Source of the DNA: Deltaproteobacteria bacterium
GTDB taxonomy: Bacteria; Desulfobacterota; Binatia; UBA9968
NCBI GenBank assembly: GCA_005879605.1
Contig: VBKE01000018.1
Coordinates: 560-64,559, forward strand
DNA: 64,000 bases
Direction of reading: 5' to 3'
Every line of letters starts with the position of its first letter. Position 1 is the stretch's first letter. The position numbers and the translations under genes are program-made. This document shows positions 1 to 64,000 of this stretch, in pieces. Below the pieces are notes generated by a model that saw only the letters and a program-made list of their open reading frames with translations, had not been told where the DNA came from and did not search any database.

Positions 1-525
1 GCGAGCATTGATCAGCATGGGGAAAACCGCGCCGAGAAAGATGATACCGACCTTGGACGGAATACCGATGCCCAACCAGATAATGATAAGGGGCAAAAGG
101 GCAACCCGCGGGGTGGCATTCATCGCATTGATAAAAGGATCGAAAAGGTAGCTCAGTTTTTTATACCAACCTACGCCGATACCAAAGGGAATGGCGACTG
201 CAACTGAAAGGACATATCCCCAGAAAAACTCGATCCCGCTTACATAGAGATCGTTATAAATCTCTCCCGAGGAGAAGAGATCGAAACCAGCTTTCGCGAT
301 GAGCGAGGGCGCGCTCATGAACATCGGATTGACGCGTAAAACGGGAATTGGGTTATAGACAGACAAAGCCCCGCCCATGAACTCCCAGAGCGAGAGAAAC
401 AGGATTACAGCAACAGATCCTAAGATCTTTTTTTCCTGATTGAGGTAGAACTTAAAAAGCGTGGACGCATCTGCCACCTTTACATCTAATAGTACTTCTT
501 CGGCCGTTACCTGTTGATCAGCCAT
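1..525 (-). CDS. ABC transporter permease, NitT/TauT type (partial, 3' end outside window)
   Basis: N-terminal 175 residues of an inner-membrane permease of the SsuC/TauC family; the gene runs off the left edge. It starts MADQQVTAEE, has a first hydrophobic segment near residues 36-48, a periplasmic stretch, then further membrane segments (near 100-117 and 140-170) with the proline- and glycine-rich ATPRVALLPLIIIWLGIG segment that leads into the EAA loop in this family. The start at 525 is supported by GGAGGGT eight bases upstream. Such permeases import sulfonates, nitrate, pyrimidine precursors or other small organics; the substrate cannot be told. An unlinked binding protein of the same family lies at 40405. 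Sure of family, not of substrate. Confidence 0.85.
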   Translation of the reverse strand, partial: MADQQVTAEEVLLDVKVADASTLFKFYLNQEKKILGSVAVILFLSLWEFMGGALSVYNPIPVLRVNPMFMSAPSLIAKAGFDLFSSGEIYNDLYVSGIEFFWGYVLSVAVAIPFGIGVGWYKKLSYLFDPFINAMNATPRVALLPLIIIWLGIGIPSKVGIIFLGAVFPMLINAR

Positions 526-550
526 AGATTAGACCCTCCAGTTTACGTTG

Positions 551-566
551 GTCTGCATGCGCAGAC
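551..566. promoter_or_regulatory. 16-bp inverted repeat in the permease leader
   Basis: GTCTGC-ATGC-GCAGAC, a perfect 6-bp-arm inverted repeat 25 bases upstream of the permease start codon. It could be an operator or a short hairpin in the 5' leader. Seen in sequence; function inferred. Confidence 0.35.
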
Positions 567-655
567 TCTCGAATCTAGCCTCTCCACTCCCCCGCAAGTG
601 TTGCCTGATAGTCAAGGCGGGCATCCTCTCTTTCAGATTTACCTCGCGCGATTGC

Positions 656-671
656 TGTCCAATATTAGACA
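656..671. promoter_or_regulatory. TGTC-N8-GACA palindrome (site 1)
   Basis: TGTCCAATATTAGACA, followed on the plus strand by ATTTGAAAT. It matches the operator at 5100, 6029 and 11990 and also shares their flanking TTGAAA-like tract. It lies between the permease (start 525) and the zinc-ribbon gene (end 808), so the permease is the only gene it could drive from upstream. Unlike the other sites, there is no TATCGT hexamer 21 bases away, so its mode of action is unclear. Confidence 0.5.
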
Positions 672-710
672 ATTTGAAATGAATTAACGGCGCGGCGACG
701 CAGGGCCAGG

Positions 711-738
711 GGCTCTATGCTAGGTAATTTATAGAGCC
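711..738. terminator. Hairpin downstream of the zinc-ribbon gene
   Basis: GGCTCTAT and ATAGAGCC form a perfect 8-bp stem with a 12-base loop, about 70 bases past the stop of the 808-1158 gene on the minus strand. There is no T tract after it on either strand, so it may be an RNA-stabilising hairpin or a weak terminator that closes the ftsH/zinc-ribbon transcription unit. Confidence 0.45.
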
Positions 739-807
739 GTAATCGTTGGACCGCCGCTTAGGAATGTCCGTCAAGGATCTCGCCTTCACCCGCGTGATGC
801 CTTCCTA

Positions 808-1158
808 TTAACTCTTCTTTTCCGTTTCATCTTTGGCAAAACATCGATCGAGGAAGGCACCCAGCGGACCGCGCGCCGCCTTTCTCAAAATCCCTTTCAG
901 CTCGCCTTTATCCAGCCAAATCCCTTCACAGCTTTCGCAGCGATCTAAAACGAATCCCATAAACGTGTACTTCTCAAGCCTTCCTGGACACTTTGGACAG
1001 TTCACTATCTGTCCTTCCCGCCTGGCCGCTTCAACCTTCTGAAACTCGGCTTTCATCCCCTCAATCAGTTCGTGTTCTTTCGCAGCAAAATAGATATCTT
1101 CATTGGCTCGCTCCACGAACGTTGTCTTTTCTCCGAAGCGATCCTTGTCGTTTTCCAT
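808..1158 (-). CDS. Zinc-ribbon (zf-TFIIB-like) small protein
   Basis: A 116-residue soluble protein. Residues 1-50 are charged and probably helical. Residues 53-85 form a zinc ribbon: CPKC, then a hydrophobic strand, then CESC followed by GIWLDKGEL, the signature of the TFIIB-type zinc-ribbon family of bacterial proteins. Four cysteines would bind one zinc. The C-terminal 30 residues are basic. The start has GGAG upstream with good spacing. It is 55 bases downstream of the ftsH remnant on the same strand and probably shared its transcript. Members of this family have no firm biochemical function; regulatory or redox roles are possible. Confidence 0.75.
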   Translation of the reverse strand: MENDKDRFGEKTTFVERANEDIYFAAKEHELIEGMKAEFQKVEAARREGQIVNCPKCPGRLEKYTFMGFVLDRCESCEGIWLDKGELKGILRKAARGPLGAFLDRCFAKDETEKKS

Positions 1159-1213
1159 CGCTTTGCTCTCCTAAATTCTACGAATTGTCCATAGTCAACG
1201 CACATTCAGGTTT

Positions 1214-2383
1214 TCATGCTTTTGGCTGCTCCTGATCGACGTTCCCTTCATTGTTTTCATTTCCGTGCGTATCTGCCGATCTCTTTTTTTCCTTGATGCT
1301 GTCGATGCTCCTCACTTTTAGAATCGCTTGCAATGCGGGTCTGTCGACGACTTCCTTTTCCAGCAGCAGTTTGGCCAACTCTTCCAGTGCCGCGCGGCGA
1401 GAGATTAGGAGATCTCTGGCTCTGCTATGAGCTTCGGTCAGTATTTGTTTTACCTCTTCGTCGATGAGCCGGGCGGTTTCTTCGCTGTACTCTTTGGGAC
1501 TGTAAGTGGGCACCATCAGGAACGTGGCAGTCCTGGGCCCTTCGAGAGAGACGAAGCCGAGCTTCTCACTCATGCCGAATTGGGTGATCATCGTACGGGC
1601 AATCTCCGTCGCTCGCTGAAGATCGTTCTGAGCGCCGGTTGATATGTCGCCGAAGACAATCTCCTCCGCTACTCTTCCTCCCAGAAGGACACAGATCCGC
1701 GCCAGTAGCTCAGAACGTGTCATGAGATAGCGATCTTCCGTCGGCAGTTGGCTTGTGTAACCCAGGGCAGCGATGCCCCTCGGGATAATGGAGATCTTGG
1801 AAACGGGATCAGCGCCAGGCACGAGCTCCGCCACGAGGGCGTGACCCGATTCGTGGTAAGCGACGATCTTTTTCTCCTTGGGATTGATGACGTGGCTCTT
1901 CTTTTGTAGTCCCGCAACAACTCTTTCGATCGCCTCGTCAAATTCCGCCATCTCTATCGATTCCTTCTCCTGACGCGCCGCCAGCAACGCAGCCTCGTTG
2001 ACAATGTTGGCGAGATCGGCCCCGACGAAGCCCGGGGTTTTGGCTGCCACGATAGCCAGATCCAGATCAGGAGAGAGTTTCACCTTCTTCGCGTGCAGCT
2101 GCAGGATTTTCGTGCGCCCCTTAATATCGGGACGATCCACCAGAATTTGCCGATCAAATCGGCCGGGGCGTAACAGGGCGGCGTCCAAAATCTCCGGCCG
2201 ATTGGTGGCGGCCATGATGATGACCCCTTGGTTCGGATCGAACCCATCCATCTCGGCTAAGAGCTGATTGAGGGTTTGTTCCCGCTCATCGTTGCTCGTG
2301 AGCATGTTCACTCCCCGGGCCTTTCCGATCGCATCGAGCTCATCGATAAATATGATGCTGGGGGCATGCTTGACTGCTTGCAT
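1214..2383 (-). CDS. ftsH: FtsH protease, C-terminal fragment (frame-disrupted gene)
   Basis: C-terminal two thirds of the membrane AAA+ zinc protease FtsH, which degrades membrane and unstable cytosolic proteins. It retains Walker B ([11 protein letters not shown]), the second region of homology with arginine fingers ([20 protein letters not shown]) and the zinc-protease motif YHESGH with the downstream acidic ligand region. It lies in a different frame from the N-terminal part at 2308-3237. At the junction the two bases TG stand where FtsH normally has about 45 bases coding MFVGVGASRVRDLF-like residues, so 43 bases are missing net. That segment holds the aromatic pore loop that pulls substrate. 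The ATG at 2383 has no ribosome-binding site. The gene is therefore most likely inactive, unless the deletion is an assembly fault. Confidence 0.85.
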
Positions 2384-3237
2384 TCGACAAAGTCAGAACC
2401 GGAAAGGCTGAAGAAGGGAACCCCGGCCTCGCCCGCGACTGCGCGAGCAAGCAGGGTTTTCCCTGTACCCGGCGGCCCCACGATCAAAACGCCCTTGGGG
2501 ATACGCCCACCCAATCTTTGGTACTTATCCGGATCTTTTAGAAATCCGACAACTTCGGCGACCTCTTCCTCGGCCTCGTCGATCCCCGCGACATCGGCGA
2601 AGGTTACTCCGGTTTTTTTCTCAATGTAGACCTTCGCCTTGCTTTTACCGATCTGCATTAAGCCGCCGCTTCCTGATCCCATCTTCTTGCCAATATAGCT
2701 CCACAGCAGAAAAAATAGCGCCACCGGCACCACCCAGGATAAAATGGCGGGAAGCCAAGTGCTGGCGACCACTCCTTTGAACGGTACTTTTGCCTGTTCA
2801 AGTTCGGCAGTAAGGCCGGGGTCCTCCACTCGCACCACTTTAAAGGGATAAAGTGTTTTCCCTTCCAATACATCCTTAGAGATCTTCTTTAGTCTCTCTG
2901 GCGTGAAAATTTCCTTGATTGCCTCTCCCTTCATATTGCCTTCAATAGTCGTCTCGCCAATTGCGACATCAGCGATGAAGCCCTTATGGAGCAAAGACTT
3001 GAACTGGCTATAGTTGATAATCTCGACATGCGCACTGCCAAAGTAGTTTTGGATCATCAGGACGGCGAAAAATGCCAAGATGAAGTACCCAATGGAAAAT
3101 TGTCGGTGTTTCTTTTCCATAGGCGTCCTGTTCTTCTTTCTCGCTTGGTAATTCGTTCGCAGGTCGGCGAGGAATTTTTTTACAGATTCTCGCGGACCGG
3201 CTTTCTGTGGCATTTTTTCGACCTGCAAGCTCGACAT
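2308..3237 (-). CDS. ftsH: FtsH protease, N-terminal fragment (frame-disrupted gene)
   Basis: N-terminal part of FtsH. After a basic leader come a membrane segment ([17 protein letters not shown]), the periplasmic FtsH extracellular domain and a second membrane segment ([19 protein letters not shown]), then the AAA domain with Walker A GPPGTGKT and the conserved SGSDFVE, where the frame breaks. The last 25 or so residues are out-of-frame sequence. I chose the start at 3237 (MSSLQVEK) because GGAG lies ten bases upstream; MEKKHRQF at 3120 with AGGA is an alternative. A 33-codon ORF precedes it and the zinc-ribbon gene follows, suggesting an operon. Confidence 0.85.
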
Positions 3238-3262
3238 AATCGGAACTCTCCAGCTTACAGAG

Positions 3263-3364
3263 CTACGAATCGGTATTTTCATGAGTCAGCTTTCTTCTTT
3301 CTATGCGGAGAATTCTATTTTTGAAAAAGTCCAAGTCTCTTCGTGGTTCATCTGGCGCCTCCAT
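3263..3364 (-). CDS. Small charged protein upstream of ftsH
   Basis: A 33-codon ORF beginning MEAPDEPRR with an excellent ribosome-binding site (AGGAGA, five bases from the ATG). It is rich in Arg, Asp and Glu, has no membrane segment and ends 25 bases before the ftsH start on the same strand. I do not recognise it. It could be a leader peptide or a real small protein; the strong Shine-Dalgarno is the main support. The same frame is open further upstream, but the longer version has no good ribosome-binding site. Confidence 0.4.
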
Positions 3365-3534
3365 AGAGTTCTCCTTGCTTCTCTTCCAGCCGCTGTTTTC
3401 CTCGGAGTTGGTCACGTACAAGCCGTTCGCTACCTTGATATTTTCCATAAAAATATTTCGAAAGTTCCGCCCCCTCGTCGAATTCGTACATTTTCCGCGG
3501 CGCGATCGGTGTCCCTATCGGATGAGCTCCTTGC

Positions 3535-4119
3535 CTAGCCCGCGAACTCCCGGTTTGAGACCTGGTTATTTTTTACTAGCCACTTCTCCCGCATGATCTT
3601 GTCCTGGATCCTGAGAAGCCCCTCTGTCAGGGCTTCCGGCCGGGGCGGACAGCCAGGAACGTAAACGTCTACAGGAATGATCTTGTCTACCCCTTTACAG
3701 ACCGAGTAGGCTAGCTGAAAAAGCCCTCCACAGTTGGCGCAGCTCCCCATCGAGATGACATACTTCGGATCGGGCATCTGGTCGTAGAGGAGCTTGGTCC
3801 GCTTGGCCATTTTATAAGTCAGTGTCCCGGCTACGATCATAAGATCTGATTGACGAGGCGTCGCGCGCGGAACAGCGCCAAATCGATCGATATCGGCCCG
3901 CGGTCCTCCCGTCTGCATCAACTCGATAGCGCAACAGGCTAAGCCGAACAGCATGTACCACTGTGAAGAGGCTCGCCCCCAGTTAAGCAAGTCATCGACC
4001 TTTGTTGTAAATGCGGTTTCGGGCAACTGGTTCAATAATGACGTAAATACCTCCTTAGAGTTTCTCTTCACCCATGCATGAGACGCCTGGTGCAGGGATG
4101 GCTGCGGGCGCTGACTCAA
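3535..4119 (-). CDS. nuoB: NADH-quinone oxidoreductase subunit B (orphan)
   Basis: The complex I subunit that holds cluster N2, the last iron-sulfur centre before quinone. All four cysteine ligands are present: adjacent cysteines in FGLACCAIE, then GSCANCGG and [11 protein letters not shown]. The core matches NuoB from [16 protein letters not shown] onward. The N-terminus is uncertain. The longest frame starts at a TTG (4119) without a ribosome-binding site; a strong AAGGAGGT lies inside it, just before the conserved region, with an in-frame TTG at 4035, so the true protein may be shorter. No other nuo gene is near, which is unusual. It may be a spare copy or the partner of a complex encoded elsewhere. 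Confidence 0.9.
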
Positions 4120-4256
4120 CGCGCGGCAGATGTTTTTCGGAAAGAGAGGACGGATTACGGGTGTTGGTTCGCCTGAATTGCGCTAACTATGCTCTCTCTG
4201 TGACGAGGCCTATCTGCGGGCCGTTAACCGGGAATTATCGTCGTCTACATAGAGTG

Positions 4257-4273
4257 TGGACCTATTAAGTCCA
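4257..4273. promoter_or_regulatory. TGGAC-N7-GTCCA inverted repeat
   Basis: A perfect 5-bp-arm inverted repeat in the 217-base gap between nuoB and the lipoprotein gene at 4337. Its arms point the other way compared with the TGTC-N8-GACA sites. It could be an operator for nuoB (about 140 bases upstream of the annotated start). Low confidence. Confidence 0.25.
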
Positions 4274-4336
4274 TGTTGCAATAGGCGCTCAATCTTAGTT
4301 CAAGGCGCGTAGTATCGTCTGACGCCCGTTGCAGCT

Positions 4337-4732
4337 CTAATAGTTACCCCCTTGAGAGCCATCCCCGGTACTCTCCTGGACGCGGATCAAAGCCGTATGG
4401 GGTTTGCCACGAGAGTCCTTCTCCACTTGCATGGCGACGATGTCACCGGTCTTTAATTGGCTGACCGGATATTCATGTCCACGATACATCACGCGGGTCT
4501 CATCACCGTAAGCGACCACTGCGGAGTCCCCTCTATTCGGTCGCAAATGGATCTCTCTAGACTCAGTATCTACCCGCTCCACTGTAGCCACGATCTCGCC
4601 CGGGACCGGTTGAGTTGCTCTGGCAGGAAGTGTGTCTCTGCCCACGAGCGCAGTGTTGCCGTCGCAGCCTGCGATTATTGTCGGCGCCAAACCCAGAGCG
4701 AAACACAATGCCGCACGATTGATTAGATTCAT
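4337..4732 (-). CDS. Putative lipoprotein with OB-fold-like domain
   Basis: A 131-residue exported protein: signal peptide (residues 1-22) with lipobox IIAGC, so Cys23 should be lipidated. After a short linker, residues 45-115 look like a small beta-barrel (GEIVATVERVDTESREIHL, then DIVAMQVEKD) reminiscent of DUF5666/OB-fold envelope proteins. The AAGGAGGGAG ribosome-binding site is strong. It lies 12 bases downstream of the lipoprotein gene at 4745 and would be co-transcribed from the promoter at 5073-5115. A degraded counterpart of the same gene order is at 11355-11865. Function unknown; probably envelope stress. Confidence 0.65.
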   Translation of the reverse strand: MNLINRAALCFALGLAPTIIAGCDGNTALVGRDTLPARATQPVPGEIVATVERVDTESREIHLRPNRGDSAVVAYGDETRVMYRGHEYPVSQLKTGDIVAMQVEKDSRGKPHTALIRVQESTGDGSQGGNY

Positions 4733-4744
4733 GATACTCCCTCC

Positions 4745-4972
4745 TTAGTAAAGGATGGATCCTTTCTCTATCTGCGCCTTACGGGTCTCGTATTCTTTGC
4801 GGGATATTCTCTCGTGTTTGTAATCATCCTCCAGCTTGTTCATCTGGTTGTGGGCGTTATATTCGTAAGCTGCTCCCGTGCCTGCGGCGCCTAACGCGGC
4901 TCCTCCAAAAAACGCGCAACCGCTTTGAGCGAGACCTATCAGCAGCACTACCGTCAACATCAATTTTCTCAT
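4745..4972 (-). CDS. Small lipoprotein with SHOCT-like tail
   Basis: A 75-residue protein starting MRKLMLTVV, with a lipobox (LAQSGC) and a glycine/alanine-rich segment (GGAALGAAGTGAAYEY) that could sit in the membrane. The tail has the short-helix pattern (YKHERISRKEYETRKAQIEKG) of the SHOCT family, usually an oligomerisation or anchoring module. GAGGAGG precedes the ATG, which decides this start over an upstream one. Its leader of about 94 bases holds the CTTGAA inverted repeat, and its promoter carries Crp-type site 2. First gene of a two-gene operon with 4337-4732. Confidence 0.65.
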   Translation of the reverse strand: MRKLMLTVVLLIGLAQSGCAFFGGAALGAAGTGAAYEYNAHNQMNKLEDDYKHERISRKEYETRKAQIEKGSILY

Positions 4973-5018
4973 TTCAACCTCCTCGGTTGGACTGGTTAGG
5001 AGGGTCAAGTGAGGCTTC

Positions 5019-5034
5019 CTTGAAGAATTTCAAG
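5019..5034. promoter_or_regulatory. CTTGAA-N4-TTCAAG inverted repeat in lipoprotein leader
   Basis: CTTGAAGAATTTCAAG, perfect 6-bp arms, 47 bases upstream of the 4972 start codon and downstream of the predicted transcription start. It is conserved at 11908-11923 in the second copy of the module (last base changed). It could be a second operator or an RNA hairpin. Confidence 0.4.
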
Positions 5035-5072
5035 TAACCTCAGGAGTGAAACCCCAAGCCTAAACTGCTCTT

Positions 5073-5115
5073 ACGATATCCCGTCTCCTGCGGGATAGCT
5101 GTCTAATAATGAACG
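5073..5115 (-). promoter_or_regulatory. Class II Crp/Fnr-type promoter (site 2) of the lipoprotein operon
   Basis: Read on the minus strand: a TTTCAA tract, then the palindrome-like CGTTCATTATTAGACA (5115-5100; one half degenerate), then 21 bases, then TATCGT (5078-5073). With TATCGT as the -10 box the palindrome is centred at about -41.5. The 21-base spacer itself contains ATCCCG-N7-CGGGAT (5078-5096), a 6-bp-arm inverted repeat found only at this site. It points to the 4972 lipoprotein start. Confidence 0.55.
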
Positions 5116-5232
5116 GTTTTGAAAAGAAACATTGGACGGGCCGACAGACAGGTGCAGCGCGTTATGCAATCTGAGCGCGATATCGGTCAGTTTCCGGTCC
5201 TGGTGACGAAATTTCGGCCAAAACCGTCGAGG

Positions 5233-5865
5233 CTACGACTTTTTTGCTTTGATGATACGAACGAGATCCTCGAAAGAAGATCGTGCTATGACGCGATCGA
5301 ACTGGGATCGGTAATTGTTGACCAAACTAATGTTTTCGATCACCAGGTCGTACACTTTCCACTCGTTGTTTACGCTATGAAGTTTGTAATTGATGGATAA
5401 ATCCACGCGTTTGTCTGCGACGATCTTTGTGTCCACTTCCGCATAGTTGTTGTCTTCGAGCTCACGGGTGTAGAGGACATTTTGACTGGTATAGGATTCA
5501 ATGCTGTCGGCGTAAGATCTTCCCAACAGCCCGGCGAAAATCTTTACGAATTCCTGCTGTTCCTCGGCGGTGCGGCGTCCCCAGTGCGGTCCTAAGGAGC
5601 GCTTCGCCATTTCAGCAAAGTCGAACCTGGGATAGATGACCTCGGCCAATTGGGCGCGAAGATTCTCCTTCTGACCCTCCGATTTCCGACTGGGATTCCT
5701 GACAATGGCAAGCACCGTATCTACAGTGGCCCGCACTTGTTCGGTAGGGCTGTCCGCCCTCGCCGGCAAGGGAAGGAGTAGACAGGAAAGCAAAAAAACC
5801 AGGCACATGCCGGCAGCCCGGACCTCAGTTATCTTTGTTGCTTTACTCAGAACGGGTTCTCTCAT
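5233..5865 (-). CDS. mlaC: MlaC/Ttg2D-type phospholipid-binding periplasmic protein
   Basis: A 210-residue exported protein. The signal peptide spans about residues 15-38 (MCLVFLLSCLLLPLPARA, cleavage after ARA). The mature part matches the MlaC/toluene-tolerance family: YPRFDFAEMAKRSLGPHW, then RTAEEQQEFVKIFAGLLGRSYADSIESY and KVYDLVIENISLVNNYRSQF. MlaC shuttles phospholipids between the outer membrane and the inner-membrane MlaFEDB ABC complex. No other mla gene is nearby. The start at 5865 is preceded by AGGGAG. The promoter with Crp-type site 3 lies about 140 bases upstream, so this lipid-transport gene appears to share a regulator with the lipoprotein operon. Confidence 0.88.
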   Translation of the reverse strand: MREPVLSKATKITEVRAAGMCLVFLLSCLLLPLPARADSPTEQVRATVDTVLAIVRNPSRKSEGQKENLRAQLAEVIYPRFDFAEMAKRSLGPHWGRRTAEEQQEFVKIFAGLLGRSYADSIESYTSQNVLYTRELEDNNYAEVDTKIVADKRVDLSINYKLHSVNNEWKVYDLVIENISLVNNYRSQFDRVIARSSFEDLVRIIKAKKS

Positions 5866-6001
5866 AGCTCCCTCCAATTGACTGTTTATCCATCGTCGCT
5901 CCCTGACCGAAGGTCTAAATAGTGTTAAGTTGCAGTTCTCAGCATATCTGCGCACCGGCTGTGGCCGCACGTCAGCTTCCGCTAAGTTTCTCAGGTATTT
6001 A

Positions 6002-6044
6002 ACGATACGCTGACTTGGCGACGTTTACTGTCTAATACTGGACG
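6002..6044 (-). promoter_or_regulatory. Class II Crp/Fnr-type promoter (site 3) of mlaC
   Basis: Minus-strand reading: TTTTAAGAG, then the palindrome CGTCCAGTATTAGACA (6044-6029), exactly 21 bases, then TATCGT (6007-6002). Spacer and -10 region (GTCAGCGTATCGT) are nearly the same as in site 4. It points to mlaC (start 5865) and would give a leader of about 130 bases. The rest of the 357-base gap up to 6222 holds only the ribosome-binding site of the gene at 6223. Confidence 0.55.
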
Positions 6045-6222
6045 CTCTTAAAAAAATATCGCGGGATTGCGGAGGGGCCCATGCCTGCCTTATGGCGTCC
6101 CAGGGGCATGTAGAACGCTTTCCTCGTCTCATTTAAAATTTCACGGGAGGCTCTTTATTCGAGGACAGATAAAGTGGAAACTAGATGTATGTGCGGAGAT
6201 CAAAGCGGAAGGAGGTAAGCTT

Positions 6223-6696
6223 ATGCGGAAGCGAATAACCAATCAGGGTGCTGGAAGTGCGTCACTTTCGAATCGACAGTGGTTGAACGTGGAGCATCTG
6301 GCTCAGGTAGAAGTAACTTCCGAGGCCGCGGCACATCCAATCGAGTCAGCATTGATACCAGGTGCTGGACCAGGCTGGCGGGCGGAAGAACCTGGACAGC
6401 AGACAGTCCGGCTTCTGTTTGACGAACCGCAGAGGGTCAGGCATATACGTTTACTGTTTCAGGAAGATGAGCGGCAGCGCACTCAGGAGTTTGTGCTGCG
6501 GTGGTCCTCAGACGGCGGTCAGTCTTACCGGGAAATTGTCCGTCAGCAATACAACTTCAGCCCTCCCGGTTCTACCAGCGAATGCGAGGATTATGATGTC
6601 AATCTCGACCGCGTGACCGCGCTGGAACTGGCGATTGTCCCCGATATAAGCGGGGCACCCGTCTGTGCATCACTTGCAGAGTTACGTCTTGTGTGA
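6223..6696 (+). CDS. Galactose-binding-fold (F5/8 type C-like) protein
   Basis: A 157-residue protein with no signal peptide. The pattern QWLNVEHLAQVEVTSEAAAHP, then QTVRLLFDEPQRVRHIRLLF, then EFVLRWSSDGGQSYREIVRQ and ALELAIVPDISG is that of a discoidin/galactose-binding beta-sandwich. Related short proteins occur as conserved hypotheticals in Acidobacteria and Proteobacteria; ligand unknown. The start at 6223 has a perfect GGAGG seven bases upstream, so the longer open frame is not used. It is convergent with the phosphohexomutase gene, 14 bases between stops. Its own promoter is not evident. Confidence 0.65.
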   Translation: MRKRITNQGAGSASLSNRQWLNVEHLAQVEVTSEAAAHPIESALIPGAGPGWRAEEPGQQTVRLLFDEPQRVRHIRLLFQEDERQRTQEFVLRWSSDGGQSYREIVRQQYNFSPPGSTSECEDYDVNLDRVTALELAIVPDISGAPVCASLAELRLV

Positions 6697-6710
6697 TTGC
6701 TAGGAAGCCC

Positions 6711-8426
6711 TTACGTGAACGCTCGTTCTAACTGACGCAAGATCCCATCCGGTTCGCGCAGCCCAAGCTCCACAATCTCATCGGCGCGCGCTTGCGAATC
6801 GCTGTTGGCATAGATGCGCAGCTGAGGCGCGTTGCCCGACGGCCGCACGTGCGCGACGTCGCCATCGTGGAAATAGACGCGCACGCCATCGAGCACATTG
6901 ATCCGCACAATGTCGTCGAATCCGAGCGTGGGCGTGAAGAAACGCGCTAACGTCGCCTTACGCTGTTGCCAGTCAGCGGTCGCCGGTTCCGCGAGTAGCG
7001 TGGGCATCGCGTCCGGACGACTGCGATCCAATACACCCCCCGCGCCATCGAACTCAACCTCGATCACAGCGCCGGGTGCAATCAAATTAGCAAGGATGGC
7101 CTGGCTGACCGCGACCGGTACATTGTCGATCAAGCCGGCCCGGCCGGAGCGTACCGGCAACCGGTTCCACAATGTAGGCAATCCGATGCGCTGCTCGGCC
7201 GCAGCGAACAAGTTAGCCAAGATCGGCAACGTTGAATCGCGGGTCGGCAGCGCTGCCAGCGTTCCCGACTTTAACTGGATATCGCTGCCGGTTAAAAATC
7301 CGCCATTGGCTTCCCAGCCAACGATGCGTGCGTGTGTGCCGGCGCGGCGCAACTCGTCGAGGGCAGAGATAACGTACGGAGATCCGATCTTGGTCTTCTG
7401 GAGAGACACCCCGCGCTCGGCCATGCGTCGCTCGACAGCATCATTGGCGCTAATGGGGACCGCGGCGGCATCCGCTCGCAGGTATTCGGCGACCACGATG
7501 CCGAGTAGATCACCGGGCAAGAAACGTACGCGTCGGCGGCCTGGGTGCACCTCGGCGCCAGGTAGCACTGCCGTCAGCAACGGCCGATCGGAATCACCAT
7601 CGGTGGACACGATTGCGTGAAGCGGCCGGCCGCTCGCTTCGGCAGCGACGGCAAATTCCTCCAGACGGTCCAGCTGCTCGTCGGTGATGTTCTCCGTGTC
7701 AATGGAAACGAATGTTTCGCTGCGCCCGGCGGTGATTACTTCGGCACCGAACTCGCGCAGGATGCGCGGCAAGATGTCGCGCCCCACCGCCGAATGCTGG
7801 TACACAAGAACGCGCAGGCCAGAGAGACCGCCGCAGGTGAAGCTGGTCAGATAGCGACGGATGTAGGCTTCTTCGGCGGCGCGAGCAAGCGCGGGCAGCT
7901 CCGGCGATCGCTTGAGCATGCCAGAGCCGTCGAAGGCCGATTCGGTCGCGGTCCGGCTGTACTCCTGGACACGGACATGCTCGACCTCGCGCGTGATGCC
8001 GGGTTCATCCGACTTCAGCACCTCGCCGACGCTTTTATTGATTTTTATACCGTTACGATCGAATGGAATGTGGCTGCCGGTCACCATAACGCCGGCGCGT
8101 CCGGCGGAGATAGCGTGGGAGATCAATGCCGGCGTGGGGATCTTGCCTGCGTTCTCCAACTGGCAGCCCGAGTCGACAATCGCTTGGACGCAGGCGCGTA
8201 TGATACGGTCGGCGCTCGGCCGAAGGTCGCCGGCGATAACCACTGTGCTGCTCGCATGAATATCGCCAATGCTCAACAAATACCGGAGCGCAGCTTTGAC
8301 ATTGATGTAGGCTTCGAGGTCGGTGATGTCTTTGACCAGGCCGCGCAATCCGCTGGTGCCAAAGGCCAACGCGACTGGCGCGTAATTGAGGAACGAAGCC
8401 GTTGCGGATATTCGTGGTTCGGACAT
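6711..8426 (-). CDS. Phosphomannomutase/phosphoglucomutase
   Basis: A 571-residue alpha-D-phosphohexomutase that interconverts hexose 6- and 1-phosphates through a phosphoserine. The four family loops are present: active serine in TGSHIPFDRNG, metal-binding DGDSDRP, sugar-selecting GWEANGGFLTGSD and phosphate-binding RPSGNAPQLRIY. The sugar loop reads EANGG rather than the usual GEMSGG or GEESGG, so sugar specificity cannot be assigned. It is longer than a typical PMM/PGM (about 460 residues). No good ribosome-binding site is visible before the ATG at 8426. It may feed mannose- or glucose-1-phosphate to the glycosyltransferase/GH130 pair further along the island. Confidence 0.85.
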   Translation of the reverse strand: MSEPRISATASFLNYAPVALAFGTSGLRGLVKDITDLEAYINVKAALRYLLSIGDIHASSTVVIAGDLRPSADRIIRACVQAIVDSGCQLENAGKIPTPALISHAISAGRAGVMVTGSHIPFDRNGIKINKSVGEVLKSDEPGITREVEHVRVQEYSRTATESAFDGSGMLKRSPELPALARAAEEAYIRRYLTSFTCGGLSGLRVLVYQHSAVGRDILPRILREFGAEVITAGRSETFVSIDTENITDEQLDRLEEFAVAAEASGRPLHAIVSTDGDSDRPLLTAVLPGAEVHPGRRRVRFLPGDLLGIVVAEYLRADAAAVPISANDAVERRMAERGVSLQKTKIGSPYVISALDELRRAGTHARIVGWEANGGFLTGSDIQLKSGTLAALPTRDSTLPILANLFAAAEQRIGLPTLWNRLPVRSGRAGLIDNVPVAVSQAILANLIAPGAVIEVEFDGAGGVLDRSRPDAMPTLLAEPATADWQQRKATLARFFTPTLGFDDIVRINVLDGVRVYFHDGDVAHVRPSGNAPQLRIYANSDSQARADEIVELGLREPDGILRQLERAFT

Positions 8427-8497
8427 TCGAGTTATCTACATGCAAGCCTCGCCTTCCGGCCAGCGATGGTCCGATGGCGACACCAACAGGGCTCGCT

Positions 8498-9241
8498 CTA
8501 TGTAAGTAAACGTCTTAACAAGTCGATGGGCACCGGGAAAATTATGGTGGAATTATTATCCGCTGATACCTCAACTAGACTTTGCAGGAATCTAAGGTGC
8601 ATGGCCGCCGGTTGTTTTGCAATGATCTCAGCTGCATCTGCGAGCTTCTGCGAGGCCTGAAACTCTCCCTCGGCATGAATGATCTTTGCACGCCTCTCTC
8701 TCTCCGCCTCCGCCTGTTTGGCCATCGCCCGCTGCATCTCCTGGGGAAGGTCGATGTCCTTCACTTCTACCAAAACCACTTTGATTCCCCACGGCTCTGT
8801 TTGGGAGTCCAGGATCTCCTGAATTCGCGTGTTGATCTTTTCCCTCTCGGCTAAGAGCTCATCCAGTAACGCCTGCCCGCAAGTGCTCCTGAGTGTAACC
8901 TGGGCGAGTTGAGAAGCGGCCAGGAGATAGTTTTGTACTTCCGTGATTGCTCGATTAGGCTCGATTACCCTGAAGTAGAGAACAGCACTGACCTTGATGG
9001 AGACGTTATCGCGTGTAATTACATCTTGCGGCGGGACATTCATTGTCACTGTGCGAAGCTCCATGCGCATCATTTTTTCGACGAGAGGAATGACGTATGT
9101 AATCCCAGGGCCCCGTGCCTGTACCAAACGCCCGAGCCTAAAGATCACCGCTCGCTCATACTCCTTTAAAATCTTGATCCCACTGATGGCGAGCAAAACG
9201 GCGATGACCAGAGCTGTGGCAATCGCCCCAAAATTGAACAT
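8498..9241 (-). CDS. Slipin (SPFH/stomatin-like membrane protein)
   Basis: A 247-residue SPFH-domain protein anchored by one N-terminal hydrophobic segment (residues 6-22). The SPFH core follows: [39 protein letters not shown] and an Ala/Glu-rich coiled coil ([20 protein letters not shown]). Slipins form large membrane scaffolds and often partner with NfeD proteases; no nfeD is found here. It lies upstream of the phosphohexomutase on the same strand, 71 bases apart. The ribosome-binding site is weak (GGATAGG). Membership in stress gene clusters is common for this family. Confidence 0.85.
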
Positions 9242-9394
9242 AGCCTATCCTACGCCAACTTCGCTATCGACCTGTCCTGCAGACGCAAAAGGGTCCACGG
9301 CATATTTCACCGCCTCAGACAGCCTGTCAACAACACAAACAGGACGCGTTGTAGCAACGTAACTGCGTCACGGGTTAACAGCAACGTGATTATT

Positions 9395-9554
9395 TCAGGA
9401 CATGGAGCGCATAACCCCGACAATGAAAGCGTAGAAGCGAGTCGAGGTCATGGCGGATACCGTATCTACCACTGCGTTCACAATATCCCCGGTGCCCTTA
9501 GATGGCGCTGACAATCTCCCCCTTTACGGATTCAAGCATGCTTTTCTGTGACAT
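9395..9554 (-). pseudogene. Frameshifted small Val/Thr-rich protein gene
   Basis: It begins with a perfect AAAGGAGGT and ATG at 9554 and reads MSQKSMLESVKGEIVSAI, then a stop. One base over, the frame continues KGTGDIVNAVVDTVSAMTST and on to a stop at 9395. The joined product resembles a family of small repetitive proteins (KG-TG-IV-NAVVDTV repeats) that I recall from stress clusters of environmental bacteria. One extra T at the ATC-T-AAG point explains the break. The second part also ends early compared with that family. Called a pseudogene; a sequencing indel cannot be ruled out. Confidence 0.5.
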
Positions 9555-9566
9555 GGCTCACCTCCT

Positions 9567-9746
9567 TTATGAATCCTTAACGTTATGCAAAGTGATCTCG
9601 GACTTTTTGAGATCTCTGGGCCTTCCTGCGCAACTAAAATATATCGGTTTACCTTTTGGCTCGGATCGGAAAACAGACTCCGCTGTTTTTGGCTCTTCTT
9701 CCTGAACTTTCCTCTCAGTTTTTGCTCTCTCGTTTCTTCCACCCAT
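9567..9746 (-). CDS. Small basic hypothetical protein
   Basis: 59 codons, beginning MGGRNERAKTERKV, with a strong AGGAG seven bases before the ATG at 9746. The product is very hydrophilic (Lys, Arg, Glu), has no membrane segment and ends SEITLHNVKDS. I do not recognise a domain. It sits between the single BON-domain gene (9797) and the frameshifted small gene (9395), all on the minus strand, and the latter's ribosome-binding site begins right after its stop, so the three look like one transcript. Confidence 0.45.
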   Translation of the reverse strand: MGGRNERAKTERKVQEEEPKTAESVFRSEPKGKPIYFSCAGRPRDLKKSEITLHNVKDS

Positions 9747-9796
9747 TGCCGTTCTCCTTTCGGTCACCGAGGCGACCGCTCGTGCGGTGCATTGCC

Positions 9797-9994
9797 TTAG
9801 CGCTTGGCTGTCATGAGGCGGAGATCGTCCTCGACTGCGCGCACGCCCTGGATCGAGCGCGCTAGCACCGCTACCTCCAGGCGCCGCGCCCCGGTCGGAG
9901 TGGTCCCCGTCAGCCGGACGACGCCATTCTTCACGTCCACGGTGATGTCCTTGAAGCCTTGGGTCTCAAAGGCCTTCTTCACTTCGCGCTCCAT
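9797..9994 (-). CDS. Single BON-domain protein
   Basis: 65 residues forming one BON domain (bacterial OsmY and nodulation domain, a phospholipid-binding fold): FETQGFKDITVDVKNGVVRL, TG, then the helix and GVRAVEDDLRLM. It has no signal peptide, so either it is cytoplasmic or the N-terminus is missing. GGAGG lies 22 bases before the ATG, too far, and a stop codon directly precedes the ATG; this suggests the 5' end has been changed. BON proteins protect envelopes during osmotic shock. A second, lipidated BON protein is at 10953. Confidence 0.6.
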   Translation of the reverse strand: MEREVKKAFETQGFKDITVDVKNGVVRLTGTTPTGARRLEVAVLARSIQGVRAVEDDLRLMTAKR

Positions 9995-10053
9995 CTAAGG
10001 CGGCTACGGCTATCCCTCCTTTTAACGGATCAAGACACGTCCCTAGTTTGTCT

Positions 10054-10278
10054 TCACCGTCTCACGAGGCTCATCGGAATCTCAAGTTCAGTGATATTAT
10101 CCGGATCGGGGTCCTGCATCTCGTCTATGCGTTCAAATCTCTTTTGTAATTCCAAGCGCAACATCTTTTTCCTTTGCCCGTAAGCAACGATCGAGCGCGG
10201 ACTGCTCGACCAGGTGCGCCCTTGATCGGGGCTGTAGAGTTCGAAGCGCTGACCGCAGATCTCAATTTGTTTGAGCAT
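10054..10278 (-). CDS. Conserved-looking small hypothetical protein
   Basis: 74 residues starting MLKQIEICGQRFEL, with AGGAGA five bases before the ATG at 10278. It contains LYSPDQGRTWSSSPRSIVAY, a short basic helix (QRKKMLRLELQKRFERI) and an acidic stretch (DPDPDNITELEIP). No known domain recognised; the SPDQGRTW pattern resembles a strand-turn of a small beta fold. The frame is open upstream into a radical-SAM gene remnant, but the ribosome-binding site shows this part is made on its own. Confidence 0.5.
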   Translation of the reverse strand: MLKQIEICGQRFELYSPDQGRTWSSSPRSIVAYGQRKKMLRLELQKRFERIDEMQDPDPDNITELEIPMSLVRR

Positions 10279-10458
10279 GGTATTCTCCTGACCCTTGGTA
10301 TGGGTTTGTTGCGGGAGCACGCCTTTCCAAAAGCGAATGACATAACCATCGTCATCGTACTTCGAAGGTTTGATCAGAACGATGCGCAATTTTCCAAACG
10401 GCGGCTCTGGCGTTGGCCCCTTGATCGACTCATGCCCACTTATACGTTGGCTTAACAT
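10279..10458 (-). pseudogene. 5' stub of a B12-binding radical SAM gene
   Basis: From an ATG at 10458 (GGAGG ten bases upstream) the frame reads a short leader and then KLRIVLIKPSKYDDDGYVIR and FWKGVLP. This is the usual start of B12-binding-domain radical SAM proteins, where the first beta strand is followed by the KYDDDGY loop. Homology stops after about 50 residues, before the cobalamin DxHxxG motif or any iron-sulfur CxxxCxxC motif, and the frame runs into the next small gene. A gene of about 500 or more codons has been reduced to its first exon-like piece by deletion. Confidence 0.6.
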
Positions 10459-10606
10459 ATCGTGTGCGCCTCCCAAGATCGGATATGCCCTCTTTCGCAA
10501 ACGAATGTATTATCATTTTCACTCTTACGGCAGATGGTTGCCGAGCATCGCGATCCTGAGAATCGTGAATGCATGATTCTGGAACGTACCGCCTCGGATG
10601 GATTCG

Positions 10607-10906
10607 CTATCCGCCCAAATTCTCTCGCCTTTCTTCCTCGTAGGCCTGCTTTTCGGCCTCCGTATCGGTCTTGACCGAATCGCAATGAGGGCCAATGAAT
10701 TCCTTTCCCTTTTTCACAATCCCTTCGGCGTTCTCACGCAGCTTTCGCGCCTGTTGATTCAGATAATCAAGGCTCTTATTGCTTCGCCGACGAAGATATT
10801 TCCGCGTTTCTTCGCCCGAGCGGGACGCGAACAACAGCCCAGCAATTGCCCCTAAACCCAGACCGATAAGCAAGTAAGAGAATTTGAATTCACCATTGGT
10901 TCGCAT
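10607..10906 (-). CDS. YtxH-like membrane-anchored stress protein
   Basis: 99 residues: a short polar N-terminus, one glycine-rich membrane helix (YLLIGLGLGAIAGLLFA, residues 11-27), then SRSGEETRKYLRRR and an amphipathic, charged coiled-coil tail ending in an acidic stretch. This is the YtxH/general-stress pattern. The start has GGGT at moderate spacing. It is upstream of the radical SAM stub and downstream of the BON lipoprotein on the same strand. The 148 bases between it and the stub hold no clear gene. Likely inner-membrane; function in the family is general stress. Confidence 0.7.
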   Translation of the reverse strand: MRTNGEFKFSYLLIGLGLGAIAGLLFASRSGEETRKYLRRRSNKSLDYLNQQARKLRENAEGIVKKGKEFIGPHCDSVKTDTEAEKQAYEEERRENLGG

Positions 10907-10952
10907 ACGTTTACCCTTTCTTTTATGACGCTCACGCTGGCACAGTCTGCTT

Positions 10953-11264
10953 CTAACGCTTGATGACTTGCAGGTTATTGACGACTTTTTTGACGCCTTT
11001 CACCTCAGACGCAAGCGATCCAATTCGGGACCTCTGCTCAGCGGTCTCGACTTCGCCGGTCAGATAAACAACCCCATTGTTGGTCTCGACTCCCACACGT
11101 GTCAGGGTGACAAGCTTGTCTGATGCGAGCTTGGTCTTCACGTATGAGGTAAGAGTTCCATCATCGATGTTCTGTCCCATGGTCTCACCCGTCATAGCTT
11201 GGCAGCCGGTTATCAAGATTAGAAAGGCCACCATCACTGTCAACGTTTTGAATGCCCGTACCAT
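10953..11264 (-). CDS. BON-domain lipoprotein
   Basis: 103 residues from the ATG at 11264, which has GGAGG six bases upstream; the longer frame lacks this. Signal peptide with lipobox (LILITGC), then a BON domain: DDGTLTSYVKTKLASD, VETNNGVVYLTGEVETAEQR, then VKGVKKVVNNLQVI. Lipidated BON proteins (OsmY/DolP-like) sit at the outer membrane, bind anionic lipid and help keep the envelope tight under stress. Together with 9797-9994, it gives the island two BON proteins of different location. Confidence 0.8.
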   Translation of the reverse strand: MVRAFKTLTVMVAFLILITGCQAMTGETMGQNIDDGTLTSYVKTKLASDKLVTLTRVGVETNNGVVYLTGEVETAEQRSRIGSLASEVKGVKKVVNNLQVIKR

Positions 11265-11354
11265 AAATACCTCCCAAAATACTGCCGAAAATTGCTTTTT
11301 TTTCCCAACGAATGAGCCCTTCATGAAAATTTGTTTCTGAAAACGCCCGTACGG

Positions 11355-11654
11355 TTACCAGAGAGCAGCCTGATATTCACTCGATAGATCCTGAATCTGT
11401 GGGGATTGCACTGCGATTTGAACATCCTGTCCCACGTCACGGTGATCTTCCCGCAAATCGTGTCTTTCTCAGTCTGAGTCCCGCGGGTCTTACCGTGCGT
11501 AACCTCTGTCCGGGTGGATATCTCCATACCACCCACGCCTATCATTCCTGTCATAGCGACTGTCGTCCTGGTCATACCCATGGCGATCCCAGTGATTCCA
11601 CTCATGACACCCACTCGAAGCCAACACGAAACCGACCATTACTGTTGCGCACAT
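11355..11654 (-). pseudogene. Degraded His/Asp-rich lipoprotein gene with two stop codons
   Basis: From an ATG near 11654 it reads MCATVMVGFVLASSGC (signal and lipobox), then a His/Asp/Arg/Tyr-rich mature part to GYAR and a TAA at 11490. The same frame continues through DPRDSD, a TGA, then LREDHRDVGQDVQIAVQSPQ and on to a natural stop at 11355. Both internal stops are one C-to-T change from Gln and Arg codons. The composition is continuous across them, so this is one gene killed by two nonsense mutations, or a shortened protein ending at 11490. It holds the same place as the lipoprotein at 4337 in the duplicated module. Confidence 0.5.
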
Positions 11655-11769
11655 GACTATTCTGGCTCTGTTCTTTAAAAAGTTCCTAAGGCCTAACAAT
11701 TTTTTGGCTCTCGATTCTCTTTGTTCGCGGCGCTTGTGTCCGCTTGTCATGCTCGTTCGCGACCACGAG

Positions 11770-11865
11770 TCACGAAGACAAAGCCCGGTACCCATTGTCC
11801 CAATCTCCTAAAGCGTCGATTCTATCCTCCTTAATATATGATGGAGCCAACATTATTTTTTTCAT
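11770..11865 (-). pseudogene. Collapsed copy of the SHOCT-like lipoprotein gene
   Basis: An ATG at 11865 sits in the same promoter-leader context as the gene at 4972. The frame reads MKKIMLAPSYI and then runs through a sequence (TATTAAGGAGGATAG) that looks like the end of the paralogue followed by the next ribosome-binding site. The start and the last few codons of the lipoprotein gene have been joined by a deletion of about 180 bases. It continues out of frame to a stop at 11770. No function expected. The gap between this and 11654 is remnant sequence. Confidence 0.45.
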
Positions 11866-11907
11866 TTCAACCTGGTTGGATCGATTAGGAGGGTTAAGTC
11901 AGGCTTA

Positions 11908-11923
11908 CTTGAAGAATTTCAAA
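11908..11923. promoter_or_regulatory. Second copy of the CTTGAA/TTCAA inverted repeat
   Basis: CTTGAAGAATTTCAAA, matching 5019-5034 except for the last base, at nearly the same distance from the corresponding ATG and promoter. Its conservation between a live and a dead copy of the module shows the duplication included the leader. Confidence 0.35.
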
Positions 11924-11928
11924 TAACC

Positions 11929-12279
11929 TCAGGAGTGAAACCCTATGCCTTGAATTGGTTTGACGATACGCTGACTGGGGATGGATTGCTGTCCAATACT
12001 GGACCGTCTTGAAATTAAATATCGAGTGGGCTCGCGAAGGTGCGCAGCCGCTCTAGGCGATTGAGCGAGGTGATCGGTGAGTTTCTTTTCTTTGATGATG
12101 AGAAAGCGATCTTTATTCGTCTCAATCAGCCCAAGGTTATGAAATCTCTGCATAAACAAGCTGATCCGAGGGCGGGTCGTGCCCACCATCTCGGAGAGTT
12201 CCCCACTATTTGACAAGGGCTCATGTGTTCCGTTACGAAACCTACGCGAATTGTGGCAAATGATGAAGAAGGCTTCGGA
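11929..12279 (-). pseudogene. Truncated Crp/Fnr-family regulator (DNA-binding end only)
   Basis: The frame is open from a stop just upstream of 12279. It contains the C-terminal helix-turn-helix of a Crp/Fnr protein: SNSGELSEMVGTTRPRISLF, then MQRFHNLGLIETN and a wing strand FLIIKEKKLTDHL. The cyclic-nucleotide-type sensor domain is gone and no start codon with a ribosome-binding site is visible (a TTG at 12216 is the only candidate). The recognition helix TTRPRISLFMQRF is of the type common in soil-bacterial Crp homologues and differs from E. coli CRP. After the natural end the frame reads through promoter site 4. It is probably a relic of the regulator of the TGTC-N8-GACA promoters. Confidence 0.6.
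11963..12005 (-). promoter_or_regulatory. Class II Crp/Fnr-type promoter (site 4)
   Basis: Minus-strand reading: TTTCAAGAC, then GGTCCAGTATTGGACA (12005-11990), 21 bases ending GTCAGCG, then TATCGT (11968-11963). It drives the now-collapsed lipoprotein copy at 11865. From here to 11863 the sequence is a diverged duplicate of 4970-5115. Confidence 0.55.
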
Positions 12280-12287
12280 TTACTTTC

Positions 12288-12317
12288 CTTGACAACAGTC
12301 CATCGCACCCCTAGTCT
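12288..12317 (+). promoter_or_regulatory. Sigma32-like heat-shock promoter of hsp20-lon
   Basis: CTTGACA (12288-12294), 13 bases, CCCCTAGT (12308-12315). This fits the heat-shock consensus CTTGAAA-N13/14-CCCCATNT. The same bases also read as a sigma70 promoter (TTGACA-N17-TAGTCT). Start of transcription near 12323 would give a short leader before the hsp20 ATG at 12361. Confidence 0.5.
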
Positions 12318-12360
12318 ACTTGCTACAGTTCATTTTTCTAGTCTTGTGGGCTTGGATAAT

Positions 12361-12792
12361 ATGTCAGCGCACGATTGGGATTTCCTGCTTTGGCAGCGAG
12401 CAAGCGATCTACTCCAGCAGGCAGAGCGGATCCAGAGGAATTTTTTACAAATCGCCGCTGGTGCCCACTATCGGGCATCTCACGGTCGAATATCATGCTG
12501 GGAACCTCCCGTTAACGTCGTCGAGACTGACGAAAGCCTGTGGGTGATTTCGGCCCTACCTGGGGTAGCAACTGATCAAGTGGAGGTGCGATTAGAGGGA
12601 CGCGAACTTGTCATCGCAGGTGAACGACCGCTGCCAAGATGCTGCGATGACGGAGAACTAAAGATATGGGAAATCCCGCACGGTCGTTTTGAGCGGCAAC
12701 TCAGGCTGGTGGGAGGCGAGAGTCCTCTATCGGTAGGCGAAATTTCTCTCCAGAATGGGCTACTCATCATCGAGCTAAAGAAGCATTCATGA
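12361..12792 (+). CDS. Hsp20/alpha-crystallin-type small heat-shock protein
   Basis: 143 residues. An N-terminal helix (residues 1-40, aromatic and Gln-rich) is followed by the alpha-crystallin domain: CWEPPVNVVETDESLWVISA, LPGVATDQVEVRLEGRELVI, AGERPLP, then IPHGRFERQLRL and a last strand NGLLIIELKK. It holds unfolding proteins for refolding or degradation. It lacks the C-terminal IXI extension of classic small heat-shock proteins. I chose the ATG at 12361 because the promoter at 12288-12317 leaves no room for the longer frame from 12223. Its TGA overlaps the lon ATG (ATGA), so the holdase and the protease are translated as a coupled pair. Confidence 0.85.
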   Translation: MSAHDWDFLLWQRASDLLQQAERIQRNFLQIAAGAHYRASHGRISCWEPPVNVVETDESLWVISALPGVATDQVEVRLEGRELVIAGERPLPRCCDDGELKIWEIPHGRFERQLRLVGGESPLSVGEISLQNGLLIIELKKHS

Positions 12793-15197
12793 ACGCTGAA
12801 CACAACGAATCCAGTAAATCTATGCCGCGTCCTAATATCCCTGCGGGAGCGTTGGTCATCATACCTTTACGCAACCGGGTACTGTTTCCGTCCATGATCA
12901 TGCCACTCATGGTCCGTCGCCCCGCACGGCTCCAAGCTGTCGAAGAGACTGTGCGCCAACAACTTCCTATTGGATTTGTCACCCAACGCGATCCAAATAT
13001 AGAAGTTCCAGAGCCCAAAGACCTGTACGAAGTAGGTACCGCAGCGGATGTTCTACGGATGTTTACCCTGCCGGACGGTCAGCGTCAGATCTTCGTTCAA
13101 GGCCGCCGCCGCTTTGAGATCGGCGAATTCCTTGAGACCGATCCCCTCCTCATTGCGCGTGTCACCATGGTGGAAGAAAAGATACCGCAGACAAAGGAGT
13201 TCGAGGCGAGAATCTTACATCTGCGTCAAGAAGCAGCCAGGGCCTTATCGTTATTCCCTGAACCCATGAGCGAACTGAGCTCGATGATTGAACGGATTGA
13301 AGATCCCTCATCCGTAATCGATATGATCGCTTCCACCTTGCATCTTGCGTCTGCCGAGAGGCAAGAAATTCTGGCGATCTTTGACCCAGAGGCACGAGCC
13401 CAAAGGGTTTCAGAAAAGTTGGCGCGTCACATCGAATTGCTGGAATTGACCAGGAAAATTGGCGACGAAACCAAGGAATCCATGGATAAGTCCCGGCGCC
13501 AATATTTCCTGCGCGAACAATTAAAGGCCATTCAAAAGGAACTGGGCGAGCAGGATGGGAAAGGTATCGAAGTCGAAGAGCTGAGAAAAAAACTCTACGA
13601 GGCAAAAATGCCCCCCGATGTCGAGAGGGAAGCGCTAAAAGAGCTGGCTCGTTTGGAGCGCATTCCTGAGATGGCGCCTGAATACTCGTTAATGAGAACA
13701 TACTTCGATTGGTTGGTGGAGCTGCCTTGGAGCATTGTCACCGAGGAAGAGATCGATCTTCCGAAAGCGCGTGAAATTCTCGACACCGACCACTACGGTC
13801 TCGAAAAAGTGAAAAAGCGCATTATTGAATTTCTCGCGGTTCGTAAACTCATGCCGCAAGGAAAAAGCCCTATCCTGTGCTTCGTCGGTCCCCCGGGAGT
13901 CGGAAAGACCTCCCTCGGGCAAAGTATCGCTCGGGCCATGAATCGTAAATTCGTGCGACAGAGTCTTGGTGGGGTCCACGATGAGGCGGATATTCGGGGG
14001 CATCGGCGTACCTATGTCGGGGCCCTCCCCGGTAATATCATTCAAGGAATAAGAAAAGCAGGCAGTAGAAATCCCGTCTTCATGTTGGATGAAGTCGACA
14101 AGCTCAGCGCTAGTTTTCAGGGCAACCCTTCCGCTGCGTTGCTGGAGGTCCTCGATCCCTCTCAAAATTCCACTTTTCAGGACCATTACCTCGCATTGCC
14201 TTTCGATCTAACACAGGTATTGTTCATCGCGACGGCTAACGTGCTCGATACTGTTCCGGGCCCTCTGCGTGACCGGATGGAGATCTTAGAATTGCCGGGA
14301 TACATCGCGGAAGATAAGTTGGCCATCGCAAAGGGATACCTTGTTCCTCGGCAGATTTCTGAAAACGGTCTTAAACCGGGAGAGATTAATTTTACCGACG
14401 AGGCGATTCGGGAAATAATTACATCCTACACACGCGAAGCCGGGGTTCGGCAACTTGAGCGTGAGTTGGGAGCTGTCTGCCGGAGTGTGGCAACGCGCAT
14501 AGCGGATGGGTTTAAAGAGACTATAACCGTCAATCAAGAATCTCTCGATGGGTACTTGGGCCCGCAAAAGTTCTTCAACGAGATTGCGCTGCGTACCAGT
14601 TTACCTGGAGTGGCTACCGGCTTGGCCTGGACACCGTTTGGAGGAGACATCTTGTTTGTCGAAGCTACCAAGATGGCCGGGGACGGCAAATTGCTGCTAA
14701 CCGGTCAGCTCGGCGATGTCATGAAAGAGAGCGCGCAGGCCGCGTTGAGTCTTGTCAAATCACGCGCCGGAACAGTTGGCATCGATCCGGATATCTTCAG
14801 GAAAAATGATTTGCACATCCATATCCCCGCGGGCGCTATCCCAAAGGATGGCCCAAGCGCCGGCATCACGCTCTTCGTCGCCCTCGTTTCACTTCTAACG
14901 GGACAACGCATCAGCAAAGATGTCGCCATGACGGGCGAGATCAGTCTCCGCGGCTTAGTACTACCGGTGGGAGGGATTAAGGAAAAGGTACTGGCAGCCA
15001 AAAGAGCGGGTATTTCTTGCGTCTTGTTGCCTGAGTTGAACCGAAGAGATATGGAGGAGATTCCAACCTCGGGCCGTGAGGGGATCCGCTTTGAATTTTT
15101 GAAAACCGCGGACCAAGCGTTGCTACTTGCCCTGGAGCCCGAAGCCCCAAGTGGTTTTTCCCCTGGTGAAAGACTCGCGGCTCGTTCTATTTCCTAA
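12789..15197 (+). CDS. lon: ATP-dependent Lon protease
   Basis: 802 residues, the normal length for LonA. Order: N-terminal substrate-binding domain (PLRNRVLFPSMIMPLMVRRP), a coiled-coil region (SRRQYFLREQLKAIQKELGE), AAA+ module with Walker A GPPGVGKTSLGQ and Walker B PVFMLDEVDK, then the protease domain with catalytic serine in PKDGPSAGI and catalytic lysine in GIKEKVLAAKRAG. It degrades misfolded and regulatory proteins. Its start overlaps hsp20 by four bases. This is probably an accessory Lon in addition to a housekeeping one elsewhere, but that cannot be checked here. Transcribed from the heat-shock-like promoter upstream of hsp20. Confidence 0.95.
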   Translation: MNAEHNESSKSMPRPNIPAGALVIIPLRNRVLFPSMIMPLMVRRPARLQAVEETVRQQLPIGFVTQRDPNIEVPEPKDLYEVGTAADVLRMFTLPDGQRQIFVQGRRRFEIGEFLETDPLLIARVTMVEEKIPQTKEFEARILHLRQEAARALSLFPEPMSELSSMIERIEDPSSVIDMIASTLHLASAERQEILAIFDPEARAQRVSEKLARHIELLELTRKIGDETKESMDKSRRQYFLREQLKAIQKELGEQDGKGIEVEELRKKLYEAKMPPDVEREALKELARLERIPEMAPEYSLMRTYFDWLVELPWSIVTEEEIDLPKAREILDTDHYGLEKVKKRIIEFLAVRKLMPQGKSPILCFVGPPGVGKTSLGQSIARAMNRKFVRQSLGGVHDEADIRGHRRTYVGALPGNIIQGIRKAGSRNPVFMLDEVDKLSASFQGNPSAALLEVLDPSQNSTFQDHYLALPFDLTQVLFIATANVLDTVPGPLRDRMEILELPGYIAEDKLAIAKGYLVPRQISENGLKPGEINFTDEAIREIITSYTREAGVRQLERELGAVCRSVATRIADGFKETITVNQESLDGYLGPQKFFNEIALRTSLPGVATGLAWTPFGGDILFVEATKMAGDGKLLLTGQLGDVMKESAQAALSLVKSRAGTVGIDPDIFRKNDLHIHIPAGAIPKDGPSAGITLFVALVSLLTGQRISKDVAMTGEISLRGLVLPVGGIKEKVLAAKRAGISCVLLPELNRRDMEEIPTSGREGIRFEFLKTADQALLLALEPEAPSGFSPGERLAARSIS

Positions 15198-15318
15198 CAA
15201 ATAAATCAGTGGATCGTGTGACGGATAACAAAGTTAATCCCGTTTACGGTCAACCAGCTCCTGTTAACGTTGTTGAGCTCTGGCAGAGTACGAAAGGACC
15301 TTGAATATCCGAAGAGAG

Positions 15319-16065
15319 TTAAAGAAACGCTAGGCGGCAGCACCCAGTTTTGGCCGCCACTTGCCGCCGCTTATCAAAGCGGCGCTCTGCTCTGTCCAGC
15401 ACCCCTGTTAAGACCATGCCGGCTTTCCACACCTTGTGAACGGCAAGGAGCCTCTTTAGCTTATTTGCGCTTGCGCCAATATTGCTGAACAAAGATATAT
15501 AACAAGATAACAAGAATAAGACAACGGTCATGGCAGAACCAATCACAAGAGTGGGGCGCACCTTTCCGAATACCAGAGTCCATTGGCTCCCCAAAAAGTA
15601 ACCGGCGGAGATAAAGGTGACCGACCAAATAAAACTTCCCGTATATGCAAACAAAGCGAACACGGATAGCGGTAGTTTCGATACTCCAGCACCAAATGCG
15701 ATCAAATGTCGCACTCCCGGTAAGTAATAACCGAACAGCAGGCCCCACTTCCCCACACGCTCAAACCAGGTCTCAACATGGGTTACCTTATCTCCTGCAA
15801 TTTGAACCGCAGGACCGAATTTTGTAATTAGATAATGGCCAATAGTGCGTCCTAACCCATAGCTTAAAGTGATACCGCACACGCTGCCGAGAAATGCTGC
15901 CGCCATGGTGGGAAGGAGCTGCAAGTTTTCGTTGTAGACAAGATAACCCGCGAAGGCTAGTAACCCTTCGTCGGGTATGGGGGCCCCGATAATCCCTAGT
16001 GCCAGCAATGAAAATATCCCTATATATCCATATTCTGTAACCCAGCGGAGAGTTTCTGTCAGCAT
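15319..16065 (-). CDS. DedA-family membrane protein
   Basis: 248 residues with four or five membrane segments. The family core is visible: GYIGIFSLLALGIIGAPIPDEG with the acidic residue of the first re-entrant loop, GITLSYGLGRTIG, then GYYLPGVRHLIAFGAG with the conserved arginine, and a final hydrophobic stretch. DedA proteins are proposed undecaprenyl-phosphate or phospholipid scramblases/flippases tied to proton motive force. The C-terminal 50 residues are basic and cytosolic. AGGAGA precedes the ATG. It is convergent with lon; the 121 bases between show no clear terminator. Confidence 0.85.
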   Translation of the reverse strand: MLTETLRWVTEYGYIGIFSLLALGIIGAPIPDEGLLAFAGYLVYNENLQLLPTMAAAFLGSVCGITLSYGLGRTIGHYLITKFGPAVQIAGDKVTHVETWFERVGKWGLLFGYYLPGVRHLIAFGAGVSKLPLSVFALFAYTGSFIWSVTFISAGYFLGSQWTLVFGKVRPTLVIGSAMTVVLFLLSCYISLFSNIGASANKLKRLLAVHKVWKAGMVLTGVLDRAERRFDKRRQVAAKTGCCRLAFL

Positions 16066-16215
16066 AATATCTTCTCCTCAGAATCACTCGAGAAGCTTTA
16101 ACGAAAGAGGAGATAAGCTGGCTTGTTTTACTTCCAAGTATCATATAGCCCGGACGCGCGGCTAGGAGCCCCGCTCATTTCAGTGGTCAGCGTCTGGATC
16201 CGACACTGCCCTTTC

Positions 16216-17706
16216 TTACCCCACGCTCTTAAAGTCGATATATCCGCGCTCCACATCCGTGTGGATCAGCTCCACACGGAGCCTGTGGCCGACGTCCATG
16301 CCTCCAAAACCGCTCACCAGTCTTCCTTCAATGGGCGGATGCAGAAGACGGACCCACGTGCCTTTGTCAGAAGCGCCGGTAACGATGGCAGCGAAACGCT
16401 CGCCGATCCTTGATTCCAGCAGCATGGCTGCCGCGGATTTTCCAACCTGCCGTTCGACCTTCTTCGCCGCGTCTTCCTCTTCGGTGCAGTGCTGTGCGAG
16501 CGCCTGCAATTCGTCGTTCTTGTAGGGCAGGGAACTTCCTGCCAGCGCTGCCTTCAGCAACCGCTGCGTGATTAAATCAGGATATCGGCGGTTCGGGGCG
16601 GTGGAGTGAGCATAATCTCTGACCGCAAGACCGAAGTGACCGGTGGCACTGCCTCCTGGAAGCTCGACGACGTATTCACCGGCGCCCATCAGCTTGATGA
16701 CGGTGAGGGAAAGATCGGGAAAGCGGAGAGGATCGGCGGCTTTCGCCGAAATAAGGAATTGCTCCAGGGCCTTCGAGTCGGGCTTCTGGGGTAACGTGAA
16801 GCCATGGTCCGAAGCGAGCTCGATGATCCGGTCCCAGCGTTTGGGTGTGCGCACCACGCGCCGCAGCGACGGAAACATCTTGGACGCGAGGTATCGCGCG
16901 GCAACGCCGTTTGCAGCGATCATGAAGTCCTCGATAATTTCTTTAGCCCTGTTCTTTCTCTCGGCTTCTAAGTCCTTGAGCTCATCTCCGTCAAACACAG
17001 GACGTGCTTCTATGGTTTCGAGATTCAGCGCTCCGTGCACGTGCCGGAGGGCCTTCAGCTTTTGGGCCGCGCGGTCCTGAAGCCGGAGGTTTTCGTCGAG
17101 ACCGTCGACCTTGCCGATAACTTGCGGCATCGGCCCGTTACCCTCTAGCCAGTCAGCCACGCTGTTGTAGGCGAGCTTGGCACGATTGCGGACCGTCGCT
17201 CCATAGATATCCGAACTCTGCAGCGATCCGTCCTCCGCGATGATCATTTCAACGACGATGGCAAGACGGTCTGCTTCATAGTTGAGAGAAGTAAGATCGG
17301 TCGACAGTTTCTCTGGCAGCATCGGAAATATCTCGGCGGCGGTGTATACCGAGGTGGTATTATGCCGGGCATGATCGTCAAGCGCGGACTGCTTCTTGAC
17401 GAGCGCATCCACATCGGCAATGGCGACAAGAATCTTTACGGCCCCTCCGGGCATGGCTTCGGCAACCGTAAGTTGGTCCAGATCACGCGAAGCATCGTTG
17501 TCTATGGAGCACCAGATAAGGTTTTGGAGATCACGCGTCGACTGTTCAGCTCGTATTGCAGGCCCGCGGATACCGTCGAGCTCGGCGCGTGCCTGGAGCG
17601 AGAATTCGGGAAGAAGTCCCCTTTCAAGCATCGCCCGGCGGGCAATTCTTCGTAAGATAGAGCGGTGTTGTCTGTCGTTTATGTTGTCCGTCATAATGTC
17701 ACCCAT
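16216..17706 (-). CDS. RNB-domain (RNase II/R family) exoribonuclease
   Basis: 496 residues, shorter than RNase R (about 800) because the N-terminal cold-shock domains are missing. The RNB catalytic site reads SIDNDASRDLDQL, so three of the four metal-binding aspartates are present and the fourth position is glutamine. Later motifs are intact: EDFMIAANGVAARYL, then GLAVRDYAHSTAPNRRYPDL with the conserved RRYPDL. The last 80 residues resemble an S1-type barrel (GERFAAIVTGASDKGTWVRL). The enzyme should degrade RNA 3' to 5'. An internal ATG at 17694 after GGGTG is an equally likely start. Single gene in its own unit. Confidence 0.85.
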   Translation of the reverse strand: MGDIMTDNINDRQHRSILRRIARRAMLERGLLPEFSLQARAELDGIRGPAIRAEQSTRDLQNLIWCSIDNDASRDLDQLTVAEAMPGGAVKILVAIADVDALVKKQSALDDHARHNTTSVYTAAEIFPMLPEKLSTDLTSLNYEADRLAIVVEMIIAEDGSLQSSDIYGATVRNRAKLAYNSVADWLEGNGPMPQVIGKVDGLDENLRLQDRAAQKLKALRHVHGALNLETIEARPVFDGDELKDLEAERKNRAKEIIEDFMIAANGVAARYLASKMFPSLRRVVRTPKRWDRIIELASDHGFTLPQKPDSKALEQFLISAKAADPLRFPDLSLTVIKLMGAGEYVVELPGGSATGHFGLAVRDYAHSTAPNRRYPDLITQRLLKAALAGSSLPYKNDELQALAQHCTEEEDAAKKVERQVGKSAAAMLLESRIGERFAAIVTGASDKGTWVRLLHPPIEGRLVSGFGGMDVGHRLRVELIHTDVERGYIDFKSVG

Positions 17707-17710
17707 AAAC

Positions 17711-17840
17711 CGGCTGTTGAAAAACTCTAAGTTTACCTTTCGACAAGCTCAAGGCGAACTGAGGAGGGCTTAGAACTGTTGAAGTTTTTTCGTTCATGTT
17801 GAGCACGTCGAAGCATGCGAATTACTTTTTCAACATCCTG
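17711..17840. repeat. Nested inverted-repeat element (MITE/REP-like)
   Basis: The outer arms are GGCTGTTGAAAAA and the inverse of TTTTTCAACATCC; the inner arms are TCGACAAGCTCAAGGCGAAC (17740-17759) and the inverse of GTTCATGTTGAGCACGTCGA (17792-17811). The inner pattern is a widespread intergenic palindrome of environmental bacteria. It fills the gap between the MgtA-like gene and the ribonuclease gene. Confidence 0.6.
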
Positions 17841-17866
17841 TAAAAATCCGGTGCGTTTCGGTCCCT

Positions 17867-20389
17867 TCAAAATCTTACCTTCTGGTAAAAAATCGTCTTC
17901 GCCATTTCCGCTGTGATAATGTACGCCATAATAATTATTCCTATGAGTACAAGGAACGAAATCGACAGCCGGGTAAATCCAAAAATCTCGCCTATCGGCG
18001 TGAGGGGCAGAATCACCGTCAGGATAACGACTAAGAGAGTAGCCATAAGCAGAAATTTCGAGGGTCTACTCTTGAAGAAAGGTTTCCGGCTTCGAATAAC
18101 CAGCACGATCAGCGACGCGGAAATCACAGACTCCAAAAACCAGCCGGTTCTGAATTGATCCTGGGTCGCATGAAAGATTAGCAGAAGCGCGCCGAAGGTA
18201 AGGTAGTCAAACACCGAACTCACCAGGCCGAAGGTAATCATAAACTTGCGAATGGCCTTAATGTCCCAGCGTCGAGGATGGTCAACCATTTCGACGTCCA
18301 CCCTGTCGGTGGCGATGGTCATCTCGGGGAAATCGGTCATTAGATTAGTAAGCAAGATCTGCTTCGGTAGCAACGGCAGAAAAGGCAGAAAAAGGGATAC
18401 CCCGGCCATGCTGAACATGTTGCCGAAATTGGCGCTTGTGGCCATGAAGACATACTTCAGCGTGTTCGCGAAGGTCGTTCGCCCTTCACGCACACCCTGC
18501 ACAAGAACACCCAAATCCTTTTCGAGTAAGACGATATCCGCCGCCTCCTTGGCGACATCCACGGCGCTTTCAACGGAAATGCCGACATCGGCGGCATGAA
18601 GCGCCGAGGCATCGTTGATGCCGTCTCCCATATATCCCACGACATTTCCAGCCTTCTTGAGGGCGAGGATGATGCGCTCTTTCTGGTTGGGCTCAATTTC
18701 GGCGAAGACGTCCACGTCAACCACATGTTTGAGCAGCGCGCTATCGCTCATCTGGCGGAGATCTAAACCCGTGAAGATTTTTGTATTCGACAATCCCATC
18801 TGCTGACTTACATTGGCTGCGACGAGGTGATTGTCGCCCGTGATAATCTTCAGTGAAACGCCGAGGGTTTTCAGACTGGCGATGGTCTCGATGATATTGG
18901 GTTTGGGCGGATCAAAAAGAACCAGGAATCCCAAAAACGTCATGCCTGCTTCGTGGTCCTTATTTATGAGTGATGCAGACCCCATATTTTTGTAAGCGAC
19001 GCCCAGCGTGCGAAAGCCCTTGCCACTGAGCTCCTCAAAGTGCTGACGGATTCGGTCCCGCACTGCGGCGATATCGACAATTATTTCCCCCTCAGTTTCC
19101 GAAGCTGAACAGACGGCGAGCACGTTCGCCAGCGCCCCTTTGGTCACCATCAAATGCATATCACCATGAGCAACCAGAATGCTCAATCGCTTGCGAAGAA
19201 AATCATAAGGGATCTCGTCCGCCTTTCGGTACCCGGACAGGTCAAACTGGCGATGGGCGCGGATGGCTTCGTCGATCGGGTTCGTAAAGCCTGTCTCGTA
19301 AAAAGCATTGAGATAAGCGTGAAGAAGGACTTTCTCGCTCGGAGCGCCTTTTACATCAAGGGCGGATTGTAAACGCACACTCCCTTCAGTCAGCGTGCCG
19401 GTTTTATCGGAGCAGATCACGTTCATGCTGCCGAAGTTTTCAATCGAAGCGAGTCGTTTGACGATCACCTTCCCTTGCGCCATTTGTTTGGCGCCGTGGG
19501 CCAGGTTGATGCTGATGATCGCCGGCAACAGTTGCGGCGTGAGCCCAACCGCGAGCGCCAGGGAAAACAGAAAGGAGTCCAGAACCGGTCGCGCCAAGTA
19601 GACGTTGATAGCGAAGATAGCGATCACCAGCACCAGCGTCACTTCCATGAGGAAATAGCCGAATCGCCGTATACCATGTTCAAAGTCCGTTTCCTGAGGC
19701 CTAAGCTTGAGCCGCTCCGACACCTTACCGAACTCGGTTTCCTTGCCTGTGCGTACAACAAGTGCCTTTGCACTGCCGCTCACCACATGGGTTCCCATCC
19801 ATAGCGCATTTGTCCGCTGGCCCAGCGGTGTCTCTGCCGCAAGCACCCCGACCGATTTCTCTACAGGGTAGGTTTCACCCGTCAGGGTTGCTTCATCGAT
19901 GAAAAGATCTTTGGATTCATGAACCAGAGAGTCTCCCGGGACGACATCCCCGGCATTCAGTATGACGATATCTCCAGGCACAATCGCTTCGACTGGAATT
20001 TCTTGGGGGCGTCCATCACGAAGCACCGTAGCCTTAATTTGCACCATGGCCAGCAACTGCTCCACGGCGTTGTTTGCGCTGTACTCTTGCCAAAACCCGA
20101 GCAGGCCGCTTACGAGGACAATGGTGAGAATAATGAGAGCGTTAACAGGATCATGTAAAAAAAATGATAACCCGGTTGCAAACAAAAGAATGAGGATTAG
20201 TGGACTCTTGAATTGAGCGAGCAGGAGTGTGAAGACATCCGACCGTTGTTTTGGCTTCAGGAGATTAGAGCCATAGCGTGCGCGCCGCTGTCCGGCTTCA
20301 TCACTGCTCAATCCTTCCGTTGCCGTTTCAAGGTGCTGGAGTATCTGGGTCGCAGAGATGCTCCAGAAGGCCGAAGGGAGTTGGTTCAT
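17867..20389 (-). CDS. MgtA-like P-type ATPase (P3B, Mg2+ transport)
   Basis: 840 residues. Actuator motif TGET at about 170, phosphorylation site SDKTGTLT with Asp328, hinge MGDGINDASALHAADVGISV near 590, and ten predicted membrane segments. The C-terminal part ANFGNMFSMAGVSLFLPFLP and LLTNLMTDFPEMTIATDRVD is typical of MgtA/MgtB rather than of Ca2+ or K+ pumps. It imports Mg2+ at the inner membrane. No mgtA-type leader is obvious; only a few bases separate it from the next gene upstream (20413), and the ribosome-binding site is weak, so the two are probably co-transcribed. Confidence 0.88.
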   Translation of the reverse strand: MNQLPSAFWSISATQILQHLETATEGLSSDEAGQRRARYGSNLLKPKQRSDVFTLLLAQFKSPLILILLFATGLSFFLHDPVNALIILTIVLVSGLLGFWQEYSANNAVEQLLAMVQIKATVLRDGRPQEIPVEAIVPGDIVILNAGDVVPGDSLVHESKDLFIDEATLTGETYPVEKSVGVLAAETPLGQRTNALWMGTHVVSGSAKALVVRTGKETEFGKVSERLKLRPQETDFEHGIRRFGYFLMEVTLVLVIAIFAINVYLARPVLDSFLFSLALAVGLTPQLLPAIISINLAHGAKQMAQGKVIVKRLASIENFGSMNVICSDKTGTLTEGSVRLQSALDVKGAPSEKVLLHAYLNAFYETGFTNPIDEAIRAHRQFDLSGYRKADEIPYDFLRKRLSILVAHGDMHLMVTKGALANVLAVCSASETEGEIIVDIAAVRDRIRQHFEELSGKGFRTLGVAYKNMGSASLINKDHEAGMTFLGFLVLFDPPKPNIIETIASLKTLGVSLKIITGDNHLVAANVSQQMGLSNTKIFTGLDLRQMSDSALLKHVVDVDVFAEIEPNQKERIILALKKAGNVVGYMGDGINDASALHAADVGISVESAVDVAKEAADIVLLEKDLGVLVQGVREGRTTFANTLKYVFMATSANFGNMFSMAGVSLFLPFLPLLPKQILLTNLMTDFPEMTIATDRVDVEMVDHPRRWDIKAIRKFMITFGLVSSVFDYLTFGALLLIFHATQDQFRTGWFLESVISASLIVLVIRSRKPFFKSRPSKFLLMATLLVVILTVILPLTPIGEIFGFTRLSISFLVLIGIIIMAYIITAEMAKTIFYQKVRF

Positions 20390-20412
20390 ATCTATTCTTG
20401 AACTGGCAAACT

Positions 20413-20799
20413 CTATTTTAGAAAGCGCTGTCGAACTTTGGCCGCGATCTGGCGGTCCGTCATTTTGTCAACCGTTTCAACACCAACGATGCGCCCACTG
20501 AGTCCTTTACTGGCGAGACGTTTTTCGAGCTCGCCCTTTGCCTCGCCAGGACCAAAGATCAAAATGGATTCTGCATCGCGAAGATGCGAGATCACCTCGT
20601 CATAGTATCTGTTGAGATGGCCGGTAAATTGTCTGTCTCGCTGGTCCTCTGCCGAGCCGTCCTCTGAACCAGAACCACCGGAAAATCGGACATGCTTCTC
20701 CATTCCTGATTCTATTCGTCTCGTTTCTTCTCCTTTGTCTCCGATAACCACGACAACCGTCTCTCTGTGGTCAATCCACAAACCCACTTGTCTTTTCAT
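20413..20799 (-). CDS. baeRF-like (bacterial eRF1/host-attachment-like) protein
   Basis: 128 residues beginning MKRQVGLWIDHRETVVV, with a flexible acidic loop (GGSGSEDGSAEDQRD, residues 41-56), then YYDEVISHLRDAESILIFGPGEAKGEL and RIVGVETVDKMTDRQIAAKVRQ. The strand-loop IDHRETVVVV and the FGPGEAK motif match the small proteins grouped with the archaeo-eukaryotic release-factor-like superfamily (baeRF), thought to act on stalled ribosomes. Strong GGAGG ribosome-binding site. It is upstream of the MgtA-like gene, 23 bases apart. Family assignment moderate; activity not shown. Confidence 0.6.
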   Translation of the reverse strand: MKRQVGLWIDHRETVVVVIGDKGEETRRIESGMEKHVRFSGGSGSEDGSAEDQRDRQFTGHLNRYYDEVISHLRDAESILIFGPGEAKGELEKRLASKGLSGRIVGVETVDKMTDRQIAAKVRQRFLK

Positions 20800-20906
20800 A
20801 GATTCCTCCTGGCGATTAGGCTCAGTAACACAATGTTAGCCCGCGCGTTTTGTCGAGTCATCCGGGGCGTAAAGTTTGACCCTGATAACTCTTCACACCT
20901 ATCTCC

Positions 20907-22061
20907 TCACGCTTCAGGCCTTTTTTTCCTCATCTCCCCTTCCACCATCTTGTACTCGAACAGCCGGCATTCGAGGGCGCCGTTGAACAACGGGGTGCGC
21001 TTGGATGCGGCGAGGCGGATGAGCTTCGGCAGGCGCATGTCGGCGCTGAGAATGTAGGCCCGCCAGCCGGTAAATTTTTTCTTCAGCGCGTCGCCGAGCT
21101 TTGGGTAAAACTCCGCCAGTTCCTGCTGCTCGCCGAGGCGCACGCCGTAAGGCGGGTTGGTGACGATGATGCCTTCCTTTGCCGGTGCGGAGATTTCCAG
21201 GACATTCGCCCGCTTCAAGCTCACCATTTTTTCCAAGCCGGCAGCCGCAAGGTTGACGCGGGCCGATTTCAACGCCTCATCGGAGATATCGCTGCCGTAA
21301 ATGGAAAGTGGAACCCTGGGTTTTCGGCGGGCCGCGCTTTGCTGTATCAGCTCTTGCCAGCGGCGCCGATTGAAATTTTTCAGTTTCTCGAAAGCAAAAT
21401 GGCGTCCTAAACCGGGCGCGATATCTAGGGCCATGTGCGCCGCTTCCAGCAGAATCGTCCCGCTGCCACACATAGGATCGAGCAGCGGAATGCCGGGGAG
21501 CCATCCGGCAAGGCGAAGAATCCCGGCAGCGAGATTTTCCCGCAGCGGCGCTTCTCCCGCGGCTATGCGTCTGCCGCGCTTGAACAACGGCTCCCCCGTG
21601 GTGTCGAGATAAAGGGTAAAGTCGCGATCTGTCAGATGACCCTGAATGCCAACATCGGGCTGACGGGTATCCACGCTGGGACGGCGACCCGAGAGCCGGC
21701 GAATTCTATCGCACACGGCGTCCTTGATTTTGAGGGTGACGAAATTGAGACTCGTGAGAGGACTCCTGGTGGCCGAGACATCGACCCGTATAGTGAGAGG
21801 CGGTTCAAACCAGTCGTTCCATGGCAGCGCCAAAGCGGTGCGGTAAATATCGTCCTCGTTGCGGTAGCGGTCTGTTGCCACCTGCCACAGAACGCGGCTG
21901 GCAATGCGGCTTTCCAGATTCGTCCGGTAACATAGGGAAAATTCACCGCTAAACTGGACTCCACCCCCTACGGTGTGAATGTTTTTCGCTGTCAGTTGCT
22001 GCAGTTCTTCTGCCAGGAGCTGTTCCAGGCCGCGGGGGCAGGTAGCGAAAAATTTTTCCAT
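20907..22061 (-). CDS. THUMP-domain SAM-dependent RNA methyltransferase (RlmL-like)
   Basis: 384 residues: an N-terminal ferredoxin-like/THUMP RNA-binding region (residues 1-160) followed by a Rossmann methyltransferase with SAM motif LLDPMCGSGTILLEAA and catalytic NPPYG. It resembles the N-terminal RlmL half of RlmKL, which makes m2G2445 in 23S rRNA; the RlmK half is absent. The conserved FKRGRR and RENLAAGILRLAGW segments are present. The ribosome-binding site is poor. It stands apart from its neighbours and may be an ordinary chromosomal gene within the island. Confidence 0.88.
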   Translation of the reverse strand: MEKFFATCPRGLEQLLAEELQQLTAKNIHTVGGGVQFSGEFSLCYRTNLESRIASRVLWQVATDRYRNEDDIYRTALALPWNDWFEPPLTIRVDVSATRSPLTSLNFVTLKIKDAVCDRIRRLSGRRPSVDTRQPDVGIQGHLTDRDFTLYLDTTGEPLFKRGRRIAAGEAPLRENLAAGILRLAGWLPGIPLLDPMCGSGTILLEAAHMALDIAPGLGRHFAFEKLKNFNRRRWQELIQQSAARRKPRVPLSIYGSDISDEALKSARVNLAAAGLEKMVSLKRANVLEISAPAKEGIIVTNPPYGVRLGEQQELAEFYPKLGDALKKKFTGWRAYILSADMRLPKLIRLAASKRTPLFNGALECRLFEYKMVEGEMRKKRPEA

Positions 22062-22392
22062 CGGGGAATAGGCGTTATGCCGTTGTGCAATTTCGCGCAG
22101 ATTGGCATCTTACACGAAATTCCAGGGGAGCGAATTCCATTACCTGCTGCCATCACCAGGACAGCAGGACGGTGATATAACATGATCGCGTCTCAGACAA
22201 TCGGACATAAGCCGCTCATGCTTTGGCGGGCGCTTTATCTGTGTTCTTGGTGACAAAAGGGGAATTTGAATGTTTCCTTTTTCTCCCAGTGATCGGAGCA
22301 AAACAAGGAAAACTTAATGCGAGGAACCACGCTCTGGCGGGTTGTGCCTAAGATATCGATACGCAAGAAAAGACTGATTAGCCCTTTAGCTT
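22062..22392. other. Non-coding gap
   Basis: 331 bases without a supportable gene. It contains an imperfect inverted repeat (ATCACC-N13-GGTGAT near 22154-22178). No promoter-like pair and no tRNA seen. Confidence 0.4.
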
Positions 22393-22626
22393 TCAGTTCT
22401 TATCAATCCACTCCCTTGCTCTTTTCACGGCATACGCGTCGGCTTCACTTTCAGTCGGCAAAGCTTCGTTGCATTGATATTGATGCGATGGAAAATCGCT
22501 TCCCTTCCCTGTGCTTTCGGTTTTGGGACGCGTCACAGTATATTGGGGAACCCACTTTCCATTTTTCTCCCGCTGAAATGACTCGCCGCGAATGAGACAG
22601 TTTTTGTATGAAATGCTGCTTTTCAT
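22393..22626 (-). CDS. Small hypothetical protein
   Basis: 77 residues: MKSSISYKNCLIRGESFQRE, then NGKWVPQYTVTRPKT, SHQYQCNEALPTESEADAYA and VKRAREWIDKN. The pattern (strand, polar loop, strand, then a C-terminal helix after PTESEADAYA) is that of a compact alpha/beta single domain found as small conserved hypotheticals in Proteobacteria. AGGTG lies nine bases before the ATG. No neighbour on the same strand within 300 bases. Function unknown. Confidence 0.6.
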   Translation of the reverse strand: MKSSISYKNCLIRGESFQREKNGKWVPQYTVTRPKTESTGKGSDFPSHQYQCNEALPTESEADAYAVKRAREWIDKN

Positions 22627-22771
22627 CTTGTGGTCACCTCAAGTGTCCCGGTTAACACCGAGCGATCCGAAATCTGAACAAGCTGATTTCTGGTAGTAAC
22701 TCGGTTGGCGTCCTTGGGAAGCTTCTTTCTTGAGCGGTTCATGCATAGCAATATGTCATAGAAATGATGTA

Positions 22772-22936
22772 ATGGCATTAAGGATGGCAGACGAATCCCA
22801 AAAGCTGTTTAAAGAGCTAATTGAAGAATCTCGCAGGCTCATAAAAGAGAGCCAAAAGGTTATCGCACAAACCAAAAGACTCGTCGATGAACTGCGCCAG
22901 TTAAAGGCCGAGATCAAATCTTGGAAATCAAAATGA
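22772..22936 (+). CDS. Small coiled-coil protein
   Basis: 54 residues from the ATG at 22772: MALRMADESQKLFKELIEES, then RRLIKESQKVIAQTKRLVDE and LRQLKAEIKSWKSK. A single continuous amphipathic helix with a heptad pattern of Leu/Ile; no membrane segment. The ribosome-binding site is weak for every possible start (22730, 22772, 22784), so the exact N-terminus is open. Codon pattern and clean heptads support a real gene. Unknown role. Confidence 0.45.
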   Translation: MALRMADESQKLFKELIEESRRLIKESQKVIAQTKRLVDELRQLKAEIKSWKSK

Positions 22937-23016
22937 GTCACTACCTGATTTCTCCGCACCGTGCCCACAAGGTATGCTAAAGGCATAAGACGGTTGTCAG
23001 GTTTTTAGCGGATTCT

Positions 23017-23958
23017 TTATCCGTCTTCGTGAAGCCAATTGAGAATTCCGCGAATGCTGCCGGTCGCCAGGGCAATGCACGTATCCGCCGCGCCGTAATA
23101 CAGATGGATGGTGTCGCCATCGGACGCAAGGGTGTAGCCACAAGGAAAAACGACGTTGTCCACATCTCCGCGTCGCTCATACTGTTCTTCCGGGCCGAAG
23201 ATCCACTCGTCACCGCGTTTCAGGCAGCGTCCCGGCTCCTGCAAATCAAACAGCGCTAGACCCAGTCGGTAAATGCAACCCGCTGGTGTCTGCCGTACGC
23301 CGTGGTAAATCACCAGCCAACCTTGCGGAGTTTCGATGGGCGGTGACGAGAGGCCGATTTTATTCGCATCCCACCATCCGCCGCGCCGGGCTTCCAGCAT
23401 CAGCTTGTGGCTGCCCCAGTGCCGCAGATCGGGCGAATAGGACATCCACATGTGCGCGCCGGGAGCGCTGACCGGGCGATGGATCAAAGCCCACTGGCCG
23501 CCGATACGATGAGGAAACAAGGCAGCATCTTTATCTTCCGGCGCCATGATCATCCCATAGCGCTCGAAGTGCTCGAAATCTTTGGTGAGCGCAAGCGCTA
23601 CGCCGGGTCCGACACCAGAGTAGGCGGTATAAACGATGCCATACTTGCTTAATTCGGGGAGGTAGGTGATGCGCGGGTCTTCAATGCCCCACAGTTCCTC
23701 CGGAAAGTGTTCCGGGTCGGGCAATAGGGTGGACTGGGAGTCAATCTGCCAGCTATCCACACCGTTGGCGGAGCGGGCGACACACAAGTGGGAATGGCCG
23801 CGCCGATCCTCCACGCGGCACAGTAGCAGGGTGGTCCCATCCGGCAGCAATGTGGCGCCCGGGTTAAACACGCTATTGGCCGGATAGGGCCAAGCGGCGG
23901 GGGTCAAAATGGGATTGTGCGGATGACGGCGAAAGATTTCGGGGTGTCGGTTGCTCAC
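23017..23958 (-). CDS. GH130-family beta-mannoside phosphorylase-like protein
   Basis: 313 residues of a five-bladed beta-propeller. It begins with a GTG at 23958 that shares one base with the stop of the glycosyltransferase gene, with GGAGG ten bases upstream. Family motifs: NPILTPAAWPYPANSVFNPG, then GIEDPRIT holding the catalytic aspartate, KDAALFPHR with basic residues, and GWWDANKIGLSSPPI. Most GH130 enzymes phosphorolyse beta-mannosides to mannose 1-phosphate; a few are hydrolases. The conserved basic residues needed for phosphate favour phosphorolysis but were not traced one by one. Translational coupling to a glycosyltransferase suggests they make and recycle the same mannoside. Confidence 0.82.
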   Translation of the reverse strand: MSNRHPEIFRRHPHNPILTPAAWPYPANSVFNPGATLLPDGTTLLLCRVEDRRGHSHLCVARSANGVDSWQIDSQSTLLPDPEHFPEELWGIEDPRITYLPELSKYGIVYTAYSGVGPGVALALTKDFEHFERYGMIMAPEDKDAALFPHRIGGQWALIHRPVSAPGAHMWMSYSPDLRHWGSHKLMLEARRGGWWDANKIGLSSPPIETPQGWLVIYHGVRQTPAGCIYRLGLALFDLQEPGRCLKRGDEWIFGPEEQYERRGDVDNVVFPCGYTLASDGDTIHLYYGAADTCIALATGSIRGILNWLHEDG

Positions 23959-26249
23959 TAGGATTGTACCTCCACAGATGGAAGGGCATTGTCCGCCAGG
24001 CGCAGCTCCAGCAGGGCCTGGAGAAAGGCTAGCGTAGACTCCGCGCCTTGATTCTCGTTCGCGCGGTCGGGATGCAGACCGTCTCGACAACCACCTGTCA
24101 TCGGGTCATAAATGGGAAGGTTCAGATCATTGCGCCCAAGGAACCACTCGAAAGCCCGTCGAGCTTCCTTCCGCCAACGCTTGTCTCCCGTGATCCGGGC
24201 CGCTTCGAGGCAGGCGGATACCATGGCTTGCGCCTCCACCGGCTGTTGATCGAACCGCGCACGCTTACCGCCCTGCTGATAAAAACCGTTGGATCCGATG
24301 GGAACAAAATGACCCCCAGCCTCTTCAGCGCGCTGCAAGTCGGCCAGCCACATAAGCGACTCCAGCCCGGCCTCGGACATTGCTTTATTCGGCATCGATT
24401 GGCCGCACATGAGCAACGCATGTGGCAGCGCGGCGTTACAATAGGTCAGCACTTCTTCGTACCATCGCCATTGGTCCGAGCGATGGCTTTGATATAACGC
24501 CAGCAGCCGCCCGGACAATTCCTCCCGGACCTGGCCTGCCATGCGGTCGCCGGCAAACCGTTGTAGATACTCGTGGATGCCGATCAGCGAGAAGGCCCAC
24601 GCCCGCGGGCTGGTCGTGTCGAGAATGGCGGGCAAGGCCTGCTCGAATAACCAGCCGGCCATACTGTGTAAGGCCGGCGTGTTAGAGCGGCCCAACACTG
24701 TGCCCAAGGCGCACAGCGTGCGGCCGTGGCAATCGTCTGAGCCGCCAGCTTCCAGCCAGCGGCGCTGGTAATCCATAAAGTTGCGAAAGCGTCCGGTTTC
24801 AGCGTTGAACGCATACCAGACGAAGGCGAGATAACGGGAAGCCAATTCCAATGCCTCTCCGTTGCCGAGTTCCTCCAGAAGAGTGCTGACCATCAGAGCA
24901 CGGGCGTTGTCGTCAGTACAATACCCCTCGTGATAGTTGGGCACCGTGAAAATGGCGTGTTGCAACATGCCGGTCTCGTCCGCCATGTGGCGCAAGTGAT
25001 CGAGTTTGAGAGGGGGCAGATCGCCCGGATATGTGTCTAGCGCTTTGACTGTGAAGCCGGGCGGGGTGAAATGCCAGCGTTCAACTCGGGCGCGTTCAAA
25101 ACTCTTCATGTAGCGTCGCGCGACCTGCGGCCAGATCATCGTCCGCCCATGAAGATAGGCGCGCTTGCGCATCCCGTGACGCTTCGGCTCGTTGTCCAAC
25201 AGGTCAATCACTTGCTCGGCCAACGCCGCCGGATCGCGGAACGGCACCAGCGCACCCCGTTCTTCGGCTAGCATTTCTTCCGCATACCAATAGGGTGTCG
25301 AAATCACCGCCTTGCCCGCCCCCAGCGTGTAAGCCAGTGTGCCAGAGACGATTTGCGCCGGGTTGAGATAGGGCGTGATATAAATGTCCGCCGCGCCGAT
25401 GAAGTTAACGAGTTCCTCCAAACTGACAAATCGGTTGTAGAAGATCACCTGACCTTCCACGCCTTTTTCTTGAGCCATCCATTGTAAAGACAACCGATAA
25501 GTTTCGCCTTCGTGCCGCATGACGTGGGGATGGGTTGCGCCGACGACGATGTACACCACGTTTGGATATCGCGCCAAAATAGCGGGCAGAGCGGCGATGA
25601 CGTTTTCGATCCCTTTGTTCGCTGAGAGCAAGCCAAAGCTGAGTAAGACGATTTTACCCTCGACTCCAAACAGGTCTTTGTGAAAACTCGGGTCTACAAA
25701 CGGCACATCGGGAATGCCGTGTGGAATCAGATCAATCTTCTCCGGCAGCACATGATAGATCTCTTGCAAGAATTCAGCGCCGCGCTTACTCATGACGACC
25801 AACCGATCTGACAGCGCTGCGACTTCTTCCAACGCCCGCCGTTGATCTGGGTTGGGGTTCTGCAGAATGGTGTGCAAGGTCGTGACGATGGGCATGCGCA
25901 ATTCACGTAAGAGGGGCAAAATGTGACTGCCCGCGCGCCCACCGAAGATGCCATATTCGTGTTGCAGGCAGACGAGATCTACATTGTTGGTGTGCAAGAA
26001 GTCGGCGGCGCGGAGATAAGAGTCAATATCCTTCTCCGCCAGTTCAAATCGAACGCGCGCCGGATAGGCGTAGCCGGTCTCGATGTCGTTGACGGGCAAG
26101 GCAATACACGTTGTTCCACCGTATTCGGCAGCGATGGCCTCACACAAGTCGGTAGTGAACGTAGCAATACCGCACTGGCGCGGCAAATAATTGCCGATAA
26201 ACCCAATACGGCTGATCGTTGAAGTTGCATTGGTTGAGCTGTGTTCCAT
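23958..26249 (-). CDS. Glycosyltransferase (GT4) fused to an alpha/alpha-barrel domain
   Basis: 763 residues. Residues 10-400 form a GT-B fold: GFIGNYLPRQCGIATFTTDL at the start, HEYGIFGGRAG, KIDLIPHGIPDV, LLSFGLLSANKGIE and the donor-site region ITPYLNPAQIVSGTLAYTLG. Residues 420-755 are a helical six-hairpin domain (LDHLRHMADETGMLQHAIF, YCTDDNARALMVS, and near the end HPDRANENQGAESTLAFLQA) of the type found in glycosidases. So one chain may build and trim a glycan. AAGGAG precedes the ATG at 26249, nine bases apart, favouring it over the ATG three codons earlier. Coupled to the GH130 gene. Product probably a mannoside; not proven. Confidence 0.8.
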   Translation of the reverse strand: MEHSSTNATSTISRIGFIGNYLPRQCGIATFTTDLCEAIAAEYGGTTCIALPVNDIETGYAYPARVRFELAEKDIDSYLRAADFLHTNNVDLVCLQHEYGIFGGRAGSHILPLLRELRMPIVTTLHTILQNPNPDQRRALEEVAALSDRLVVMSKRGAEFLQEIYHVLPEKIDLIPHGIPDVPFVDPSFHKDLFGVEGKIVLLSFGLLSANKGIENVIAALPAILARYPNVVYIVVGATHPHVMRHEGETYRLSLQWMAQEKGVEGQVIFYNRFVSLEELVNFIGAADIYITPYLNPAQIVSGTLAYTLGAGKAVISTPYWYAEEMLAEERGALVPFRDPAALAEQVIDLLDNEPKRHGMRKRAYLHGRTMIWPQVARRYMKSFERARVERWHFTPPGFTVKALDTYPGDLPPLKLDHLRHMADETGMLQHAIFTVPNYHEGYCTDDNARALMVSTLLEELGNGEALELASRYLAFVWYAFNAETGRFRNFMDYQRRWLEAGGSDDCHGRTLCALGTVLGRSNTPALHSMAGWLFEQALPAILDTTSPRAWAFSLIGIHEYLQRFAGDRMAGQVREELSGRLLALYQSHRSDQWRWYEEVLTYCNAALPHALLMCGQSMPNKAMSEAGLESLMWLADLQRAEEAGGHFVPIGSNGFYQQGGKRARFDQQPVEAQAMVSACLEAARITGDKRWRKEARRAFEWFLGRNDLNLPIYDPMTGGCRDGLHPDRANENQGAESTLAFLQALLELRLADNALPSVEVQS

Positions 26250-26531
26250 GACAAACATCTCCTTCCGGGCAGTCGCTACTCGCCGTTTTCAGTTACTCGC
26301 TGGCCCATTAACAAAAAGAGGCGGGGTTACCTTAGGGACCGTCTCTGCGATGCTCGGTCAAGCGTGACTGGTGTATTCTATTTTGACGTGGGTATCGTTC
26401 CTGCGCTGATGACTATATCAGACGAGGTGGATAAAGATACTCCCTCCAAACTATTTTCCGAATGAAGCTTTAAGTGACGGGAAAGAGCTGTGTGTAACAA
26501 GCCCAGAGCCATCTCAAAAGATATATACCGA

Positions 26532-26888
26532 CTAGCGGGGCGACCTGATTTCCATTTCTAACCCGTTTGGATCTTTCACGAAGATCGTCGTGAGTTTTCC
26601 CGACGGGTCGCGATTTTCGCGGACGATCTGGGCGCCTTTTTCTCTGAAATCCTTGGCGACTTGTTCGACGTCGTCGGTGACGAAGCCGTAGTGATGCACG
26701 CCGACCTCGCCGGCTGACTCCATCAGCTGAATTGAAGGCGAGCCGGCAATCTTCATAAAGCAGAAGCCATAGCCCGCCGCGCCTTTTCTTATCGCCGTCG
26801 GCTGGCCGGCGAAGAATTTTTCATAAAACTTTATCGATTCGTTGATATCCTTGCAGTAGATCGCCACGTGCTCCAATTGATAATTCAT
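26532..26888 (-). CDS. VOC-family (glyoxalase-like) protein
   Basis: 118 residues, one vicinal-oxygen-chelate fold: YQLEHVAIYCKDINESIKFY with a metal-ligand histidine, GVHHYGFVTDDVEQVAKDF with a second, and DPNGLEMEIRSPR with the C-terminal Glu. Three metal ligands are in place, so it is probably a lyase, dioxygenase or isomerase on a small molecule. GGAGG lies four bases before the ATG at 26888, which sets the start. It is divergent from kaiC; 198 bases between carry the kaiC promoter. Confidence 0.8.
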   Translation of the reverse strand: MNYQLEHVAIYCKDINESIKFYEKFFAGQPTAIRKGAAGYGFCFMKIAGSPSIQLMESAGEVGVHHYGFVTDDVEQVAKDFREKGAQIVRENRDPSGKLTTIFVKDPNGLEMEIRSPR

Positions 26889-27004
26889 GGTTCCTCCTTC
26901 GTCTTTTCTTTGTAGCTGGAACCGCCGTGATCCGTCAAGCAAGGCGACCCATGGTGTCGCAAACCCGGAACATCGCGACGCGTCGACAAATTTTTGAAGC
27001 TTCC

Positions 27005-27033
27005 TTGACTTGGATATTTGGCAACCATAAAGT
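27005..27033 (+). promoter_or_regulatory. Sigma70-like promoter of the kai operon
   Basis: TTGACT (27005-27010), 17 bases, TAAAGT (27028-27033). Transcription would begin near 27040, so the inverted repeat at 27053 lies in the leader. Confidence 0.45.
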
Positions 27034-27052
27034 TAAACCAAGTTTGAAAAGT

Positions 27053-27068
27053 TGTCTCAAAAGAGACA
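27053..27068. promoter_or_regulatory. TGTC-N8-GACA palindrome upstream of kaiC (site 5)
   Basis: TGTCTCAAAAGAGACA, perfect arms of six bases, 18 bases before the kaiC ATG. It shares the 16-bp TGTC-N8-GACA frame of sites 1-4 but not their AATATT core. Position downstream of the promoter fits repression, or an RNA hairpin that covers the ribosome-binding region. Confidence 0.45.
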
Positions 27069-27086
27069 TACACTCGCGCGGAATCA

Positions 27087-28697
27087 ATGAACAGATCGAA
27101 TTACAGGAATCATCGCCGGGGACTCTCAAAGGCGCCTACCGGTATCCACGGCCTTGATGAAATTACATTCGGTGGGCTGCCGAAGGGTCGCACGACCTTG
27201 ATCTGCGGCAGCGCCGGCTGCGGCAAGACCATGCTTTCCATGGAGTTCCTCGTCAGGGGCGCCCTGCAATATAACGAACCGGGAGTTTTCATCGCCTTCG
27301 AAGAGACGGCCGAGGAATTGAACAAGAATGTCGCCTCACTGGGCTTTGATTTAGATGATTTGGTTAAGCGCAACAAATTGATCGTCGATTACATCCATCT
27401 CGACCGAAGCGAGATCGAAGAAACCGGCGACTACGATCTCGAGGGTTTGTTCTTGCGCCTCGGTCATGCGATCGACTCCATCGGCGCAAAACGGGTCGCC
27501 ATCGATACCATTGAGGCGATCTTTGCCGCATTCACCAATACCTTCATTCTTCGAAACGAGCTGCGCCGGCTGTTTCGCTGGCTCAAAGAAAAAGGCGTCA
27601 CCGCAATCATTACTGGCGAGCGGGGCACCGGAGCACTGACGCGCCATGGGCTGGAAGAGTACGTATCGGACTGCGTGATCCTCCTCGACCATCGCGTTAT
27701 AAACCAGATTTCCACCCGTCGGCTGCGAATTATCAAGTACCGCGGCTCTTCGCACGGCACTAATGAGTACCCGTTTCTAATCGATGCCGAGGGCCTCTCG
27801 GTCCTGCCGATCACCTCGCTCGGATTGAATCATGAGGTTAGCAACGAACGGATTTCGAGCGGTATCCCCCGTCTCGACGCCATGCTGGGTGGAAAAGGAT
27901 ACTATCGCGGTAGCAGCGTTTTGGTTTCAGGAACCGCAGGCACCGGGAAGAGCAGCGTGTGCGCTCATTTTGTCGACGCCGCGTGCCGGCGCCGGGAGCG
28001 CTCTCTCTACATTGCCTCCGAAGAATCCCCGAAGCAATTCATGCGTAACATGCGCTCCATCAGAATAAACTTGAATCCATGGGTCGAAAAGGGGCTGCTG
28101 CGGTTTCATGCACTGCGCTCCACTTTTTACAGCCTGGAGATGCATCTCGTGGTTTGGCATAAGATCATCAATGAATTTAAGCCCCGGGTAGTCGTGGTGG
28201 ATCCGATCAGTACCTTCATTTCCGAGGGCGATCCAAATGAAGTCAAGGCGATGCTCACGCGCCTGATCGATTTATTGAAAATGCGCCAGATTACCGGCAT
28301 GTTTACGAGCCTCACGTCTGGCGCGCATCACAATCTGGAGCAATCAGAGGTCGGCATCTCATCGATTATGGACACCTGGCTGTTGCTGCGCGATATCGAA
28401 ACGAACAGCGAGCGCAACCGCGGCTTATACGTGCTCAAGTCTCGCGGCATGGCCCATTCGAACCAGATCCGCGAGTTTTTGCTCACCGATGAGGGCATCG
28501 AGCTGGTCGACGTCTACGTCGGGCCGGGTGGAGTCTTGACAGGAACCGCTCGACAAGCCATGGAGACGCAGGAAAGAGCGACGGCGGCCAAGTGTCAACA
28601 AGAAAGGGAACGGATGCGGAGCACTCTCGCAACCAAACAAAAAACTTGGAAGCCAAAATTGCCGCTCTCAGAGCGGAATTTGAAAATGAAAAAATAG
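27087..28697 (+). CDS. kaiC: KaiC-like double-domain RecA ATPase
   Basis: 536 residues. The first domain has Walker A GSAGCGKT, catalytic Glu pair in IAFEETAEEL and Walker B AIDTIEAIF; the second has GTAGTGKSS, YIASEESPKQF and VVVDPISTF. At the autophosphorylation place of cyanobacterial KaiC (adjacent Ser-Thr) it has GISSIMDTW with two serines. The last 17 residues are out of frame: at the six-A run 28639-28644 the natural coiled-coil tail continues in the -1 frame to 28816, where its stop overlaps kaiB. Two kaiB genes and a kinase follow. No kaiA is present, as in most non-cyanobacterial systems, where KaiBC has been tied to stress fitness. Confidence 0.88.
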   Translation: MNRSNYRNHRRGLSKAPTGIHGLDEITFGGLPKGRTTLICGSAGCGKTMLSMEFLVRGALQYNEPGVFIAFEETAEELNKNVASLGFDLDDLVKRNKLIVDYIHLDRSEIEETGDYDLEGLFLRLGHAIDSIGAKRVAIDTIEAIFAAFTNTFILRNELRRLFRWLKEKGVTAIITGERGTGALTRHGLEEYVSDCVILLDHRVINQISTRRLRIIKYRGSSHGTNEYPFLIDAEGLSVLPITSLGLNHEVSNERISSGIPRLDAMLGGKGYYRGSSVLVSGTAGTGKSSVCAHFVDAACRRRERSLYIASEESPKQFMRNMRSIRINLNPWVEKGLLRFHALRSTFYSLEMHLVVWHKIINEFKPRVVVVDPISTFISEGDPNEVKAMLTRLIDLLKMRQITGMFTSLTSGAHHNLEQSEVGISSIMDTWLLLRDIETNSERNRGLYVLKSRGMAHSNQIREFLLTDEGIELVDVYVGPGGVLTGTARQAMETQERATAAKCQQERERMRSTLATKQKTWKPKLPLSERNLKMKK

Positions 28698-28816
28698 AAA
28701 TAGAGAAGACTCTTGCCGAAGACGAGCGTAGCGCAAAAACATTGGCGGAAAACAGGAAAACCTTAGCTCGACTGCGCAAAGCAGATCTGGCGCCCAACGG
28801 GAGGAAAAACCTATGA
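28639..28816 (+). other. Out-of-frame C-terminal coiled-coil tail of KaiC
   Basis: In the -1 frame after the A6 run the sequence reads KNLEAKIAALRAEFENEKIE, then [20 protein letters not shown] and a stop at 28816. This is the usual helical tail of KaiC-like proteins in environmental bacteria. Its TGA overlaps the kaiB ATG (ATGA), which supports it as the true end of the gene. It is reached either by -1 slippage on AAAAAA or by correcting a one-base deletion. Confidence 0.65.
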
Positions 28817-29115
28817 AGCCGTCCGCTCTGACAGTCGAGAAATCATGGAATCTTCGACTCTATATAGCCGGGCAGACACCTAAATCCATCACTGCACTCA
28901 CGAATCTCAAAAAAATCTGCGAGCAGCACCTCGCCAACCAGTACAACATCGAAATCATCGACCTCGTGCGCCATCCGGAGCTCGCGCGTAAAGATCAAAT
29001 TCTCGCGATTCCGACACTCGTCAGAAGTCTTCCGCCACCGCTCAAAAAAATCATTGGCGACCTCTCCAATAGCGAAAAAGTCTTGCTGGGTTTGGACATG
29101 GAACCAAGGGTGTAA
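28813..29115 (+). CDS. kaiB: KaiB-like protein, first copy
   Basis: 100 residues with the thioredoxin-like KaiB fold: [40 protein letters not shown], then [20 protein letters not shown] with the conserved cis-proline region. KaiB binds the CI ring of KaiC and, in cyanobacteria, a sensor kinase. The start overlaps the KaiC tail frame by four bases. The second kaiB begins one base after its stop. Confidence 0.88.
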
Positions 29116-29116
29116 A

Positions 29117-29434
29117 ATGGCAAAGGATCCTTTCGATAACGCCGGATCGGCAAGGGCGGGATACGTTCTTCATCTTTACATTGCCGGAGCAACGTCGCGA
29201 TCGCGACGGGCCATCACGAACATCAAAGAAATTTGTGACGAACACTTGAAGGGCAAATACTATTTAGAGGTTATCGATATTTATCAAAACCCCGAAAATA
29301 TTGCTGAAGACAATGTGATTGCGGCGCCAACCCTTATCAAAAAAAACCCGCTTCCCGTGCGACGCTTTATCGGTGACCTTTCGGACACGGGTAAACTGAT
29401 GGATGGTCTCGCGATAAAAAAGAAGACCACTTAA
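29117..29434 (+). CDS. kaiB: KaiB-like protein, second copy
   Basis: 105 residues: YVLHLYIAGATSRSRRAITN, YYLEVIDIYQNPENIAEDNV, then AAPTLIKKNPLPVRRFIGDL. It is more similar to canonical KaiB around YIAG and APTLIKK than the first copy. The two copies have diverged a good deal, so this is not a recent duplication; one may bind KaiC and the other the kinase. I chose the ATG at 29117, next to the stop of the first copy. Confidence 0.88.
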   Translation: MAKDPFDNAGSARAGYVLHLYIAGATSRSRRAITNIKEICDEHLKGKYYLEVIDIYQNPENIAEDNVIAAPTLIKKNPLPVRRFIGDLSDTGKLMDGLAIKKKTT

Positions 29435-29443
29435 AACTCCAAC

Positions 29444-30679
29444 ATGGAAAACTCCGCACAAAACCTTCTGCAGGAACTCGATGAGCTGCGCGTCCGGCTT
29501 CAGGAAGCCGAAGAAACTCTGACGGCTATTCGCACCGGGGAAGTGGACGCGCTCGTGATCACGGGGCCCGCCGGGGAACAGGTCTTTACGCTCAAAGGCG
29601 CCGACCATCCCTACCGGATCATCGTCGAAGAGATGAGCGAGGCGGCGGTCACCTTGTCTCTGGACGGAACTATCCTTTATTGCAACGGCCGCTTTGGCGA
29701 ACTCGTCAAATATCCTTTGGAGCGCGTGATCGGCTCTTCATTTGGAGGTTTCGTGCCCGGAGAACATGAAGCTATTTTCCATGGGTGCCTCACCAGGAAA
29801 GAAAAGACCACAGCGGAAATTGGGCTTCAGGCAAGCGACGGCACGACAGTGCCGGTGTACATCTCGTGCAGTCGGGTAATGATCGATAACAACGATGCCG
29901 TTTGTTTGATTGCAACCGATAGGACCGAGCAAAAACGCCAGGAGGCTATTATCGCTGAGGAACGGCGCCTGGCCGAAGAAAAGTTGCGCGCGAACGATCG
30001 CCTGGCCGCTATGGGAATGACTGCCGCAGTTTTGGCCCATGAGATCGCCAATCCTCTAAATTGGATTTTCACGACCATCCAGCTGATGGAGATAGAGTCG
30101 ACGAAACTAAAGGATGTGGACAGTTCCTGGAAAACTCAGCTACAGGATATTCACAGCGAGATCGATCGGTTGAGTTCACTGCTGCGAGAATTTCGCTCAC
30201 TCGCTCGCCCTATGCAGTTGAATATTGCCCCTATCGATCCCGCGCATTTCATTGCTGAAGTAGAAAAACTCCTGGGGCCCGAACTGGACAGCGCGGGGGT
30301 TCGGATCGAGCATGACATTTCCAACGAACTATCAATCCTCAACACGGATCGAGAAAAGCTAAGGCAAATTTTCTTAAATATCTATAAAAATGCCATCGAA
30401 GCGATGCCTTCGGGCGGAAAATTAAAGGTCAAAATGCATCCTGAAGCCGAGAGCGTCATCATCGAAATCAGCGATACCGGCTCAGGCATTCCCGAAGGCG
30501 TGGATATTTTCGCACCGTTTGCCACCACCAAGGATAAAGGCACCGGGTTGGGTTTGATGATAGTGCGACAAATCGTGGCCGCCCATGATGGTTCGATTTC
30601 CTACAGCAGCAAGGCCGGCGAAGGGACGACCTTTCGTATTGTCCTGCCGCTTGTCCATAGCCACCCCACCACTCAATAG
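29444..30679 (+). CDS. PAS sensor histidine kinase of the kai operon
   Basis: 411 residues, soluble. An N-terminal coiled coil (LLQELDELRVRLQEAEETL), the GEVDALVI(T)GPAGEQVF motif that often precedes PAS domains, a PAS domain (residues 60-170), then a HisKA helix with the phospho-acceptor in VLAHEIANPLNW and a HATPase with N box (NIYKNAIEAM), DTGSGIPEG and GTGLGLMIV. No receiver domain is attached, so it needs a separate response regulator. It begins nine bases after kaiB2 and so is part of the operon, in the place held by SasA-type kinases in cyanobacteria. Confidence 0.87.
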   Translation: MENSAQNLLQELDELRVRLQEAEETLTAIRTGEVDALVITGPAGEQVFTLKGADHPYRIIVEEMSEAAVTLSLDGTILYCNGRFGELVKYPLERVIGSSFGGFVPGEHEAIFHGCLTRKEKTTAEIGLQASDGTTVPVYISCSRVMIDNNDAVCLIATDRTEQKRQEAIIAEERRLAEEKLRANDRLAAMGMTAAVLAHEIANPLNWIFTTIQLMEIESTKLKDVDSSWKTQLQDIHSEIDRLSSLLREFRSLARPMQLNIAPIDPAHFIAEVEKLLGPELDSAGVRIEHDISNELSILNTDREKLRQIFLNIYKNAIEAMPSGGKLKVKMHPEAESVIIEISDTGSGIPEGVDIFAPFATTKDKGTGLGLMIVRQIVAAHDGSISYSSKAGEGTTFRIVLPLVHSHPTTQ

Positions 30680-30808
30680 ACGCCGCCCGTCGGTCTGGCG
30701 ATCCAATGATCGCGGCAGCGGCGAAGATGTATCCTAACTGTCATTGCAATATTCCCCGGACACCTGATAATTCAACCGGAACAAACCAGAGCGGAAAGCA
30801 CGCACGCA

Positions 30809-30907
30809 ATGAAAAGATGGAAGGGGTTCACTGCCGGCGTATTTATCGGGTCGTTCGTCCTTGCGAGAATTTCGCTCGGCGCCGACGAGATCTTCGGGGC
30901 AAAATAA
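30809..30907 (+). CDS. Possible small exported peptide
   Basis: 32 residues: MKRWKGFTAGVFIGSFVLAR, then ISLGADEIFGAK. It looks like a signal peptide or membrane anchor with a very short mature part. GGAAAG lies upstream at fair spacing. It could be the remnant start of a larger exported protein. Otherwise the 273 bases between the kinase and the lipoprotein gene hold nothing clear. Confidence 0.25.
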   Translation: MKRWKGFTAGVFIGSFVLARISLGADEIFGAK

Positions 30908-30952
30908 ACCGCGGCGAGGCCTCTGGTTCGTCATTTAACGAACCCACGGAAC

Positions 30953-31411
30953 ATGATGCAACTTCAGTTCTTGCTCTTCGGTTTCCTCATCGGCGTGATG
31001 AGCTGTACCAACTCGATCAAGCACGATGAAGTCTTAGCCGGAAAGCGCGCTGTGGAATTTGCGGAGGTTGCGTTCGTACGCCAGGATGTCCAAAGAGCCT
31101 ATGCGTTGCTCTCGGACAGAACCAAGGGTTATGTACCGCTTGAAAAATTCCGCGAAACCCTCTTGCGACTGCATCCGAGCGGCCACCCGACAAGTGTCGC
31201 GGCAACCGAATACGAACCGATGCCCGGGGAAAAAGCGATGTATATCTATATAAATGGAAAAAATTCGGCCGAACCGTTCGAGTATACTTTGACTATGGAC
31301 GGCACAGCGGCAACCGACTATAAAGTTTCCAGAATCGCTCGTGGGAGTAGCTCCTCCTATTTACCTTCAACTTCCGAGAGAAAGAAATTCGCTGACCCAA
31401 TCCAACCCTAG
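30953..31411 (+). CDS. Putative lipoprotein
   Basis: 152 residues. Signal peptide with lipobox-like VMSC (Cys18), then a mixed alpha/beta domain: AGKRAVEFAEVAFVRQDVQR, AYALLSDRTKGYVPLEKFRE and a beta part (AMYIYINGKNSAEPFEYTLT). The pattern of a helical segment with repeated 'aY.lls...k' followed by strands recalls NTF2-like/DUF4878-type lipoproteins, but I cannot assign it. No good ribosome-binding site before the ATG. It lies between the kai operon and the methyltransferase, same strand. Confidence 0.55.
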   Translation: MMQLQFLLFGFLIGVMSCTNSIKHDEVLAGKRAVEFAEVAFVRQDVQRAYALLSDRTKGYVPLEKFRETLLRLHPSGHPTSVAATEYEPMPGEKAMYIYINGKNSAEPFEYTLTMDGTAATDYKVSRIARGSSSSYLPSTSERKKFADPIQP

Positions 31412-31498
31412 CATTGACAGGCAAGCGTTTGGAGCATGCAACGGCTGTCTCAAGGCAACGATATTTTGATTTTGTAATGAATCGAGAGGAGTTTCTGT

Positions 31499-32131
31499 AT
31501 GATCTCGCTATCGGAAAAAATCGAGGAATACTCAGAGCGTCATACGCGCGAGCTTTCCAATCTTCATCAGCGCCTTTGGCAAGAGACGCACGAAAAAACC
31601 TCTTCTCCGGGAATGATGGTCGGGCCCATCGAAGGGGCGTTACTCAGACTGCTGGTCCGATTGACGGCGGCCAAGCGAGTTCTGGAGATCGGCATGTTCA
31701 CGGGCTACAGCGCGCTTGCGATGGCGGCGGCGCTGCCGGAAGACGGCCAACTGATTACCTGTGATGTTAACCCTGAGACCAGTGAAATTGCTCGGCGTTA
31801 TTTTGCGTCGAGTCCTCACGGCCATAAGATCGAGATCAAGCTCGGTCCGGCAAAGGAAACCCTGAAGAACTTGCAGGGCCCCTTTGATCTCTGCTTTATC
31901 GACGCGGACAAGCAGGGCTACGGCGCTTATTACGACGCCTGCATCGACCTCGTGCGGCGGGGCGGGCTGATCGTTTTGGATAACATGCTGCAGAGCGGGA
32001 GAGTTCTGAATCCCGCGGATCCAGCGTCTCGGATCATTGCGGCCTTGAATGATCGGATTCAAAGAGACGAGAGAGTCGAAAATGTTCTGCTGCCTATCCG
32101 CGATGGCATCATGTTGGCCTATCGGCGCTGA
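31499..32131 (+). CDS. SAM-dependent O-methyltransferase (class I, COMT-like)
   Basis: 210 residues of the caffeoyl-CoA/catechol O-methyltransferase type. SAM loop VLEIGMFTGYSALAMAAALP, acidic ribose ligand in GQLITCDVNPE, and the metal-binding region FDLCFIDADKQGYGAYYDAC followed by GGLIVLDNMLQSGRV. It would methylate a catechol-like or other hydroxyl substrate with a divalent metal. GAGGAG lies six bases before the ATG. The substrate cannot be told from context. Confidence 0.88.
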   Translation: MISLSEKIEEYSERHTRELSNLHQRLWQETHEKTSSPGMMVGPIEGALLRLLVRLTAAKRVLEIGMFTGYSALAMAAALPEDGQLITCDVNPETSEIARRYFASSPHGHKIEIKLGPAKETLKNLQGPFDLCFIDADKQGYGAYYDACIDLVRRGGLIVLDNMLQSGRVLNPADPASRIIAALNDRIQRDERVENVLLPIRDGIMLAYRR

Positions 32132-32447
32132 TTCCGGGAAAACGGTGCTGATCGTGTTCCCAGTCTTTTCCTAGACGTACGTGACACCAGGGTCGTCTAA
32201 AGGCAGGACGATCCTATAGACACTGGCCGGCGGAACTCTCCCCTCCCCCTCAGGGCCCCGGGCCCATCTTAAAACAAGCTATTAAAATTAAAAAAGTTTT
32301 CGTTTTATAAAATTATATTGACAACGGCCATTTGCAGGATAAGCTGGTGGGTACTTGTGTGCTGGAACCGGCCAAAGTTGGCCGATGATCCAAATGCCTC
32401 AGCAAATCTTCCATCCTTTCAAACTCCATCAGTAGCAGGGAGAAATT
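32132..32447. other. Gap upstream of the HAMP-array kinase
   Basis: 316 bases without a gene. It holds AGTCTTTTCCTAGACG (32162-32177), whose GTCT-N6-AGAC arms match the TGTC-N8-GACA frame apart from the outer bases, a GC-rich stretch (32250-32270) and an A+T-rich block (32275-32320) that leads into the promoter at 32318. Confidence 0.4.
32318..32345 (+). promoter_or_regulatory. Putative sigma70 promoter of the HAMP-array kinase
   Basis: TTGACA (32318-32323), 16 bases, TAAGCT (32340-32345), preceded by an A+T-rich block that could act as an UP element. The -10 box is a weak match, so this is tentative. The start codon follows about 95 bases later. Confidence 0.35.
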
Positions 32448-35234
32448 ATGGCAAAAAATGTAGCGCCAGTAGCTGACGGGGACAGGCTCGATACCAAAGC
32501 GCTTCTCCAGGTGCTCTCGTCAGTAAAAAAAGGCGATTTCTCAGCGCGCCTGCCGAGCGGTTGGACCGGAATCGACGGAAAAATCGCTGACACGTTAAAC
32601 GATATTATAGAGATGATGTGGGATAGCGCGAAAGAGATGGAGCGGGTAAGTCGCGTCGTCGGCAAAGAGGGGAAGTTGTCGCAACGCGCCACGTTGCCGG
32701 CCGCCGGAGGGGCGTGGATGACCCGCGTAACCGCGCTCAACCATTTGATCGAGGATCTTGCCCGTCCCACAGTCGAAATGGCGCGCGTGATCGGCGCCGT
32801 CGCCAAGGGCGACCTCAATCAAACCATCGCCCTAGAAGCTGAAGGGCAACCGCTGAGGGGCGAGTTCTTACGTACGGCGAAAATGGTCAACGCGATGGTG
32901 AAGCAGCTCGACGGCTTCGCCGCCGAAGTGACCCGCGTTGCCCGCGAGGTCGGCACCGAAGGCAAGCTCGGCGGGCAGGCGCAGGTGCGCGACGTGAGCG
33001 GCGTTTGGAAAGACCTGACTGAAAGCGTCAACATGATGGCCGGTAATCTGACCGGCCAGGTGCGAAATATCGCCGATGTGACCATCGCCGTCGCCAACGG
33101 CGATCTCTCAAAAAAGATCACCGCCGACGTGCGCGGCGAGTTCCTGCAGCTCAAAGATACGATCAACACCATGGTCGATCAGCTGCGGAGTTTCGCCGCC
33201 GAAGTGACCCGTGTCGCGCGCGAAGTCGGCACGGACGGCAAGCTCGGCGGCCAAGCCGTCGTGCCCGGGGTGGCCGGAACCTGGAAAGATCTGACTGACA
33301 GTGTCAACGCGATGGCGAGCAACTTGACCTCGCAGGTGCGAAATATCGCCGATGTGACCATCGCCGTCGCCAACGGCGACCTCTCGAAAAAAATCACCGT
33401 CGACGTTAAGGGTGAGATTCTGCAGCTCAAAGATACGATCAACACCATGGTCGATCAGCTGCGGAGTTTCGCAGCCGAAGTGACCCGCGTTGCCCGGGAA
33501 GTCGGCACCGAAGGCAAGCTCGGTGGGCAAGCGCTGGTCCCCGGCGTCGCCGGAACGTGGAAGGATCTCACCGACAGCGTCAATTTGATGGCAAACAATT
33601 TAACCGGCCAGGTGCGAAACATCGCCGATGTGACCATCGCGGTCGCCAACGGCGACTTGTCAAAGAAAATCACCGTCGACGTCCACGGCGAAATCCTGCA
33701 GCTCAAAGAAGCTATCAATACCATGGTCGATCAGCTGCGGAGCTTCGCCGCCGAAGTGACGCGCGTTGCCCGGGAAGTCGGCACCGAAGGCAAGCTCGGT
33801 GGGCAGGCACAAGTGCGCGACGTGAGCGGCGTTTGGAAGGATCTCACCGAGAGCGTCAATATTATGGCCGGCAATCTGACCGCGCAGGTGCGAAACATCG
33901 CCGACGTTACGATCGCCGTGGCCAATGGCGACTTGTCGAAGAAGATCACCGCCGACGTGCGCGGCGAAATCTTGCAGCTCAAAGAAGCGATCAACACGAT
34001 GGTCGATCAGTTGAATGCGTTCGCCGCCGAAGTCACCCGCGTCGCCCGCGAAGTCGGCACCGAAGGCAAGCTCGGCGGCCAGGCCGCCGTGCCCGGGGTC
34101 GCCGGCACCTGGAAGGACCTGACGGACAGCGTCAACGCCATGGCCAGTAACTTGACGGCCCAAGTTCGCAACATCGCCGACGTCACCATCGCGGTTGCCT
34201 ATGGCGATCTCTCGAAGAAGATCACCGTCGATGTCCGCGGCGAGATCTTACAGCTCAAAGAAGCCATGAACACGATGGTCGACCAGTTGAACGCGTTCGC
34301 CGCCGAAGTCACCCGCGTCGCCCGCGAAGTCGGCACCGAAGGCAAGCTCGGCGGGCAGGCGCAGGTTCGCGACGTGAGCGGCGTTTGGAAAGATTTGACC
34401 GAAAGCGTGAATTTCATGGCCGGCAATTTGACGGCTCAGGTCCGAAACATCGCCGACGTGACCATCGCCGTCGCCAACGGCGACCTCTCCAAGAAAATCA
34501 CCGTCGATGTGCGCGGCGAAATCTTGCAGCTCAAGGATACCGTCAACACGATAGTCGACCAGCTGCGCAGTTTCGCCGCCGAAGTGACCCGCGTTGCCCG
34601 CGAGGTCGGCACCGAAGGCAAACTGGGCGGCCAGGCCGTCGTTCCGGGCGTCGCCGGTACCTGGAAAGACCTGACCGATAGCGTCAACTTCATGGCCGGT
34701 AATTTGACGGCCCAGGTCCGAAACATCGCCGACGTGACCATCGCCGTCGCCAACGGCGATTTGTCGAAGAAAATCACCGTCGATGTGCATGGCGAGATTC
34801 TACAATTGAAAGAAGCGATCAACACCATGGTCGACCAGTTGAATGCGTTTGCTGCCGAAGTGACGCGCGTGGCCCGCGAAGTCGGCACGGAGGGCAAGCT
34901 TGGTGGCCAGGCCGTCGTGCCGGAAGTGGCGGGCACGTGGAAGGATCTGACGGACAACGTCAATGTTATGGCGGCAAATCTCACGTCTCAGGTCCGCGGC
35001 ATCGTCAAAGTCGTGACCGCTGTGGCCAATGGCAGCCTCAAAGAGAAGCTGACGATTGAAACCAAGGGCGAAGTGGCGGCCTTGGCCGAAACCATCAACA
35101 ACATGACCGATACATTGGCGATCTTTGACCGAACAGGTGACCAGCGTCGCCAAGGAAGTCGGCGTCGAGGGCCGCTTGGGCGGTCAAGCAAACGTCCCCG
35201 GCGCCGCCGGTATCTGGAAAGACCTCACGGATAA
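32448..35234 (+). CDS. HAMP-array hybrid histidine kinase, N-terminal part (split gene)
   Basis: Soluble N-terminal part of a giant sensor kinase with no membrane segment. A divergent first unit (residues 20-155) is followed by eight 92-residue units, each with [49 protein letters not shown] and [20 protein letters not shown]. This is the HAMP-array pattern of group III hybrid kinases such as fungal Nik1/Os-1, where it senses osmotic and other stress. The frame is lost at 35128 by one inserted A; the last 35 or so residues are out of frame. The rest of the protein is at 35125-38199. The in-frame whole would be about 1,916 residues. Ribosome-binding site CAGGGAGA seven bases upstream. Confidence 0.85.
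32916..35123 (+). repeat. Eight tandem 276-bp repeats encoding HAMP units
   Basis: Units start at 32916, 33192, 33468, 33744, 34020, 34296, 34572 and 34848, each exactly 276 bp; a ninth, diverged unit starts at 35124. Two variants of the middle part alternate: [18 protein letters not shown] (units 1, 4, 6) and [17 protein letters not shown]-like (2, 3, 5, 7, 8). The mosaic suggests growth by unequal recombination or gene conversion. Confidence 0.9.
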
Positions 35235-38199
35235 CGTGAACCTGCTGGCGGCGAACCTTACGACTCAGGTGCGCGCCATTGCTGACGTGGCGACCGCCGT
35301 TACGAAAGGCGATCTCACCCGTTCCATTCAGGTCGATGCCCGCGGCGAAGTGGCTGAGCTCAAAGACAACATCAATGCCATGATCCAAAACCTTCGCGCG
35401 ACAACGGATCAGAACACCGAGCAGGACTGGCTTAAGACCAACCTGGCAAGGTTCACCAGCATGATGCAAGGCCAGCGGGATTTGACGACGGTCGGCCAAA
35501 TGCTGCTCTCGGAGCTGGCCCCCTTGGTCAGCGCGCAGTACGGCGCCGTCTACCAAATGGAAGGGAGCAACGGAGATTCGCATCTAAAAATGCTGGCCGG
35601 CTACGCGCGCACGGGAGATCAAAATCCGAAGACAGAATTGCCCGTAGGCGTCGGACTTGTGGGCCAGTGCGCCGTGGAGAAGCGGAGAATCCTGCTTTCC
35701 GACGTCCCGCCTAACTACATCCGGATCGGCTCGGGCCTCGGCGAAGGACGGCCGCGCAACCTGATCGTTTTGCCGGTTCTCTTTGAGGGACAGACCAAAG
35801 CGGTCATCGAGCTGGCCTCGCTGGCGGAATTTACCTCGACGCATCTCACCTTTCTGGCCCAGCTGACGGAAAGCATCGGCATCGTGCTCAATACGATCGA
35901 GGCCACCATGCGCACGGAAGGCTTGCTGCAGCAATCCCAGAAGCTGGCGACGGAGCTCCAGGCTCAGCAAAAGGAGCTGCAGCAGACGAACGATGAGTTA
36001 GCGAGCAAGGCCAAGCAGCTCGCCGAGCAGAATGCCGAGGTCGAGCGCAAGAATCAGGAGATCGAACAAGCGCGCCATGCGTTGGAAGAAAAGGCCGCCG
36101 AGCTGGCTCTGGCTTCCAAGTACAAATCGGAATTTCTTGCCAATATGTCGCACGAGCTGCGCACCCCGCTCAATTCCGTCTTGATTCTGGCCCAACAGCT
36201 GGCCGAGAATCCCGACGGCAACCTGCTTCCCAAACAGGTGGAATTTTCCAAGAACATCCATGCCTCAGGCGCCGACCTGTTGAACCTCATCAGTGATATT
36301 CTCGATTTGTCAAAGATCGAATCCGGCACGGTCACAGTCGAGCCCGAGGAAGTTCTCTTCCCGAAGGTGCGCGAAGCCGTGGAGCGGAGCTTCCGGCATA
36401 TGGCTGAAGCGCGGCACTTGCACTTCGAGGTCGAAATGGATCCGAAGCTTCCGCTCAGCATGAACACCGATCTCAAGCGCCTCCAACAGGTACTGAAAAA
36501 TTTGCTCTCCAATGCGTTCAAATTCACCACGCAAGGTGGCGTCATATTCGGTATGAAAACAGCTGCGACCGGCTGGAGCTCCGATCACCCTGTGCTCAAT
36601 GGCGCTTCGAGGGTCATTGCCTTTGAGGTCAGCGATACCGGGATCGGCATTCCGGTCGAGAAGCAAAAGATCATCTTCGAAGCGTTCCACCAAGCCGATG
36701 CCGGCACGAGCCGGCGCTACGGTGGCACCGGACTCGGTCTAGCGATCAGCCGGGAGCTGGCGACGCTCTTGGGCGGCGAGATCCGTCTCGCCAGCGCGCC
36801 CAATCACGGAAGTACCTTTACGCTCTACCTGCCAGAAAATTACTTCGGCACAGTTTCCGCTACCACGGCGCTCAAGATCGGCAGACTCAGCCCGGCGCCG
36901 CTGATTGTGCAGCAGGCGGTCAAGCCGGAGGAGGTTCCCGACGACCGCGAGTCGGTCATGCCGGGAGATTCCGTCATTCTTATTGTAGAGGATGATCCTC
37001 AGTTCGCCCGCTTCTTACTGGATCTGGCGCGCGAACGGGGCGTCAAGGGCGTGGTCACAACACAGGGAGCGGTTGCGCGCGCCCTGGCGCGCGAATTCGC
37101 CCCGCTTGCCATCATACTGGACATCTTCCTGCCGGACATGCTCGGATGGACGGTCCTGAGCCATCTGAAACAAGACCCGGCGACCCGTCACATCCCGGTG
37201 CAAATCATCAGCGTCGAGGAAGAACGCTTGCAGGGCCTCGGCCACGGCGCCTTCTCCTATCTGATCAAACCTCCAAGCACGAGCGATTTGGAAAAGGCCT
37301 TCGACCGGGTGCTGGACTACGCCCGATCGCCCCGCAAGCGCTTGCTGGTGGTGGAAGACAACGAAGTCGAGCGGCAGGGCATCGTGGAGCTGCTGTCGCA
37401 CGGGAACGTGGATATTGTCACCGCGGGAAGCGGCGCCGAGGCGTGGGAAAACTTACGCAGCGAAAAATTCGATTGTATGGTACTCGACCTGAGGTTGCCG
37501 GATATTTCCGGCTTCGAGTTGCTGGAGCGCATTCGACAGGACTCGGACCTCCAGGAGCTGCCCATCGTCGTGTTCACGGGCAAAGATCTCACATCAGCGG
37601 ACGAAGTTCAGCTGGCGCGGATGGCAGAGAGCGTCGTGGTCAAAGACGTACAATCCCCCGAGCGGCTGCTCGACGAGACCTCCTTATTTTTGCATCTCGT
37701 TACCGGCGAGCTTTCACCCGCGAAACAACAGATGCTGGAGCGCCTGCATCAAAGCGACGAGGCGCTCAGATCCAAGAAAGTGCTGGTTGTCGATGACGAT
37801 GTGCGCAACATTTTTGCTCTGACGAGCCTGCTCGAGCAGCACGGGGTTCGAGTCATCAACGCCGAAACCGGCAAGGACGCGATCTCTCTGCTCAACGAGG
37901 ACGAAGCGATCGACGCCGTGCTCATGGATATCATGATGCCCGAGATGGACGGTTATGAGACGATGCGCCGGATCCGCAAAGATCCCAAACATCGGCTACT
38001 GCCGATTTTGGCCCTTACTGCAAAGGCGATGAAAGGCGACCGCGAAAAATGCCTCGCGGCCGGCGCCTCCGATTACATCGCGAAACCCGTGAATACGGAA
38101 GAGCTGCTTGCGCTCCTCCGCGTCTGGCTGTTTGGCAAGCAAAAGATGCCGAAAATTACTTATGAACACCGAGCCAACGGCGAACATCCTCGTAGTTGA
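35125..38199 (+). CDS. HAMP-array hybrid histidine kinase, C-terminal part (split gene)
   Basis: Continues the kinase after the one-base insertion at 35128. The annotated start is a TTG without ribosome-binding site, so on its own it is probably not made. Order: last HAMP unit (residues 1-92), GAF domain (about 105-265), a coiled coil ([20 protein letters not shown]), HisKA with [10 protein letters not shown], HATPase with [16 protein letters not shown] and GTGLGLAIS, then three receiver domains with phospho-accepting Asp in [16 protein letters not shown] and [13 protein letters not shown]. The third receiver also keeps the conserved Lys (IAKPVN). Three receivers in one chain suggest a multi-step phosphorelay or signal integration. 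Overlaps the next kinase gene by 38 bases. Confidence 0.88.
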
Positions 38200-40282
38200 T
38201 GACGATGTGAGCACGCTCTTGGCCATGGAAGCCTTGCTTTCGGGGCCCGGGCGAAACATCCTTACAGCCTCTTCCGGCACAGATGCGCTGCGTCATCTGC
38301 TGCGGGAGGATTTCGCCCTCATTCTGCTGGACGTGCGCCTGCCGGTGATGGACGGCTTCGAGACGGCCGCGCTGATTCGCCAGAGAGAGCGCTTTCGCTA
38401 CACGCCGATCATCTTCCTTTCAGCGATCGATACTCTGGAATCGGATGTCTTTCGCGGCGCCGCCAGTGGCGCCGTCGATTACCTTTTCAAACCGGTCGTG
38501 CCGCAAGTTTTAAAGGCCAAGGTCTCGGTCTTCGTTGACCTGTTTCGCATGAACGAGCAGCTCAAGCAGCAAGCGATCCGGCAAAGCGAAGAGCGGTTTC
38601 GCCTCGTGGTCGATAGCCTGCAGGACTACGCCGTGTTTATGATGGATCCTGAGGGCCGGGTCTCGTCGTGGAATCGCGGCGCTGAACGAATCGGAGGGTG
38701 GAAACAGCAAGAGGTCATCGGGGAATTGTTCGGCAGGTTCTATATTCCGGAGGACCGGGAAAAAGGACTGCCGGCTCTGGCGCTAAGAGAGGCCGCCACC
38801 GAAAGTCGCTACGAAGAAGAAGGCTGGCGCATCCGCAAAGACGGTACCTGGTTTTGGGCCAACCTCGTGGTCACCGCCCTCATGGACGATAATGGCGCGC
38901 TGGTGGGTTTCTCGGCGATTATTCGCGATCTCACCGAACGCAAACGAGCCGAAGAGGAACTGACGAGGCTCAACGCCGAGCTCGAAGAGCGTTTCGCGGA
39001 AAAAGCGGCGGAGCTCGGGCAAACCATCGGCGAGCGGGAGAAGTTGCAAGCTCAGCTTCTGCAGGCGCAAAAAATGGAGGGTATCGGGACTTTGGCGGGC
39101 GGCATTGCCCACGACATGAATAACATTTTAAACGTGATCTCCGGGTACGCCTCCTTGATCCTGCAGAATCCTGGCAACACAGAGAAAGTCGCGGAAGGGC
39201 TCGAGGTGATCAAAGAGACGGTGGATCGAGGCGCATCCCTCGTACAGCAGCTGCTCGCGTCGGCCCGCAAAAGCGAGCTGAAATTTGAACAGATTCACGT
39301 CAACGGCGTGCTCGAGAAGCTTCATGGCCTTCTCAAAGAAACCTTTCCCAAAACGATTGACGTTCGCCTGGAGTTAGATCCGGCGCTGCCTTCGGTCATC
39401 GCCGACTCCAACCTGTTGCATCAGGCCGTATTGAACTTGTGCCTCAACGCTCGGGACGCGATGCCGAGCGGCGGGACGCTCCAAGTGATAACGCGACGGG
39501 TCGCCGGCGCCGCGCTGCGCCGGATCTTTCAAGACGCCAGCGCGAAACAGTATACCTGCATCACCGTGAAGGATACGGGTGTCGGTATGAACGCGGCGAT
39601 CCAAAGCCGTATCTTTGAGCCTTTTTTCACGACCAAACAGCAGGGCGAGGGAACCGGCCTGGGTCTTTCCGTGGTTTACGGTATTGTTACCAACCACAAG
39701 GGCTTTATCGACGTGGAGAGCGAACCGGATCAAGGGACGACCTTCCGCATCTGTCTCCCCGTTCCAAAAAGCAGAGAAACCGCCATCGAAGTGAAAGAGC
39801 AACCCCCGGTGAAAGACGGGACAAGACCTTTTGGGAAAGGCGAGACGATTCTTTTCGCGGAAGACGAAGCGCGACAGCTGCGCCTCATGCAGAATTTTCT
39901 TCAGGACAAGGGGTATCGAATATTGCCCGCGAAAGACGGGGCCGAGGCGGTGGAAATTTTTCAGTGCAAGAAAGACGAGATTGGATTAGTCATCCTGGAC
40001 CTCGGCTTGCCGAAGCTAAACGGTTGGGAGGTTTTTCGCAGGATCAAAGAGATAGATCCTGCCGTGAAGGCCATCTTTGCAACCGGCTTCATGACCCCGC
40101 AAATCGAATCGCAATTAGCCTTAGGGGAGGCGAGCGCCGTGATCATGAAGCCTTACCAACTGGATGAGATCTTAGAAAAGATTTCCAGCGTCATCAAAAC
40201 ATCCGCGGGAGAACCCGCCGTTGTGGCTCAACTGGATTACGCGGAGATTCCGTTCGCTCCGCCCGACGAGGATTTGACCTAG
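38162..40282 (+). CDS. REC-PAS-HK-REC hybrid sensor kinase
   Basis: 706 residues from the ATG at 38162, soluble. A receiver (Asp in LLDVRLPVMDGFE), PAS domain with SWNRGAERIGG and a PAC segment (ATESRYEEEGWRIRKDGTWF), coiled coil, HisKA with GGIAHDMNNILNVI, HATPase with NLCLNARDAM, DTGVGMN and GEGTGLGLSVV, and a C-terminal receiver (ILDLGLPKLNGWE). The start lies inside the end of the preceding kinase gene, so the two are translated together and may form one relay: the HisKA type here (GGIAHDMNN) differs from the SHELRTPLN type upstream. Typical of chemosensory or stress relays in environmental bacteria. Confidence 0.87.
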   Translation: MNTEPTANILVVDDDVSTLLAMEALLSGPGRNILTASSGTDALRHLLREDFALILLDVRLPVMDGFETAALIRQRERFRYTPIIFLSAIDTLESDVFRGAASGAVDYLFKPVVPQVLKAKVSVFVDLFRMNEQLKQQAIRQSEERFRLVVDSLQDYAVFMMDPEGRVSSWNRGAERIGGWKQQEVIGELFGRFYIPEDREKGLPALALREAATESRYEEEGWRIRKDGTWFWANLVVTALMDDNGALVGFSAIIRDLTERKRAEEELTRLNAELEERFAEKAAELGQTIGEREKLQAQLLQAQKMEGIGTLAGGIAHDMNNILNVISGYASLILQNPGNTEKVAEGLEVIKETVDRGASLVQQLLASARKSELKFEQIHVNGVLEKLHGLLKETFPKTIDVRLELDPALPSVIADSNLLHQAVLNLCLNARDAMPSGGTLQVITRRVAGAALRRIFQDASAKQYTCITVKDTGVGMNAAIQSRIFEPFFTTKQQGEGTGLGLSVVYGIVTNHKGFIDVESEPDQGTTFRICLPVPKSRETAIEVKEQPPVKDGTRPFGKGETILFAEDEARQLRLMQNFLQDKGYRILPAKDGAEAVEIFQCKKDEIGLVILDLGLPKLNGWEVFRRIKEIDPAVKAIFATGFMTPQIESQLALGEASAVIMKPYQLDEILEKISSVIKTSAGEPAVVAQLDYAEIPFAPPDEDLT

Positions 40283-40404
40283 AGCGTCCGCGCAAAATAG
40301 CGCATGGATTTCAAACCAATAACGGCTAATAATTAGATCTGCCTCGACTCCCGTCTTACCTTTGGCCATATTTTGACGCGAAACCGGCTCGTCACATTTG
40401 CGCC

Positions 40405-41397
40405 ATGAAACTTCGCTCAGTTGTCACGCCTATTTTGTTTTTCTATCTTGTCGTTCCCGTTCCCTCGACCGCTCAGGCGGCAACCCCGAGCAAGGTCGTC
40501 ATGACGACTGGATCCTTGAGCGAGAGAGAAGCCGCGCTTTATATTGCTCAGGATCAAGGATTGTTTCGCAGGTACGGGCTGGATGTCAGCTTAGTGCAAG
40601 TCCGCAACGGCCCCGTGGGCATGTCCGCGCTGAGTTCAGGAGAAACCCAATTCCATTGGGGATCAGTTTCGGCCGCCAATCTCGGAGCGATCGCGGAAGG
40701 GGCCGACCTGGTGTTCGTGGCTGGCTTTATTAATAAGCTCACGGGCAACTTCATAGCGAATCCAAAAATCAAAAGCCCGGCAGAATTGAGAGGGAAGAGT
40801 CTCGGCGTCAACAGTTTGAGTGGGGGCGGATGGATTTTCACAATGTTGATGCTCGACTACTGGGGCCTAATACCGGAGCGGGATAAAATACAGTTCCGGT
40901 CTCTCGGCGACCAGTCGGTCATCACACAAGGCTTGCTGAACGGCACCGTGGATGGCGCTTTCGTGGGTTACACGTTCGGTAAGATTCTGCAGAGCAAGGG
41001 GTTTCGTCTTCTGGCCGATGCGGAGAAACTGCCCATCCCCTATCAGGGCTCTGGAATCATGACGCGGCGCACGTTGATGTCCTCGTCACCCGTGACCTTG
41101 GAAAATCTTCTTAGAGGACTGCTCGACAGCGTCGCTTTCATCCGCACTCCCGAGAATAAATTCCAGGTCGTGAAAAGCTTGGCCAAAGGACTCCATCTCG
41201 CGCGGGTCGAAGACGCCGAGGAAGGTTATCAAAACGTTCTGGGCATTTATGAGAGAAAGATCTATCCCAGCGTCGACGGCATTGGCAACGTCATTCGCCT
41301 CCTGGGAGCTCGCAACGAAAAGGTTCGGCGCCTCAGAGCCGAGGACTTGGTGGACGAAAGCGTTATCAAAAAGTTGGAGAAAGAAGGGCGGTTCTGA
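40405..41397 (+). CDS. NMT1/NitT-TauT-type ABC substrate-binding protein
   Basis: 330 residues. Signal peptide (residues 1-25, cleavage near AQAA), then a two-lobe periplasmic binding protein: EREAALYIAQDQGLFRRYGL, VGMSALSSGETQFHWGSVSA, ELRGKSLGVNSLSGGG and VITQGLLNGTVDGAFVGYTF. This is the SsuA/ThiY/NMT1 superfamily that binds small organics for ABC import. No permease or ATPase gene adjoins it, and the permease of the same family at 1-525 is 40 kb away. Orphan binding proteins of this sort are abundant in some uncultured soil lineages. Ligand unknown. Confidence 0.85.
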   Translation: MKLRSVVTPILFFYLVVPVPSTAQAATPSKVVMTTGSLSEREAALYIAQDQGLFRRYGLDVSLVQVRNGPVGMSALSSGETQFHWGSVSAANLGAIAEGADLVFVAGFINKLTGNFIANPKIKSPAELRGKSLGVNSLSGGGWIFTMLMLDYWGLIPERDKIQFRSLGDQSVITQGLLNGTVDGAFVGYTFGKILQSKGFRLLADAEKLPIPYQGSGIMTRRTLMSSSPVTLENLLRGLLDSVAFIRTPENKFQVVKSLAKGLHLARVEDAEEGYQNVLGIYERKIYPSVDGIGNVIRLLGARNEKVRRLRAEDLVDESVIKKLEKEGRF

Positions 41398-41401
41398 AAG
41401 A

Positions 41402-41469
41402 CTGGAATAATGGAGTATTGGAGTGATGGAGGGTTGTGGCCCATGACTCCATTACTCCATCAACTCCAG
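41402..41469. terminator. Long inverted repeat between convergent genes
   Basis: Arms built from TGGAGTATTGGAGTGATGGAG and the inverse CTCCATTACTCCATCAACTCC, with outer CTGGA/TCCAG. It lies exactly between the stop of the binding-protein gene (+) and the stop of the VOC gene (-), so it can end both transcripts. The TGGAGTNNTGGAGT pattern is also known as a dispersed intergenic repeat. Confidence 0.5.
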
Positions 41470-41477
41470 TTCTTGAA

Positions 41478-41876
41478 TCATTCCATCTTGATGCCCATCC
41501 CGGTGTTGTGATGGATTTCCAGTTTGTTACCGTCGGGATCCAGAAAGTAGGCTTGCGGCCCCCAGAACACGCCGTCTTGGCGGTTCTCCACGTTGAATAC
41601 CTCCACTCCATTTTTCCGCAAAAATTCCACCGCGGGCTCGAAGTCCTCGGCCGCCACTTTGAAGGCGTGATGAACGGGGGTGTTTTTATCAGAGTCGTAT
41701 TTCAAAGGAGCGTCGCCCTTCGCCAAGATCAAAAAATCACCGCCACACATCAGAAAGACCATCCGCGGGGTTTTTTGCACAATTTTCATCCCCAGTAGCT
41801 CGCTGTAAAATTTCCCGCTTCGCTCCAGGTCTGTCACTGGCAAACTGAAATGAACCACACCTTGGGTCTTAATCAT
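41478..41876 (-). CDS. VOC-family (glyoxalase/fosfomycin-resistance-like) protein
   Basis: 132 residues with two VOC modules: GVVHFSLPVTDLERSGKFYS with the first metal histidine, PVHHAFKVAAEDFEPAVEFL with the second, GPQAYFLDPDGNKLEIHHNT with the C-terminal Glu. Substrate unknown; related proteins include dioxygenases and fosfomycin-modifying enzymes. GGAGG lies seven bases before the ATG. It is not closely related to the VOC gene at 26532 (different lengths and motifs). Confidence 0.82.
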   Translation of the reverse strand: MIKTQGVVHFSLPVTDLERSGKFYSELLGMKIVQKTPRMVFLMCGGDFLILAKGDAPLKYDSDKNTPVHHAFKVAAEDFEPAVEFLRKNGVEVFNVENRQDGVFWGPQAYFLDPDGNKLEIHHNTGMGIKME

Positions 41877-42095
41877 GGCCTACCTCCTGGCGGCGAAAAA
41901 CCGCTAGCGTCTCCGAACTGAATTGATTCCCGTCCCCGGTCATCTTCGCGCTTCAATAGCTCTCTTCGAGTTGAGTTACAAGCTCGGTAGCAAACGTCGA
42001 GAGGACACCCTGAGCGCAGGCTCGAGTTTGCTGCAAGGACGCGTCGAGGAACTGAAATGAATTCGCGGAAAGCTCGCCAAAACGTAAGGCTTAGC

Positions 42096-42200
42096 TTACA
42101 GGATCTCCTCGCCAGCGCCGAACTTGCTGCCGGCGCCGATCGTGCGCGCTTCCAGTTCGGTGAGATTGACGACGTGCGAGTGTCGACGCGATTCAGCCAT
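42096..42200 (-). pseudogene. Remnant of a cupin gene
   Basis: 34 codons from an ATG at 42200 with a perfect AAGGAGGT: MAESRRHSHVVNLTELEART, then IGAGSKFGAGEEIL and a stop. This is the leader of a cupin family whose proteins start with VVNLDEVE and KGSKFG before the metal-binding barrel. The barrel is missing; downstream sequence to 41877 carries no recognisable continuation in any frame. Confidence 0.4.
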
Positions 42201-42446
42201 AGTCTACCTCCTTATGCACGATTCATTTTTGCACGTATGGAACCGGGATCAAGGCTGGCATTCGCATACGCGATATGGCACGTTGCCTTTCGATACCAAG
42301 AGAGCTTTCGGCGACACCGTGAACTCCGGTCCTGCAAGGCAGTACTGGAGCTTAATGGATATGAATGGATATGATGGAGGGACGTGAAGATTCCGGAGAG
42401 ATACTTGGGGGCGATGAACGCAAACGTATTTAGGAACGGGTATACC

Positions 42447-42608
42447 TTACCTTTTAAACGCGAATCGCATGCCAAGCTCTGACACGGCTACCTGGTTATT
42501 TAGCGACGTGAAGCCCACCCCCGATGGGAATGGATCTGCCGACAGCAGGGCAAGCAATGAAATGATAACGAAAAGGATTGCGAAGACTGTCGCCGAGATA
42601 TCTTTCAT
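42447..42608 (-). CDS. 53-residue exported or membrane peptide
   Basis: Starts MKDISATVFAILFVIISLLA with a hydrophobic segment of about 18 residues and a possible signal-peptidase site at LLSADP; the short mature part is GVGFTSLNNQVAVSELGMRF and a basic end. AAGGAGT lies four bases before the ATG, a strong ribosome-binding site. No family recognised. It stands alone in a 590-base gap before tamA, on the opposite strand, so it may be divergently transcribed from tamA. The rest of the gap (41877-42795) shows no other gene. Confidence 0.5.
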   Translation of the reverse strand: MKDISATVFAILFVIISLLALLSADPFPSGVGFTSLNNQVAVSELGMRFAFKR

Positions 42609-42795
42609 AACGACTCCTTTTTCTTTGGGGTTCGCTCAAGTGATAGACGATTTTCCCGCAGAGGAGTTTACGTCAACGCGCGAATTTCAGCCTGAAATGA
42701 TCAATAACGCCAAAAATGGTCACCAAATTACCTTGGAACGCCTTTTTCAAGTGGTATAGTGGGTTATGAGGTTTTTGTCCTGCTGGAGATAAGCC

Positions 42796-44634
42796 GTGCT
42801 GCGACTGGGGTACGGCATCCTCTGGGCTTTTGTTGTCTGCTTCATCCTTCGATCTTCACCTTTACTCGCCTTGCCTGTTGAGGAGCTGGACCCCAACCGC
42901 GAATGGCGCATCAAAGATCTAAACATCTCCGACAACGAACAGGTGGGGTCTTCAGAGTTGCAAGATGTTTTATCCACCAAGACGCGTCCCTGGTATGCTC
43001 CATGGCGGTCTCGGCCGGTTTTCGACCCCGCAGTCTTTGCTTCCGATCTTGAACGCATCCCTCGATTCTATCAAGACAAAGGATACTACGAGGCGAAGGT
43101 GAGTCACGATCTGACAGTCGACGAAAAAGAAGGCCTGGTGACGGCCAATATCCAAATCAGCGAGGGAGAGCCCATTCGCGTGGCGCAAATCTCGGTAGAT
43201 ATAGTCGATGCGCCTGAATTAAAAACGGAATTGCAAGCGCTTCTCCCGAAACTTCCTCTCCGCGAGGGAGAAATTTTTGCGGTGGACGCCTATCAGCGAA
43301 CGGAATCCCAATTAAAAGAATTCTTTTACGACAAGAGCCGCGCGGCGATTACCATTCAGCGAAAAGCCGAAGTTATTCTCGACCGGCATGCGGCTAATGT
43401 TTCTTATATCCTGAACGCTGGGCCGGAAACGCAATTCGGCGCAACCACGGTGGAAGGGCTGAAGGACGTCGAGCAGTCTATTGTCTTGCAGGAATTGACG
43501 TACAAGCCCGGTGAATCGTTCTCGGGCGCGGCGCTCAGGAACACAGAAAAGAATCTTCGGGAGCTCGATTTGTTCAGCCAAATCCTCATTGAGCCGCAAC
43601 CCTCCCCTCCCGATACCGTCGTCCCGGTCAAAATACGGCTTGAGGAGAAACCGCCGCGCGAAATCAAGGTGGGACTCGGCTATGGCACCGAGGAGCAGTT
43701 ACGCGGGCAGGTCCGCTGGCGCAACAACAACTGGCTCGGCGGGGCGCGACGACTCGAAGTCGGAGTCAAGGCCTCGTTTATCGCGCGCGAACTGGACCTC
43801 CATTTTCTTCAACCCCATTTCCTCAGCCCCGAGAACCGTTTTATGGTCAATCTTGGGCCTCAGCAGTTCGACGAACCGGGATACTTCCTGAATGCAACCC
43901 GTCTCCAGCCCAGGCTAGAGCGCAAGTTTTCCGATCGGCTGACCGGTTTTTTAGGATATCGTCTCGAATACGATAACTTAACCCATGTTCCTGCCGCATC
44001 GCTACGAGCTCTCGGACCGTTCGACAAAAAGGGGCTGCTTTCCGGTCTGTCGGCGGGCTTTCTATGGAACCACGCTAACGATCCGCTCAACCCCACGACG
44101 GGCTGGGTCCTTTCGTTTGCCGCAGAAGAAGTGGGCGGATTTCTCGGCGGCCGATTTGATTTTTACAAACTGCAAAGCGAGATCAAAGGTTACTATCCGC
44201 TAGCCGAGAAGACCGTGTTCGCGTCCCGCTTGAAAATAGGCTTCGCGGAGCCGTTGCATGGCGGCGAGGAGGTGCCCATTTTCGAGCGCTTTTACTCCGG
44301 TGGGAGCGCCAGCGTGCGCGGCTATGGCCGCAGCCGTTTAGGGCCGTTATCGACCTCGGATGATCCCTTGGGGGGACGAAGCTTGATCGAGGGATCGTTC
44401 GAACTCCGCCAGCAGTTTACGGAAAAAATCGGCGGAGCGCTGTTCGTCGATTTCGGGCAGGTATCGCTCCGATCATTTGACGTTCCCGTTGATGATCTAA
44501 GGTTCTCTGCGGGTGTTGGCGGCCGTTATACAACCCCGGCGGGGCCGGTACGCCTTGACCTCGGGTTTCCCTTCCGCCCGCCGAACGGTGACCGAGCCTG
44601 GCAGATTCATTTCAGCATAGGCCAGTCCTTTTAG
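42796..44634 (+). CDS. tamA: TamA/BamA-family outer-membrane protein
   Basis: 612 residues, close to TamA. Signal peptide (1-26), three POTRA-like domains (residues 35-290: IKDLNISDNEQVGSSELQDV, GEPIRVAQISVDIVDAPELK, QFGATTVEGLKDVEQSIVLQ), then a 16-strand beta-barrel ending IHFSIGQSF with a terminal aromatic. The barrel has the conserved VRGYGR motif of loop 6 (SGGSASVRGYGRSRLGPLS). It starts at a GTG with GGAG eight bases upstream. With TamB it moves phospholipids or assembles some outer-membrane proteins. tamB follows after nine bases. Confidence 0.88.
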   Translation: MLRLGYGILWAFVVCFILRSSPLLALPVEELDPNREWRIKDLNISDNEQVGSSELQDVLSTKTRPWYAPWRSRPVFDPAVFASDLERIPRFYQDKGYYEAKVSHDLTVDEKEGLVTANIQISEGEPIRVAQISVDIVDAPELKTELQALLPKLPLREGEIFAVDAYQRTESQLKEFFYDKSRAAITIQRKAEVILDRHAANVSYILNAGPETQFGATTVEGLKDVEQSIVLQELTYKPGESFSGAALRNTEKNLRELDLFSQILIEPQPSPPDTVVPVKIRLEEKPPREIKVGLGYGTEEQLRGQVRWRNNNWLGGARRLEVGVKASFIARELDLHFLQPHFLSPENRFMVNLGPQQFDEPGYFLNATRLQPRLERKFSDRLTGFLGYRLEYDNLTHVPAASLRALGPFDKKGLLSGLSAGFLWNHANDPLNPTTGWVLSFAAEEVGGFLGGRFDFYKLQSEIKGYYPLAEKTVFASRLKIGFAEPLHGGEEVPIFERFYSGGSASVRGYGRSRLGPLSTSDDPLGGRSLIEGSFELRQQFTEKIGGALFVDFGQVSLRSFDVPVDDLRFSAGVGGRYTTPAGPVRLDLGFPFRPPNGDRAWQIHFSIGQSF

Positions 44635-44643
44635 GAGGCGACA

Positions 44644-47600
44644 ATGCCAAAAAAGCTGTTGCGTTGGGTTTCCTGGTCCGTCGGAATACTTCTTGTGTTG
44701 GTATTCGTGGCTGCGCTCGGCGTCCACTATTATACTCGCACCCCGCAGTTTCGCGCTTTGCTGCGCGCGAAAATCTTGGCCGCCGCCAACGATGCGCTAA
44801 ATGGCGAACTGCGGTTCAAAGAGATTACGGGCTCGGTCTGGCGGGATCTCGAATTCCATGACTTTGCCATCGTGCAGAACGGCGAGACAATCTTGTCCGC
44901 TCCCGTCGTTTCGATCGATGTCGGCCTTTGGGGCCAGGTGATTGCATTTTTAAGCGCGTCAACCATTCGCATCGGGCAAATCGATATAGTCGAACCGGAG
45001 CTGAAACTGGTGCAAGACGAGGAGAAAAATTGGAATCTCGCCAAGTTGGTTAAGAAACAAGATAAGCCGGAGGAGCCTGGGCAGCAGCCGCGGAGCATGA
45101 CGATTTCGTTGCGTAATATCCGCATAAAAGACGGCAAGCTTCAGGCGCGCACGGCCGACGGCAAAGAGGCACGCATCACCGCGCTTTCGGGAGAAGCTGA
45201 TATCGATTTGCCGCCTTCCGGTCCCGAGATAAATTTAAACAAACTGGGTTTCGCGCTTTCCTCTTCCGGCGTACCGGACAGCACGTGGTCGACTGCGCTG
45301 TCGTTGAAGCAGAATGACAAGACGTCGTCCCTCGAAATAAAGGGATTGAGTATTGCCACCGCCCGGTCTCGCCTGGATATCAGCGGCACGATTGATAATT
45401 TCTCCTCGCCTATAACCAAGTTGAGCCTCGACTTAACGAGACTTTCCGCGGAAGAAATCAGGCAGCTATCACCAGCTGTTCCTTTGCGAGAGGACATTGC
45501 TGGAAGAATTCGCGCATCGGGTCCGTTATCGGCGCTACAGGTCTCCGCAACGTTCACAGCGCCCAGCGGCCAGGTGGTGACCTCCACCGTGGCCAATTTG
45601 AAAGGGGAGAAACCCGAGGCGCAGGGCAGTTTGGAGCTCAAAGAATTTGTCGTTGATCGAGTGCTGGCTTTGTCGGGAGTCAAAGGAAAGGTAAACGCGC
45701 AAGTCGCCTTTAAGGGAGGTTCTCTCGATGACGCTCAGGCTTCACTGCAGGGCCGCGTCTCGGGTTTGGCCTTTCAAGAATGGACCATCGGCCAGATGAC
45801 TCTGTCGAGTCAACTGCAAAACCGACGCGTTGCTTTTACCGCGCAGTCCGAGGAGAAAAATGGAACCGCCGAGCTTCAGGCCGCCGTCGTGCTCTCCGAC
45901 ACGCCAAGCTACGAGGCGAATCTACGAACTCGCGCGTTCGATCTCAAAAAGATCGCCGCGCAAAAACCTGGACTGCCAGCGGCAAAAATCAATATTGATG
46001 CCTGGGTCAAGGGGAGTGGGACGAAGCCTGAGACAATGCAGGCCGATACGCGGCTTACACTAACCGGGTCAGAGATCAACGGCATTCAGCTCGATCAAGC
46101 GCGGGCCGAAGGATCCCTGAGAAATGGCACCCTGGTTTTAAAGGAAGTCCGCCTCGCGGCGGACGGCTCGACCCTTAACGCCAATGGAACCATCGCTTCC
46201 GTGGCACAAAACGCCAAGGGTCGAATCACCTATGGTCTCAACGCGAAGGATATCAATCCCTGGTTGAAGCTCGCCGGAATCGACGCTAGCGGCAGCCTCA
46301 AAATTGACGGCAGCATCGCCGGTTCCTTGCAAGCTCCGCAGCTGGACGGCAAGGCGAATTTCAATCAGTTGCAGATGGCGGCCCATCGGGTACAGAGCGG
46401 CAGCCTTCGATGGACGCTCGCCGGCTCGCGCAGCAATTCCTGGCAAGGCAAAATCGATCTGGCCGCCCAACACGTAACCGCCGGCATTTCACTCCCGAGC
46501 CTGGAGGCGCACGTGAATGTGGACGGGACGCGCCCGGCCGCGCTCACCGCCGACATCGTCGCACGGGACGTCGACCAGCGGATCCAACGCATCAACGGCC
46601 GCGTGACTCAGTCCGGCGAACGCACCGAAATCGCACTCCAACAATTGAGCCTGCAGCTGCCTGACGGACCCTGGCGCAACGCCAGGCCCGCTCGTTTTGT
46701 GGTCGCGGGAAAGAACGTCACCGTAGATGAATTGGTTTTGCAGCGCGAGACACAAACTCTGAACGTCAAGGGAGCTTTCGGACTCGAGGGGCCGCAGGAC
46801 CTCGCGGTCCGGGTAAACGGCTTTTCACTCGCCGATCTCCGTCCGTATTTGAAAGGCGTGCCGGACATTAATGGCAGCTTGGCTTTGACCCTACAGGTTA
46901 AGGGGAGCGCGACCCAACCGTTGATCGACTCAACCATGAGCGTTGATAAATTGAGCGTCGCAGGTCAAAACTATGCCGGCCTGACGGCGCAGAGTTCGTA
47001 TCAAAAAGAGCGCCTCAGCATTGATCTGCGCCTGCTGCAGGACAAAGCCCATGGATTGAACGTCAAAGGAACGCTACCGGTATATATCGGTTGGGGAGGA
47101 GACCGATCGATAGCTGTGACCGGAGACTCCAATTTGCGGATTCAATCAGACGGCTTGAATCCCACATTCGTGAGCGCCTTCAGTAAAGAGATCGATAACC
47201 TTCAGGGCAGCCTGAGTATGGACGTTGTTTTGCGCGGCCCGCTGCAGGCTCTTGCGCCAAACGGAACCATCCAGTTTCAAAACGGCGCGGTCAGAGTCCG
47301 GCCCGTGGGGCTCTCGCTGAGCGAGATTGCTTTACAGGCCGATTTGACTCCCGGCGCGATCCAGATCAGTCGGCTTACCGCGCGGTCGGGCGGCGGGCAA
47401 CTGAACGGAACCGGTCGGTTGACTGTCAAGGGCAGCAGCATCACCAATATCGCCGCCAATTTAAAAACCCAGGATTTGCAAGTGATCAATACGCAGGAGT
47501 ACAAAGCCAACGCATCAGGAAATCTGGCGGCATCGGGCAATTTGCAAGAGCCGGTTGTTCGCGGCGATCTAACCGTGAAAGGCACTTTACGTCCCGATAT

Positions 47601-48480
47601 GGGAATGCTGAAAGGCCGCGGCGGAAAGGCCGCCCAGGACACCACTATCGTGGTGGTCCAAAACGAAAGCCAGCTGGCCGGGGAGCCAGCAGAGGCGCGC
47701 GAGAAAGACAGCGGCGGAAAGGGCGGTTCCAGTTCACAAGAGCAAGACTCGCTTTTTCAGCGCCTGCGCCTCGATGTGGCGGCCGGGATTTCTCGAGGCA
47801 CCTGGATTTACCTGGACGAAGGTTCCGTTGAAGTGACGGGACAATTGAGAATCAAAAAAGAGCCCAAAGAGCAATTAACCGTCGCCGGCAACGTCCAGGG
47901 CAACCATGGTTGGTATTCGTTTCAGGGTCGCAGGTTCCAGATGGAAAAAGCCGAATTGCTCTTTACCGGAGGAAGTCAGATCGACCCCGGCCTGGACATT
48001 GTCGCCCGCTACAAGGTTTCTCAATACCAGGTTGATTTGGTAATCGGCGGCATTGCTAGCAAACCAACCCTCACGTTGCGCAGCAATCCTTCGTTGGAGC
48101 AAGCCGAAATCCTCTCCGTGCTGTTGTTCGGTAAACCGACTGCAGATTTAAACCAGGGTGAAAAGAACGCGCTGCAAAGCCAGGCTTTGAAAACAGCCGC
48201 GAACTTTATCAGTTCCGACTTGAGACAATCCGTCGCCAGCAAGCTCGGAGTGGACACCCTGGAGTTTGGCGTCGGCGACAACCTGAGCGGTGGAGAGGTA
48301 TCAGCGGGGAAATACGTCACTCAGGATGTGTTCGTCTCGACCAAACAGCAGCTTGGAGGCGAACAACAGCAGCAGGAATATGCCATTGAATATGACCTAG
48401 CGCCCAACTGGCAATTGAGAAGCTCGACAAGCCCGCAGGGCAAGAGCGGATCCGATATTTTTTGGCGCAAGCGCTATTGA
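44644..48480 (+). CDS. tamB: TamB (DUF490/AsmA-like translocation and assembly protein)
   Basis: 1,278 residues, the usual TamB length. One N-terminal anchor (residues 8-27, RWVSWSVGILLVLVFVAALG), a long series of beta-rich repeats forming a hydrophobic groove, and the C-terminal DUF490 domain with WYSFQGRRFQMEKAELLFTG, DIVARYKVSQYQV, NPSLEQAEILSVLLFGKPTA and the last segment EYDLAPNWQLRSSTSPQGKS. It spans the periplasm from the inner membrane to TamA and carries phospholipid to the outer membrane. GGAGG six bases before the ATG. The best pairing partner is tamA directly upstream. Confidence 0.9.
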   Translation: MPKKLLRWVSWSVGILLVLVFVAALGVHYYTRTPQFRALLRAKILAAANDALNGELRFKEITGSVWRDLEFHDFAIVQNGETILSAPVVSIDVGLWGQVIAFLSASTIRIGQIDIVEPELKLVQDEEKNWNLAKLVKKQDKPEEPGQQPRSMTISLRNIRIKDGKLQARTADGKEARITALSGEADIDLPPSGPEINLNKLGFALSSSGVPDSTWSTALSLKQNDKTSSLEIKGLSIATARSRLDISGTIDNFSSPITKLSLDLTRLSAEEIRQLSPAVPLREDIAGRIRASGPLSALQVSATFTAPSGQVVTSTVANLKGEKPEAQGSLELKEFVVDRVLALSGVKGKVNAQVAFKGGSLDDAQASLQGRVSGLAFQEWTIGQMTLSSQLQNRRVAFTAQSEEKNGTAELQAAVVLSDTPSYEANLRTRAFDLKKIAAQKPGLPAAKINIDAWVKGSGTKPETMQADTRLTLTGSEINGIQLDQARAEGSLRNGTLVLKEVRLAADGSTLNANGTIASVAQNAKGRITYGLNAKDINPWLKLAGIDASGSLKIDGSIAGSLQAPQLDGKANFNQLQMAAHRVQSGSLRWTLAGSRSNSWQGKIDLAAQHVTAGISLPSLEAHVNVDGTRPAALTADIVARDVDQRIQRINGRVTQSGERTEIALQQLSLQLPDGPWRNARPARFVVAGKNVTVDELVLQRETQTLNVKGAFGLEGPQDLAVRVNGFSLADLRPYLKGVPDINGSLALTLQVKGSATQPLIDSTMSVDKLSVAGQNYAGLTAQSSYQKERLSIDLRLLQDKAHGLNVKGTLPVYIGWGGDRSIAVTGDSNLRIQSDGLNPTFVSAFSKEIDNLQGSLSMDVVLRGPLQALAPNGTIQFQNGAVRVRPVGLSLSEIALQADLTPGAIQISRLTARSGGGQLNGTGRLTVKGSSITNIAANLKTQDLQVINTQEYKANASGNLAASGNLQEPVVRGDLTVKGTLRPDMGMLKGRGGKAAQDTTIVVVQNESQLAGEPAEAREKDSGGKGGSSSQEQDSLFQRLRLDVAAGISRGTWIYLDEGSVEVTGQLRIKKEPKEQLTVAGNVQGNHGWYSFQGRRFQMEKAELLFTGGSQIDPGLDIVARYKVSQYQVDLVIGGIASKPTLTLRSNPSLEQAEILSVLLFGKPTADLNQGEKNALQSQALKTAANFISSDLRQSVASKLGVDTLEFGVGDNLSGGEVSAGKYVTQDVFVSTKQQLGGEQQQQEYAIEYDLAPNWQLRSSTSPQGKSGSDIFWRKRY

Positions 48481-48556
48481 TTTGCTTCGGCGAAAATCTG
48501 CATTGACTGAGCTGCGCGTTTAGAAAAACCGGTTGGCAGATCCACCCACGAGGGGT

Positions 48557-50464
48557 TTATTTGATACGCGCAAAAAAGGCGTCTTCCTCATGGACGTATC
48601 CCTGAATCCCAGGGTCATTCAATGAGCGAACACGAAAATACTCGCCGCTTTTATTTTCTACCCTGACCCAGGTGCCGGGCCGAAGAGTTGTTATGATCTC
48701 GGCATTCGTTTGTGGCTTATCACGAACGAAAGAATCTTCCACGACCTCGAAGTTTCCCAAATTCCGCGGTTGTCCTTTTATTGCAGGCTTTTGACGATCA
48801 AGCTGAGTTGGTTCATTTTTAAGCGTGGCGAGCTGCGGTTCGACCTGCTGCGCCTTTGAGCTGTCTGCTGTTCTGGCTGTCGTTGGGCGGCTCGCGGCCC
48901 GCGTCACAGAGCCTTTTGGCGTTTGAGGCTCGGGAGGTTTTTTCGACACGGGAACCGGTGCGACGTTCTTGCTCTGTTTTGGCTTTTCTAGCTCTTGGCT
49001 GATTGCCGGCGGTGTTTCAACCGCGGGCGCTGGATTGTCAGAGGGCTCAGTCCATTTGGTTGGTCCCACGTCGCTAGAATCGGCTAAGCGAAGATTGGAA
49101 CGATTGTCCTCAGAAGTCTTCGGAATCAGTTTGACCTGTTTTAGACTCTTCCATTGTGAGCCGACAAACTCTCCCATCCGTACAGCCAAAACCGAAAGAT
49201 AGTCTCTGCCTTTACGAGACAGGTCTCCCGCCTTTGCGCCTAACTGCAAAATATAGTTTGTGCTTTGGATCGAAAGGTCTTCTGCCTTCACTGCTGAATC
49301 CGCAAGATACTCTTCGGTTCTTTGAGAAAAGTCTTTGACCTGCACAGTCAGGCCTGAAAGATAATCTTTGCCCGGGCGAGAAAAGGCTTCCAACCTCACG
49401 GCTAGGTCTGATAGATAATTTTTGCTTTGCGAAGAATATGAAACCGTCCCGATGCCACCCAGTAAGACTACGCCGAGCAAGATAGCGATTCCCAGCCCCG
49501 TTAGGCTGCGCTTCTGATGAAGCTCTGCGCGGGGTTGTCCTTCTCTGCCCACAAAAAATTCTTCAAACTCCGGCGGCCGCTGGTCCTCCACTCTAGCCTC
49601 AACTCGGCGCTCGGGTATTTTAAAATCCATTGGAGGCGCCGCTTTAATCGGCCGCGGCGCGCCGAGTTGGAGATCACGCGCCACCTCTTCAACCATCTCC
49701 GCCGAAACTTTTCTTTTGGAAGCTGCATAGGCAATCAACAGAGCGTTGTCGCAAATCACGTTGATGAGCCGGGGAATCCCTTTCGAATAGAGAGTAATCC
49801 TCTCGACCGCGTCTCGATCAAACAGCTCTTTGCCCTCATAACCCACCGTCTTGAGCCGATGATTCATGTAGGGAATTATCTCGTGGCGTCCAAGCGGAGC
49901 GAGCCGGCAGCGGATCCCGACCCGCTGCTTCAGCTGGCGCAGACCGGGTTGATCCAGCCTTTCGTCCAGCTCGGGTTGTCCCATCAGCACAATCTGGATG
50001 AGCTTGTCCTTATCGGTCTCGAAATTCGAAAGCAACCTGAGCTCTTCGAGCACCTCATCGCTTAGGTCTTGAGCTTCATCAACCAGCAGAGCAACAATGT
50101 GATCTTTTTTGAGCTGTTCGATCAAATAATCATTGAGCCGCCCCATCAGCGTAAGCCGGTCTTCCGCGGAGTTCGATATTCCCAGGTCGTTCAAGATGAA
50201 TCGGAGTAGTTCGGTAAAGCTGAGCTTAGGATTGAAGATAAAGGCGGTATGGATCGTTGACTCTACACTGTGCATGAATATTTTGAGCAGCGTGGTCTTT
50301 CCGGTCCCCACCTCACCGGTGATGACGACGAAGCCCTTCCGCGACTCGATGCCGTAACGCAGACTGGCAAAGGCCTCGTGATAAAGAGGATTGGCATAAA
50401 AAAAGCGCGGGTCGGGTGTGACACTGAAAGGGACATCCGAAAATCCAAAGTGCTCAGTGTACAT
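48557..50464 (-). CDS. ExeA/MshM-like AAA ATPase with SH3 domain
   Basis: 635 residues. N-terminal AAA ATPase of the general-secretion ExeA type: FGFSDVPFSVTPDPRFFYAN, Walker A GEVGTGKT, Walker B ALLVDEAQDL, and GIPRLINVICDNALLIAYA. One membrane helix (residues 332-350, GIAILLGVVLLGGIGTVSY). Then four or five imperfect 22-residue repeats (K-Y/D-YLS-LAV-R/K-E-FS-R) of about 100 residues, a Pro/Lys-rich linker, and a C-terminal bacterial SH3 domain (EVVEDSFVRDKPQTNAEIIT) that may bind peptidoglycan. ATP-driven opening of the wall for an exported machine is the family idea. The partner (ExeB, pilus or type II secretion) is not in the window. Confidence 0.82.
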   Translation of the reverse strand: MYTEHFGFSDVPFSVTPDPRFFYANPLYHEAFASLRYGIESRKGFVVITGEVGTGKTTLLKIFMHSVESTIHTAFIFNPKLSFTELLRFILNDLGISNSAEDRLTLMGRLNDYLIEQLKKDHIVALLVDEAQDLSDEVLEELRLLSNFETDKDKLIQIVLMGQPELDERLDQPGLRQLKQRVGIRCRLAPLGRHEIIPYMNHRLKTVGYEGKELFDRDAVERITLYSKGIPRLINVICDNALLIAYAASKRKVSAEMVEEVARDLQLGAPRPIKAAPPMDFKIPERRVEARVEDQRPPEFEEFFVGREGQPRAELHQKRSLTGLGIAILLGVVLLGGIGTVSYSSQSKNYLSDLAVRLEAFSRPGKDYLSGLTVQVKDFSQRTEEYLADSAVKAEDLSIQSTNYILQLGAKAGDLSRKGRDYLSVLAVRMGEFVGSQWKSLKQVKLIPKTSEDNRSNLRLADSSDVGPTKWTEPSDNPAPAVETPPAISQELEKPKQSKNVAPVPVSKKPPEPQTPKGSVTRAASRPTTARTADSSKAQQVEPQLATLKNEPTQLDRQKPAIKGQPRNLGNFEVVEDSFVRDKPQTNAEIITTLRPGTWVRVENKSGEYFRVRSLNDPGIQGYVHEEDAFFARIK

Positions 50465-50770
50465 AACGCTTACCCGCGGCTAGAAAAGACCCCTTTTCAT
50501 CTCTAAAAAAGCCCCCGGCCCGTGCGGACGCATGTTATCTCTTTAAATCCCTGATTATGAGACAGGCAAGGCCAATGCCAACGGCGGGTTACCGCTTCTA
50601 AGTTGTTGACTATCAAGAAGATCAGATTGGGGGGAAAGATCCGGACGTGAAGGAAATCTCCTTCGCCGCCAAATACCTACACCAAGGAACCGTCCCCTTT
50701 CTTTCTACGGTTTCTGGTTTATTACCCGGCGTTGTGGGGCACTGATCCGAGACGGTAACCAGTGCGGCAA
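50465..50770. other. Non-coding gap
   Basis: 306 bases between two minus-strand genes. I see no gene. The sequence has a G-rich stretch (ATTGGGGGGAAAG near 50628) and a possible TTGACT box near 50602 on the plus strand; no matching gene follows in that direction. It may hold the upstream promoter of the ExeA-like gene. Confidence 0.35.
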
Positions 50771-52117
50771 TCACGCTCCCAGTGCTTTGCGCAACTGGAC
50801 GTACGCCACGAGTTGTCCCTGGTTGATCGCGATTTGGCTGTCCTGCGCCTGATAAAGGCTGCGCTGAGTCTCGAGCAGAGTCAGATAGTCGATGGCGCCG
50901 GCATCGAAGCGTGCCTTGGCGATGTCATAGGCATTTTGTGATTCCTTAACCGATTCAACCGATAGCGCGGCCTGCTCGTTGTTGCTCTTGAGCGCGGCCA
51001 GCGCGTCTTCGACTTCCTGGAACGCGACCAGCACGGTTTTCTGATACTGCGCGGCGAGCTCTTTTTGCCGCGCCGTCACGCTTTGCAGATTTCCCGTGAG
51101 CCGGCCGCCGGTAAAGATCGGCGCTAGTAGGCTCGACGCCAGCGAAGATGCCGCGGCGGCAGGATTGCCAAAGCCGGCGGCGATCACAGTATCGGCACTG
51201 AGCGTCAGCGACGGGAAAAAGGCCGCTCGCGCCACGCCGATGTCGGCGTTGGCGCCGCGCAAACCGGCTTCGGCGCTCTGGATGTCAGGCCGCGCGGTCA
51301 GCAAAGTTGACGGCGGTGTGAGATTCACCTGGGGCATCTTCAACGACGCGAGCTGCGCGGTTGGCGCGGATAAATTCTGCGGCGGCCGGCCGAGCAGGAT
51401 TGCCAGCGCGTTGGCCGAGGTGGCGCGTTGCTCGGTCAGCGCCGCCAACGTCGCGCGGAAACCGTTCACCGCGACCCGCTGTTGCGAGACTTCGAGGCCG
51501 GAAACGCCGCCGGCGTTATAACGCGCTTCGATGATGCGCAAAATTTCTTCGGCGTTTTTAAGATTAAATTCAGCGATGCGAATGCGATCGTTGAGACTCA
51601 AGATCTGCGCATAGAAATCGGTCACGTCGGCGGTGACCACGAGGCGCAGGGCTTCGCGGTCGAACTGGGTCGCGTCGACGTTATAGTCGGCCGACTTGGC
51701 GGCATCGCGGTTTTTGCCCCAAAGGTCGACTTCGTAACTGATGCTGCCGCCGCCGCGCACGGAATTGGTGTCTTTCTGGTCTTGAAAGGTTCGCGATGCC
51801 GAGCCGCTGGCGCTCACCGTGGGATAGAGCGGTGAGGCGGCGACCTTCGCCTGCCCGCGCGCCTGCTCGATGCGGTGCAGCGCCGCTTCCAAGTCGAGAT
51901 TTTGCGCCAAGGCTATTTCTATCAAGCGATCCAAATCTGCGTTGCCCAACTCCTGCCAAAATGGCGTGGTGCTCGGTTGGGCGTCGACGCCGACTCCCGC
52001 CACGCTCGACCAGCCGGTGGGGACGGTCATTTGCGGCCGCTGATAGTTGGGTGCGAGGCTGCAGGCTGATAGCGCCAGTGAAAGCGCGATCGTACTTTTC
52101 AGTGGATGTTTACGCAT
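50771..52117 (-). CDS. RND/MacAB-type outer-membrane efflux lipoprotein (OprM/NodT family)
   Basis: 448 residues. Signal with lipobox LSACSLAPNY, then two OEP repeats: FWQELGNADLDRLIEIALAQ, NLDLEAALHRIEQARGQAKV and YNAGGVSGLEVSQQRVAVNG in the first, ARPDIQSAEAGLRGANADIG and FDAGAIDYLTLLETQRSLYQ in the second. These make the TolC-like barrel and helical tunnel. It begins eight bases after macB on the same strand, so the three exporter genes macA-macB-oprM form one operon. Confidence 0.9.
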   Translation of the reverse strand: MRKHPLKSTIALSLALSACSLAPNYQRPQMTVPTGWSSVAGVGVDAQPSTTPFWQELGNADLDRLIEIALAQNLDLEAALHRIEQARGQAKVAASPLYPTVSASGSASRTFQDQKDTNSVRGGGSISYEVDLWGKNRDAAKSADYNVDATQFDREALRLVVTADVTDFYAQILSLNDRIRIAEFNLKNAEEILRIIEARYNAGGVSGLEVSQQRVAVNGFRATLAALTEQRATSANALAILLGRPPQNLSAPTAQLASLKMPQVNLTPPSTLLTARPDIQSAEAGLRGANADIGVARAAFFPSLTLSADTVIAAGFGNPAAAASSLASSLLAPIFTGGRLTGNLQSVTARQKELAAQYQKTVLVAFQEVEDALAALKSNNEQAALSVESVKESQNAYDIAKARFDAGAIDYLTLLETQRSLYQAQDSQIAINQGQLVAYVQLRKALGA

Positions 52118-52125
52118 AAATCACC

Positions 52126-54069
52126 TCACTCCGAAGCTAAAGCGATGACTGGATCAAGCTGTGCCGCTTTGCGCGCGGGCAGGTAGCCGAAGATCAATCC
52201 AGTCGCCGACGCGCAAGCGAAGGCCAGCACGGCGGGCGCGACTGAAAAAATCACGGCCATGCCGCTGTACCGTAAAACCAAGCCGGCGGCGATGCCGATT
52301 AGAATTCCCAAAATGCCGCCAGCGGCGCAGACTACAGCGGCTTCGATGTTGAATTGCAGCAAGATATCGCGCATGCGCGCGCCAGTGGCCATGCGGATGC
52401 CGATCTCGCGGGTGCGCTCGACGACGCTCACCAGCATGATGTTCATCACGCCGATGCCGCCGACGAGAAGCGAAATCGCCGCGACGGTGCCCAACAGCAA
52501 CGTAAAGGTATCCTGGGTTTCCATCGCCGCCTGGAGAAACGACGCCATATTGCGCACGCTGAAATCTTCGGTCTTGTGGCGCTCTTTCAAAAGCGTTTCG
52601 ACGTTTGTCTGGGTCGCTTCGATGTCGGCGGCGTCGGTAACTTTAAGGGTGATGCTGCTCAAATAATTTTTGCCGAAGAGCCGAACCAAACCGGTGGTGA
52701 TCGGAACAAAGATGACATCGTCCTGGTCGCTGCCGTTGGGTGAAGCGCCTTTTTCGGTCATGACGCCGGTGACTAAAAACGGCACGTTTTTCAGCAGGAC
52801 GTATTTTCCCACCGGGTTAGCGCCGTCGGGGAAAAGCGTTTTCGTTACGGTGCGGCCGAGGACGACGACGGCGGCGTAGTGCTTCATGTCATCGGTATTG
52901 AAGAACTGTCCTTCGGCAACCGGCCAATCGCGCGCCGAGGGGAAATCTTCGCCGGTGCCTTGGACCGAAGTCTGGTAGTCGATGTTGCCGAGACGCACAG
53001 TGGCACGGCCGCCGCGCTCGGCTAAAGCAGCGGCGATATTGGGCAGCGCTTTGAGCGCCGCGGCGTCGTCCGGCACGAGCGTGGCGATATCGCCGGTGTT
53101 TCTAATACCCGCGGCGCCGGGGCGAATTAGCATTAAATTGGTGCCGAAAGAACTGATGCGGTCGAGCACTTTCTGCCGGCTGCCTTCGCCGACCGCCAGC
53201 ATGGCAACTACTGCAGATACGCCGATGATGATACCGAGCAAGGTGAGAATTGTCCGAAAGATGTTTACTCGCAACGAACGCCATGCCGTCACAAGCGCTT
53301 CCTCCATGCTCGCCATCAAGCTGACGGCGCTTTCGAAGCTTCGGCTGTCGGCGGCGAGATTCTCCACCGGTTCGTCGTCGTTGACCATTCCGGTGTCCTC
53401 AATAATTCGTCCGTCCTGGATGCGCACGATGCGGCCGGCGTGTTGGGCGACGTTTTCCGCATGGGTGATCAGGATGATCGTGCGTCCTTCGGCGTGGAGT
53501 TTCTTGAGCAGCGCCAACACTTCGTCGCCGCTCTTGCTGTCGAGGGCGCCGGTGGGCTCGTCGGCGAGAATCACCGGCGGGTCGTTGACCAGCGCGCGGG
53601 CGATCGCCACGCGCTGCTGCTGGCCGCCGGAAAGTTCGGAAGGCCGGTGATCGGTGCGATCGTCGAGTCCAAGCCGTTGCAACAGCTCATTGGCGTGCGT
53701 CGTTCGTTTATGTTTCGGCAGACCGGCGTATACCGACGGTATGGCGACATTCTCTCCGGCCGTCGCCGTGGCGAGAAGATTATAGCGTTGAAAAATAAAG
53801 CCGAAGGTTTCACGGCGTAACGACGCCAGCTCGTCGGGCGAGAGATTCGCCGCCTCTCTGCCGAGCACCTTGTAACTGCCGGAAGTCGGGCGATCGAGAC
53901 AGCCGATGATGTTCATCAAGGTCGACTTGCCGGAGCCGGACTGGCCCATGATCGCGACGAACTCGCCGCGCTTGACTCTGAGCGACACGCCGTCCAGGGC
54001 GCGGACCGTCGTGTCGCCGTTGGTGTAATGTTTCCGAATGTCTGTCAGTTCCAGAATTGTTGCGTTCAT
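52126..54069 (-). CDS. macB: MacB-type ABC exporter (ATPase fused to permease)
   Basis: 647 residues. N-terminal ATPase: Walker A GQSGSGKSTL, signature LSGGQQQRVAIARAL, Walker B VILADEPTGALDS and H-loop LITHAENVA. After a linker: four membrane segments with the MacB periplasmic domain (residues 300-520) and a C-terminal FtsX-like permease (GIGVMNIMLVSVVERTREIG, then two TM segments). MacB pumps substrates from the periplasm through the OprM partner by a mechanotransmission cycle. Its start overlaps the macA stop (ATGA). Confidence 0.92.
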   Translation of the reverse strand: MNATILELTDIRKHYTNGDTTVRALDGVSLRVKRGEFVAIMGQSGSGKSTLMNIIGCLDRPTSGSYKVLGREAANLSPDELASLRRETFGFIFQRYNLLATATAGENVAIPSVYAGLPKHKRTTHANELLQRLGLDDRTDHRPSELSGGQQQRVAIARALVNDPPVILADEPTGALDSKSGDEVLALLKKLHAEGRTIILITHAENVAQHAGRIVRIQDGRIIEDTGMVNDDEPVENLAADSRSFESAVSLMASMEEALVTAWRSLRVNIFRTILTLLGIIIGVSAVVAMLAVGEGSRQKVLDRISSFGTNLMLIRPGAAGIRNTGDIATLVPDDAAALKALPNIAAALAERGGRATVRLGNIDYQTSVQGTGEDFPSARDWPVAEGQFFNTDDMKHYAAVVVLGRTVTKTLFPDGANPVGKYVLLKNVPFLVTGVMTEKGASPNGSDQDDVIFVPITTGLVRLFGKNYLSSITLKVTDAADIEATQTNVETLLKERHKTEDFSVRNMASFLQAAMETQDTFTLLLGTVAAISLLVGGIGVMNIMLVSVVERTREIGIRMATGARMRDILLQFNIEAAVVCAAGGILGILIGIAAGLVLRYSGMAVIFSVAPAVLAFACASATGLIFGYLPARKAAQLDPVIALASE

Positions 54070-55298
54070 AACTGCGGTCCTCGATTAACGCGCGGCGCGT
54101 TGGCGCGGTTGTTGTTGCTTTGCTGTGCGTTGCCATTTGCGCTCGGATTGACCCGCGGGCGGCTGACATAAATGTTTTCGTCTTCTTTCAAGCCGTCGGT
54201 GACTTCGGCCTGAGTGCGCGTCTGCAAGCCGACGTGAATCACGCGCTGCTCGCGACCGGTTTCGCTGGCAACGGAGACCCGGTAGGCTTTGCCTTTCTCG
54301 TTGTCCTCTTTGGCCACGCGCCGGGTGAGCACTTCCGCCGGCACGATCACCGCGTTGTCGGCTTTGCCGAGGATAAAGAAGACCTGCGTCGTCATACCGG
54401 TCTTTAGCTGGCGACCGTCGTTTTTCACGTCGATCAAGACGTCGTAAAGCACTACGTCGTTGACGATTTCCGGCGATGGCTGAATCTGCCGCACCGTGCC
54501 CTGCCAACGATACTCGCTGTTGCCGAGCGTGGTGAAATAGGCCGGCATGTTTTCTTTCAACCGATTGACGTCCGCCTCGGCGACTTGGGCGCGCACGGTC
54601 ATCAGATCCAAATTCGCTACTTGCAAGATCGTCGGCGCGCTTTGATTGGCATTCAGCGTTTGTCCTTCCTTGGTCGGCAATGTCGTTACGGTGCCGGCGA
54701 CCGGCGCGTAGATCTTGGTGAAGCCGAGATTGGCGCGGCTGGCTTTGAGATTGGACTCAGTTTCTTGCATCTGCGCGGCGATCGAGTCGACTTGCGCTTT
54801 CGCCACGGCCGCTTGCGATTCCGTTTCCTGCAATGCCTGCTTGCTCACGGCGTTGACCGCGATCAGATTTTGGTTGCGCTGGAGATTTTGATCGGCCAGT
54901 ACTGCCTCGGCTTTCTGCTGATTTAACTGAGCGCGCAAGCTGTTGAGCTTCGCTTCACCCGCTTCCACTTGAGCCTGATAAACGCGCGGATCGATCTCCG
55001 CGAGAAGCTGGCCTTGCTTTACCGCATCACCGATGTCGACGTAGATTTTCTTGAGCTGTCCCGATACCTGCGTGCCGACGTCGACATATTGTTTCGGTTC
55101 TAACTTCCCCTGCGCTGTGACCACTTCTTCGATCGTGCCGCGGGTGACGGCCACGGGTCGAAGCGTGGCACTCTGCGGGTCTTGAGCGGCCGCGCTGTAC
55201 CAGTACCAGCCGCCTGCGCCGATCGCGGCACCCGCGAGAACGCCAATCAGTTTTTTTCGCTGCGCTTTTACTAGGTTCATATTCCATTTCAGCTTCAT
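54066..55298 (-). CDS. macA: MacA-type periplasmic adaptor protein
   Basis: 410 residues: one N-terminal membrane anchor (residues 18-36, IGVLAGAAIGAGGWYWYSAA), a biotinyl-lipoyl/hairpin region (KIYVDIGDAVKQGQLLAEID, then a coiled coil through about residue 195), a beta-barrel domain and a C-terminal membrane-proximal domain. GGAG lies ten bases before the ATG. It links MacB to the outer-membrane tunnel. The C-terminus is Asn-rich. First gene of the exporter operon; downstream of the CpxP-like gene by 158 bases. Confidence 0.9.
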   Translation of the reverse strand: MKLKWNMNLVKAQRKKLIGVLAGAAIGAGGWYWYSAAAQDPQSATLRPVAVTRGTIEEVVTAQGKLEPKQYVDVGTQVSGQLKKIYVDIGDAVKQGQLLAEIDPRVYQAQVEAGEAKLNSLRAQLNQQKAEAVLADQNLQRNQNLIAVNAVSKQALQETESQAAVAKAQVDSIAAQMQETESNLKASRANLGFTKIYAPVAGTVTTLPTKEGQTLNANQSAPTILQVANLDLMTVRAQVAEADVNRLKENMPAYFTTLGNSEYRWQGTVRQIQPSPEIVNDVVLYDVLIDVKNDGRQLKTGMTTQVFFILGKADNAVIVPAEVLTRRVAKEDNEKGKAYRVSVASETGREQRVIHVGLQTRTQAEVTDGLKEDENIYVSRPRVNPSANGNAQQSNNNRANAPRVNRGPQL

Positions 55299-55456
55299 GT
55301 CTGTTTGTCTCCGTTTTTCCTTACCAACGCTGTCACAACTTAATACGAACCAGCGGGCGCCAGTCTTCGCTGTAATTGCGCAAAAAAAAGCGCCGCGATT
55401 ACGAGCGCTTAGACAATTGGGACCGTTCTGCCCGGGGCCCTCCGGGTTAGATTTCG

Positions 55457-55897
55457 CTAATTTTGTCCGGGAGGGGGCGGCGGGCGGCGCAGCAGGTCGG
55501 CGAACATGCGGCGCTCATCGGGCGAAAGCTCTTTCACGGTTTGCTTAATCACTTGGCCCATGCGCTTGAACATTTCTTCGCGCAGTTCGTCGATTTTTTT
55601 TACCTGTCGATCGTAGGCGGCTTCATCAAACGGCTCGGTGCTGAGTAAGCGCAGCGCCTCGTCGCGCGCGGCGTCCATTTGCTTTCGCACCGGATCGCCG
55701 GCAGCGCGAATTTGCTGAAACTTTTCGCGAAAGCGGGCTTCGATGGGATCGGGCAGATTCTGCAGTGCTTGTTCCATCTGTTGCCGGCGCGACGGCGCGC
55801 CGTCGAGACTGCGCGGCAAGTGGCCGACGATCACGCCGAGCAAAATAATATTCAAAACCAGCGACGCCAGGAATACCAATCTCAATGTCTTGCTCAT
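55457..55897 (-). CDS. CpxP/Spy-like periplasmic protein
   Basis: 146 residues. N-terminal membrane anchor (LVFLASLVLNIILLGVIVGH), then a helical domain with the LTxxQ-like pattern of CpxP/Spy and metal sensors: NLPDPIEARFREKFQQIRAA, RKQMDAARDEALRLLSTEPF, KKIDELREEMFKRMGQVIKQ and VKELSPDERRMFADLLRRPP. Ends in a proline run. Such proteins sense misfolded protein or metals in the periplasm. It overlaps the anti-sigma-like gene by four bases (ATGA). It would report envelope state to the sigma/anti-sigma pair. Confidence 0.75.
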   Translation of the reverse strand: MSKTLRLVFLASLVLNIILLGVIVGHLPRSLDGAPSRRQQMEQALQNLPDPIEARFREKFQQIRAAGDPVRKQMDAARDEALRLLSTEPFDEAAYDRQVKKIDELREEMFKRMGQVIKQTVKELSPDERRMFADLLRRPPPPPGQN

Positions 55898-56214
55898 AGC
55901 AGCGCGTCATCCGCCGAAAAAACACTTTGGACGCTCACAGTCGAGGAATTTTCAATGGTTGTGGAGGTCTTATCGGGCGGCATGCTAAAGCCGATCACCA
56001 GCCCGAAAACGAGCGCGGTAGCGACGACGTAGGCCGGCTTGGGCAAATGAAATTCAACGCATAGCTCGCGCAGCCACTGCCATGGTGAAACCGTCTTATT
56101 TTGCGGCCGCTGGCGCGCCTGCAAGATAATCCGCTGGGCCAAGTCTGGACTGGCAGACTCGATTCGACGCGATCGGAGCATCGCTTCAAGTCTTTCGTCA
56201 TGAATATCGCTCAT
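55894..56214 (-). CDS. Probable membrane anti-sigma factor
   Basis: 106 residues: a cytosolic helical N-terminus (DERLEAMLRSRRIESASPDL, AQRIILQARQRPQ), one membrane helix (residues 63-78, YVVATALVFGLVIGFSM) and a short periplasmic tail. Position directly after an ECF sigma gene and before a CpxP-like gene makes an anti-sigma role likely. No zinc-binding HxxxCxxC motif is present, so it is not of the ZAS type. Start 5 bases after the sigma stop. Confidence 0.65.
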   Translation of the reverse strand: MSDIHDERLEAMLRSRRIESASPDLAQRIILQARQRPQNKTVSPWQWLRELCVEFHLPKPAYVVATALVFGLVIGFSMPPDKTSTTIENSSTVSVQSVFSADDALL

Positions 56215-56221
56215 AATGTCC

Positions 56222-56776
56222 TCACAGGTATGGTTTCATGCGTTCCTTCAGCGTGGCTTTCGCGCGCATGATCAGCGATTGCAACGCTTTCAAATTCAGC
56301 CCCATCACCTCTGCGGCTTCCTGATTGCTCAATCCTTCCTCGAAACAAAGATTTAAGGCCGTCCTTTGGCGGTCCGGCAGTGCGGCTATCTCTTTTTCCA
56401 GCAACTTTTGTTGCTCATTTCGGATCGCCGCGGCATCGAGTGTTGCTTTCTCGTCAACTAGTGGAACGTCGTCTTCCAGGGACTCCGGACGTTTCTTTTT
56501 TTGCCAGTCGAGGCAGAGATTCACCACGATGCGATAAAACCAGGTGGTGAACCTAGTGTTCCGATCGGGTTGCCATTTTCTCGGATCTTCCCACAATTTC
56601 AGGAAGGCATCCTGCACGATATCCTCCGCCATTTCTTTGCTTTGGACATACCGGTAGGCGAGCCGGTAAAAGCGCTCGGCATGCCGGCGCGCGAGCTCAC
56701 TGAAGGCAGGGTGACTGCCGTCCTGAATGAGCGCGAGTAGTTGCTGTTCATCCTTCTCAGTCCAGCCGGTTGCCAT
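56222..56776 (-). CDS. ECF-family RNA polymerase sigma factor
   Basis: 184 residues from the ATG at 56776 (a TTG 17 codons upstream is possible; neither has an ideal ribosome-binding site). Region 2: FSELARRHAERFYRLAYRYV, QSKEMAEDIVQDAFLKLWED with the -10-recognising segment, and NTRFTTWFYRIVVNLCLDWQ. Region 4: LPDRQRTALNLCFEEGLSNQ, EAAEVMGLNLKALQSLIMRA. It probably controls the anti-sigma/CpxP genes and perhaps the MacAB exporter under envelope stress. Autoregulation cannot be checked; I see no clear ECF promoter in the gap upstream. Confidence 0.87.
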   Translation of the reverse strand: MATGWTEKDEQQLLALIQDGSHPAFSELARRHAERFYRLAYRYVQSKEMAEDIVQDAFLKLWEDPRKWQPDRNTRFTTWFYRIVVNLCLDWQKKKRPESLEDDVPLVDEKATLDAAAIRNEQQKLLEKEIAALPDRQRTALNLCFEEGLSNQEAAEVMGLNLKALQSLIMRAKATLKERMKPYL

Positions 56777-57415
56777 GGCGTTGGTTTTGCGCGGCTTCCT
56801 CTTTGATGCAATAAATAGATCATACAACCAACCAGCTTCGGCGCAAAACTCATCAAACTCTTGGTCCTCTTAGTATTACGGGCATTTACCTAGTATTCGT
56901 CGGAGGTATCCGCTGTCTCTAAACGTTAATACGAATGAGGCGAAAAAAGTCTTCGTGGCTGATCTGAGTTTCCGTTCGCTCTTCGACAAGCCCGTCCCGT
57001 TCGGCAAAGTCGAAGGGCTCAGGGCGCAAGGAGAAACGTTCGATATCGCTGTGATTTTCCGTTCGTCCTGAGCCTAATCAAAACACCGGCGGAGCAGGAC
57101 ATTGATTGTTTTCGGCGCCTCGCCGGAACATCCGGTCGCCCGATCATATGGCAAAGCATCGCTCATCGCTGGAACGAACCCGAGTTGTGGCGCAAGCTCC
57201 TGAGTTTCGCACAGGCGCTCTCGTCAAAGCGACCATAGTTAACGGTGAAATTCTGGTGGAAACCGGCGAACACACTGGCGCTTTTTTCGGCCGGGCAACG
57301 GGAAACGGCAAGCACGGCCAGGCGCCCGCTCTGGGATAGTTTCGAGTCTCGGGCTTCGGTTTCGAGCTTTCCATGAACTCGAAACTTGAGACGCGTGACC
57401 CGAGACCAACGGGCG
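56777..57415. other. Gap holding dispersed palindromic repeats
   Basis: About 640 bases without a supportable gene. It contains GTTCGCTCTTCGACAAGCCC and GAAGGGCTCAGGGCG, with the inverse GTTCGTCCTGAGCC (56975-57074), a copy of the dispersed palindrome at 17740. At 57346-57406 is an inverted repeat with arms GTCTCGGG...GTTTCGAG and CTCGAAAC...CCCGAGAC. Short open frames here look like chance. Confidence 0.5.
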
Positions 57416-58245
57416 TTACACCGGCAGTGAGTCGTCGTGCGACTCTAAGAACCGGTGCCACGCGCTGCGCGAAGGGGCCACGGCGTCCCGCAACTTTTGT
57501 TTTTCCCCGTCGTTCATAGCGACAAAGCTACGAGCGGCCTGGATGTTTTGTTCCAACCGGGCCATCTGTTCCACCCCGATCACGACGGAGGCAACCGGCG
57601 GGCTCAAATTGAAGCGCAAAAGCTCTGCGGGCGAGGCTTTTCCTGCTCCCTCCCCTACCAACAGGCCCTGCCCCATCACCTTCATGGAGAGGATGCCCAT
57701 ATTCTTCTCAAGTGCGACAGGCAAGGCGGATTGCTCGAAGGCCGGAATTGGGACCATCTTCCGGGCCGCGATCGGATTCGCCGACTGCGCGGCGTTGAGG
57801 GCCATCAGCACCGTATCAAAATCGTAACGCCTAAGCGCCTCAGTCATGGCATCGCCATCGTTATGGCCCGTGATGCCGACGAAGCGGGCGACTTTTTGCT
57901 CTTTTAATTGTTGAACTGCCACGACTGCACCGTCCGGACCGCCCATGCGATTTAGGTCATCGAGATTGCTCAGGCTATGAATCTGGATCAGGTCGAGGTA
58001 GTCCGTCTGCAGAAACCTGAGGCTTTGCTCCACTGAGCGCAGCACACTGTCGCGGTCACGTGGATCGGATTTGGTCGCAAGAAATATTTCTTTTCGCCGA
58101 TGCTTGGAAAATTCACCGAGTCGTTTTTCGCTGAGCCGCTCGATCCCCTTTCGCGTGTAGGAACCAGCGCTATGTCGGCGGATTCGAATACCATGAGAGC
58201 CGCCGTGCTTTTTAGAAACTCCCGACGCGTCCAACCTGGTTTCAT
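57416..58245 (-). pseudogene. Aldo-keto reductase with Tat signal, internally deleted
   Basis: An ATG at 58245 with AGGAGG reads MKPGWTRREFLKSTAALMVF, a twin-arginine-like signal, but the frame then leaves the protein. One frame over, the AKR core begins at SYTRKGIERLSEKRLGEF and runs to 57416: EIFLATKS with the catalytic lysine, YLDLIQIHS with the histidine, GITGHNDG, and a C-terminal part with VIGVEQMARLEQNIQAA. The first two beta-alpha units, which bear the catalytic Asp and Tyr, are missing. About 70-90 codons were lost together with the frame. A shorter protein might start inside, but it cannot form a whole barrel. Confidence 0.65.
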
Positions 58246-58554
58246 GATTCCTCCTTTCGAAGCCGAGCGTTATATTCGTGTGATCGGCAAGGATGAGGAT
58301 AACAGCTAAGATATGAGAGAACTATCCGAAAAGTGAATCCCTCGTCAACACTTCTTGACGACTGTTTCCCACTCACCTATTTTGAGTACAAGTTGCACGC
58401 GACACTTGAGCAGTCATGGATCCTTTCCCTCCGTTCAGGACGACGGCGGTTTCAGGTGTCATGCTGAGCGAAGCGAAGCATCTCGAACTCGTGTCGTGAT
58501 GACCTATGGTTCTCAAAAACGACCGGTATTAAAATAATAAAAGAGGAGAGATTT
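58246..58554. other. Intergenic region between divergent genes
   Basis: 309 bases. It contains the CGTCAA inverted repeat (58343-58360) and GTCATGCTGAGCGAAGCGAAG at 58457, a common dispersed intergenic repeat. No gene seen. It must carry the promoter of the cupin gene at 58555. Confidence 0.45.
58343..58360. promoter_or_regulatory. CGTCAA-N6-TTGACG inverted repeat
   Basis: CGTCAACACTTCTTGACG, perfect 6-bp arms, between the divergent reductase remnant and the cupin/epimerase genes. It is a plausible operator for a dimeric repressor; it is not the TGTC-N8-GACA motif. No regulator gene is nearby. Confidence 0.4.
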
Positions 58555-58992
58555 ATGCCTGCGGAGTTCATTAATATTTTGAACCTTCCTGAACTGGATA
58601 TCGGCCACAGCAAAAAAGTGCTCTTCACTTCAGATCATTTTCACACCTGGGTTCACGGCGACTACCCGGGAACCAAAGGTCCGATGCACAAGCACACCGC
58701 CGATCAACAGTTTTACTGCGTTAAAGGTGAATGCACCTTTCACTTTCCCGACGGCTCCTCACGCAAGTTAACGCTCGGCATGCTGGCGACCATTCCCGCC
58801 GGGCAGCTCTACCAGCTCGATAACACGGGAGATGAATATATGATTCTCCTCGGCGCCAGAGCGGAGCCGGCAGGAAATCCCAGATTCACCGGCAACGATC
58901 AAGTGGTAACCGTGAGCGATTATGCGCTCAGGAATTTAGATAAGATCAAAGCACCGAAAGAAAAGAAAGCCATGGCCGGCCGGAAGAGCTAG
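58555..58992 (+). CDS. Cupin-domain protein
   Basis: 145 residues, one conserved barrel: PGTKGPMHKHTADQQFYCVK with metal-binding His-His and Glu/Gln, then a second strand pair LGMLATIPAGQLYQLDNTGD. The first cupin motif has HxH and the later histidine is replaced in YQLDNTG, so metal binding is uncertain. AGAGGAGA lies five bases before the ATG. Followed after 73 bases by an epimerase gene, same strand; the pair is the kind found in degradation clusters of aromatic or halogenated compounds, but the substrate is not known. Confidence 0.82.
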   Translation: MPAEFINILNLPELDIGHSKKVLFTSDHFHTWVHGDYPGTKGPMHKHTADQQFYCVKGECTFHFPDGSSRKLTLGMLATIPAGQLYQLDNTGDEYMILLGARAEPAGNPRFTGNDQVVTVSDYALRNLDKIKAPKEKKAMAGRKS

Positions 58993-59065
58993 TCCGGCGT
59001 CGACCTATTCCGTCAACTCTTGAGACATGTCACTAAATTGATAACAGAAAAAGGAGATACTCAAT

Positions 59066-60004
59066 ATGCCAACACTCATTACCGGATTGGGTTTAGTCGG
59101 CACGGCGTACGCTCAGCTCGCGCTTAAACGCGGGGAGAACATCATTTTCTACGACGTAGCGCCGAGGAAAGATTTTCTGGCGAACAAGCTGGGACCGGCG
59201 AACGTGACGGTCGTGCAGGGAGACGTGCGCGATCTTCCGGCGCTGGTGGAAACAATCCAAAAACACAAAGTCGACAAAGTCATCCATACCGCCGGACTGA
59301 TCGGCGGCAAAGTGGCGCAGCCGATTTATACCGGAATGCAAATCAACGTGATGGGCACGATCAACGTAGCGGAGGCGGTGCGGCTCACGGGCGTGAAACG
59401 GCTCGTGCAAATCAGCACGATGGGGGTTTACGATCGGCGCCTCGAGGGCTCCGAGGCCATCGCAGAGAGTTTTCATCGCGGACCCGGCGAAGCGTACGGC
59501 AATTCCAAAGTCGCGAAGGAATTGATGGTGGAGGCTTACCAGCGCCTCTACGGATTTGAATTGATCATCGTTCGTCTGGCCAATGTCTACGGCGTCGGAC
59601 ACTTTGCCGGCGGTTCCGGCGGCGGCGAGATGGTTCAGAACCTGCTGCAAACCGGAATCAAAGGCGGCGTGGTGCGCATCAAGCAAGAGCAGGCGCGGGA
59701 TTTTGAGTACATTTATTACAAGGACCTCGGGCGCGCTCTCGACAAAGCCGCAACGGTTCCTTTATCAGCGCCGACGACGCTGAACATCGGCACGGGCGTC
59801 GTGGTGACGTTCGACGATCTGGTCGGGACGGCCGAAAAGCTCCTGCCGAAGCTCCAGGTCGAGATCATTCCGGGAGCCAGACCCCGCTCCTCCAAGCAGC
59901 CCATGGTCATCGCCAAGGCCAAACAGCTATTGGGCTGGGAGCCCGAGTATAATTTGGCAGCGGGCTTCAAAGACTACATCGACGAGCTCAAGGCGCTGGG
60001 TTAA
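59066..60004 (+). CDS. NAD-dependent epimerase/dehydratase (extended SDR)
   Basis: 312 residues. Rossmann start TLITGLGLVGTAYAQLALKR (GxGxxG variant), NVTVVQGDVRDLPALVETIQ, AYGNSK with the catalytic Tyr-Lys, then LIIVRLANVYGVG and the substrate-binding C-terminal part (QEQARDFEYIYYKDLGRALD, GWEPEYNLAAGFKDYIDELK). The start is set by AAGGAGA upstream. Likely acts on a nucleotide sugar or a small hydroxy compound; no sugar-nucleotide genes lie next to it. Probably co-transcribed with the cupin gene. Confidence 0.85.
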   Translation: MPTLITGLGLVGTAYAQLALKRGENIIFYDVAPRKDFLANKLGPANVTVVQGDVRDLPALVETIQKHKVDKVIHTAGLIGGKVAQPIYTGMQINVMGTINVAEAVRLTGVKRLVQISTMGVYDRRLEGSEAIAESFHRGPGEAYGNSKVAKELMVEAYQRLYGFELIIVRLANVYGVGHFAGGSGGGEMVQNLLQTGIKGGVVRIKQEQARDFEYIYYKDLGRALDKAATVPLSAPTTLNIGTGVVVTFDDLVGTAEKLLPKLQVEIIPGARPRSSKQPMVIAKAKQLLGWEPEYNLAAGFKDYIDELKALG

Positions 60005-60036
60005 AAATCGCCGGCCATTCGGGCCGAGGCTACGCC

Positions 60037-62520
60037 TCAGAAGGATAGCGTGCCCCGCTTGCCGCTTTTGTAAGTCTCATAGCGGATTTTCTGGCCGTCG
60101 GTTTCAATCACGACAGCGCCGTCTTGATCCGTGCGAAGAATTTCCGCGCCGACCTCTTGATAGCGCGCAACCACTTCCTCCCGTGGCAACCCGCCGGCGT
60201 TGCGCGCGCCCGCCGTGAAGACCGCCAGCTTCGGCTGAACCGACGCGACGAATTCTTGCGTGCTGGAAGTCGCGCTGCCATGACGCGGCACTTTCAAGAT
60301 CGCGCTTCTCAGATCGTCGTTTTTCTCCTGCAAAATTTTTTCGTCCCGCTTATCGATATCTCCGGCGAACAGCAGGCGGATTTTGCCGAATTCCAGGCGC
60401 AGCACCACGGAGAGGTCGGCGGTTTTTTCGGCCGACGGATAAAGAACGCACAGGGTCGCCCCATTGATGACGCGACAAGGCTGTTCCCCATTTAATGTAA
60501 TCTGCTTGATCTTTGCCCTTTCCAGCGCGTCTTCGAGATCTTCAAAGCGGGCAGTTTGACCTTTCGTCCCTCCGGACCAAAACTCCGACGGTGCAAACTC
60601 GTTGACGATGGCGCGCATTCCGCCGTAATGGTCGATGCGCGGGTGGCTAACTAATAGGTAGTCGACTTTGAGAATCTTACGGGAACGCAGAAAAGGCGCC
60701 ACGATCCCCTCTCCGGTATCGAAGTCACCGATCGCCGTGCCACCGGCATCGACGAGGAGCACCTTTGAGCCGGGCAGCTCCACCACGGCTGCGTCCCCCT
60801 GGCCGACGTTGAGGTGAGTGACGCGCAGCTCTTGCCGGTTCCACCGCTCGCGCCACCAATAAACGCCGTCCCCTAGAAGTGTTGCCGCTAACGCGACGAC
60901 GGCGATGAAAGAATAACGATGGCGGCTAGAAAGCATGATGGACAGAATGAACAGATACAGCAATGCGACTTCCAAAGGGTTGGGCGCCGGTACGCCTATG
61001 TTTGCCAAAGGTAGCTGTGCAAACATGCGTACCAACCCAATGGTCAAGGACAAAACAATCTCCGCAAACCACACCAGCGCCCCTGCTGCGGTGGGCAACG
61101 CCAACGAAAGAAAGCCAATCATCAATCCAAGCGGTACGACCACAAAACCCACCAGCGGCACAATGAGCGGATTGGAAACAAAGCCGGCCAACGAGAGATG
61201 GCCGAAATAATGCGCGATCAAAGGGCCCGTGCCCAAGGTGGCCAGCAACGGGACCGCCAAATGAAAGCTCGCCTGTCCCAGTTTCTCTCGGACCCAGCTT
61301 TTCTCCTGTGGCAATTCATCCCGTCGTTGTTTGGTGGAAAAACGTTCCTGCACCATACGCATCCCCCAAACGATAAAGAGCACCGCAAGAAAGGACAGCT
61401 GAAATGAGATATCGGCGATTACGCCCGGCCAGACGAGCCCGATGAGCAGCGCGGCAAACGTCAGACTCGCGAACACTTCCTCCTCGCGATCCAACAATAC
61501 CGCGAGCTCGTAAACACCGATCATGATCGCTGACCGCACGGTCGGCACCTGGGCGCCGGCAATCGCCGTGTAAAAGATCACCGCGAAAAACGACCAGAAG
61601 GTGCCGAGCTTGATCCAATTGAAGCGCAAGAGCAGATAGCTGTTGAATGAACAACCAAAGCGGATCAACCAAAACACCACCAACCCCAGCATGCTCACGT
61701 GAAGGCCGGAAATCGACAACACATGGTTCACGCCCGCCGCGGTGAAGCTCTCGCGCAGCTCCTTTGAGATGCCGCCCATGTCGCCCACCACCAGCGCCTT
61801 CAAGAGAGCGCCGTTGTCGTGGGAAAAGTTCTGGTCGATGTAGCGCCGCATTCCTCTACGTAGGAATTCCACCGCGGCACCAATGCCTCCAGTCCGGCGG
61901 GCGACCAGTTCGACTTCGCCATCGCTATCCAGGAATCCAACGGCGTAGATGTTTCGGCGAGAGAGGTACGTCGCGTAGTTGAACCCGCCCGGATTCCCCG
62001 CATCGCGCGGAACCCGCGGTTGCAGCCAGCAGCGCACGCGGTCACCGAACCGCCACTCGCGATGAACGCTGCGGATGGTGAGAAGGAGATCGCCCGTGAT
62101 GTCCTCGGCGCCCGTAGGATGCCAGAGGCGATCGAAGCGGAGTATCCATCGGCTCCGGTTCGGCAACTTTTCCGGCTCCTGAATCAACGTTCCTTCGAGG
62201 TAGAGGCGAGCGTCTTCTTTCATCACCGATCGCAGATGGTTCGGCGGGAAATTGGGCGCGAGCAGATTCCGGTGTCTGGCGTAGCCAATGACCGATAATA
62301 ACAGCGCGGCGCTGATCAGGAACGCTGTCCATCGCCGCGACGGCGAGAAAAGGAAAGGCAGCGGGACCAAAGGCAGAAGAGCAAACAGGAATGGAATCTG
62401 GAACGGCAGCGCCGCCATCGCCTGACCGGCAAGCAGCGATAGCGTCAAAATGATAAGCCAGTTTGAAGGCTGAATGATCGTGGAACAAGCGGCGGGCGGT
62501 TCAGCCTTGTCGTAGGCCAT
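60037..62520 (-). CDS. comEC: ComEC/Rec2-family DNA-uptake channel
   Basis: 827 residues, full length. N-terminal membrane segments and OB-like DUF4131 region, the Competence domain (LVVGDMGGISKELRESFTAA, GVNHVLSISGLHVSMLGLVV), more membrane segments, and a C-terminal metallo-beta-lactamase-like domain (LRVTHLNVGQGDAAVVELPG, KVDYLLVSHPRIDHYGGMRA, LLFAGDIDKRDEK). The first metal motif reads SHPRIDHYGG instead of SHxHxDHxGG, so one histidine is Arg; other ComEC proteins also vary here. It transports single-stranded DNA across the inner membrane. Ten bases after uvrC; both probably one operon. Confidence 0.88.
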   Translation of the reverse strand: MAYDKAEPPAACSTIIQPSNWLIILTLSLLAGQAMAALPFQIPFLFALLPLVPLPFLFSPSRRWTAFLISAALLLSVIGYARHRNLLAPNFPPNHLRSVMKEDARLYLEGTLIQEPEKLPNRSRWILRFDRLWHPTGAEDITGDLLLTIRSVHREWRFGDRVRCWLQPRVPRDAGNPGGFNYATYLSRRNIYAVGFLDSDGEVELVARRTGGIGAAVEFLRRGMRRYIDQNFSHDNGALLKALVVGDMGGISKELRESFTAAGVNHVLSISGLHVSMLGLVVFWLIRFGCSFNSYLLLRFNWIKLGTFWSFFAVIFYTAIAGAQVPTVRSAIMIGVYELAVLLDREEEVFASLTFAALLIGLVWPGVIADISFQLSFLAVLFIVWGMRMVQERFSTKQRRDELPQEKSWVREKLGQASFHLAVPLLATLGTGPLIAHYFGHLSLAGFVSNPLIVPLVGFVVVPLGLMIGFLSLALPTAAGALVWFAEIVLSLTIGLVRMFAQLPLANIGVPAPNPLEVALLYLFILSIMLSSRHRYSFIAVVALAATLLGDGVYWWRERWNRQELRVTHLNVGQGDAAVVELPGSKVLLVDAGGTAIGDFDTGEGIVAPFLRSRKILKVDYLLVSHPRIDHYGGMRAIVNEFAPSEFWSGGTKGQTARFEDLEDALERAKIKQITLNGEQPCRVINGATLCVLYPSAEKTADLSVVLRLEFGKIRLLFAGDIDKRDEKILQEKNDDLRSAILKVPRHGSATSSTQEFVASVQPKLAVFTAGARNAGGLPREEVVARYQEVGAEILRTDQDGAVVIETDGQKIRYETYKSGKRGTLSF

Positions 62521-62529
62521 GGCCGGCTC

Positions 62530-64000
62530 TCACTGGGGCGCGGAGCGAAATGACTCAAGAATATCCCGGGCCAGTTTCTCGTTCATCCGCGGCACTTTTA
62601 AGAGTTCTTCTAAGCTGGCCTCTTCGATTCTCTTGATGCTGCCAAAGGCGCGCAGAAGCGCCCGCTTCCGGACCCCGCCGACACCGGGGATTCGATCCAA
62701 AGCCGAATAGAGAGTCTGCTTGGATCGCAACTTCTTATGGTAAGTAATGGCGAATCGGTGCGCCTCGTCCCGGACTCTTTGCAACAGGAAAAGCGCGTTC
62801 GAGTTGCGCTTCAAGACGACCGGATTGCTTTGGCCGGGCAGAAATACCCTCTCCTCCAGCCGCTGAATTTCAGCGCTCCGGGCCGCCGCTTGGACGCGCA
62901 TTTTGGCCAAGCCGACGGCTTCCACGCCGGTCACACCGACTTCCGCCATCGCAGCTAGAGCCATAGCGAGCTGGCCTTTGCCGCCATCAACGACGACCAG
63001 ATCCGGCAGATCGGCTTCCTGTGTTCCCCGCAAGAAACGGCGCTTGAGAATCTCCAGCATCATGCCAAAATCGTCGCCACCGGAGGATGGATCGATGCTG
63101 CGAATTCGATAATGACGGTAGCGCGTCTTATCCGGCTCTCCGTTGATAAAAGTCACCATGGAACCCACCGCATGCGCGCCATGAATCGTCGAGATGTCGA
63201 AACACTCAACGCGCTGCGGGTAGTGTTTCAAACGCAACTGGGACTGAAGCTCCAGGAGCATCTTTTCACGCGCCTTTTCCTGATCGTGGCGCTCGAAGAA
63301 ACTCTGTCGCGCATTCTCCACGGCCATTTCAACCAGTTGGCGCTTGTCGCCTCGTTGGGGATTAAGGATGGTAATTTTTTTCCCTTTGCGTTCCCCCAAA
63401 TACTCCTCTCGCGCCTCGCGGTCGTCCAACGACACCGGCAACAGGATCTCATCGGGAATGAATCGGTTTCCCTGGTAGAACTGCGTAAGCAGCGAACCCA
63501 TGATTTCATCATCGGGAAACTCGAGGTCTTCCAACGAGTAGGATTGATTTCCGGTCAGCTTCCCCTGTCGAACCAGCAGCACCTGCACTTCGATGAAACC
63601 GCCTTCCCGATAGAGCCCGAAAATATCTTGGTCGGCGCCCCAGTGCGAAACCATACGCTGTTTTTCCAGGGTTTTCTCGACCGCCTGAATCTGATCGCGA
63701 ATCTTCGCCGCCGCTTCGAACTCCAACGCCGCCGATTTCTCCTGCATTTTTTGTTTCAACTCGGCGATCAGCTCTTGCTGCTTCCCTTCGATAAACAACA
63801 TCGCTCTTCGCACCTGCTCCCGATACTCCTCCGCCGGGACGGACAAGACACAGGGCGCCAGGCAGCGCTTGATCTGGTACTGAAGACACGGCCGGCTGCG
63901 ATTCCTGAAGTTGTAGTCCGTACAGTTTCGCAGCAAGAAGTGCTTCTCGATGATATCGATGGTTTCCCGCGCCGCGACGGCGGAAGAAAACGGGCCGAAA
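62530..64000 (-). CDS. uvrC: UvrC excinuclease subunit (partial, 5' end outside window)
   Basis: The last 490 residues of UvrC, which makes both incisions in nucleotide excision repair. The frame is open through the right edge; the end of the GIY-YIG nuclease module is visible (FGPFSSAVAARETIDII). Then CLAPC of the iron-sulfur cysteines, the UVR motif (ALEFEAAAKIRDQIQAVEKT), the RNase H-like domain (VECFDISTIHGAHAVGSMVT, DLVVVDGGKGQLAMAL) and two helix-hairpin-helix motifs (IPGVGGVRKRALLRAFGSIK, VPRMNEKLARDILESF). comEC follows. Confidence 0.95.
   Translation of the reverse strand, partial: FGPFSSAVAARETIDIIEKHFLLRNCTDYNFRNRSRPCLQYQIKRCLAPCVLSVPAEEYREQVRRAMLFIEGKQQELIAELKQKMQEKSAALEFEAAAKIRDQIQAVEKTLEKQRMVSHWGADQDIFGLYREGGFIEVQVLLVRQGKLTGNQSYSLEDLEFPDDEIMGSLLTQFYQGNRFIPDEILLPVSLDDREAREEYLGERKGKKITILNPQRGDKRQLVEMAVENARQSFFERHDQEKAREKMLLELQSQLRLKHYPQRVECFDISTIHGAHAVGSMVTFINGEPDKTRYRHYRIRSIDPSSGGDDFGMMLEILKRRFLRGTQEADLPDLVVVDGGKGQLAMALAAMAEVGVTGVEAVGLAKMRVQAAARSAEIQRLEERVFLPGQSNPVVLKRNSNALFLLQRVRDEAHRFAITYHKKLRSKQTLYSALDRIPGVGGVRKRALLRAFGSIKRIEEASLEELLKVPRMNEKLARDILESFRSAPQ

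Follow-up and report, generated by a model that had tools for sequence, protein, structure and literature searches.

An hsp20-lon gene pair behind a putative RpoH-type promoter: a tail-less small heat-shock protein and its Lon neighbour in a Binatia-like genome and in several other phyla

In the window (the whole stretch of 64,000 nucleotides that was analysed), the gene of a small heat-shock protein, hsp20, ends within the first bases of a lon protease gene. This locus raises the question of whether the two products work together on heat-damaged proteins or share nothing more than their expression. A single ATGA overlap, taken alone, would mean little. The features of the locus, all on the + strand, are the following.

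12288..12294, +: -35 element CTTGACA (sequence reading; [CG]TTGAC at matching spacing in 17/17 orthologous copies)
12310..12317, +: -10 element CCTAGTCT (sequence reading and promoter-box comparison of orthologues)
12361..12792, +: hsp20, 143 aa, tail-less small heat-shock protein (PF00011, 31.4 bits)
12367..12483, +: predicted N-terminal helix, Hsp20 residues 3-41 (AF2 model and alignments; conserved W..A.(D)LL..AERI.RNF)
12520..12786, +: alpha-crystallin domain, Hsp20 residues 54-142, at the protein end and without IXI tail (profile matches, structural alignment, AF2 model)
12777..12783, +: AAAGAAG, possible lon ribosome-binding site within hsp20 (sequence)
12789..12792, +: ATGA stop-start overlap (sequence; 4-nt overlap in named relatives)
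12789..15197, +: lon, 802 aa, full-length, of the hsp20-linked clade (TIGR00763, 922 bits; tree)
12852..13424, +: Lon substrate-binding N domain PF02190 (Pfam match)
13875..14285, +: Lon AAA+ domain with Walker A GPPGVGKT at residue 367 (Pfam match, motif reading)
14529..15134, +: Lon protease domain with PKDGPSAG (Ser690) and GGIKEK (Lys733) (Pfam match, motif reading)

The hsp20 stop codon TGA (12790-12792) and the lon ATG at 12789 share the ATGA described in the original prediction, and the elements it placed before hsp20 were also read directly, as CTTGACA (12288-12294), 13 bases and CCCCTAGT (12308-12315). The frame of hsp20 is open upstream from 12223. As the longer version would cover the promoter and the Hsp20s of 17 relatives align to the ATG at 12361, this ATG is most likely the start, giving 143 aa; in a second copy on contig C502 (see below) the open frame extends no more than 12 nt beyond the corresponding ATG. 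The same 4-nt overlap was found at 12 of the 14 named loci of the window's group (L068-L081), and nine of these 12 ATGA relatives carry AGGAA at the position of the window's AAAGAAG (counted by eye). A mechanical reading of the junctions at 79 loci with lon gave 28 overlaps of 4 nt, three overlaps of 1 nt, and gaps of 0-20 nt in 37, 21-60 nt in four and more than 60 nt in three cases, one junction being ambiguous at -7 and three unreadable.

Just upstream of the promoter lies the remnant of a Crp-type regulator (window 11929-12216, - strand), reduced to its helix-turn-helix end (PF13545, 28.3 bits), beyond which the frames are full of stops. Stress-type neighbours are encoded at 8498-11324 on the - strand, namely an SPFH/HflK-like protein, a YtxH protein and a BON-domain (OsmY-like) lipoprotein.

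The conservation of the pair was followed in two sets of genomes. The orthologue group consists of 17 hsp20 matches with E < 1e-29 in 14 of 58 related genomes, the next matches being at 1e-10 or weaker; this count excludes a 27-residue hsp20 fragment that G024 has at the end of a contig. A lon gene lies directly downstream of all 17 copies and beside none of the 13 weaker Hsp20 loci of the same search. The distribution of the pair is patchy, with 14 of the 25 genomes of its own family and none of the 33 other related genomes searched. A profile scan of named genomes returned 83 relatives, of which 80 were kept (14 of them contigs that are also in the first set). At 79 of these 80 loci lon follows immediately on the same strand, and at the last one (L113) the contig ends 291 nt past hsp20. 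The co-occurrence in relatives that the original prediction implied was thus found in both sets. The pair occurs in Azospirillum, Thauera, Salinisphaera, Halomonas, Alkalilimnicola, Burkholderiales, Rhodospirillales, Planctomycetota and 'Deltaproteobacteria'/Candidatus Binatia MAGs, and hence in Alpha-, Beta- and Gammaproteobacteria, Planctomycetota and Binatia-like MAGs, the last of which hold the nearest kin of the window pair. Because several genera were sampled many times, the 79 loci are not 79 independent events. Beyond one genus, no third conserved gene or larger cluster was found around the pair. In one related genome a GroEL-like gene is located just upstream of it (L080/L052, contig C429 of G008).

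The Hsp20 protein scores 31.4 bits against PF00011 (cut-off 20.8) and thus has the alpha-crystallin domain of its family; its PDB profile matches are small heat-shock proteins, as are all the best Foldseek PDB matches of its AF2 model (mean pLDDT 84.8), which consists of helix 3-41 and a beta sandwich. The core aligns with solved small heat-shock proteins up to residue 141 of 143, two residues before its own end. This residue corresponds to residue 136 of 151 in wheat Hsp16.9 and to residue 135 of 147 in MjHsp16.5, which continue for 15 and 12 residues, respectively. In the alignment to these solved proteins the window Hsp20 stops at the alpha-crystallin domain, and the C-terminal IXI tail is absent. 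All 80 relatives have at most 11 residues past the last-strand motif, with 3 or 4 as the commonest lengths. Of 24 other Hsp20s with readable ends that served as a control, 22 have [IVL]x[IVL] close to the C-terminus. The tail is usual for higher oligomers and is no part of the definition of the Hsp20 family. It usually docks in the beta4-beta8 groove of the next dimer and thereby builds oligomers (PMC4823740). The family conserves W..A..LL..AER..R.F in the helix and RLEIPHGRFERR in the core. A Cys-Cys pair at residues 94-95 (window 12640-12645) is invariant in the 17 copies and mostly missing elsewhere; a redox or metal role is possible. The flexible N-terminus of Lon was considered as the source of a replacement IXI provided in trans, and this idea was dropped, as the xPRLNIP of the Binatia-like Lons is not kept in other phyla; canonical Lons have similar residues near their start.

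The Lon protein carries the N domain, the AAA+ module and the S16 protease in one chain (TIGR00763, 922 bits with a cut-off of 608; PF02190, PF00004, PF22667 and PF05362). Among 84 long coupled Lons, the Walker A motif is present in all; the DGPSAG serine was found by pattern in 77 and by eye in the remaining seven (L105, L106, L129, L133, L139, L140 and L143), and the lysine block by pattern in 81, two of the three exceptions keeping GEK and one being cut short. Ser690 and Lys733, assigned by the E. coli spacing, presumably form the active site. In a tree built from 129 Lons, a branch (0.927) separates the 77 that accompany tail-less Hsp20s from all 52 others; L216, L218, L223, L225 and L226 are themselves coupled copies and were not counted as solitary. 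Five loci are absent from the trees: L068 and L075 are short, L111 and L124 lack the protease end, and L113 has no lon. In a broader tree, of 75 Lons, all 27 sampled partners of tail-less Hsp20s likewise fell in one clade (SH-aLRT 100); before more Lons were added, one exclusive clade of 84 had been seen. Within the larger hsp20-lon group of the 75-Lon tree, 11 Lons without Hsp20 are nested, of which at least L284 and L285 follow dnaK. Exclusivity is therefore limited to the tail-less clade, and these 11 indicate that such a Lon can live without Hsp20 and that partners changed over time.

A wider view of the phylum was obtained from 297 genomes, in which the family profile found members only in the window's own genome (164 and 156 bits; next match 93). 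Weaker Hsp20 loci of the phylum also precede lon in 7 of 29 cases, which speaks against the idea that the tail-less subfamily is the only one linked to lon. Of the 30 Lon loci with the closest similarity to that of the window, 13, the window included, have an Hsp20 before lon; two of the other 17 begin at a contig end. The window aside, the ends of the lon-preceding Hsp20s of the phylum mostly carry IXI-like motifs. On the simplest reading, the chaperone-Lon neighbourhood would be old, with a single loss of the Hsp20 tail in one branch that spread widely. The opinion that Lon and small heat-shock proteins are usually in separate units is half correct: it applies to clpX- and dnaJ-linked lons, but the hsp20-lon pairing is common in several phyla.

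The second hsp20-lon copy of the assembly, on contig C502, encodes an Hsp20 that is 77% identical and has the same TTGACA-N13-CCCCTAGTCT promoter, with a -10 identical to that of the window. Its junction reads TAA-TC-ATG, a 2-nt gap instead of ATGA. The assembly is 94% complete and 7% contaminated; since G001 likewise holds two hsp20-lon copies, the duplication is real in the family, although C502 itself may be a contaminant. Production of both proteins in a fixed ratio had been proposed from the overlap. Co-production is supported by the conserved adjacency, but a strictly fixed ratio is unsupported, as the second copy has a gap and no overlap. The other two full-length Lons of the genome, L017 (contig C126) and L018 (C225), are encoded after clpP-clpX and dnaK-dnaJ, respectively. 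These clusters resemble hsp20-lon in that a Lon paralogue directly follows an unfoldase or chaperone gene and differ from it in their Lon clades and chaperones. Each Lon type thus seems to have its own chaperone neighbour. The conserved hsp20-lon pairing also suggests that duplicated Lons may have been shared out among chaperone partners.

The explanation that we favour, with a probability of roughly 60%, is that the locus is an RpoH-type heat-shock operon that joins a specialised small heat-shock protein with a dedicated Lon, and in which Hsp20 feeds degradation. An RpoH-type promoter would yield one message for hsp20 and the second-type Lon, and the end of hsp20 would be where lon translation is coupled. 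This Hsp20 retains the substrate-binding alpha-crystallin domain and the conserved N-terminal helix; having lost the IXI tail, it would probably stay a dimer or small assembly and form no large storage oligomer. Most likely it would keep proteins that heat has unfolded in solution, and in a state in which the co-made Lon can take them up and degrade them. The recurrence of the pair in several phyla suggests joint work of Hsp20 and Lon on heat-damaged proteins, and a partnership of the two is the best reading.

The strongest competitor, to which we would give perhaps one chance in a handful or slightly better, is that the two genes are only co-regulated: heat calls for both a holdase and a protease, and one promoter would supply them for independent action with no exchange of substrates. 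Tight junctions and a shared promoter would suffice for this, and the dnaK-dnaJ-lon and clpP-clpX-lon clusters of the same genome indicate that quality-control genes may tend to cluster in general. However, generic Hsp20s in these genomes have no lon next to them, and it is one Hsp20 subfamily and one Lon clade that are found together across phyla, with the tail loss in common. A bolder proposal than the favoured heat-shock operon, and one that we advance tentatively, is that the tail-less Hsp20 is a dedicated adaptor whose free core groove would dock heat-unfolded clients on its own Lon. The pair would then be a two-gene holdase-protease machine comparable to dnaKJ-lon and clpPX-lon, each Lon having its own chaperone.

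The heat-shock part of the favoured explanation depends on the promoter. A box of the form [CG]TTGAC-N15/16-N[CTA]TA is present upstream of all 17 orthologous hsp20 copies. The strict form CTTGAC-N15/16-CYTA was found in 14 of the 17 upstream regions (shuffled mean 0.01, maximum 1; reverse strand 2), and the looser heat-shock form in 12 (reverse strand 3). In the 64 kb, both strands counted, the strict form has two matches, one of which is the hsp20-lon promoter; the other is located at 58354-58379 on the + strand, and the next ORF, at 58555, is no obvious heat-shock gene. Upstream of groES in 24 related genomes, 27 of 29 regions have the loose box and 20 the strict one, with none on the reverse strand (30 loci, one left out for want of a frame). 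In the window's genome, three further hsp20 genes have CTTGAC with CTTAGGTT, CTTAGCTT or ATTAACTT (by eye). As the same type of box stands upstream of groES and of these three genes, the RpoH-type assignment is well supported, and with it the predicted heat-shock control of hsp20-lon. An RpoH-like sigma factor is encoded in the genome (299 bits, below the curated cut-off of 323; next paralogue 137). In the same genome, a sigma70-family gene of about 510 aa (L020, C168 13789-15359) lies directly upstream of an hsp20 with the same promoter-box type.

It is unlikely that the promoter is instead an ordinary sigma70 promoter, with TTGACA, a 17-base spacer and TAGTCT. Compared with the sigma70 consensus (TTGACA, TATAAT), the -35 is perfect, the spacing is standard and the -10 has three of six consensus bases; yet the -10 of the group retains C/T-T-A-G and not TATAAT, and the same box type stands before groES and other hsp20 genes. 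The window promoter reads CTTGAC-N16-CCTAGTC and so contains the CTTGA(A/C) used as the -35 criterion for the RpoH regulon; the -10 of the group is of the CYTA type. The rhizobial RpoH1 consensus is CTTGAA-N15-16-CCTATAT (quoted in PMC4843759), and the group's -10 is closer to this CCTATAT form than to the CCCCAT form of E. coli. The sigma32-like promoter of the original prediction is supported as to its type by the boxes before groES and other hsp20 genes and by the RpoH-like sigma factor. The E. coli-style TTGANA-N13-CCCCTAGTNT was rejected as a genome-wide regulon marker, being too loose: when up to 2 mismatches are allowed it has 15 sites, and the reversed pattern 29. Its exact matches in the genome are the two hsp20-lon copies only. 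Beyond the window's group, a sigma32 pattern matched no more than 5 of 65 upstream regions, each of them Betaproteobacteria-like, so the promoter result applies to the window's group.

Hsp20 might also be mainly a substrate of its own Lon, the operon arranging for clearance of the holdase once stress ends. A precedent exists in E. coli, where IbpA is a Lon substrate (PMC9961632 citing Bissonnette et al. 2010). In that case there is no gene linkage, so the substrate reading leaves the conserved linkage and the dedicated Lon clade unexplained, and we regard it as quite improbable. Chance adjacency without meaning is refuted by the co-occurrence in 17/17 and 79/80 loci with flanks that are not conserved.

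How proteins held by small heat-shock proteins are sorted to degradation or refolding is poorly understood. With one Hsp20 subfamily and one Lon clade present in culturable Azospirillum, Thauera and Salinisphaera, this question becomes directly testable, and the hsp20-lon observation is more important than the single locus implies.

Adjacency of hsp20 and lon is already in print for acidophiles. In Acidithiobacillus and Nitrospiria, hsp20.3 adjoins a Lon gene and coordinated regulation has been proposed (PMC10490939). The likeness to the present locus lies in an Hsp20 gene beside a Lon gene (section 4.2 of that paper) and in the suggested coordination; the section is a context observation in acidophiles, in which a missing tail, a separate Lon clade, a promoter and a spread over phyla are not seen. 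Published tables show joint regulation in two cultured species. Repression of rpoH in Acidithiobacillus ferrooxidans is accompanied by that of AFE_0871 (Hsp20) and AFE_0872 (lon) (PMC5021923), and in Sphingomonas wittichii both Swit_1146 (Lon) and Swit_1147 (small heat-shock protein-like) are induced by NaCl and PEG (PMC3238334). From the adjacent locus tags we infer that both are hsp20-lon modules, of the tail-less kind or not. No description of the tail-less Hsp20 subfamily or of its Lon clade was found in the open-access literature. As far as that text goes, the breadth of the pair, the separate Lon clade, the lost tail and the presence of clpPX-lon, dnaKJ-lon and hsp20-lon in one genome are new. 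The IbpA/IbpB and Lon proteins of E. coli are comparable in that a small heat-shock protein and Lon interact (PMC9961632). They differ in that the genes are separate, the Lon is canonical and IbpA is a substrate and not a partner. HspQ is a heat-shock protein outside the Hsp20 family, and we know of no operon that it forms with lon. In Yersinia pestis it acts as a Lon specificity-enhancing factor (PMC9961632 citing Puri and Karzai 2017) and is thus alike as a heat-shock protein that alters which proteins Lon degrades.
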